The notes beneath the pieces are model-generated. The model was not told where the DNA came from. It made no database searches and saw only the letters and a program-made list of their open reading frames with translations. From positions 1 to 25,851 of IMG/VR virus record IMGVR_UViG_3300032087_001374: 25,851 bases of DNA; one strand, given 5' to 3'. This stretch comes from a virus. This document shows positions 1-25,851 of the stretch, in pieces. Positions within the stretch are counted from its first letter, which is position 1. Every line of letters starts with the position of its first letter. The translations under genes and the position numbers were made by a program.

Positions 1-54
1 TGCTTCGTTTTCCATGCCAAGATCACCTTGTTTATATTTTCCATATAACGGCAT
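1..54 (-). CDS. Start of a leftward gene cut by the window edge
   Basis: Eighteen codons are visible, beginning MPLYGKYKQGDLGMENEA, and then the window ends. The start is chosen because AGGAG (61-65 on the reverse strand) lies six bases before this ATG. A second ATG at 60-58 directly abuts the AGGAG and is too close to be used. It lies 25 nt downstream of the terminase large subunit stop, in the same direction, so it belongs to the packaging/structural operon. In related phages a portal or a small protein follows TerL. The visible residues are too few to choose between these. Confidence 0.6.
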   Translation of the reverse strand, partial: MPLYGKYKQGDLGMENEA

Positions 55-79
55 TTTCATCTCCTTTTGTTGTTAAAAA

Positions 80-1750
80 TTAATATCCAAATATAGGGTC
101 CTGTACTTCATACCTATCAAACTCTTTAGGCTTTCTAAACCTAGGATGATAGTAAGGACTATTTACCAACCTAGTCATGCACATATATCTTAAAGCATCG
201 TAAGCATGATCCTCTGCTTTTGTATCTACATCCTCTGGGTTTGTTTTACTTAGAGGTAGTGTAGGTAAAGTTCTTATTAACTGGCTACAGTGATTAAATA
301 TTCTAAGTCTAGGTTCTCCCATATCGTTCTTACCTAAACGTTTATGCATCTCTATCTTACCTGCCAGTCTGTCTCTATTAGAAGCCATCCATCTTAGGTT
401 AAACCTATTCATGGACTCTGCTATACTTAAACCATGTCCTGTTCTACTAAAACATGATTCGTCTAATACTGCTGTTTGCATAGTAGGATCATCATACTCT
501 AGTTCCATAATCCTTTCTGCTAACCCTTCTCCTGTGTAGCCTTTTCCGTAAAGCTCTCTATATATCCATAGGTTACCATCATAATCGACAGCACCCCATA
601 AAACACAAGAAGGACTAGAGTAACCGTAGTCTGCAGCCCTAATACGAGCCCAAGACCTAGGAATTTCAAAGGGGTCAACAACATGTACTGAACGATCAAA
701 CTCAGCAAACGCTGCACCATCTGTGACATCCCAGTCTCCTTCTAATAATCTTCTTCTCTCTACTTCTGGTAGAGAATACAACATAGCCTCATATTCCCCT
801 GAAGCTATAAGATAGGGGTTATCCGTTAGTCTTGCAGGGATGAATCTTCTTTGGAAGAGGGGCTTTCCTGCTTTTTCTTGGGCTGAGGCTCCGTATCTGA
901 GGATAGTACCTGATTCAACATCTTTAGCCCAAAAAGGCGTATTTGGCTCGGCAGCATCAATATACATCTTTTTAACCCACCAACCGCCCATTCCACCTGG
1001 GTTAGCTGTGCAACGCATGTACGGTATAATGCTTTGATCCGTAGTACGGAGTCTTGAACGAAGGTACTCCCATACGTAAGGAGTTGGGTAATGCGTGATT
1101 TCATCGATTGCAATCCAGTTAAAACTTTGTCCTTGATATCTTGTAACATCTGTATCTCTGTCTAAATATGAAAATAAAATCGTAGCCCCTGATGGGAATA
1201 CCCAAGTCGATTTACTTTCTCTAAATATAGCTTCTGGGAAAGCCTTCTTATATAATTGCCTACTTTTGTCTATAAGCTCTGTTAGTTCGCCCAATGTCCT
1301 TCTAAGAAGCAATCCTCTATGATTAGGATTGTGGGCATATCTTAATGCATCTGCAAGTAGGGCATATGATTTACCTCCACCTGCTGCACCACCATAAAGA
1401 ACATCACGTTCAGGTGCTGCTAGGAACTCCATCTGAGGACCTGGATTCGGCTTGAACGCAACTTCCTGTTCCGCAACAAACTCCTGAAACGCAGTTGGTG
1501 CATCCGCAAGCACATCTTCCGTTATCGCAGCCTTTCCCTCTATCGCCTTGTCGAGGTGTTTGAACTTCTGTATCTTTTCTTTCTTTAATTGTTTTTGCCT
1601 CGATAGTTGGTTCTTATGTTTCTTAATCTTTTTGTCTCTATACCGCAACTGGGCTAGAGCAGCTCTACGAGCCTTTTCCTTAGCTGATAATCTATATCGA
1701 CCTTTCTCTCCTTCTTTGAGTTTAGGTCTGCCTTTCTTAGGTGTTTCCAA
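80..1750 (-). CDS. terL: Terminase large subunit (packaging ATPase and nuclease)
   Basis: This is the DNA-packaging motor: it hydrolyses ATP to pump DNA into the prohead and cuts the concatemer. The first 75 residues are a basic, Lys/Arg-rich extension. The ATPase domain carries Walker A GGAAGGGKS (about 120-128) and Walker B with catalytic acid IAIDE (213-217). The RNase H-like nuclease domain shows the expected acidic residues in AADYG (D374), VLDES (D430) and DHAYDALRY (D518). The length of 556 aa is normal. The start codon is TTG, overlapping the small-subunit stop by 14 nt. AGAGG sits about nine bases upstream, and no ATG gives a better fit. It is translated from the same message as TerS. 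The identification is firm; the packaging type (cos, pac or terminal repeat) is not visible. Confidence 0.95.
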   Translation of the reverse strand: METPKKGRPKLKEGEKGRYRLSAKEKARRAALAQLRYRDKKIKKHKNQLSRQKQLKKEKIQKFKHLDKAIEGKAAITEDVLADAPTAFQEFVAEQEVAFKPNPGPQMEFLAAPERDVLYGGAAGGGKSYALLADALRYAHNPNHRGLLLRRTLGELTELIDKSRQLYKKAFPEAIFRESKSTWVFPSGATILFSYLDRDTDVTRYQGQSFNWIAIDEITHYPTPYVWEYLRSRLRTTDQSIIPYMRCTANPGGMGGWWVKKMYIDAAEPNTPFWAKDVESGTILRYGASAQEKAGKPLFQRRFIPARLTDNPYLIASGEYEAMLYSLPEVERRRLLEGDWDVTDGAAFAEFDRSVHVVDPFEIPRSWARIRAADYGYSSPSCVLWGAVDYDGNLWIYRELYGKGYTGEGLAERIMELEYDDPTMQTAVLDESCFSRTGHGLSIAESMNRFNLRWMASNRDRLAGKIEMHKRLGKNDMGEPRLRIFNHCSQLIRTLPTLPLSKTNPEDVDTKAEDHAYDALRYMCMTRLVNSPYYHPRFRKPKEFDRYEVQDPIFGY

Positions 1751-2186
1751 GTGCTTCAGCCTCTACATCTGATAGTTCTAACGCTTCTGCTTTTTTTGCA
1801 GGTAACAAAACAACAGCATGTACATGTTTGTTTTCTGTTACTACTTCTTGTCGTTTAGATATACCACATCTATCAAGTATGTCAGTTGCTGCTTCAAACC
1901 TAAGTTTCTGTCTAGCTATTGGTTCTTCTGTTGTTCCTGATAAAGCATCCCTTATCTGTCCTACTGCATTGGCTGTTGTCGTTGCTAGCAACTCTTTTGC
2001 TCTGTCTATAATGTGAGGTCGCATAGCTTTCGATACTGAAGACCTTGAGGACTCCGAATAGCCTGCTTGCAATAGACTTTGGGTGATATTCCCAAAGGTT
2101 TTTTCTCCTTCCGCAAAATATGCGTCAAGAAAATCTTGTTGTTTCTCTGTTAATTCTTGTGATTTTTTACGTTGTGGTGTTAACAT
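1737..2186 (-). CDS. terS: Terminase small subunit-like DNA-binding protein
   Basis: A 149-aa protein directly upstream of TerL. The N-terminal part reads LTEKQQDFLDAYF, then a block ending LLQAGYS. This is the helix-turn-helix pattern of small terminase subunits that recognise the packaging site. The middle contains an IRDALSGTTEEPIARQKLRFEAATDILDRCG segment of the same family style (about residues 97-127). The C-terminus is acidic and probably contacts TerL. The ATG at 2186 has only a weak purine-rich sequence before it. Position, size and the HTH support the call; the recognised DNA site cannot be named from the window. Confidence 0.85.
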   Translation of the reverse strand: MLTPQRKKSQELTEKQQDFLDAYFAEGEKTFGNITQSLLQAGYSESSRSSVSKAMRPHIIDRAKELLATTTANAVGQIRDALSGTTEEPIARQKLRFEAATDILDRCGISKRQEVVTENKHVHAVVLLPAKKAEALELSDVEAEALGNT

Positions 2187-2195
2187 TTTATCTAT

Positions 2196-2375
2196 TTAGT
2201 TATACCTACGTAGTAGATGTTCTACACCTCTGTAAAAACCTCGCCTATAACTAACTTTCGTTCTTGTTCTGTCGATTCTATATTCAGTACCTCTGTATCT
2301 TTTTTGAAGACCTTTTCTTATGTTAACTAGAGGATATTTAATAGTTTTTAAATTTGTTTTATGTATTCTTTCCAT
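2196..2375 (-). CDS. Small basic hypothetical protein
   Basis: A 59-aa, strongly basic protein rich in Arg, Lys and Tyr (for example VSYRRGFYRG near the middle). I do not recognise a family. The ATG at 2375 is preferred because it overlaps the stop of the upstream gene in a TAATG junction and has AAGGTGG about eight bases before it. A GTG at 2387 would add four residues. It sits between the DUF6321-like gene and TerS in the packaging operon and is probably translationally coupled. The high charge suggests nucleic-acid or virion contact, which is inference only. Confidence 0.6.
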   Translation of the reverse strand: MERIHKTNLKTIKYPLVNIRKGLQKRYRGTEYRIDRTRTKVSYRRGFYRGVEHLLRRYN

Positions 2376-2674
2376 TAGCACTTCCACCTTCTTCTAGCTT
2401 GCCTAATACGTGAATTAGGATTGTTTCTTGTTTTAGCAGAACTTCTTTTCAGTTGTCCCAGTGATCTTGCACAGTAAGACTTACGTCTTTTTGCTGCCTT
2501 ACTACCTTTCTTTACTTTACCAGTTACGGCTGTCTTCAGTTTAGAACCAGGGTTTGCCTTTCTGTAGGCTTTTACACCCTTAGCTGTCATGCCTGCACCA
2601 GACTTAGTGGGTCTGTAATTAGCACCCTTACCTTTAGTAGTCTTAGGTATGGGCTTGGCTTTCTTCCTAGCCAT
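2375..2674 (-). CDS. Basic phage protein of the DUF6321-like type
   Basis: A 99-aa, very basic protein. The central block TKSGAGMTAKGVKAYRK, followed by NPGSKLKTAVTGKV, KGSKAAKRRKSYCAR and a C-terminal NPNSRIRQARRRWKC, matches a conserved small protein that I recall from marine phages near the terminase genes, annotated DUF6321. Its function is unknown. The Lys/Arg content and two conserved cysteines suggest a virion or DNA-associated role, which is inference. Both ends are TAATG junctions: its ATG overlaps the stop of the EF-hand gene and its stop overlaps the ATG of the next gene, so coupling by ribosome re-initiation is likely. Confidence 0.75.
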   Translation of the reverse strand: MARKKAKPIPKTTKGKGANYRPTKSGAGMTAKGVKAYRKANPGSKLKTAVTGKVKKGSKAAKRRKSYCARSLGQLKRSSAKTRNNPNSRIRQARRRWKC

Positions 2675-3078
2675 TACATAGTTCCCATAGGTTTCCTTGG
2701 GTTAGGCATGTTGGCACTTCCACCATACTTTTTATTTTCAGATGCATAGTTTTTCATTTTACCACCGTAGGACATAGCTTTTCTGGTCTTACAGACGTTG
2801 CCGCCACCTTTTAAATCTACACCTCTGCCTATAAGAATATCTTTTCTAGTTACATCACCGCTACCATCTAAATCAGGAAAAGTAGCTTTACCACCACCTC
2901 TCATATTCCTTTTCATCTTGCCACCATACATGGCTTTCTTAGCTGTTTTAGCAGAATCTACAAAGTCTTGTTTACTAGGTGCACCTGGGTCGCCTACTTT
3001 TCTCATCTTTTCGTTAGAACCTGCTTTGATTCTTTTACGTTTCGCCTGTATGTTTGCGTATAATCCTCTTTTTGCCAC
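2674..3078 (-). CDS. Small basic phage protein with an EF-hand-like loop
   Basis: A 134-aa protein, first gene of the packaging operon. The N-terminus MAKRGLYANIQAKRKRIKAG is a frequent opening of small basic phage proteins. Residues 69-80 (DLDGSGDVTRKD) form an EF-hand/dockerin-like calcium-binding loop with acidic residues at loop positions 1, 3, 7 and 12. YGGKM(K) occurs twice (51-56 and again near 104) with a related KYGGS further on. The start is GTG, with AAGGAG seven bases upstream. The promoter at 3216-3244 lies about 130 nt upstream. Function is unknown; metal binding in the virion is possible but inferred. Confidence 0.75.
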   Translation of the reverse strand: MAKRGLYANIQAKRKRIKAGSNEKMRKVGDPGAPSKQDFVDSAKTAKKAMYGGKMKRNMRGGGKATFPDLDGSGDVTRKDILIGRGVDLKGGGNVCKTRKAMSYGGKMKNYASENKKYGGSANMPNPRKPMGTM

Positions 3079-3170
3079 TTTTAATCTCCTTATATTAGTA
3101 AATGCCTACAGAAGGGTAAAGAGAGGTAGAGAAAAACATTGCATCTTCCTAAGGCTTGCAAGCTCTTGAT

Positions 3171-3201
3171 GGGTTACATATACTACCTCTCACGGTAACC
3201 C
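3171..3201 (-). other. Inverted repeat in the packaging-operon leader
   Basis: GGGTTAC (3171-3177) and GTAACCC (3195-3201) are exact inverted repeats separated by 17 nt. They lie in the roughly 130-nt untranslated leader between the leftward promoter and the GTG at 3078. They could form a 5'-end hairpin that stabilises the late message or binds a regulator. There is no T-run, so it is not a terminator. Confidence 0.4.
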
Positions 3202-3215
3202 CCTTCATGTACCCT

Positions 3216-3244
3216 ATTATAGAGCCAATGTTGCATTTTGTCAA
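3216..3244 (-). promoter_or_regulatory. Perfect consensus sigma70 promoter for the packaging operon
   Basis: On the reverse strand TTGACA (3244-3239), exactly 17 nt, then TATAAT (3221-3216). Transcription should start near 3209 and run into the gene at 3078. Both hexamers and the spacer match the consensus fully, so host RNA polymerase should use it strongly without an activator. It lies 21 bp from the -35 of the divergent promoter at 3266. Confidence 0.85.
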
Positions 3245-3265
3245 CACAAAAAAAAATTTTACTAC

Positions 3266-3294
3266 TTGACAGAATGGATATTTGCATGTATACT
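3266..3294 (+). promoter_or_regulatory. Strong sigma70-type promoter for an orphan small RNA
   Basis: TTGACA (3266-3271), a 17-nt spacer, then TATACT (3289-3294). The expected start is near 3301. It points rightward, opposite to all nearby genes. The palindrome GGGGTTAACCCC (3295-3306) straddles the start site and could be an operator. Confidence 0.75.
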
Positions 3295-3300
3295 GGGGTT

Positions 3301-3371
3301 AACCCCCCAGGGTTAATACTATATATAGGTAGGCTTTTAATATCCCTCAGTTTCGACTGGGGGTTTTTTTT
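3301..3371 (+). ncRNA. Candidate phage small RNA of about 70 nt
   Basis: The unit is bounded by the promoter at 3266-3294 and the intrinsic terminator at 3344-3371, with no start codon plus ribosome binding site between them. The 5' end can form a 7-bp hairpin, TTAACCC (3299-3305) with GGGTTAA (3310-3316) and a 4-nt loop. A single-stranded AU-rich linker with CTATATATAGGTAGGC follows, then the terminator hairpin. This is typical small-RNA architecture. The target is unknown. The linker motif recurs at 3377-3392, outside the predicted RNA. No known phage RNA family is recognised. Confidence 0.6.
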
Positions 3372-3392
3372 GTGTCCTATATAAAGGTAGGC
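3319..3392 (+). repeat. Direct repeat pair CTATATAWAGGTAGGC
   Basis: The 16-mers at 3319-3334 and 3377-3392 differ at one base. One copy lies inside the predicted small RNA, the other just after its terminator. The shorter core AGTAGGC also occurs downstream of the two leftward terminators (3864-3870 and 4370-4376). The role is unknown; a protein-binding or RNA-interaction site is possible. Confidence 0.5.
3344..3371 (+). terminator. Rho-independent terminator of the small RNA
   Basis: CCCTCAG (3344-3350) pairs with CTGGGGG (3357-3363) as a 7-bp stem with one G-T pair and a 6-nt loop. Eight T residues (3364-3371) follow immediately. It is oriented rightward. Confidence 0.85.
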
Positions 3393-3811
3393 AAAACTTA
3401 TTGCGACTCATTCTCAACTAACTAAAAATTAGAAAAAATCTGGCATCTGTGTATACGTAGGTGTGGTATGGGGGTAGTGACCCTTGCGTAGCCCCTGAAT
3501 TCTGCCAAAGTTAAGCACTTAATTTCTGATACAGTCTATACACTTTTTACTTTCGCAGTTTTCCCTGTTTTTTTATCCCCTTTTTTATTTGTTTTGTAGG
3601 GTTTAACCAGTACCAATACCAATAATAAAAGCTATTGCAATATATTTTGTTTATATGGTTATTTTTTTTAAGACCATACTGCGTTGACAAATTAGTTTGT
3701 TTTTTTTGTTGTGCATTGGGAGGGGGTGGGCGTGTCCTTTTTAACTGCAATAAAGGGACTACTGGGCATTATCAATTATATAATCAATAGGTTAGGGATT
3801 ATTCAGGGCAA
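3372..3811. other. Intergenic region without a convincing gene
   Basis: About 440 nt separate the small-RNA terminator from the terminator of the next leftward gene. A 67-codon reverse frame at 3547-3750 (TTG start, low-complexity Tyr/Trp run) lacks a good ribosome binding site and is not called. Around 3445-3515 there is a GC-richer patch with GGGG/CCCC segments that may fold. Its place beside the terminase genes would suit a packaging site or genome end, but nothing in the sequence proves this. Confidence 0.45.
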
Positions 3812-3844
3812 AGAAAAACCCCCCTCAAATTAATGAAGGGGGTT
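3812..3844 (-). terminator. Rho-independent terminator after the 127-aa gene
   Basis: On the reverse strand AACCCCCTTCA pairs over 11 bp (one G-T) with TGAGGGGGGTT around a 6-nt loop, followed by a U-run (A-run at 3814-3818 on the forward strand). It lies about 33 nt after the stop at 3877 and should end that leftward message. Confidence 0.85.
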
Positions 3845-3876
3845 AGGGGGAGGGATTCCTAAAAGTAGGCGTTTAT

Positions 3877-4260
3877 TTAGCTAAAATCTATTAAAGGCGT
3901 AAAAGGTTTATCACTATCAGAAGACAACAAGCCATTGTCTTTTGCAATCGCATATCTTTTGTTTTTATATCTTAAACCATCCTGTATTCTTAATAATTGG
4001 TCTTTCTCATAATCGTTGAAATAATCGAAGTCATTGCAATTTTCCAAAGCACCATAAACAGCAAGTAATTCTTTAACGGTCATATTCTCAATTTTACGCC
4101 TGTTAAAGTTATCACAATAAGCAAAGGCGGAATGAAAAGAAGATATTGCATCGTCTAAACTTTCGCACCTTGTGGGTGATATGCCTAGATTACGGTAAAG
4201 ATATCTTGCAAATAGTGTTTCTGTATAAGTGTCAAATTCATCTTTGTTAAAATTAACCAT
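3877..4260 (-). CDS. Hypothetical protein, own promoter and terminator
   Basis: A 127-aa soluble protein, acidic to neutral, rich in aromatic residues, with no signal peptide or membrane span. I do not recognise a family. The ATG has AGGAG six bases upstream. It forms a single-gene unit: the upstream operon ends at the terminator 4320-4353, a candidate promoter lies at 4290-4318, and its own terminator lies at 3812-3844. Such isolation points to independent regulation, perhaps very early expression. No function is proposed. Confidence 0.7.
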   Translation of the reverse strand: MVNFNKDEFDTYTETLFARYLYRNLGISPTRCESLDDAISSFHSAFAYCDNFNRRKIENMTVKELLAVYGALENCNDFDYFNDYEKDQLLRIQDGLRYKNKRYAIAKDNGLLSSDSDKPFTPLIDFS

Positions 4261-4289
4261 GTTATCTCCTGTAATTGGTTTATGAATTC

Positions 4290-4318
4290 AAGTTAATTTG
4301 ATTTGTTTAGTAGGTCAA
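4290..4318 (-). promoter_or_regulatory. Candidate sigma70 promoter for the gene at 4260
   Basis: On the reverse strand TTGACC (4318-4313), 17 nt, then TAACTT (4295-4290). It begins directly after the U-run of the upstream terminator. The -10 is only a moderate match, but the spacing and position are right. Confidence 0.5.
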
Positions 4319-4319
4319 G

Positions 4320-4353
4320 AAAAAACCCCCTAAGAAATTAATCAAAGGGGGTT
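4320..4353 (-). terminator. Rho-independent terminator after the 4379-6091 genes
   Basis: On the reverse strand AACCCCCT (4353-4346) pairs with AGGGGGTT (4331-4324) as an 8-bp stem with a 14-nt loop, followed by a U-run (4325-4320). The hairpin and its flanks (AAATTAAT, AAGGGGGTTA, AGTAGGC) resemble the terminator at 3812-3844, which suggests duplication of a terminator cassette. Confidence 0.8.
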
Positions 4354-4378
4354 ACAGGGGAAAACCTGAAGTAGGCAA

Positions 4379-4693
4379 TTAATCGTCTTGCTTGCCTTGT
4401 TTCTTTCTGTGCAAACTTTCAGCATATGCCTTCACTTTGGCGAAGTCTTCATTTGATAGCTTGTCATTGTCTTCTTTTATTTCCTTGTCCAGTTCCAATA
4501 ATAAGCTAGAAACGTGTTCGGTAACATTAGAAGACAATTCATTAAAACCACCCATTAAGGCAACCTTAGAGGGGATTTGTAAATCGGTGAAATGTTCATC
4601 CATCCATTTTTGTAAGCTAGTCATAATTTCAGTTATACTTTGTTGCACTTCCTTCTCATCCTCGGTTTGAGGTCTACTCCTTACATCAGTCAT
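4379..4693 (-). CDS. Hypothetical acidic helical protein
   Basis: A 104-aa protein, predicted mostly alpha-helical and acidic, with a Lys/Gln-rich C-terminus (RKKQGKQDD). I do not recognise a family. The ATG at 4693 is preferred over a GTG at 4702 because AGGTG lies six bases upstream of the ATG. The gene overlaps the stop of the previous gene by 8 nt and ends 25 nt before a terminator, so it is the last gene of a leftward operon that starts near 6091. Confidence 0.65.
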   Translation of the reverse strand: MTDVRSRPQTEDEKEVQQSITEIMTSLQKWMDEHFTDLQIPSKVALMGGFNELSSNVTEHVSSLLLELDKEIKEDNDKLSNEDFAKVKAYAESLHRKKQGKQDD

Positions 4694-4871
4694 GTTTAAC
4701 ACCTATTAAGTTATCAATCATAAAATCAGTTTTAGCCTTGATACTTTGAAGGTCTTCAACCGCACTTTTTGTTGTGCTGTGATTTTCCATAATGGATTTG
4801 CCGATACACTCTAAACGATTTTTTATAGTCATGGTGTAGAGTTTCAGCTCGTTTTGTTGTTCTAAAGTCAT
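4686..4871 (-). CDS. Small hypothetical protein, probably helical
   Basis: A 61-aa protein with a heptad-like pattern (MTLEQQNELKLYTMTIKNRL and following), so a short coiled coil is likely. No family is recognised. Its ATG directly follows the TAA of the 28-aa membrane ORF, and its AGGAG ribosome binding site lies within the end of that ORF. Translation of the two is therefore probably coupled. Confidence 0.6.
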   Translation of the reverse strand: MTLEQQNELKLYTMTIKNRLECIGKSIMENHSTTKSAVEDLQSIKAKTDFMIDNLIGVKHD

Positions 4872-4958
4872 TTAAAAAACTCCTAAAATAGTCATTAAAA
4901 TAATGTAAATAAAAAACATTACAACGATTGAATAAATTGCTTGTATTAACTCAATCAT
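4872..4958 (-). CDS. 28-aa predicted single-span membrane peptide
   Basis: The frame reads MIELIQAIYSIVVMFFIYII and ends LMTILGVF. It is almost entirely hydrophobic and long enough for one membrane span. It starts three bases after the stop of the DUF932-like gene and ends in a TAA directly followed by the ATG of the next gene. Its ribosome binding site is weak (GGTG five bases upstream). The coding potential rests on the tight packing and the hydrophobic pattern. The function is unknown; inner-membrane targeting is inferred. Confidence 0.5.
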   Translation of the reverse strand: MIELIQAIYSIVVMFFIYIILMTILGVF

Positions 4959-4960
4959 AA

Positions 4961-6091
4961 CTACACCGACAATTCAGTAAATAATGGACTAGCAATAGCC
5001 TTTAAAACTCGACCTTCCCTTCTCAATCTAGTCTCATGAACCTTGCCTTTCTTTTGGGTCATGGTTTTAATTTGTCCCTCTTCATTTTCGTAACTATCCA
5101 ATGAAGTGCCTGCATGGGTCGACCAGTTTGTTAAAGCATTGTACAAAGTGTACAAGTTTCTATTCATACCAGTTTTTAATTCCTCTTCCCATTTATGAAT
5201 TAAAAAACCAAGTTCTTTTTGATTGTACTGCTTTTCAATATCTTCATCCTTATCAATGGTTTCCTGTAGGCTATTAATATCGGATAATTTCTTTTTACAA
5301 AGAACCTCTTTAAAAAATAGGATTACCTGCTCATCAGTAACTTTTGTATTTAACCAAGTTCTGAAAATATCAGATTGAGTTGTAAAATTAGCAACAGCGT
5401 TTTTAATCTTGCTTACCTCTTCTTTATAGTCGAAACCAGAGGTGTGTTTTTTCATGGCGTAATATTGCCTTTCACCACCGAATACCATTGAGTTCCTGCA
5501 ATAGTCACGATAAGCACCAGTAAAGACTTGAAACTTCCAAGATGAGTTTGTTGAATTCAATACATCAATTCGCATACACAATTCACCTGTTCCCTCAATG
5601 TCAACGGTATGGTCAAGAAGGTGGATTGTTCGGATTGCTTTGGTGTCCTCTTCATATGTTCGGTCTTCAATATGAACCCTTGCAGTCGATATGTCTTCAC
5701 AGTCTACTAATTGGGTTGTTACCTCTTCAAATAATGGCAAGTGGTCAACTAGCTTGTAATCTTTAGAGGGTAGACTAACGAAAGAAAACTTTTCTTCGCT
5801 TTCCTCATCTCTAAAAATACCCTTCCTTCCTTCCACCTTCTGGAATGTTTCAGTGTAGGGGTTTAATGAATAAACATCACCTTCCGAAAATTTACTTTTG
5901 AATATTGAATGGTCATTAATATCAGAATGAGCCCTAAATTGTGAGTCCCAGTCAGTCCTTAAAATCTCCTGCGAGCTCTCTTGATTGGGATTGTGTAGGT
6001 CAACTTCTGTTGTTCCATGTTGTGGGGTTGGATTTGTAAAGTCCTCTATATCTGTTTGGACTGGATTGTTTTGATTATCATAATTTTCCAT
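4961..6091 (-). CDS. DUF932-like phage protein
   Basis: A 376-aa protein. The N-terminal 80 residues are polar and low-complexity. The middle and C-terminal parts show the DUF932 (phage/plasmid-like) pattern: FQVFTGAYRDYCRNSMVFGG, then KKHTSGFDY, a helical stretch, and LYTLYNALTNWSTHAG near the end. These families are common on phages and plasmids and have no settled biochemical role. The ATG at 6091 has AAGGA seven bases upstream and is preferred to a TTG at 6169, which would add 26 residues spanning the promoter-like element at 6150-6169. It heads the leftward operon that ends at the terminator 4320-4353. Confidence 0.7.
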   Translation of the reverse strand: MENYDNQNNPVQTDIEDFTNPTPQHGTTEVDLHNPNQESSQEILRTDWDSQFRAHSDINDHSIFKSKFSEGDVYSLNPYTETFQKVEGRKGIFRDEESEEKFSFVSLPSKDYKLVDHLPLFEEVTTQLVDCEDISTARVHIEDRTYEEDTKAIRTIHLLDHTVDIEGTGELCMRIDVLNSTNSSWKFQVFTGAYRDYCRNSMVFGGERQYYAMKKHTSGFDYKEEVSKIKNAVANFTTQSDIFRTWLNTKVTDEQVILFFKEVLCKKKLSDINSLQETIDKDEDIEKQYNQKELGFLIHKWEEELKTGMNRNLYTLYNALTNWSTHAGTSLDSYENEEGQIKTMTQKKGKVHETRLRREGRVLKAIASPLFTELSV

Positions 6092-6149
6092 GATTTTTTC
6101 CTTATGTAATAAAAGGGGAAATCCCTTTTTTCTGATTATTACTTTCAGG

Positions 6150-6169
6150 GTGTTCGTTTTCGTAGTCAA
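6150..6169 (-). promoter_or_regulatory. Conserved leftward promoter-like element, copy 1
   Basis: The reverse strand shows TTGAC, seven bases, then ACGAACAC (6157-6150), continuing CCTGAAA. The same arrangement occurs at 6886-6905 and 9192-9210. It lies about 60 nt upstream of the DUF932-like gene. TTGACT could serve as a -35, but the -10 at 17-nt spacing (GAAAGT) is poor, so this may be a regulator-dependent promoter or a protein-binding site. Confidence 0.6.
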
Positions 6170-6172
6170 GCA

Positions 6173-6856
6173 TTAATGTTTAAAAAATCCAATTATTGTT
6201 TTTCTTTTTGTATGTGAGCAAAGTTTACAATCTAAACATTTTATTTTGTGGGTTTGTTCAGGGCATATTGTAATATGTTTACCTTGTGGAGTTTTTATAT
6301 CTAAGGGATTTGCTGACAATTTTTCAAATTGTGTTTTAGTAAATGGTAAAACAACAGTGGTGGGTATTTTGGTATCTGACAAAATGTCGGCTTGTTCGAG
6401 TGTATCTGCTGACAAGTTAATTGTAAAGCCTTTATTGTTTGCATATCTAATTAAATTAAGATTATGTTCTGACAATTTTCTTTTCTTACCTGATGCTGTT
6501 GTGTGGTGGTGCGTGTAACAAATAACCTTACCACCTCGATTTACTTTTACAAGTTGCTTTAATTTCTTAGCATCAATCTTGTTTTTCTTAACTACCAAAT
6601 CACCGACTACATTGTGTCGCCATAAACCCTCTTTGTTATGTTTTCTAAAGTAGTAAACTTGTTTTACAAATTCATCCCAGTTGTCAATATTGTCTTGACT
6701 GTAACGATTCCAATGTAAACGAATGGGGAAGTTGTCTCCATAGCAACCATTGTTTTTTAATGTACAAGAAGAGGGACAAGTTTGTCTTGGACTGTAAGAT
6801 GTGGGCATTGCTCCCACCTTTTTTGATTGTGTATTGATTACAAATTTATAAGTCAT
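6173..6856 (-). CDS. Conserved phage protein with Cys motifs, function unknown
   Basis: A 227-aa protein. The N-terminal part has SPRQTCPSSCTLKNNGCYGD (Cys near 27, 31 and 38), then LHWNRY and LWRHNVVGDL. The C-terminal end has CPEQT.KIKCLDCKLC, a second cysteine group. This TCP..C...GCY plus WRHN..GDL pattern recurs in phage proteins that I recall as DUF7227, loosely reminiscent of the Gp37/Gp68 (DUF5131) group. Metal or iron-sulfur binding is inferred from the cysteines. The ATG has AGGAG about nine bases upstream. Copy 2 of the conserved promoter-like element sits just before it. Confidence 0.65.
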   Translation of the reverse strand: MTYKFVINTQSKKVGAMPTSYSPRQTCPSSCTLKNNGCYGDNFPIRLHWNRYSQDNIDNWDEFVKQVYYFRKHNKEGLWRHNVVGDLVVKKNKIDAKKLKQLVKVNRGGKVICYTHHHTTASGKKRKLSEHNLNLIRYANNKGFTINLSADTLEQADILSDTKIPTTVVLPFTKTQFEKLSANPLDIKTPQGKHITICPEQTHKIKCLDCKLCSHTKRKTIIGFFKH

Positions 6857-6876
6857 TTTTTTTTCTCCTAATTTCC

Positions 6877-6905
6877 CTTTTAGAAGTGTTCGTAAAACGT
6901 GTCAA
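6877..6905 (-). promoter_or_regulatory. Conserved leftward promoter-like element, copy 2
   Basis: On the reverse strand TTGACA (6905-6900), 17 nt, then TAAAAG (6882-6877). The core ACGAACAC is at 6893-6886. As a sigma70 promoter it would start transcription almost at the ribosome binding site of the gene at 6856, which leaves very little leader. The first bases of its -35 touch the stop of the upstream gene. Confidence 0.6.
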
Positions 6906-7081
6906 ATATATTTTTGATTTTTTTCTTCTGCTTTCTCAAGTAAGAATTCCCTCTTTTCTTCATCAGTCATATTGTAGTTACGAAAAACATCTTCAAGTGT
7001 GCTTTCTATACCTAAGAAACCAAGTAATTCTTCGTTGGTATATGCTGACAAAGGTTTTTCATTTTTAGGGTCAAATGACAT
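6902..7081 (-). CDS. Small acidic hypothetical protein
   Basis: A 59-aa acidic protein (MSFDPKNEKPLSAYTNEELL and on) with two predicted helices and a charged C-terminus. No family is recognised. The ATG at 7081 is chosen because a longer frame would run deep into the preceding gene. The remaining 11-nt overlap and an AGGT seven bases upstream fit coupling. It is the last gene before the element at 6877-6905. Confidence 0.6.
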   Translation of the reverse strand: MSFDPKNEKPLSAYTNEELLGFLGIESTLEDVFRNYNMTDEEKREFLLEKAEEKNQKYI

Positions 7082-7424
7082 TTTTCTTACCTGACAAAAT
7101 AGCATCTTGTGTGTACATATCACCACATTTGACAAAAGCCGTTTTGCTGATGACAAAACTTCTGTAATGTTTAGCTGACAAATCGTAAGCAGTGAAGGTG
7201 TAATCCTTAGCTGTACTTTCGCCACCCTTTAAATGTTTCTTGACATTCAAAAGTAGGCTTCCATAGTTTTCGTACCTACCTTTACTCTGTGAATAATACC
7301 TGACACTGAAGAAACAATCTCCGACAATGTCTTTTAAGTTCTCTTTAAACTTCTTGTTGACATCTTCTTCATCTTGATATGTCGCCATCCAATCTAATAC
7401 TTCCTCTGTTTTTTTATCTATCAT
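7071..7424 (-). CDS. Hypothetical protein
   Basis: A 117-aa protein with an N-terminal helical part and a beta-rich second half (CFFSVRYYSQSKGRYENYGS, YTFTAYDLSAKHYRSFVISK). No family is recognised. Its ATG overlaps the TGA of the 26-aa membrane ORF as ATGA, and AGGA lies about 11 bases upstream. It belongs to the leftward small-gene operon between 9.0 and 6.9 kb. Confidence 0.65.
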   Translation of the reverse strand: MIDKKTEEVLDWMATYQDEEDVNKKFKENLKDIVGDCFFSVRYYSQSKGRYENYGSLLLNVKKHLKGGESTAKDYTFTAYDLSAKHYRSFVISKTAFVKCGDMYTQDAILSGKKNVI

Positions 7425-7501
7425 AATACTGTTAATCCTTTCATAATTAATAACATAATTAGTATGCCTATAATTCGCATTATAGTTATTACTACCTCCA
7501 T
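7421..7501 (-). CDS. 26-aa predicted membrane peptide
   Basis: The frame reads MEVVITIMRIIGILIMLLIM and ends KGLTVL, one strongly hydrophobic span. AGGAG lies five bases before the ATG, and the TGA overlaps the ATG of the next gene (ATGA). The upstream 42-aa gene stops nine bases before this start. Such exact packing favours a real gene. The function is unknown. Confidence 0.6.
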   Translation of the reverse strand: MEVVITIMRIIGILIMLLIMKGLTVL

Positions 7502-7509
7502 GTCAACTC

Positions 7510-7638
7510 CTAAATTTTTTTATACCACTTCCTGTCTACTTCATCAAAGTAAATGTTTTCTAAATCTACCCTTTGAGGTCTATGTGAATACCTTTTACCT
7601 TTCGATTTTTTCTTACCTTCGATTAATCTTTTTGACAT
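7510..7638 (-). CDS. 42-aa basic hypothetical protein
   Basis: The frame begins MSKRLIEGKKKSKGKRYSHR and ends DEVDRKWYKKI. It is a small, very basic protein with a C-terminal aromatic/charged tail. AAGGAGG lies eight bases before the ATG, and the ATG overlaps the stop of the upstream gene in a TAATG junction. Both signs are strong for such a short frame. Nucleic-acid contact is possible from the charge only. Confidence 0.65.
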   Translation of the reverse strand: MSKRLIEGKKKSKGKRYSHRPQRVDLENIYFDEVDRKWYKKI

Positions 7639-7871
7639 TAAGGCAACCTCCTTACAAATTCTGCTTGCTCATCTGAGGCTACTCTTCTTCTTGATAGTTC
7701 TCTTGCTATCCTATCTAACAAAGCAATGATGTCTTCCCTAAGACTTGCAGTGCCACCACCTCTTTGTAATCTAAGAAGGGCATGAAGTTCATGCTGTGCA
7801 AATTCATACTCTTCTGTAAGAGTTCCTAACCTAATTAGCTTTTCGTACTTGCTTAAATCTATACTCATCAT
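7638..7871 (-). CDS. Small helical hypothetical protein
   Basis: A 77-aa protein, mostly helical (YEKLIRLGTLTEEYEFAQHE; LREDIIALLDRIARELSRRR). No family is recognised; the pattern would suit a small coiled coil or a DNA-binding helix bundle. Two adjacent ATG codons (7871 and 7868) follow GGAG; the second has the better spacing. It overlaps the zinc-ribbon gene by about 40 nt and is coupled by TAATG to the next gene. Confidence 0.6.
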   Translation of the reverse strand: MMSIDLSKYEKLIRLGTLTEEYEFAQHELHALLRLQRGGGTASLREDIIALLDRIARELSRRRVASDEQAEFVRRLP

Positions 7872-7986
7872 ATCTCTCCTTTAAGTGTGGTGTAACTTTT
7901 GCTATGTAACAAACAGCACACCACAATCTGTTTGTTTTGTTATCTACAATATCTGCCCTGTCATCACAGTAATCACATTTTCTCAT
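7831..7986 (-). CDS. 51-aa zinc-ribbon protein
   Basis: A 51-aa protein starting MRKCDYCDDRADIVDNKTNR, with C4-x2-C7 and C23-x2-C26, the spacing of a small zinc ribbon. The C-terminus is basic. The start is set by GGAGG five bases before this ATG. A longer in-frame reading back to a GTG at 8088 would run through the long hairpin at 8006-8052 and has no ribosome binding site. It is the first gene after the structured region, so that region could act as its leader. DNA or RNA binding is inferred. Confidence 0.6.
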   Translation of the reverse strand: MRKCDYCDDRADIVDNKTNRLWCAVCYIAKVTPHLKERYDEYRFKQVRKAN

Positions 7987-8005
7987 CTGTTCCTCCCTTA
8001 GGTTC

Positions 8006-8150
8006 GACAACAGACAAGGGGAAAAATAATGGGAAAAACCTTGTCTGCTGTCTTGCAAGTAGAAGGGGACTGATAACCTCTTGCTCACGAGATTGAATCG
8101 CCCCTACTACTCTGTCTGGCTTGAGTTTGCTACGCAACGATTCAACTCAA
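8006..8150 (-). ncRNA. Candidate structured RNA with long helix and pseudoknot
   Basis: No credible gene covers 7987-8319. On the reverse strand several helices are possible. A 14-bp helix joins 8006-8019 and 8039-8052; its one imperfect position is a G-U pair only in the leftward RNA, and an A-C mismatch in the other direction. A 10-position helix with one mismatch joins 8059-8068 and 8101-8110. TTGAATCG (8093-8100, forward), in the loop of that helix, is fully complementary to CGATTCAA (8138-8145), which gives a pseudoknot. A 7-bp helix joins 8121-8127 and 8144-8150. The stretch is also GC-richer than its neighbours. The remaining 8151-8319 may be part of it. No known RNA family is recognised; it could be a leader of the zinc-ribbon gene or an independent RNA. 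Confidence 0.45.
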
Positions 8151-8319
8151 CTTACGCTTACAAATCGCCTAGGACTAGCATCAGTAAGACCATATTCTTA
8201 TAACTTGGCATTGATAGGTAATCTTTTGGGGAATACTTTTAATGGGTTTTCTCCTTTGTTTAAGGGTTACACCACAGACTTTCACTGCCTTTCCCAACCA
8301 AGTCAATTCTTTTAACTCC

Positions 8320-8700
8320 TTACTTTACTTCAAACTTCTTTGAAACTTCATTAATAATATCATCTATGTTTTCGTGGCTAGACAATTCCATAAGATGTAG
8401 TTCATCTACAATATTATCTTTTAAATAATACGAAGTTATTTTAGTTTTGCCTGTATCGTCATCTATATAAATATACGACACACCTTCGCCAAAAATGTCT
8501 TCCTTCATGGTATCTTTCATATCACCATATGCCTCTCTTAAAGCATTATACTTGTCATACACAACCTGTGCTTTATCCCTAGCTTTTTTGTATTTAACAA
8601 AAGCAGGGTGCTTTGCTACTGATTTTGATTTAAAACTACTTTTAACTTTTTTAACTATTTTTTCGGCTATCAGTTCTTTTTGCCTGTTCGTTATTCTCAT
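8320..8700 (-). CDS. Hypothetical basic/helical protein
   Basis: A 126-aa protein. The N-terminal half is basic and helical (MRITNRQKELIAEKIVKKVK and a Lys-rich run), the C-terminal half acidic with a beta segment (VSYIYIDDDTGKTKITSYYL). No family is recognised. The ATG at 8700 is preferred to one at 8721, because AGGAG lies eight bases before 8700 and nothing lies before 8721. It overlaps the preceding gene by about 50 nt. Downstream lies the structured region at 8.0-8.3 kb. Confidence 0.6.
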   Translation of the reverse strand: MRITNRQKELIAEKIVKKVKSSFKSKSVAKHPAFVKYKKARDKAQVVYDKYNALREAYGDMKDTMKEDIFGEGVSYIYIDDDTGKTKITSYYLKDNIVDELHLMELSSHENIDDIINEVSKKFEVK

Positions 8701-8860
8701 TATTATTTCTCCTAAGTTCATTTAAAAATGTTACTATCACATTAAGGTCTGCTACTTTGTATTCTAATTCAGTCAATGCCTTCTCAATGCGATTTACTCT
8801 AGCATTAACTTTTTCGGCTTCTTTGTCAACTCCTAAAATATTTTTTATTATTCTAATCAT
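8651..8860 (-). CDS. Small coiled-coil hypothetical protein
   Basis: A 69-aa protein with a regular heptad stretch (EAEKVNARVNRIEKALTELE, then YKVADLNVIVTFLNEL) and a polar Asn/Arg-rich tail. A coiled coil is likely. The ATG at 8860 overlaps the stop of the upstream gene by 8 nt (ATGATTAG) and is preferred to a GTG at 8878. No family is recognised. Confidence 0.6.
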   Translation of the reverse strand: MIRIIKNILGVDKEAEKVNARVNRIEKALTELEYKVADLNVIVTFLNELRRNNNENNEQAKRTDSRKNS

Positions 8861-9020
8861 CTTTCCATTCTTGTACACGAATATTTTTTACTTTAAAATC
8901 TAAATCATCTAACCAACTTATAATTTCACTTTCAATATGTGATGTATCAAAAAAAGTTTCATCATCTTCTCTTAAATCATCATCTCTATCTAAATCAAAT
9001 TCTACATTAAACTTTGTCAT
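8853..9020 (-). CDS. 55-aa acidic hypothetical protein
   Basis: The frame begins MTKFNVEFDLDRDDDLREDD and ends VQEWKDD. It is highly acidic. AGGAG lies six bases before the ATG, and the promoter at 9055-9083 lies directly upstream. It is the first gene of the leftward accessory operon. A small, very acidic, first-expressed phage protein could be a DNA mimic that blocks a host enzyme. This is speculation; only composition and position support it. Confidence 0.6.
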   Translation of the reverse strand: MTKFNVEFDLDRDDDLREDDETFFDTSHIESEIISWLDDLDFKVKNIRVQEWKDD

Positions 9021-9054
9021 CACTTTCTCCTAATTATAATTATTAATTATAACC

Positions 9055-9083
9055 CTTATAAAACTTACTTTTCTTATTGTCAA
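9055..9083 (-). promoter_or_regulatory. Sigma70 promoter of the leftward accessory operon
   Basis: On the reverse strand TTGACA (9083-9078), exactly 17 nt, then TATAAG (9060-9055). Transcription should start near 9048, about 27 nt before the ATG at 9020. Confidence 0.75.
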
Positions 9084-9153
9084 GTTATATTTTATTTTTT
9101 ATTTATTGACTATAAGTAGATTACTACTAGTATATTAAATACTCCCTTAATAT

Positions 9154-9162
9154 TGTTATAAT
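9154..9162 (+). promoter_or_regulatory. Candidate extended -10 promoter, rightward
   Basis: TG, one base, TATAAT (9157-9162) forms an extended -10 element. There is no good -35. The start would be near 9169, directly at the palindrome 9170-9183, and the first rightward gene follows at 9221. It is a plausible start for the rightward replication operon. Confidence 0.5.
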
Positions 9163-9169
9163 TTTTATG

Positions 9170-9183
9170 TAGACTAAAGTCTA
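9170..9183. promoter_or_regulatory. Operator-like palindrome TAGACTAAAGTCTA
   Basis: Two exact 6-nt arms, TAGACT and AGTCTA, flank AA. The palindrome lies at the predicted start of the rightward promoter and close to the expected -10 of the leftward element at 9192-9210. A dimeric regulator bound here could control both directions. No obvious regulator gene is seen in the window. Confidence 0.5.
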
Positions 9184-9191
9184 TTTTAAGG

Positions 9192-9210
9192 GTGTTCGTT
9201 TTTATGTCAA
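9192..9210 (-). promoter_or_regulatory. Conserved leftward promoter-like element, copy 3
   Basis: On the reverse strand TTGACA (9210-9205), then ACGAACAC (9199-9192) and CCTTAAAA. Spacing between TTGAC and the core is six bases here and seven in copies 1 and 2. The -10 at 17 nt would be AAAATA. It points toward the operon starting at 9020. Confidence 0.6.
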
Positions 9211-9220
9211 GGAGGAAAGT

Positions 9221-9307
9221 ATGAAAATAAATTTATTTAATTTTATGATAATAAATTATATATTACAATTATCCATAGTTCTGATAGTTGCTTTAATTAA
9301 GGGCTGA
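9221..9307 (+). CDS. 28-aa predicted membrane peptide, first rightward gene
   Basis: The frame begins MKINLFNFMIINYILQLSIV and ends LIVALIKG, hydrophobic over nearly its full length. AAGGAGG lies five bases before the ATG, the best ribosome binding site in this area. It follows the extended -10 promoter and the palindrome, so it is likely made very early. A membrane role such as host takeover or superinfection exclusion is possible but not shown by sequence. Confidence 0.6.
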   Translation: MKINLFNFMIINYILQLSIVLIVALIKG

Positions 9308-9459
9308 CAAAATGGTTGACAAACAAAATTGAAAAGTTATACTGACAAACTTGATATTTGCTTTGTACTGTCTGACAGTAGGCATTGACATACAGTTGGT
9401 GCACTCTAAATTTAACAAGCGAGGCAAGATTAAGTTGCAGGTAACTTCGGAGATAGATA
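9308..9459 (+). other. Non-coding gap with clustered TGACA motifs
   Basis: No ribosome-binding-site-backed frame longer than six codons is present. Four TGACA copies lie within about 75 nt here (9315, 9342, 9374, 9388), with one more just before at 9305. TTGACA at 9387-9392 followed 16 nt later by TAAATT could be a weak promoter for the gene at 9460. The region could also be part of a replication origin. Confidence 0.4.
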
Positions 9460-9753
9460 ATGATTACATGGGATAGATTGAATGACGCCATTATAGGAAT
9501 AGGTGGTCGCTGTGGCATGGAAGAAGTATTTGTTTATAGCTATGACAAAATTCTTGACATCCTGATGAAAGAAGATGGGATGACAGAAAGAGAAGCTATT
9601 GACTATATTGAATTTAATATTGCAGGTTCGTATGTAGGTGAGATGACACCTATCCTTGTACGCAGTCTTGACGAAACAGAAAAATTTATTGTTGACAAAC
9701 AAACCGAATCAGTATTTACTGACAAAAAGATTGACGATAAGGAGATAAATTAA
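9460..9753 (+). CDS. Conserved hypothetical phage protein
   Basis: A 97-aa protein. ITWDRLNDAIIGIGGRCGMEE, then YDKILDILMKEDGMTEREAI and FNIAGSYVGEMTPIL match a small conserved protein found in many phages and some bacteria. Its function is unknown. The C-terminal 30 residues are polar and less conserved in style. The ATG has GGAG seven bases upstream, and the stop forms a TAATG junction with the next gene. It is expressed in the replication operon. Confidence 0.7.
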   Translation: MITWDRLNDAIIGIGGRCGMEEVFVYSYDKILDILMKEDGMTEREAIDYIEFNIAGSYVGEMTPILVRSLDETEKFIVDKQTESVFTDKKIDDKEIN

Positions 9754-9923
9754 TGGCTGACAAAAAGGGTAGATTATCCTCTGACGAATTGTGGCAAGAA
9801 GATCAAGACAGGAAGAGAGAAGAAGTAGGGTATGAAGAATACGAAAGACAAATGGATTTAGAAGAATATCTTGCTGACAAAAGCTACGAGGAACACAAGG
9901 ATTGGGTAAATTCAAAGAAATAA
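9753..9923 (+). CDS. 56-aa charged hypothetical protein
   Basis: The frame begins MADKKGRLSSDELWQEDQDR and ends EEHKDWVNSKK. It is highly charged and probably helical. The ATG overlaps the previous stop (TAATG), and GGAG lies eight bases upstream. No family is recognised. It precedes the primase gene. Confidence 0.6.
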   Translation: MADKKGRLSSDELWQEDQDRKREEVGYEEYERQMDLEEYLADKSYEEHKDWVNSKK

Positions 9924-9928
9924 ATGTT

Positions 9929-10690
9929 ATGATACAGGACATTGTTTTACAATTAGCACCACCACCTTCTGACGTAGCGTTACGTATGGACTGTCCTGCC
10001 TGTAACCACAAGAACACATTGTCTATAATGAACAACAACGGAACAATTCTTTACCACTGCTTCTCAGCTTCATGTAATGTGAAGGGTAGAGTGTCTGACA
10101 GAAAAGAATTAAAGTTCACAAGACATGAACAATTACCTCCTAAGGCTGTTCCCCTTGACTCACGTAGTTTTGTGCCCCTAAGTAGAGACTGCAAGGCACT
10201 CGACATGGTGGTCAAGCGGAACAGTTATGAGGCTTACCAACACGCAAGGGCTGACATACGATATGATGTACGCCAAGACAGGGTTGTCTTTATGGTATAT
10301 AAGGATGGCAAGACTGTTGACGCTGTAGGTAGGAAATTAAACGAAGATGACAATAGACCTAAATGGTTTCGTTATGCACGAAGCCGACACCCATTTGTTT
10401 GTAAAGCAAAAACTGACACTGACATAGCATTTCTAGTAGAAGATTGTTTCTCTGCCTGTGCTGTATCGCAGGTGTATCATGGTGTTGCACTGATGGGTAC
10501 TAATCTTCCAAATGAATACTTGACAACTCTTAAATCTTACAGTAAAATAGTAGTAGCATTAGATAGAGATGCCTCCAAAAAAGCTATTGAGCTGACCAAA
10601 CAACTCAAGTTGTATGTGCCTTCTACCCTTGTTTTTCTGGAAAAAGATATTAAGAATATGGAATTAACAGAAATACAGGAGTTAATATGA
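9929..10690 (+). CDS. DNA primase (zinc-binding and Toprim domains), T7 gp4 N-half type
   Basis: A 253-aa primase that makes RNA primers for lagging-strand synthesis. The N-terminal zinc-binding domain has C22-x2-C25 and C44-x4-C49 (CPAC and HCFSASC). The Toprim catalytic part shows the acidic motif FLVEDCFSA (E171) and VVALDRDAS (D212, D214). Unlike T7 gp4, no helicase domain is fused; the helicase is a separate gene at 14974. The ATG at 9929 is the first in the zinc domain but has a poor ribosome binding site. A TTG at 9902, inside the preceding gene, would add nine residues. The stop overlaps the next ATG (ATGA). Confidence 0.85.
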   Translation: MIQDIVLQLAPPPSDVALRMDCPACNHKNTLSIMNNNGTILYHCFSASCNVKGRVSDRKELKFTRHEQLPPKAVPLDSRSFVPLSRDCKALDMVVKRNSYEAYQHARADIRYDVRQDRVVFMVYKDGKTVDAVGRKLNEDDNRPKWFRYARSRHPFVCKAKTDTDIAFLVEDCFSACAVSQVYHGVALMGTNLPNEYLTTLKSYSKIVVALDRDASKKAIELTKQLKLYVPSTLVFLEKDIKNMELTEIQELI

Positions 10691-11142
10691 AACCGCATAC
10701 TGCACCGACTAAAAAATTTGACAGACAACTATTTAATGCAAACGATCCTCAAACAAGAGAGTCTGCAAAAAAATTATTACCACCAAAATTAAAAGAAATA
10801 TTAGGGCTAGATGAAGAGCCTGTCTTGGAAGATAATCCGAAGGCGTATGGCATTGACCTTCTATGTGAAAAACATAATCTCAGTGTAGAGGTAGAAACAA
10901 AACATGGATGGGGTTCTGGTAAATTTCAGTGGGGTGATATGCATATCCCAAGAAGAAAGTTTAGGTACACAGAAATTGACGGTGATGTCTTTTTTGTAGT
11001 GTTTAATACTGACAGAACACAGGCAGGTATAATGACAAAAGACTCTGTTAAAAAACAAAGAGTAGTCAATAAATTCAATAGGTTATCGAGATTACATGAG
11101 GATTATATCTCTGTGCCTGTTGAGGAAATTATATGGGTTTAG
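10687..11142 (+). CDS. Predicted PD-(D/E)XK-fold nuclease
   Basis: A 151-aa protein. YGIDLLCEKHNLSVEVETKH (about 54-73) gives D57 and E70-x-K72, a PD-(D/E)XK-like catalytic signature, followed by WGSGKFQWGDMHIPRRKFRY. A restriction-endonuclease-like fold is therefore likely. The in vivo substrate is unknown; host DNA breakdown or phage DNA processing are options. It is coupled to the primase by an ATGA overlap and followed by the RNR gene after nine bases. Confidence 0.6.
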   Translation: MKPHTAPTKKFDRQLFNANDPQTRESAKKLLPPKLKEILGLDEEPVLEDNPKAYGIDLLCEKHNLSVEVETKHGWGSGKFQWGDMHIPRRKFRYTEIDGDVFFVVFNTDRTQAGIMTKDSVKKQRVVNKFNRLSRLHEDYISVPVEEIIWV

Positions 11143-11151
11143 GAGATACCA

Positions 11152-13062
11152 ATGCAACAAGTAGAGTTACCGTCAGATTATCAAAAGTTTATACACCAGT
11201 CACGTTACGCTAGGTGGAAAGAAGAAGAAGGAAGAAGAGAGACATGGGAGGAGACAGTATCAAGATATTTTGATTTTATGTCTGACCACCTTCTTGACAA
11301 CTTTGATTATGAGTTACCTGACAGCATAAGAGAAAGGATAGAAAACAGAGTCCTTAATCTTGACATCATGCCTTCTATGAGAGCACTGATGACAGCAGGT
11401 GTTGCATTAGAAAGATGCAATGTTGCAGGTTACAACTGTTCTTATCTACCAGTTGACAATCCAAGATCGTTTGACGAATGTCTTTACATACTTATGTGTG
11501 GCACAGGTGTAGGTTTCTCTGTTGAGACTAAGTACACAGCACAACTACCTATAGTAAACGAGGCACTACATGACTCTGACACTGTAGTAGTAGTATCTGA
11601 CTCTAAAGAAGGTTGGGCTAAAGGTTACAAAGAACTAATATCTCTGTTATACTCTGGACAAATTCCTAAGTGGGACTTGTCTCGCCTACGCCCTGCAGGT
11701 GCTAGGTTAAAAACTTTTGGCGGTAGATCATCTGGTCCAGACCCTCTTGACGATTTGTTCCAGTTTACTGTAGATATTTTTAAGAAATCTGCAGGTAGGC
11801 GTTTAAAGTCCATAGAGTGCCATGACATTATGTGTAAGATAGGCTCTGTGGTAGTGGTAGGAGGAGTACGAAGATCGGCTCTAATAAGCTTATCTGACCT
11901 TGAGGATCAAGAGATGTCATTGGCTAAGTCTGGCGAGTGGTGGAATGACGAGGGGCAGAGGGCTCTTGCAAACAATTCTGTATGCTATCAAGACACACCT
12001 CCTGTAGGCATTTTTATGAGAGAATGGCTAAACCTATACAATTCTAAGTCTGGTGAAAGAGGCATATTTAGTAGAGATGCTTCTGTTAGACAGGCAGAAA
12101 AGAATGGCAGAAGAGATTCTGGACATGAGTTTGGAACTAACCCATGTTCTGAAATTATACTAAGACCGTATCAATTTTGCAACTTAACAGAAGTTGTAGT
12201 CAGAGCAGATGATGATATTGAAAGGTTAGCTAAGAAAGTAGAAGATGCTACCATACTTGGCACAATACAATCTACACTTACAGAGTTTAAGTACCTACGA
12301 AAAGTTTGGCAAAACAATACAGAAGAAGAAAGACTTCTTGGTGTTTCGCTTACAGGCATATTAGATAATCCTAAGTTAGGAAAGGCAGATGACCTGAAGA
12401 GGTTAAGACAACAGGCTGTAGATACTAATTTAGGATTAGCAGAACAACTAGGCATACCGCAGTCAACTGCTATTACTTGTGTAAAACCTTCAGGCACAGT
12501 CTCACAACTTGTAGACTCTGCTTCTGGTATACATGCAAGGCACTCAGCATATTATATAAGAACAGTTAGAGGCGACAAGAAAGACCCACTATCTCAGTTT
12601 CTTATTGACCAAGGTATACCGCATGAGGATGACCTTATGCAACCAGAGAACACTGTGGTCTTTTCATTCCCTATGAAGTCTCCTACCAAGGCAGTCCTTA
12701 GAGAAGACCTCAGTGCCATTACTCAGCTAGAAAACTGGAAGAACTACCAAGAGCATTGGTGTGAACATAAACCCTCAGTTACCATATCTGTAAAAGAAGA
12801 TGAATGGTTTGAAGTAGGTTCTTGGGTGTACAATAATTTTAAAGATGTAGCAGGTGTTTCATTTCTGCCACACTCTGACCATACATACAAACAGGCACCA
12901 TACCAAGACATAACTAAGGAAGAGTATGATACCTTAAGTAAAAAAATGCCACGAAATGTCGATTGGACATTATTATCAAACTACGAAAGAGAGGACAATA
13001 CAACAGGCACACAAGAGTTGGCATGCAGTGCAGGTGCTTGTGAGATTGTAGACATAACATGA
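11152..13062 (+). CDS. Adenosylcobalamin-dependent ribonucleoside-triphosphate reductase (class II, monomeric)
   Basis: It reduces ribonucleotides to deoxyribonucleotides for phage DNA synthesis, using coenzyme B12. The 636-aa chain keeps all expected residues of the monomeric class II family: C96 in GYNCSY, the active-site loop NPCSEI (N330, C332, E334), C343 eleven residues after C332, and the C-terminal pair C625-x4-C630 that relays electrons from thioredoxin. The spacing C332-x10-C343 and C-x4-C agree with the Lactobacillus-type enzyme. No intein or separate radical-generating subunit is seen. The ATG follows a short gap with AGGAG upstream. Its stop overlaps the next ATG. The host or its surroundings must supply B12. 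Confidence 0.95.
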   Translation: MQQVELPSDYQKFIHQSRYARWKEEEGRRETWEETVSRYFDFMSDHLLDNFDYELPDSIRERIENRVLNLDIMPSMRALMTAGVALERCNVAGYNCSYLPVDNPRSFDECLYILMCGTGVGFSVETKYTAQLPIVNEALHDSDTVVVVSDSKEGWAKGYKELISLLYSGQIPKWDLSRLRPAGARLKTFGGRSSGPDPLDDLFQFTVDIFKKSAGRRLKSIECHDIMCKIGSVVVVGGVRRSALISLSDLEDQEMSLAKSGEWWNDEGQRALANNSVCYQDTPPVGIFMREWLNLYNSKSGERGIFSRDASVRQAEKNGRRDSGHEFGTNPCSEIILRPYQFCNLTEVVVRADDDIERLAKKVEDATILGTIQSTLTEFKYLRKVWQNNTEEERLLGVSLTGILDNPKLGKADDLKRLRQQAVDTNLGLAEQLGIPQSTAITCVKPSGTVSQLVDSASGIHARHSAYYIRTVRGDKKDPLSQFLIDQGIPHEDDLMQPENTVVFSFPMKSPTKAVLREDLSAITQLENWKNYQEHWCEHKPSVTISVKEDEWFEVGSWVYNNFKDVAGVSFLPHSDHTYKQAPYQDITKEEYDTLSKKMPRNVDWTLLSNYEREDNTTGTQELACSAGACEIVDIT

Positions 13063-13520
13063 TATCATTATTAGGCTCCGTTCTCGGCTTTGGGACTTCT
13101 TTTCTCCCCAGTATTCTTGGATTCTTTGAAAAGAAACAAGCCAACAAACAAGAACTTTTGATGCTAGAGGCGAAAGCTAAGTACGCATCAGAACTAAGCA
13201 ATCTAAAATTAAAAGAACTAGATGCAGAAGCAGACATAGAAGAAGTAAAAGGTTTGTACAAACATGCTGAGTCGTTGGCACAAGCAAACAAATCTACATT
13301 TGTATCTGCTTTACAAGCCTCAGTAAGACCAGTTATAACATATGCTTTCTTTGCTATATTTGCATTTGTTAAAATCACCTACGTGATAATGGCAGTGCAA
13401 GAAGGAAGAGATGTATTACCTGCTATACTAGAGGCATGGGATGAGGAAAGTCAAACTATCTTTGCCGCTATAGTTAGCTTTTGGTTTGGGAATCGTTTAT
13501 TCAAAGCAAGGAGCAAATAG
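13059..13520 (+). CDS. Holin-like protein of the GTA_holin_3TM type
   Basis: A 153-aa protein. An N-terminal hydrophobic segment (ISLLGSVLGFGTSFLPSILG) precedes a charged helical stretch (about 24-75). Then ASVRPVITYAFFAIFAFVKI and a final FAAIVSFWFGNRLF segment follow. The SVRP...FWFGNR pattern is that of the three-TM holin family first described in gene transfer agents. It would form inner-membrane pores at lysis. It is unusual to find it between RNR and replication genes. It starts within an ATGA overlap with RNR, and its stop overlaps the GTG of the first oxygenase. Confidence 0.7.
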   Translation: MISLLGSVLGFGTSFLPSILGFFEKKQANKQELLMLEAKAKYASELSNLKLKELDAEADIEEVKGLYKHAESLAQANKSTFVSALQASVRPVITYAFFAIFAFVKITYVIMAVQEGRDVLPAILEAWDEESQTIFAAIVSFWFGNRLFKARSK

Positions 13521-14152
13521 TGTCTGGAAATTTTATAGAACATGTAGCAAAAGATGTAAAAGCAGATTTTTTTAAAACAACTTTTTTTAAATTTAATAAT
13601 AAAAACATAGCTTTAGATTTAAAAAAATATATAAAATCTTTAAATACAAAAGGAATTGAATCTAATATAGCTCCTCAGTTAAAACATAATTTAAAAGAAT
13701 CTACATTTGATTTTTTTCATGACAAAGAAAGTGCTGTACAAAATTCTATAGCATATATAGGTGAGTGCATTAAATATTCTATAAATATTTTATTAGATGA
13801 AGAAGAAGATTATAAAATTTTATTTACGGACAGTTGGTATCATATAGGAAGCACTAATAGTTCTCATGAAACTCATGGTCATTCTAATTGCAGTTGGTGT
13901 GGAATTTTTTATTTGCAAGCAGGAGATAAAGATTGTGGAGGTCATACAGTTTTTATAAGTCCTGTGTATAGTAATTATCATGATTTAATATCAGTGCATC
14001 ATTCTGAAAATAGTATTAGAATTATTCCAGAAGATGGAAAATTAATTTTATTTCCTTCTTATGTGCAACATTATCAAGCGACATATACAGGCAAAAAAAA
14101 TAGAATTATGGTAGGTTTTAATTTTACAATTAAAGATAGAGTGGATAAATGA
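13520..14152 (+). CDS. 2OG-Fe(II) oxygenase-like protein, first copy
   Basis: A 210-aa protein with a C-terminal double-stranded beta-helix. SSHETHGHSN (115-123) supplies the first iron ligands, probably H119 and/or H121; FPSYVQHYQ supplies the distal H184; R195 would bind 2-oxoglutarate. The class hydroxylates proteins, nucleotides or small molecules; the substrate is unknown. The GTG start has AGGAG six bases upstream and overlaps the holin TAG. The gene is clearly more AT-rich than its neighbours (runs of AAA, TTT and ATA codons), a sign of recent acquisition. Confidence 0.7.
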   Translation: MSGNFIEHVAKDVKADFFKTTFFKFNNKNIALDLKKYIKSLNTKGIESNIAPQLKHNLKESTFDFFHDKESAVQNSIAYIGECIKYSINILLDEEEDYKILFTDSWYHIGSTNSSHETHGHSNCSWCGIFYLQAGDKDCGGHTVFISPVYSNYHDLISVHHSENSIRIIPEDGKLILFPSYVQHYQATYTGKKNRIMVGFNFTIKDRVDK

Positions 14153-14154
14153 TT

Positions 14155-14187
14155 ATGGTTAGTATAAAAAAAGCAAGGAGTAAGTAA
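14155..14187 (+). repeat. Duplicated holin gene end (KARSK*) before the second oxygenase
   Basis: A ten-codon frame, MVSIKKARSK and stop, ends in the same KARSK as the holin. AAAGCAAGGAG is identical at 13503-13513 and 14170-14180 and is read in the same codon phase in both. In each case it provides the ribosome binding site of the following oxygenase gene. It looks like a target-end duplication flanking the first oxygenase gene. Confidence 0.65.
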
Positions 14188-14927
14188 TGCCTACAGATTT
14201 TTCAAAAGCACCTGAAGGTCAAATATCTCCTTTGTTTCCTTTTGCACCTATGATAATGTACGCAAAGATGCCTATGGACTTAGTAAGAAGATTAAATAAG
14301 TATGTTAACAAAACTATAAAGAATGAAGAAAAAATTAAAAAGTTAGACCATTCTAATAATCTTGTAGGTAAACTTAAACAAGAATTTTTAATAGAGTCTA
14401 ATGAGTTAGAAAAACATACAAAATTTTTTAACAATGTTATAAGTAAATACTTAGACACTGATTTAAACAGATCATTTAAAAGTTTAGCACCTGGTACAGG
14501 CTATGGTATACAGTACAAATCAGCATGGATAGTTAGGCAGTTTGCAGGTGAATATAATCCTGCACATATACATACTGAGTGTAGTATGTCTTGCGTTGGC
14601 TACCTAAGATTACCTGAGAATATACAAGAAGAGTGGGAAGAAGATTATAAAGATCATTATCCTGCTAATGGGCATATAGAGTTTTTACATGGTTCGTCTG
14701 GTAAAATGCACCAACATACTTTAATGGTAAAGCCTACAGTTGGTGATTTTTTTGTATTTCCTGCCGACCTCATACACATGGTATACCCTTTTAAAAGTGA
14801 GGGTGAAAGAAGATCATTTAGTATGAATATAGAAGTGCACCAACAAAAATTTGATAAAGATGGAAAACCAGTAGAAATACCTAAAGCAAAAGAAGGACAT
14901 ATTGCAGGTGGTTTTGAACTTGCATAA
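14187..14927 (+). CDS. 2OG-Fe(II) oxygenase-like protein, second copy
   Basis: A 246-aa protein. SAWIVRQFAGEYNPAHIHTE (112-131) gives H127 and H129; VGDFFVFPADLIHMVYPF gives the distal H197; R208/R209 in GERRSFSMN are the likely 2-oxoglutarate contacts. The order matches the phage 2OG-FeII_Oxy type. It is only distantly like the first oxygenase and has a less extreme AT content. AGGAG six bases upstream lies in the duplicated KARSK segment. The substrate is unknown. Confidence 0.75.
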   Translation: MPTDFSKAPEGQISPLFPFAPMIMYAKMPMDLVRRLNKYVNKTIKNEEKIKKLDHSNNLVGKLKQEFLIESNELEKHTKFFNNVISKYLDTDLNRSFKSLAPGTGYGIQYKSAWIVRQFAGEYNPAHIHTECSMSCVGYLRLPENIQEEWEEDYKDHYPANGHIEFLHGSSGKMHQHTLMVKPTVGDFFVFPADLIHMVYPFKSEGERRSFSMNIEVHQQKFDKDGKPVEIPKAKEGHIAGGFELA

Positions 14928-14943
14928 TTAAAATAAATATAAT
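14914..14943 (+). promoter_or_regulatory. Candidate sigma70 promoter before the helicase
   Basis: TTGAAC (14914-14919), 18 nt, TATAAT (14938-14943). The start would be near 14950, about 24 nt before the ATG at 14974. The -35 lies in the end of the oxygenase gene. Confidence 0.5.
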
Positions 14944-14973
14944 ATAACACTCTAACCTTTTTAGGAGAACAAA

Positions 14974-16179
14974 ATGGAGTCACAAATAATATCCCTACTT
15001 TTAAGTAGAGAAAACTTTGATAAGGCAAAAGCCCTTGTCACAAAAGATATGTTTGATAAGAAGTATAAAACTATCTTTGATGCAGTAATGCATTATCATA
15101 CTAAGTATGAAGGTGATCTATCGAAAGATAATCTTTTTATAGTACACAAAAATTTATATCCTGCCATGCCAGACTCTACTAGAGAGTTAGTAGAAGATGC
15201 AATAAAAGATATACCAGAAGACATAGAGGGTGATCCTCAATTTGTAATGGATACCCTTACAGAGTTCTGGCGTAGAGAGATGGCAAGGAAAGTAGGCGAA
15301 ACAGCTATTGATATATGGAATGGCGACTCAGCTAACTTTGGTGATCTACGAATGATGATTGACCAAATAATAAATCAAGATTCGGCTACTGGTATTCTGT
15401 CTATGCAAAGGGAAGAGACAGATGTTGAAGAATTGTTTCAAGACTTTGAGGCAGACCCAGACTTCCCTTTCCCAATAATAACATTATCTGATGAGGTAGC
15501 AGGTACATACCGAGGTAACCTTGGCATTATCTTTGCTAGACCTGAAAGTGGTAAGTCATCTTTCTGTGCTTTCCTAGCTGCAGAAGCAATACGTAAAGGC
15601 AACACTGTCGGTTACATAATGAATGAAGAGACAGCCAAAAGAATGAAGTCAAGAGTTCTAACTGCCTACTTTAATGTACACAAAGAAACCTACATGCAAG
15701 AAATAGAAACTATAAAAGAAGTTTACAAAAATGAAATAGAAGATAGACTTTTTATTATGGATTCTGTAGGCTCAGACATATCAGAGATAGACCAGTTTGC
15801 AAAACTAAATAAAATTGATGTGCTGTTTGTAGATCAGTTAGACAAGGTAAAGGTAGGTGGTGAGTTTAGTAGAGGTGATGAAAGATTGAAAGAACTTTAC
15901 GTAAATGCAAGAGAGATAGCAAAAAGAAACAACTGCATGGTGTGGGCTGTGTCTCAGGCAAGTTATGATGCACACAATCGTCAGTTTTTAGACTTCGCTA
16001 TGCTTGATGGTTCTAAGACTGGCAAGGCAGGTGAGGCTGATATAATTATAGGTATAGGAAAAAATCCTGGTGAGGATGATGATACTAGGTTTTTATGTGT
16101 ATCAAAAAATAAAATTTCAGGGTGGCATGGTCATGTCGTATGTGAGATAGATAAACTTACTGGGAGGTACTACGAATGA
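14974..16179 (+). CDS. Replicative DNA helicase, DnaB/RecA-like
   Basis: A 401-aa helicase that unwinds DNA ahead of the fork as a hexamer. The N-terminal 130 residues are helical and DnaB-N-like. The RecA-like core carries Walker A ARPESGKSS (188-196), a likely catalytic Glu in NEET (217-220) and Walker B VLFVDQLD (283-290). VSQAS and a C-terminal DGSKTGKAGEADIIIGIG segment follow. It is the separate counterpart of the primase at 9929. AGGAG lies upstream of the ATG. The stop overlaps the exonuclease ATG (TACGAATGA). Confidence 0.9.
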   Translation: MESQIISLLLSRENFDKAKALVTKDMFDKKYKTIFDAVMHYHTKYEGDLSKDNLFIVHKNLYPAMPDSTRELVEDAIKDIPEDIEGDPQFVMDTLTEFWRREMARKVGETAIDIWNGDSANFGDLRMMIDQIINQDSATGILSMQREETDVEELFQDFEADPDFPFPIITLSDEVAGTYRGNLGIIFARPESGKSSFCAFLAAEAIRKGNTVGYIMNEETAKRMKSRVLTAYFNVHKETYMQEIETIKEVYKNEIEDRLFIMDSVGSDISEIDQFAKLNKIDVLFVDQLDKVKVGGEFSRGDERLKELYVNAREIAKRNNCMVWAVSQASYDAHNRQFLDFAMLDGSKTGKAGEADIIIGIGKNPGEDDDTRFLCVSKNKISGWHGHVVCEIDKLTGRYYE

Positions 16180-16739
16180 TTTTAACATTAGATGTAGAAA
16201 CTACCTTTATAAAAACAGACAAAGGTTCTGATCCGTCACCTTACACTAGAGGTAATCAGCTAGTATCTGTAGGCTTTAAGGAAGATGATAACCCTGTACA
16301 GTATGTGTGGTTCTATCACTCAAAGAAAGACCCTACACCAGATAACATGAAGATAGTACAAGATGCACTAGACAGAGCAGACGTACTGCTAGGTCACAAT
16401 ATAAAATTTGATTTGCAGTGGTTGTTTGCGTCTGGCTTTACATATGATGGTGCTGTATATGATACTATGGTGTTTGATTACGTATGGGCTAGGGGTGTTA
16501 AAGTACCTCTTAGCTTGGATGAATGTTGTCGTAGGCATAAAACGTCAACTAAGAAAAAGAAAGAAATTTTAGAAAACTACTTGAAAGAAGGTATAGGATT
16601 TGATATAATACCTGCAGACATAGTAGAAGAATACGGAATCGCTGATGTGCAGTCTACTTATGAAGTAGCTGTAAGTCAGTCTAAACAAGAAGGAAAGAGC
16701 ATTGAGCAGATTGCAGCCTACACTATACCTGTCTTTTGA
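16176..16739 (+). CDS. 3'-5' proofreading exonuclease part of family A DNA polymerase
   Basis: A 187-aa DnaQ/PolA-type exonuclease. Motif Exo I is LDVETT (D6, E8), Exo II is LLGHNIKFDLQW (D79), Exo III is YGIAD (Y153, D157). In most phages this domain is fused to the polymerase. Here its frame stops at 16739, and the polymerase continues in the +1 frame from 16702. The final 10-15 residues (KSIEQIAAYTIPVF) do not look family-like, whereas the other frame does. The two products probably work together as the proofreading polymerase. A frameshifted fusion is the alternative. Confidence 0.85.
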   Translation: MILTLDVETTFIKTDKGSDPSPYTRGNQLVSVGFKEDDNPVQYVWFYHSKKDPTPDNMKIVQDALDRADVLLGHNIKFDLQWLFASGFTYDGAVYDTMVFDYVWARGVKVPLSLDECCRRHKTSTKKKKEILENYLKEGIGFDIIPADIVEEYGIADVQSTYEVAVSQSKQEGKSIEQIAAYTIPVF

Positions 16740-18273
16740 GGTAACAAAAGTTTTAGCAGGAATGGAAAGAGACGGCATCAAGATAGACCGTCAAGCTCTA
16801 AACCTTGTTAAAGATGAGTACACAAAAGAATTAGAAGAACTTGGTATATTCTTAAACAAAGAAGTGTCTAGAGTTATGGGTGATACACCTATAAATTTAT
16901 CTAGCCCTGATGATAGGTCTAAGTTATTATTTTCTAGAGCAGTAAATAATAAAAAGACTTGGACAAATGTTTTTAACTTAGGCTACGAAGTTAGAGGTAA
17001 TACAAAAAAACCAAAACGTAGAGCCTACATGACTGATGCACAATTTAAGAGGTCGGTTGTAAACAACACTACAGTGCAGTACAGAACAGAAGCTACCAGA
17101 TGTAACCCTTGCAAAGGTTATGGCAAAGTAGCTAAGAAAAGAAAAGACGGTTCTTGGGGCACTGCTAGATATATCTGTAAGTCTTGTTCAGGCACTGGTA
17201 TACAATATATACCTACAGGACAGGTAGCAGGATTTAAGTTAGTACCTTTAGATACAAAAGCATGTAGCAGTGCAGGATTTAAGACTGATTCAGATGCTTT
17301 GTCTTTGTATTACGAGAGAGGTAATGAAGAGGCAGTTACATTTATAAAAGCCTACCTTAGATACAATGCAATTAAGACTTACCTAAAAACTTTTATAGAA
17401 GGTATAGAAAAAAATTTAGATTACTCAGATAGAATACATCCTCAGTTTATGCAGTGTGTTACAAGTACAGGCAGGCTGTCATCTAGGAATCCTAACTTTC
17501 AAAACATGCCTAGAGGTAAAACATTCCCAGTACGTAGGGCAGTTGTGTCTAGGTTTGAAGGGGGTAAGATTCTTGAAGGGGATTACGCACAGCTAGAGTA
17601 CAGAGTAGCAGGTTTCTTAAGTAAAGATAAACATGTATACGAAAATGTCAAGGGTGGTGTTGATGTGCACAACTTGACTGCTACGATTATAACTGGTAAA
17701 GATAAAGAAGATATTACGTCAGAAGAAAGACAAAATGCAAAGGCACATACTTTTGCACCTTTATATGGTGCTACTGGTATAGGATTGCCTGAACATGTAC
17801 ACAGATACTATTATCAATTTACAGAAGTATATCCTGGAATTGGCGAATGGCATGATAGGTTAGCTCAAGAGGCTTTGAAGTATAAAGTTGTGAGTCTACC
17901 TTCTGGTAGGGAATACAGATTTCCCTATGTAAAGAGAACAGCTAGAGGCATTACACATGGCACTAGCGTAAAGAATTATCCTGTACAGGGGTTTGCAACA
18001 GCAGATTTACTTCCGTCTGCTTTAGTGCTTACCTTCGAGGAGTTTAAGAAAAAGAAACTTAAGTCCTTGCTTTGTAATACAGTACATGATAGTATAGTGG
18101 TGGATGTACATCCTGATGAAGAAGATCAAGTAATTGAGACTGTCAAAGAATGTATGCTCTCCATCCCTCAGCAAGCCAAGAGAAGATGGGGCATTGAGTA
18201 TGATATGCCTGTAGGCATTGAGATTAAAATTGGAAGCAACTGGCTAGATACTAAAGAAATTTTTTCTAATTAA
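16702..18273 (+). CDS. Family A DNA polymerase, polymerase part with zinc-finger insertion
   Basis: A 523-aa replicative polymerase. Motif A is DYAQLEYRVAGF (D294, E299), motif B RQNAKAHTFAPLYG (R343, K347, F351, Y355), motif C VHDSIVVDV (H462, D463). F351 corresponds to E. coli Pol I Phe762. An insertion at 134-165 has C134-x2-C137 and C159-x2-C162, both as CxxCxGxG, a DnaJ-type zinc finger. The TTG at 16702 has AAGGA seven bases upstream and would begin MSRLQPTLYLSFEVTKVL, which resembles the usual exo-pol linker. Otherwise a +1 shift at TTTTGA (16734-16739) could join it to the exonuclease. The polymerase call is certain; the start is not. Confidence 0.9.
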   Translation: MSRLQPTLYLSFEVTKVLAGMERDGIKIDRQALNLVKDEYTKELEELGIFLNKEVSRVMGDTPINLSSPDDRSKLLFSRAVNNKKTWTNVFNLGYEVRGNTKKPKRRAYMTDAQFKRSVVNNTTVQYRTEATRCNPCKGYGKVAKKRKDGSWGTARYICKSCSGTGIQYIPTGQVAGFKLVPLDTKACSSAGFKTDSDALSLYYERGNEEAVTFIKAYLRYNAIKTYLKTFIEGIEKNLDYSDRIHPQFMQCVTSTGRLSSRNPNFQNMPRGKTFPVRRAVVSRFEGGKILEGDYAQLEYRVAGFLSKDKHVYENVKGGVDVHNLTATIITGKDKEDITSEERQNAKAHTFAPLYGATGIGLPEHVHRYYYQFTEVYPGIGEWHDRLAQEALKYKVVSLPSGREYRFPYVKRTARGITHGTSVKNYPVQGFATADLLPSALVLTFEEFKKKKLKSLLCNTVHDSIVVDVHPDEEDQVIETVKECMLSIPQQAKRRWGIEYDMPVGIEIKIGSNWLDTKEIFSN

Positions 18274-18276
18274 CAC

Positions 18277-18305
18277 TTGCAATTAATTTAGTTCTAGTAT
18301 ACAAT
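18277..18305 (+). promoter_or_regulatory. Candidate sigma70 promoter before the SSB-like gene
   Basis: TTGCAA (18277-18282), 17 nt, TACAAT (18300-18305), in the 64-nt gap after the polymerase gene. A separate promoter suits a protein needed in large amounts. Confidence 0.55.
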
Positions 18306-18337
18306 AATAAGATTGTGCAACTCATAAGGAGTGATAT

Positions 18338-19195
18338 ATGACACAACTAGCGACTACCGAGAATACAGACCTCGTAATTCCAGATAATCTGGATAAATTG
18401 TCTGTAGACGAACTAGCAAATATGCTTGGTCAAAGGGATGGGATGGAGTCTCAATCCTCTGGCGATTCTTTTGCTAGACTATCAATTAACCACTCACCAG
18501 AAGATGATGCAGGTAATACGTTACCTAGAGGTCACTTTGCATTATACAACCCAAACACTAAAGAAAAAGTTTTTGGTAAGGATGTGACTTTCAGAGTTTT
18601 TGTGAGAAGGTTTATGTACAGCCTATGGGACAATGAGCAGGGTGCATACTCTGTTCGTAGTACTCAGCAAGCTAAACTTAATGATGTCTTCCCAGATAAT
18701 GAAGGCGGATATAAGTGTGGCAAGCTAACTCGTAAAGAAATAGAAGAGTTAGGTACTGATTCTCCAGAAGCTGCTGCATCTGCTATGGTTAAGTGTAATC
18801 AAGTATTGTACGGATTAGTTACTATTGCTGATGGTAAAACTGCAACAGGTGAAGATGCTCCTGTAACAGATGTGCCAGTAGTATTCTATGGTAAGGGTGC
18901 AAGTTATACTCCTATATCTCAATTTTTTAAAGATGTAGATAGTAAAAACTTACTTACTTGGAATGTTGTAGCAAAGATGAAATCTGTACGTCATAAGAAT
19001 GGTGCGACTATCTACTATTCTAGTGACATGTCTATATCTGATACAGTGGATTTCTCGAAAGAAGACAAAGAACTTTTAAAGAGCTTTGCTGATTCGATTA
19101 ATTCCTATAATCTCCGTGTATCAGGTGAGCACACTGAAGCTAAAGGTGGCTTAGGTGTGGAAGATGCTATCGACCTTGCTGCTGTCGAGGCATAA
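18338..19195 (+). CDS. Probable single-stranded DNA-binding protein
   Basis: A 285-aa soluble acidic protein. The central part (about 60-240) has beta-rich segments (DVTFRVFVRRFMYSLWDNEQ; VVFYGKGASYTPI; ATIYYSSDMSISD), and the C-terminus is acidic. It sits between the polymerase and the exonuclease, where phages of this kind encode an SSB. The fold is not proven by a motif, so the call relies on position, composition and a remembered likeness to such phage proteins. AAGGAG precedes the ATG, and it has its own candidate promoter. Confidence 0.5.
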   Translation: MTQLATTENTDLVIPDNLDKLSVDELANMLGQRDGMESQSSGDSFARLSINHSPEDDAGNTLPRGHFALYNPNTKEKVFGKDVTFRVFVRRFMYSLWDNEQGAYSVRSTQQAKLNDVFPDNEGGYKCGKLTRKEIEELGTDSPEAAASAMVKCNQVLYGLVTIADGKTATGEDAPVTDVPVVFYGKGASYTPISQFFKDVDSKNLLTWNVVAKMKSVRHKNGATIYYSSDMSISDTVDFSKEDKELLKSFADSINSYNLRVSGEHTEAKGGLGVEDAIDLAAVEA

Positions 19196-20065
19196 ATGAA
19201 CTCGATTCAAATACTCATACAGGATTATTTGAAGAGAGGGATCAAGGGGGAGGCAGAAATGCCTTCCTCTCTGGTTCAAGAGTTTAAAGATTCTTGTGGT
19301 CAAGCACTAGAGAAACAATTTTCTAGAGAACCAAGAGAACATAAACTACGTTTGTCTGCATTAGGCAAACCTCTATGTCAACAACAATCAGAAAAGCTAG
19401 GCATTGAACAAGAGTTTGGTTACAATGCAATTATGCGTTTCTTACTAGGAGACTTAGTAGAAGCTGCTTTAGTAGCAGTTATGAAAGCATCTGGAATAGA
19501 TGTGCAAGACGAACAAAAGAAAACAAAAATTAATTTAGATGATACAGATATTAATGGAACTTTAGATATTATAATAGATGATAAAGTATATGATATTAAA
19601 TCTGCTAGTCCATATGCGTTCCAAAATAAATTTGGAAAATTCGGTGGCTACTCTAAGGTAAAAGAAGATGATCCTTTTGGGTACGTAGTCCAAGGTTATG
19701 CCTACGCTGAAGGTGTAGACAAGCCATTTGGAGGGTGGATTGTTGTAGATAAATCGTCAGGTGAGGTCACGGTTTGTGAAGCTCCAGACATTCAAGAGCA
19801 AGAAAAGAAAGAAGCCTTAGAGTCAGCCACTGTTAATGTACGTAAGTTAAAGAAAACAAAACGAGTAGAGAAACAATTTAAACCTACAGATGAGATAGAT
19901 AAAGGTGAACCTAACGGTAATAAACTTTTACCTAGAGAATGTGGTTTCTGTGGGTTTAGGCACAACTGTTGGTCTAAAGCTAAATACATACCTAAGCAAA
20001 CATCTAGGGCAAAGAATCCTCCGTATGCATGGTACACCAAGGTAGTTACAGATGCCCATTCTTAA
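19196..20065 (+). CDS. Cas4/RecB-like exonuclease with iron-sulfur cysteines
   Basis: A 289-aa PD-(D/E)XK nuclease. NGTLDIII (D124) and VYDIKSAS (D133-x-K135) are the catalytic motifs. C61, and the C-terminal C249-x2-C252-x5-C258 (ECGFCGFRHNC), have the Cas4/AddB arrangement for a 4Fe-4S cluster. It likely resects DNA ends during recombination or degrades host DNA. The ATG directly follows the stop of the SSB-like gene, with GAGG five bases upstream. No cas1 or repeats are nearby, so a CRISPR link is not supported. Confidence 0.85.
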   Translation: MNSIQILIQDYLKRGIKGEAEMPSSLVQEFKDSCGQALEKQFSREPREHKLRLSALGKPLCQQQSEKLGIEQEFGYNAIMRFLLGDLVEAALVAVMKASGIDVQDEQKKTKINLDDTDINGTLDIIIDDKVYDIKSASPYAFQNKFGKFGGYSKVKEDDPFGYVVQGYAYAEGVDKPFGGWIVVDKSSGEVTVCEAPDIQEQEKKEALESATVNVRKLKKTKRVEKQFKPTDEIDKGEPNGNKLLPRECGFCGFRHNCWSKAKYIPKQTSRAKNPPYAWYTKVVTDAHS

Positions 20066-20438
20066 AACTTACAATCTTTCTGTAGCAGACTTTACAGAAA
20101 ATAAAAACATACATTATCTATATCCTGATAACTGGAGTCACCAGAAAGGCTCAGACATAATAAAGATACTTAGAGATAGTGATTTTGGTATACCATTGTA
20201 TGTAGGCTTATCTCCTGTAAAACCTTTTGATGAGTCAAGAGGTATGAATGAATTAGATCAAAGCCTAGAGAAGGTACGTAACATTCTTTTACAGAAAGGT
20301 ATAGTTATAGTTTTGATAAATGAGTTCTACGAAGCTATAGATTATGATAACGGTGAGCCTTACGAAAAAGAAATAATAGATAATGTTTTAGAATTATTAG
20401 ATATAGGATGTCCTAAAGATGTTGAAATTACCTTATAG
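20052..20438 (+). CDS. Hypothetical protein
   Basis: A 128-aa acidic protein with alternating beta and helix segments (IPLYVGLSPVKPFDE; LLQKGIVIVLINEFYEAID). No family is recognised. It overlaps the exonuclease gene by 14 nt and the endonuclease I gene by 20 nt, with AAGG about 11 bases before its ATG. Its place between two nucleases suggests a role in recombination or DNA turnover, which is guilt by association only. Confidence 0.65.
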   Translation: MPILKTYNLSVADFTENKNIHYLYPDNWSHQKGSDIIKILRDSDFGIPLYVGLSPVKPFDESRGMNELDQSLEKVRNILLQKGIVIVLINEFYEAIDYDNGEPYEKEIIDNVLELLDIGCPKDVEITL

Positions 20439-20787
20439 ATCAAAGTTTGAGATAAGAGTTGCTGCAGACTTAGGTAAGAAAAAAATAAAGTTTGATTATG
20501 AGCCTAAAACTTTTACATATGTACCTAAGATAAGATCATACACCCCAGACTTTTACATAAAAGAAAAAGACTTTTATATTGAGGCTAAAGGTAGGCTTAC
20601 AACAAATGATAGAGTAAAGCATCTTATGATAAAAGAACAATGGCAAGACTTAGATGTAAGGTTTATATTTGTACAGGCAGATAATAAAATATTAAAAGGT
20701 TCAAAAACTACATATGCAGATTGGTGTGATAGGCATGGTTTTCTTTGGGCACAAGGAACTATACCTAAGGAGTGGATGGATGACTGA
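20419..20787 (+). CDS. Endonuclease I (Holliday junction resolvase), T7 gp3 type
   Basis: A 122-aa enzyme that resolves branched DNA and helps degrade host DNA. YRSKFE (E11), YTPDF (D44) and YIEAKG (E55-x-K57) are the catalytic residues in the same order as in T7 endonuclease I. Further likeness runs through DRVKHLMIKEQ, LDVRFIF, LKGSKTTYADWCDRHG and IPKEW. The length is slightly below T7's. It overlaps its neighbours on both sides by a few bases. Confidence 0.95.
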   Translation: MLKLPYRSKFEIRVAADLGKKKIKFDYEPKTFTYVPKIRSYTPDFYIKEKDFYIEAKGRLTTNDRVKHLMIKEQWQDLDVRFIFVQADNKILKGSKTTYADWCDRHGFLWAQGTIPKEWMDD

Positions 20788-21124
20788 TGATATAACTATT
20801 ACGTTTGAAGATGATGATAGAATAAAAAAACTTGTAGACTCACTTGACTTAAAAGAAGGTTATCTATATATTGTATTACGACCAGAAGATAATGGTTTTG
20901 AAATACTAGGTGCAGATAAACTTCCAGGGGATGTTACAGAAGGTGCTGCAACTAAGATGTACATATTATTTTCAGGTCTTATGAGTTTAGCTACAGAACA
21001 ACAAGACTTAGTTATGGAAGCAGGTAATTATGCTATACATAGAGAGTTAGATAAAAAAAGAAAAAAAGAAGTAGAAGGTAAAGGAGAAAATATAATTGCT
21101 TTTCCAGGGAAAAAGGATGTTTAA
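20780..21124 (+). CDS. Hypothetical protein
   Basis: A 114-aa acidic protein with a beta-rich N-terminal half (DLKEGYLYIVLRPEDNGFEI) and a helical C-terminal half ending in a Lys-rich stretch. No family is recognised. The ATG at 20780 has AGGAG seven bases upstream, inside the endonuclease I gene, and is preferred over upstream codons. It overlaps the endonuclease stop by 8 nt. Confidence 0.65.
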   Translation: MTDDITITFEDDDRIKKLVDSLDLKEGYLYIVLRPEDNGFEILGADKLPGDVTEGAATKMYILFSGLMSLATEQQDLVMEAGNYAIHRELDKKRKKEVEGKGENIIAFPGKKDV

Positions 21125-21395
21125 ATACAATGAAAAGAATTTAATTAAACAAATTCTAGTTTACATAATAAACACCTACACACAACATTATTCTAAAAAT
21201 AATCTACAGGCTACTGAGGTAATTATAGACTCAGGGTATGGCAAAGGTTTTTGTATCGGTAATGTGCTTAAGTATGCACAACGATATGGAAAGAAAGGAA
21301 GTCATGAAGATCAAAGAAAAGACTTGCTTAAATTAATACACTATGCTATTATAGCATTGTTTATTCACGATGAAGAAGGAGTTAGTGATGAGTAA
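21117..21395 (+). CDS. DUF3310-like small phage protein
   Basis: A 92-aa protein. GFCIGNVLKYAQRYGKKG followed by DLLKLIHYAIIAL resembles the core of DUF3310, a phage family sometimes labelled nucleotide kinase without good proof. The ATG at 21117 has AGGG seven bases upstream; a TTG at 21096 would add seven residues. It overlaps the previous gene by 8 nt. Confidence 0.6.
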   Translation: MFKYNEKNLIKQILVYIINTYTQHYSKNNLQATEVIIDSGYGKGFCIGNVLKYAQRYGKKGSHEDQRKDLLKLIHYAIIALFIHDEEGVSDE

Positions 21396-21669
21396 AGAAG
21401 AAGTAAAAAAAGAAAGAGCACGTAAGGAGGATGGCACATTTCAGGCTGATGACCCTAATACACCAGACCAGAATGAAGCTTTTAAACCTGTAAGGTTCTA
21501 TCTTATGCAAGACCAACTAGCTAACACTATCTTACAGAAGTTAGCAACCTTACCCTATGGTGAAGTAAGTGAAATGCTTAATAGTCTTCGAGCTATGCAA
21601 CATGTCTTAGTTGACCCAACCACAAGAAAAGTATTGGATCAGTCCGTTGCAGACCAAAAAGAAAAATAG
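21388..21669 (+). CDS. Hypothetical protein
   Basis: A 93-aa protein with a charged N-terminus (MSKEEVKKERARKEDGTFQA) and a helical C-terminal half. No family is recognised. The ATG at 21388 has AAGGAG six bases upstream; an ATG at 21370 lacks this. It overlaps the stop of the previous gene by 8 nt. Confidence 0.65.
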   Translation: MSKEEVKKERARKEDGTFQADDPNTPDQNEAFKPVRFYLMQDQLANTILQKLATLPYGEVSEMLNSLRAMQHVLVDPTTRKVLDQSVADQKEK

Positions 21670-21877
21670 AGCTATACTTGCACAGTTAACTGTAGAGTTA
21701 AGTCAGGATGGGAAAGTGTATCTAGAGAATCAAACTCTTGATCCTAAGCTTTTTAGACAAGCAATGGATGATTGGAATGATACTTATGAAGGTACACTAA
21801 CCCTAACTAACCTCTTACACAAACTAAAACGTGAAATAGAACTTTTACAAGACAAAATACCCTCATTCCTTAAATAA
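21647..21877 (+). CDS. Hypothetical protein, last gene of the rightward operon
   Basis: About 76 aa with a basic start, a beta stretch (AILAQLTVELSQDGKVYLEN) and a helical end (TNLLHKLKREIELLQDKI). No family is recognised. The frame has no ATG near its beginning: TTG at 21647 (GGA eight bases upstream) or TTG at 21611 are the options. Either start lies inside the previous gene. The terminator at 21948 follows. Confidence 0.5.
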   Translation: MQTKKKNRAILAQLTVELSQDGKVYLENQTLDPKLFRQAMDDWNDTYEGTLTLTNLLHKLKREIELLQDKIPSFLK

Positions 21878-21947
21878 AGCACATAGAAGCCCATACAACG
21901 AAAGTTGTTGTTTTTGGATGTCTACTATTCAGGAGGTGTTAAAAGGG

Positions 21948-21978
21948 TCTTAGAAACGATTCTGAGGAACTTTTTTTT
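21948..21978 (+). terminator. Intrinsic terminator of the rightward operon
   Basis: TCTTAGAA (21948-21955) pairs with TTCTGAGG (21960-21967) over 8 bp, including two G-T pairs, around loop ACGA. AAC and eight T residues (21971-21978) follow. It lies 70 nt after the last gene. A shorter GAAA-loop hairpin near 21894-21907 precedes it. Confidence 0.7.
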
Positions 21979-22042
21979 ACAGAACCTGTGATAAACAGAT
22001 AATTATTACTAAATATGATGCAATGTGCACAATGTCTTCCAT
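21977..22042 (-). CDS. 21-aa predicted membrane peptide with its own promoter
   Basis: The frame MEDIVHIASYLVIIICLSQV-L is hydrophobic. AGGAG lies six bases before the ATG, and the promoter at 22081-22110 lies 40 nt upstream. The start codon is in one arm of the inverted repeat 22037-22063, and the AGGAG is in its loop. The stop overlaps the T-run of the rightward terminator. It is the smallest ORF I call, supported by signals, not by homology. Confidence 0.4.
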   Translation of the reverse strand: MEDIVHIASYLVIIICLSQVL

Positions 22043-22063
22043 GAAATACTCCTAGGCATGGAA
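22037..22063 (-). promoter_or_regulatory. Hairpin enclosing the ribosome binding site of the 21-aa ORF
   Basis: TTCCATG (22037-22043) and CATGGAA (22057-22063) are exact inverted repeats with a 13-nt loop. In the leftward RNA the loop holds AGGAG and the 3' arm holds the ATG at 22042. This could regulate translation. There is no adjacent T-run. Confidence 0.45.
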
Positions 22064-22080
22064 AGGTTAATGATACTTTC

Positions 22081-22110
22081 ATTATACACACAGAATACAG
22101 ATTTGTCCAA
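22081..22110 (-). promoter_or_regulatory. Candidate sigma70 promoter, leftward, between convergent operons
   Basis: On the reverse strand TTGGAC (22110-22105), 18 nt, TATAAT (22086-22081). The start is expected near 22074. It drives the 21-aa ORF or an RNA antisense to the end of the rightward operon. Confidence 0.5.
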
Positions 22111-22147
22111 TCAATAGTTGTGATGAAAACTATTTATAATGTAAATA

Positions 22148-22393
22148 CTAGTTAGCTAGTGGGTTGTCATTGTTACCAATATTGTCAACTCTACCTTCAA
22201 CTCTATCTAATCTTTTCTCAAGGTTTTCTACTTTAGTTTCTAAAGGTGCAATGTTAACAGTCTTAAACTTTCTTTTCTCTATATTGTCAAGACGTAAGTT
22301 AAATTGTCCCCACGTGTAGAAGCCCCCTCCTATTGCAGTTATCACCCCTATTATGGTGATGTACTGCTGTAGCTTTGGTAATATGTTTTTCAT
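22148..22393 (-). CDS. Small membrane protein with coiled coil
   Basis: An 81-aa protein. Residues about 10-30 (QYITIIGVITAIGGGFYTWG) form one membrane span, followed by a heptad stretch (LETKVENLEKRLDRVEGRVD). This N-in/C-out-like plan is common among spanin- or holin-associated phage proteins, but no lysis motif is visible. AAGGAGG lies five bases before the ATG. It is the last gene of the right-hand leftward block. Confidence 0.65.
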   Translation of the reverse strand: MKNILPKLQQYITIIGVITAIGGGFYTWGQFNLRLDNIEKRKFKTVNIAPLETKVENLEKRLDRVEGRVDNIGNNDNPLAN

Positions 22394-22408
22394 ATTGTCC
22401 TCCTTAAT

Positions 22409-22504
22409 TTACCAGTGTCTAATAACACCTGCTATTATAAAAAAACAAGTAAGCCATCCTAAGACTCTATCTGTTTTCAGTATAAATTTTTTTATTAAAT
22501 ACAT
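22409..22504 (-). CDS. 31-aa predicted membrane peptide
   Basis: The frame MYLIKKFILKTDRVLGWLTC ends FFIIAGVIRHW, a basic start followed by one hydrophobic span. The ATG overlaps the stop of the holin-like gene (TAATG), which is the main argument that it is translated. Its ribosome binding site is weak. A lysis-related or membrane role is inferred from its neighbours. Confidence 0.55.
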   Translation of the reverse strand: MYLIKKFILKTDRVLGWLTCFFIIAGVIRHW

Positions 22505-22746
22505 TATTTTTTGCCTACGTAAAGACCGAACCAAGCTGCTCCTGCACCCACTATCACAGATACAAAAGCTGATTGTGCATTGGTAGGGTCTGGTAAAGTC
22601 ATAAACCACATGGATGTTTTATAGAACATTAATCCATAAAGGCTTATCAGAAGTCTAGGAAAGACCCTCCACTTATCAAAACCCTCAGCATTATTGTACC
22701 ATGATTTTTTAGGTACTTCTACTATCTTTATTTCTGGTTCACTCAT
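22504..22746 (-). CDS. Holin-like small membrane protein
   Basis: An 80-aa protein with two likely spans: about 31-51 (RLLISLYGLMFYKTSMWFMT) and 59-77 (SAFVSVIVGAGAAWFGLYVG), with a polar N-terminus. The shape and the end AAWFGLYV resemble small holin-like proteins of marine tailed phages. AGGAG lies five bases before the ATG. It is coupled to the 31-aa ORF. A second holin-like gene lies at 13059, so which acts as holin is open. Confidence 0.6.
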   Translation of the reverse strand: MSEPEIKIVEVPKKSWYNNAEGFDKWRVFPRLLISLYGLMFYKTSMWFMTLPDPTNAQSAFVSVIVGAGAAWFGLYVGKK

Positions 22747-22747
22747 A

Positions 22748-24718
22748 CTATCTCCTATCTATAAAAAATTCTGTAGACTGTCCACCTGTCATGTTTTGTA
22801 GGGTGTTCATACTATCAGATATCATAAAACTATACCCTGCATTATCTTCTAGCGTTACACTTGCGTATATCACAGTTGGTGTATACCAGTTTGTTTGATC
22901 TGTTATGTTAGCAGAAGTATAGTCAGAGAAGTTGGGTACGTAGTTCATGTAGGCAATTAAATTAGATTGTCCTTGCGAATCATATTGTCCAGACTCCTCT
23001 TGTTGTGTTTGTGATGACTCTTGCTGTGCCCTTATGTTGTTGGCTACTATCTCCTCTGCTATCTGTTCTGCTTCAGATGATGTAACCATAGTGCTTGTAA
23101 CACTTTGTATTTGGTTTTCCATAGACGTAACTTGTACCTCAGCCATCATTACAGATGGTGTATTGTCCATAGTAGGCACTGGCAATATCTCTATAGATTG
23201 TAAAACATTATTTGTTTGTACTTGTGCAGATGCTATCTGGTCTGAGATGCTAGGCGAACTAGATATAGATGTACCACCTGAACCCCCTGATACTGCAGAA
23301 GATGTGGTGCTAGGTGTACTAGAAGAGTTACTGTTTCCATAACTGTTAGCTATAGAATTACTAACTACAGAATTTGTAACAGATACTACATCCCTACGTC
23401 TAGTTCTTCGTTCAGGTCTATCTCCTGACTCTTCAGTAAGTTCTTCACCAATCTCCTCTTCTTTAAATTCTTCTTCATATTCTTCTTCAAACTCTTCTTC
23501 CGTTTCTCCAAGCTCTTCTCTCTCCTCTATCTCTTCTTCAAAGTCTTCAAACTGTTCTTCGTACTCTTCCCTGTCCATCTCATCTTCAAAGTCAAAGTGC
23601 TCATCCATATGTTGAGCAAACTCTACAAACTCTTCTTCTGTAACTCTTACCTCAGGCAATTCATCTAAAGGTATTAGTATATCTACAAAAGTTAATGATC
23701 CTTCTGTACTATTATCCAGAGTAGAATCCCCAAAATTAAATATATCGAAACTATCAAAAGTGTCTTCATGTTCTTCTACATCCCTGCTATCATATTCCAT
23801 ATAACCAATGCTAGCAATATCATCGTAGAAATCACCAGTATCACTCCTGCCATCATCACTCGTAGAAAAAATGAGTGCTCCTGTATAAAGCTCTTCATCA
23901 TTGAAACCATAAAAATCATCCTCATCATCGTAACCTAACAGCATAACATCAGAAACTCCTGAGCCCTGTAGGTAGTAGTCATCTTCTTCTATATCGAAAC
24001 TTAAGTCATAAACATCACAGAGTTGACTGAAGTCAGAATCGACCAAACACTCAGAAGATAGGTTAGTAAAAGATTCATCTATAACTGGTGCTGTAGTTAA
24101 AGACCAATCGTCTGTTCTATTGAAAGCTGTTGAGTTGGTGTCTTCGTATCTCAGGTAAGTCACAGCCTCATTGTTACCTTGCAAGCCTATAGTTATGTCG
24201 TGGTTTGATATGTCTATTTTATCATATCTAAACTCTATAACATTTGTTGTTTCGTATAAGATAGCCTCAAAAGAATTTTTGTTAGAGTTGTTATACTCTC
24301 TTGCATTGTACCATCCAATTACAAAGTATTGATCTGTATCAGATGTATTACCAAAGGTCTTGATGTAGGGATTTTGTGTGCCATTGTTGATTAAATCGGT
24401 CCAAAGGGGGTATACTGTGTAATTGAAGGAGGTAGCAGGTATAACTTCCGATAAGTAGTTTCTACTTCTAGATACAGAAAAGTTGTTTTGGAAGGTAAAG
24501 AAACCATTCATAGATATGTTTACATCATCAAACGTAGAACCATAAAACTCAAAGTCAAAGCCAAGAGGTTTCATCCCAGACATCTGATCGTCACCGAGGT
24601 TTAGGGCAGTACCAGTGCTTTGTATGTTAAGAAGGGGGTCACTGCCTACAGTAAATGTAGGTGTGTTTGCATATACGGTACTACCCAGTAGGAAGATTAA
24701 TGTTAAGAGTCTGTACAT
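22748..24718 (-). CDS. Large exported protein with nidogen-like domain and acidic/Ser-rich stalk
   Basis: A 656-aa protein. Residues 1-17 (MYRLLTLIFLLGSTVYA) are a Sec signal peptide. About 40-205 look like a nidogen (NIDO)-type beta domain: LGFDFEFYGSTFDDVNISMN, then YPLWTDLI, FEAILYETTNVIEFRYDKI and DITIGLQGNNE. A Glu-rich stretch (about 360-435) with an adjoining RPERRTRRRD patch follows, then a Ser/Thr/Gly linker and a polar C-terminal domain. It overlaps the upstream gene by 16 nt. Being exported, it may act at the cell surface or decorate the virion; the sequence does not tell which. It is close in style to its upstream partner. Confidence 0.7.
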   Translation of the reverse strand: MYRLLTLIFLLGSTVYANTPTFTVGSDPLLNIQSTGTALNLGDDQMSGMKPLGFDFEFYGSTFDDVNISMNGFFTFQNNFSVSRSRNYLSEVIPATSFNYTVYPLWTDLINNGTQNPYIKTFGNTSDTDQYFVIGWYNAREYNNSNKNSFEAILYETTNVIEFRYDKIDISNHDITIGLQGNNEAVTYLRYEDTNSTAFNRTDDWSLTTAPVIDESFTNLSSECLVDSDFSQLCDVYDLSFDIEEDDYYLQGSGVSDVMLLGYDDEDDFYGFNDEELYTGALIFSTSDDGRSDTGDFYDDIASIGYMEYDSRDVEEHEDTFDSFDIFNFGDSTLDNSTEGSLTFVDILIPLDELPEVRVTEEEFVEFAQHMDEHFDFEDEMDREEYEEQFEDFEEEIEEREELGETEEEFEEEYEEEFKEEEIGEELTEESGDRPERRTRRRDVVSVTNSVVSNSIANSYGNSNSSSTPSTTSSAVSGGSGGTSISSSPSISDQIASAQVQTNNVLQSIEILPVPTMDNTPSVMMAEVQVTSMENQIQSVTSTMVTSSEAEQIAEEIVANNIRAQQESSQTQQEESGQYDSQGQSNLIAYMNYVPNFSDYTSANITDQTNWYTPTVIYASVTLEDNAGYSFMISDSMNTLQNMTGGQSTEFFIDRR

Positions 24719-25638
24719 ATCTTATGTGTAGGATATTTTTTACAGAACTTTGGTTTAGTGTAGGCTTTAAATTCATGTGTAGCAAGTTCTTTTTTTACGT
24801 CTTCCCAGTCAGGTCTTTCTTCTGGGTTTTGTTCCCAAGCAATACGTGCTTCTTCACCTATTTTGCCTTTATACGGACAAGGTGTGCCTGCTTGCATCAT
24901 TGATCTCCACACGCCAGGATTTTCACAGAGTAAGGCTACAGCAGCTACTTTCATCCCCATGTCATACAGAGCCTTAGAGTTTTTCAATCTTTCGCAGTTT
25001 TCGTCTCGTACACTTCTACCAGTCGATACACCAAAGAACTGAGTCTGGACTGCTGAACTAGCTCCTGTGGTGCATAGGTCTTGGGAATATGACATTATAG
25101 AAGGAGCTATAGCGGAGGGAGGAGCAGTTTTAATTCTTTGTGTTACCTTCTGTGTAGAGTCATTTCTAGATACACTAGTATTATTATTATTATTTATATT
25201 GGTATTCTGATTTGTATTTGTGTTTATATTTTCTGTAGATACAGAAGAAGTGCTTGTAGAATTATTAGTGTTTAAGTTAGTGCTGTTATTTGTATTTAGG
25301 TTTGTATTGCTTGCTGTCGAGTTACTAGTTATAGCACTAGTAGTATTGTTTGTTACGTTTTGTGTCTGAGTAATGTCAGATGTTACATTGCTTGTACTAG
25401 TTGTAGTATTGTTGTTTGTAGCAGTCGTAGTTATGGTGCTAGTATTTACATTGTTATTATTATTTGTTGCAACTGATGTACTATTGATTGTATTATTATT
25501 GGTATTATTATTTGTATTTGTACTAGTTACAGTGCTTGTAGTTGTATTAGTTATGTTAGAGTCTTCAGCTAGTAGGAGGCTACTAACAGATATCAATGCT
25601 ATTCCCATAATAGCATACTCTCGTAGGTTTTTAATCAC
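24703..25638 (-). CDS. Exported protein with Asn/Thr/Ser-rich region and conserved C-terminal domain
   Basis: A 311-aa protein. Residues 1-24 form a signal peptide ending LLLA-E. Residues 25-165 are almost only Asn, Thr, Ser and Val, encoded by AAT/ACT/AGT-like triplets. The C-terminal part has DLCTTGASSAVQTQFFGVST, DENCERLKNSKALYDMGMKV and LCENPGVW, AGTPCPY, a domain I recall from marine phage proteins, with cysteines that suggest disulfides after export. Function is unknown. The GTG start has AGGAG six bases upstream. It precedes and overlaps the nidogen-like gene. Confidence 0.7.
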   Translation of the reverse strand: MIKNLREYAIMGIALISVSSLLLAEDSNITNTTTSTVTSTNTNNNTNNNTINSTSVATNNNNNVNTSTITTTATNNNTTTSTSNVTSDITQTQNVTNNTTSAITSNSTASNTNLNTNNSTNLNTNNSTSTSSVSTENINTNTNQNTNINNNNNTSVSRNDSTQKVTQRIKTAPPSAIAPSIMSYSQDLCTTGASSAVQTQFFGVSTGRSVRDENCERLKNSKALYDMGMKVAAVALLCENPGVWRSMMQAGTPCPYKGKIGEEARIAWEQNPEERPDWEDVKKELATHEFKAYTKPKFCKKYPTHKICTDS

Positions 25639-25662
25639 AACAATCTCCTATTGTGGTTTTGC

Positions 25663-25845
25663 TTAAAATATATTTTTTATAAATTGAGGTACAAATTTTT
25701 CTTCAAAGTATTTACCCCACTCTTCTCTCATTTCTTCATCTCTTGTTTTAGCTTCGCCATAAGAAATGTCTTCGTAAATATCTGTAGATGATGGAAACAT
25801 AGTAAATAGTAAAGCTTCTGCAAATGTTAATTCAGCTTCAGACAT
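25663..25845 (-). CDS. Acidic hypothetical protein, possibly cut by the window edge
   Basis: At least 60 aa: MSEAELTFAEALLFTMFPSS, then an acidic helical stretch and an aromatic end (FVPQFIKNIF). The ATG at 25845 is only six bases from the window end, so a longer start upstream cannot be excluded, and its ribosome binding site is out of view. No family is recognised. It is followed by the two exported proteins in the same direction. Confidence 0.55.
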   Translation of the reverse strand: MSEAELTFAEALLFTMFPSSTDIYEDISYGEAKTRDEEMREEWGKYFEEKFVPQFIKNIF

Positions 25846-25851
25846 TGCTTT

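Follow-up and report, generated by a model that had tools for sequence, protein, structure and literature searches.

Separately folded, mostly knotted RNA modules arrayed in the leftward early operon of marine HMO-2011-type phages

The locus and its gene context

The window (the whole stretch of DNA analysed, 25,851 nucleotides) derives from an uncultivated virus and covers a 25.9-kb fragment of it. Its terminase is nearest to those of HMO-2011-type phages (54% for HMO-2011 and 51% for Pelagibacter phage HTVC033P), and it carries a B12-dependent ribonucleotide reductase with 66.5% identity to the HMO-2011 enzyme (Table 1). Phages of the HMO-2011 type are reported to dominate in the ocean and to occur widely there (PMC9038755).

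The stretch at 7987-8319 is flanked on both sides by small leftward genes. The ribosome-binding site and ATG (7984-7997) of the downstream zinc-ribbon-like gene follow the last RNA module, K. Neither this gene nor the small gene directly upstream of the array belongs to a family in Pfam, PADLOC or PHROG; most small phage genes match nothing. A DUF7227 protein (Pfam E 1.5e-60) is encoded within the same early operon.

Table 1. Features of the window, numbered from its first nucleotide
Feature	Position	Strand	Basis and remarks
RNA module A, H-type pseudoknot	8202..8304	-	11 distinct homologues, covariation, model
RNA module F (variant F0), two hairpins and kissing pairing	8111..8199	-	9 homologues, 3 variants
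RNA module G, long closed stem	8055..8110	-	10 homologues; contains the 10-position helix 8059-8110 of the first-pass annotation
RNA module K, 14-bp hairpin 8039-8052/8006-8019 with U-rich 19-nt loop	8006..8052	-	z = -8.1
Small zinc-ribbon-like gene	7831..7986	-	Next downstream of the array; sequence and ORF list
Small gene	8320..8697	-	Borders the array on its upstream side, within the leftward operon; ORF list
Candidate leftward early promoter	9055..9083	-	TTGACA 9078-9083, 17-nt spacer, TATAAG 9055-9060; read from sequence
DUF7227 protein	6173..6856	-	Pfam
B12-dependent ribonucleotide reductase	11152..13059	+	Identity to phage HMO-2011 enzyme
Second structured leader	3079..3260	-	TTGACA/TATAAT promoter, then two interleaved long helices; before gene 2674-3078
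Remainder of gene-poor gap	3260..3876		Partly conserved in relatives

The first-pass annotation had described about 330 nt with no credible gene and a higher GC content than the surroundings, and both points were borne out. Among homologues of A, C or F no frame is open throughout, module lengths differ by non-multiples of 3, and indels break the frames; GC is ~0.37-0.45 in the stretch versus ~0.25-0.33 in most flanking leftward genes. On each strand the stretch is overlapped by short ORFs (40-85 codons), but a coding reading was rejected since no frame is conserved among homologues. With helices that covary and a separate contig (L002/L068) that has the same array, there is next to no chance that the stretch is protein-coding or an assembly artefact.

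A plain fold of the whole 333 nt was only modestly better than shuffled sequence (z about -2, on either strand), and the leftward-strand folding energy of modules A and F was not better than that of shuffles, so that energy was not used as evidence for these two. The evidence for the stretch comes from comparison between phages rather than from folding energy.

Four RNA modules in the window

Positions 8006-8304 contain four adjacent stem-closed RNA modules, in the RNA order A-F-G-K. Two of the helices had been drawn in the first-pass annotation and were recovered here: the 14-bp helix of module K, which none of 500 shuffles equalled, and the approximately 10-position helix of module G (z = -3.3, 2/500 shuffles as good). 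Module K shows 92-98% identity in more than 10 relatives, where it stands beside differing genes and modules. It was rejected as an intrinsic terminator because it has no U-tract, and no terminator was found in 7600-9300.

Module A is a third conserved structured domain, overlooked in the first-pass annotation. It consists of a closing helix (8298-8303/8203-8208), S1 (8293-8296/8243-8246), S2 (8251-8254/8230-8233) and an inner hairpin within 8274-8288, and covariance model R3 matched it in the window with 117.6 bits. The piece 8207-8299 retains 83-99% identity also where the surrounding DNA of a contig has diverged to only ~70%, and the closing helix covaries, with ACTTGG/CCAAGT in some sequences and TGTAGG/CCTACA in others.

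Module F comprises P2 (8184-8188/8157-8161), P3 (8144-8150/8121-8127) and a kissing pairing (8176-8180/8128-8132) that is backed by covariation. A hairpin, a UUAAA linker and a kissing loop give it a topological likeness, seen by eye, to the Pistol ribozyme; this reading was ruled out since the third helix and the cleavage strand are missing and there is no Rfam match.

A further pairing had been proposed between a loop and a segment 37 nt away (8138-8145/8093-8100), which would join F to G in an 8-bp pseudoknot. It can form in the window, but it is not conserved: all 8 relatives sharing the G segment GATTCAATC lack the full partner, 2 of them keeping 5 nt and 6 none. The stretch is real and does not code for protein; its leftward strand is structured, in a form unlike that first drawn.

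Covariation and the selected strand

Covariation was examined for modules A, C, E, F and G. In module A 93.5% of the cells were paired and 8 pairs had changed on both sides, with a covariation score of 0.270 versus 0.107 when shuffled. In module C (16 sequences) 94.7% of the cells were paired and 13 pairs had changed on both sides; the score was 0.272, versus 0.128 when shuffled and at most 0.088 when the structure was slid. The variants of its pseudoknot helix change in concert (CGGUA/UACCG, UCGGAA/UUCCGA, CUUGGUA/UACUGAG), and one of its hairpins, with a palindromic AGCU loop, covaries as well. Module E scored 0.252 versus 0.172, the signal being clear in the closing helix and the pseudoknot and weak in the inner hairpin.

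Modules F and G were aligned by hand and carry less weight than A, C and E, because hand alignment leans to the structure. In F (9 homologues, 3 variants) 95.3% of the cells were paired, 11/19 pairs had changed on both sides and the score over the 19 pairs was 0.640 versus 0.228 when shuffled; in the closing helix of G (10 homologues) the corresponding values were 96.7%, 6/9 and 0.565 versus 0.247 over 9 pairs. No shuffle was as good in A (0/500), C (0/500) or F (0/2000), counts that are not probabilities because the sequences share ancestry; the weight of the argument is on the slid controls, run for A, C and E, and on the many independent helix changes. Covariation is strong in A, C, E, F and G and extends to pseudoknots or kissing pairs in four of these (A, C, E, F).

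The counts over modules A, C and E were 80 G-U cells and 16 A-C cells, indicating that the leftward RNA is the strand under selection, as the first-pass annotation had suggested from a single pair. Relatives were also checked for loss of the helices and for a conserved reading frame, and the outcome favours RNA.

Module arrays in related phages

Relatives were retrieved through the primase-like and DUF7227 genes adjoining the array, and most are contig fragments. About 28 related marine viral contigs carry 1-9 modules each, mostly at the same operon position. At least 13 module types were distinguished, in the RNA order L, M, A, B, H, I, C, D, E, F, G, J, K. They measure 47-160 nt, are diverse in sequence and include H-type pseudoknots (A, C, E), kissing hairpins (F) and long hairpins (G, K, L); every well-sampled module forms a fold of its own, closed by a stem. 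Short linkers, often AAGAAU, join the modules; the motif AAGAA[TC] occurs 32 times in the arrays, 30 of them at module starts. The array reaches ~600-900 nt in relatives, and the stretch in the window is a short version of this longer array.

An F-like module, N, was seen by eye between A and C in contig L005 (3743-3843, -) and also in L063. Module L (10 variants; L019 3645-3719, -) is a long hairpin with opposed U-rich internal loops and, by eye, resembles poly(A)-binding ENE elements.

The 29 contigs showed 27 arrangements, some arrays being cut by contig ends; on our own reading, most of the differences appear to persist when the cut arrays are set aside. Uncut arrays have 2 to 9 modules, and no module is common to all arrays of the 29 contigs. 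Order and copy number vary (A-K-D-E in L006, A-D-E-F-E in L023, L-G-D in L022), and the order is partly kept, with A ahead of C, D, E, F and G. Alignment breakpoints fall at or close to module borders: the L005 alignment is interrupted precisely between K and G, the site of an inserted module J, and again near both ends of F.

An E-only covariance model gave matches to A in many genomes, and to module I too (E about 0.001 to 0.8), and the model of A recovered E; these cross-model scores are weak but fall at the predicted places. By this comparison A and E are paralogous, and I is probably paralogous to both.

Contigs L046, L059 and L064 have a structural gene set different from that of the HMO-2011-type contigs, and the L046 terminase is closest to that of Pelagibacter phage HTVC027P (61%) and unrelated to the HMO-2011-type terminase. 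The gene context around the array in L057, L061 and L075 is similar to that in these three. Modules in contigs of this second phage type are 94-100% identical to those in HMO-2011-type contigs. Comparison of the contigs shows the module to be the unit of gain, loss, duplication and exchange, also between unrelated phage types.

Long structured phage RNAs with many pseudoknots and no assigned function are represented by GOLLD and ROOL, single large RNAs with a common core that often lie near tRNA islands (PMC12286853). The array could likewise be one large ornate RNA or RNA-protein scaffold, its modules being peripheral domains of a single particle. Such a particle would suit modules that abut through short linkers in a partly conserved order, the similar total length of the long arrays, the abundance of pseudoknots and kissing pairs, and the palindromic loop of module C, which could dimerise. 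We consider it unlikely, since the array consists of short shuffled modules with changing order and copy number, has no universal core and no tRNA nearby, and matched neither GOLLD nor ROOL in Rfam searches of the window, of 4 relatives at E up to 10 and of 10 relatives at the gathering threshold. GOLLD and ROOL are the nearest kind, but the array has neither the Rfam match nor the common core that would place it with them.

Genes around the array

Most contigs have the array in their early leftward operon, amid fast-changing small genes, and the genes on both of its flanks differ between phages. The upstream gene of the window is replaced in relatives by another gene or by none, and the zinc-ribbon-like gene is missing beside the array in many of them, making a leader for one specific gene unlikely. 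The proposal that the stretch is a leader controlling the zinc-ribbon gene found no support: L006 and L008 have the K hairpin without that gene, and in the second phage type (L057, L059, L064) the array ends directly at another promoter.

A more general cis-acting role in the early operon, such as antitermination in the manner of HK022 put, mRNA stabilisation or processing, or translational control, would be in keeping with the location and with stable hairpins, which are typical of processed operons. The phage put RNA, also a structured RNA of early transcripts, acts in cis on polymerase (PMC9378689). Its position downstream of an early promoter is matched in L022, where a promoter (TTGACA/TTTAAA-type) similar to the candidate promoter of the window lies a few tens of nt before the array with no gene between, but not in the second phage type, with its array at the operon end. 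The put RNA is not an exchangeable multi-module array, and for a cis-acting element one or two copies would suffice, so that diversified paralogous cassettes beside varying genes are unexpected; a cis-acting role is in our view improbable.

Known RNA families and other genomes

No Rfam family scored above its gathering threshold in the window, and a lenient search gave weak scores only, nothing beyond chance. This agrees with the suggestion of an independent phage RNA, which holds in outline: the RNA is structured, leftward and without an Rfam match. The AdoCbl-II riboswitch matched module A weakly (14.1 bits versus a gathering score of 36.5) and was rejected; this phage does have a B12-type ribonucleotide reductase, but the reductase is on another transcript and the conserved helices differ. 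ARAGORN found no tRNA or tmRNA. Phage tRNA arrays likewise line up short structured RNA units, with a set that varies from one related phage to the next, but the folds here are pseudoknots rather than cloverleaves.

Type III toxin-antitoxin RNAs (ToxI-like) are tandem pseudoknotted units, near-identical short repeats beside a toxin gene. The array shares the tandem pseudoknotted units, but its modules are larger and more diverse in sequence and length than such repeats, and its neighbours match no PADLOC, Pfam or PHROG toxin. Racrs (RNA anti-CRISPRs) are small phage RNAs against host immunity that, like the array, are located among accessory genes, but they are single CRISPR-repeat mimics (PMC10651486). 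The modules might be decoys of RNA-based defences of these two kinds, a special case that overlaps with trans-acting cassettes. Pseudoknotted antitoxins, the phage use of RNA mimics of defence RNAs (PMC10651486) and the fast-changing small early genes around the array would fit; on the other hand, neither a toxin nor a CRISPR part was found in the neighbourhood, and the modules show no Rfam similarity to known families. We regard decoys as decidedly unlikely.

No copy of the array was found in isolate phages by DNA similarity, and covariance models of C and E gave no significant match in HMO-2011, HTVC033P, HTVC115P or HTVC027P. A single scan of bacterial genomes, with the E core pattern only, gave one apparent chance match. 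Pattern-scan matches in L045, L055, L066, L067, L073, L074 and L076-L078 were discarded, since they look like chance and lie mostly in coding sequence. We found no description of such arrays, and no report of structured RNAs in HMO-2011-type phages, in the literature searched, whose coverage was incomplete, so that an earlier report is possible; the terms non-coding and intergenic are absent from the HMO-2011-type genome paper. Within that literature, the array of separately folded, mostly knotted RNA units is previously undescribed.

Proposed role of the array

The comparison between phages establishes a conserved leftward RNA structure together with modularity, paralogy and exchange. The stretch is a four-module copy of a modular non-coding RNA array of the early leftward operon of HMO-2011-type marine phages, presumably transcribed from the leftward early promoter together with the neighbouring small accessory genes into an RNA that may be stable or processed. 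The modules would act in trans, either processed or as beads on a single transcript, and could bind or mimic host RNAs or RNA-binding factors, aiding takeover or blunting defences. Differing module sets would fit differing host strains, in the way that phages vary their complements of tRNA genes or of small anti-host proteins.

That the modules are exchangeable trans-acting RNA cassettes, derived from the early leftward transcript and with the host as their target, is suggested by the covariation, the leftward strand, the 27 arrangements among 29 contigs, the linker motif at module starts, the breakpoints at module borders, the paralogy, the near-identical modules in a second phage type, the varying flanks and the promoters at or close to the array in L022, L057, L059 and L064. 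We give this reading a probability of about one half. Counted against it are the partly kept order, which a single functional RNA would also give, the lack of a host or bacterial counterpart in a bacterial scan that used one module, and flanking genes that match no known defence or counter-defence family.

The differing combinations in different, even unrelated, ocean phages suggest a swappable, host-aimed RNA toolkit. A slightly bolder statement, to which we give a little less than even odds, is that this small-RNA toolkit of marine phages is the RNA counterpart of accessory-gene islands, in which each cassette recombines and diversifies as a unit, is shared by unrelated phages with the same hosts, and works in trans on some host factor or defence system. 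If arrays of many RNA folds do move as cassettes from one phage type to an unrelated one, they would amount to an accessory region of a new kind, built from RNA where others are built from proteins. The array provides five or more new RNA families whose covariation is clear, and raises a direct experimental question, namely which host factor each cassette targets.

A second structured leader in the window

Another structured leader was observed in the leftward direction (Table 1). Its two interleaved helices are GGGUUAC/GUAACCC and GAGAGGUAG/CUACCUCUC; in L056 the second is GGGGGGUA/UACCCCCC, a compensatory change. The leader is part of an 800-nt gene-poor gap, and parts of the remainder of this gap are 80-94% conserved in L031, L032 and L036-L038.
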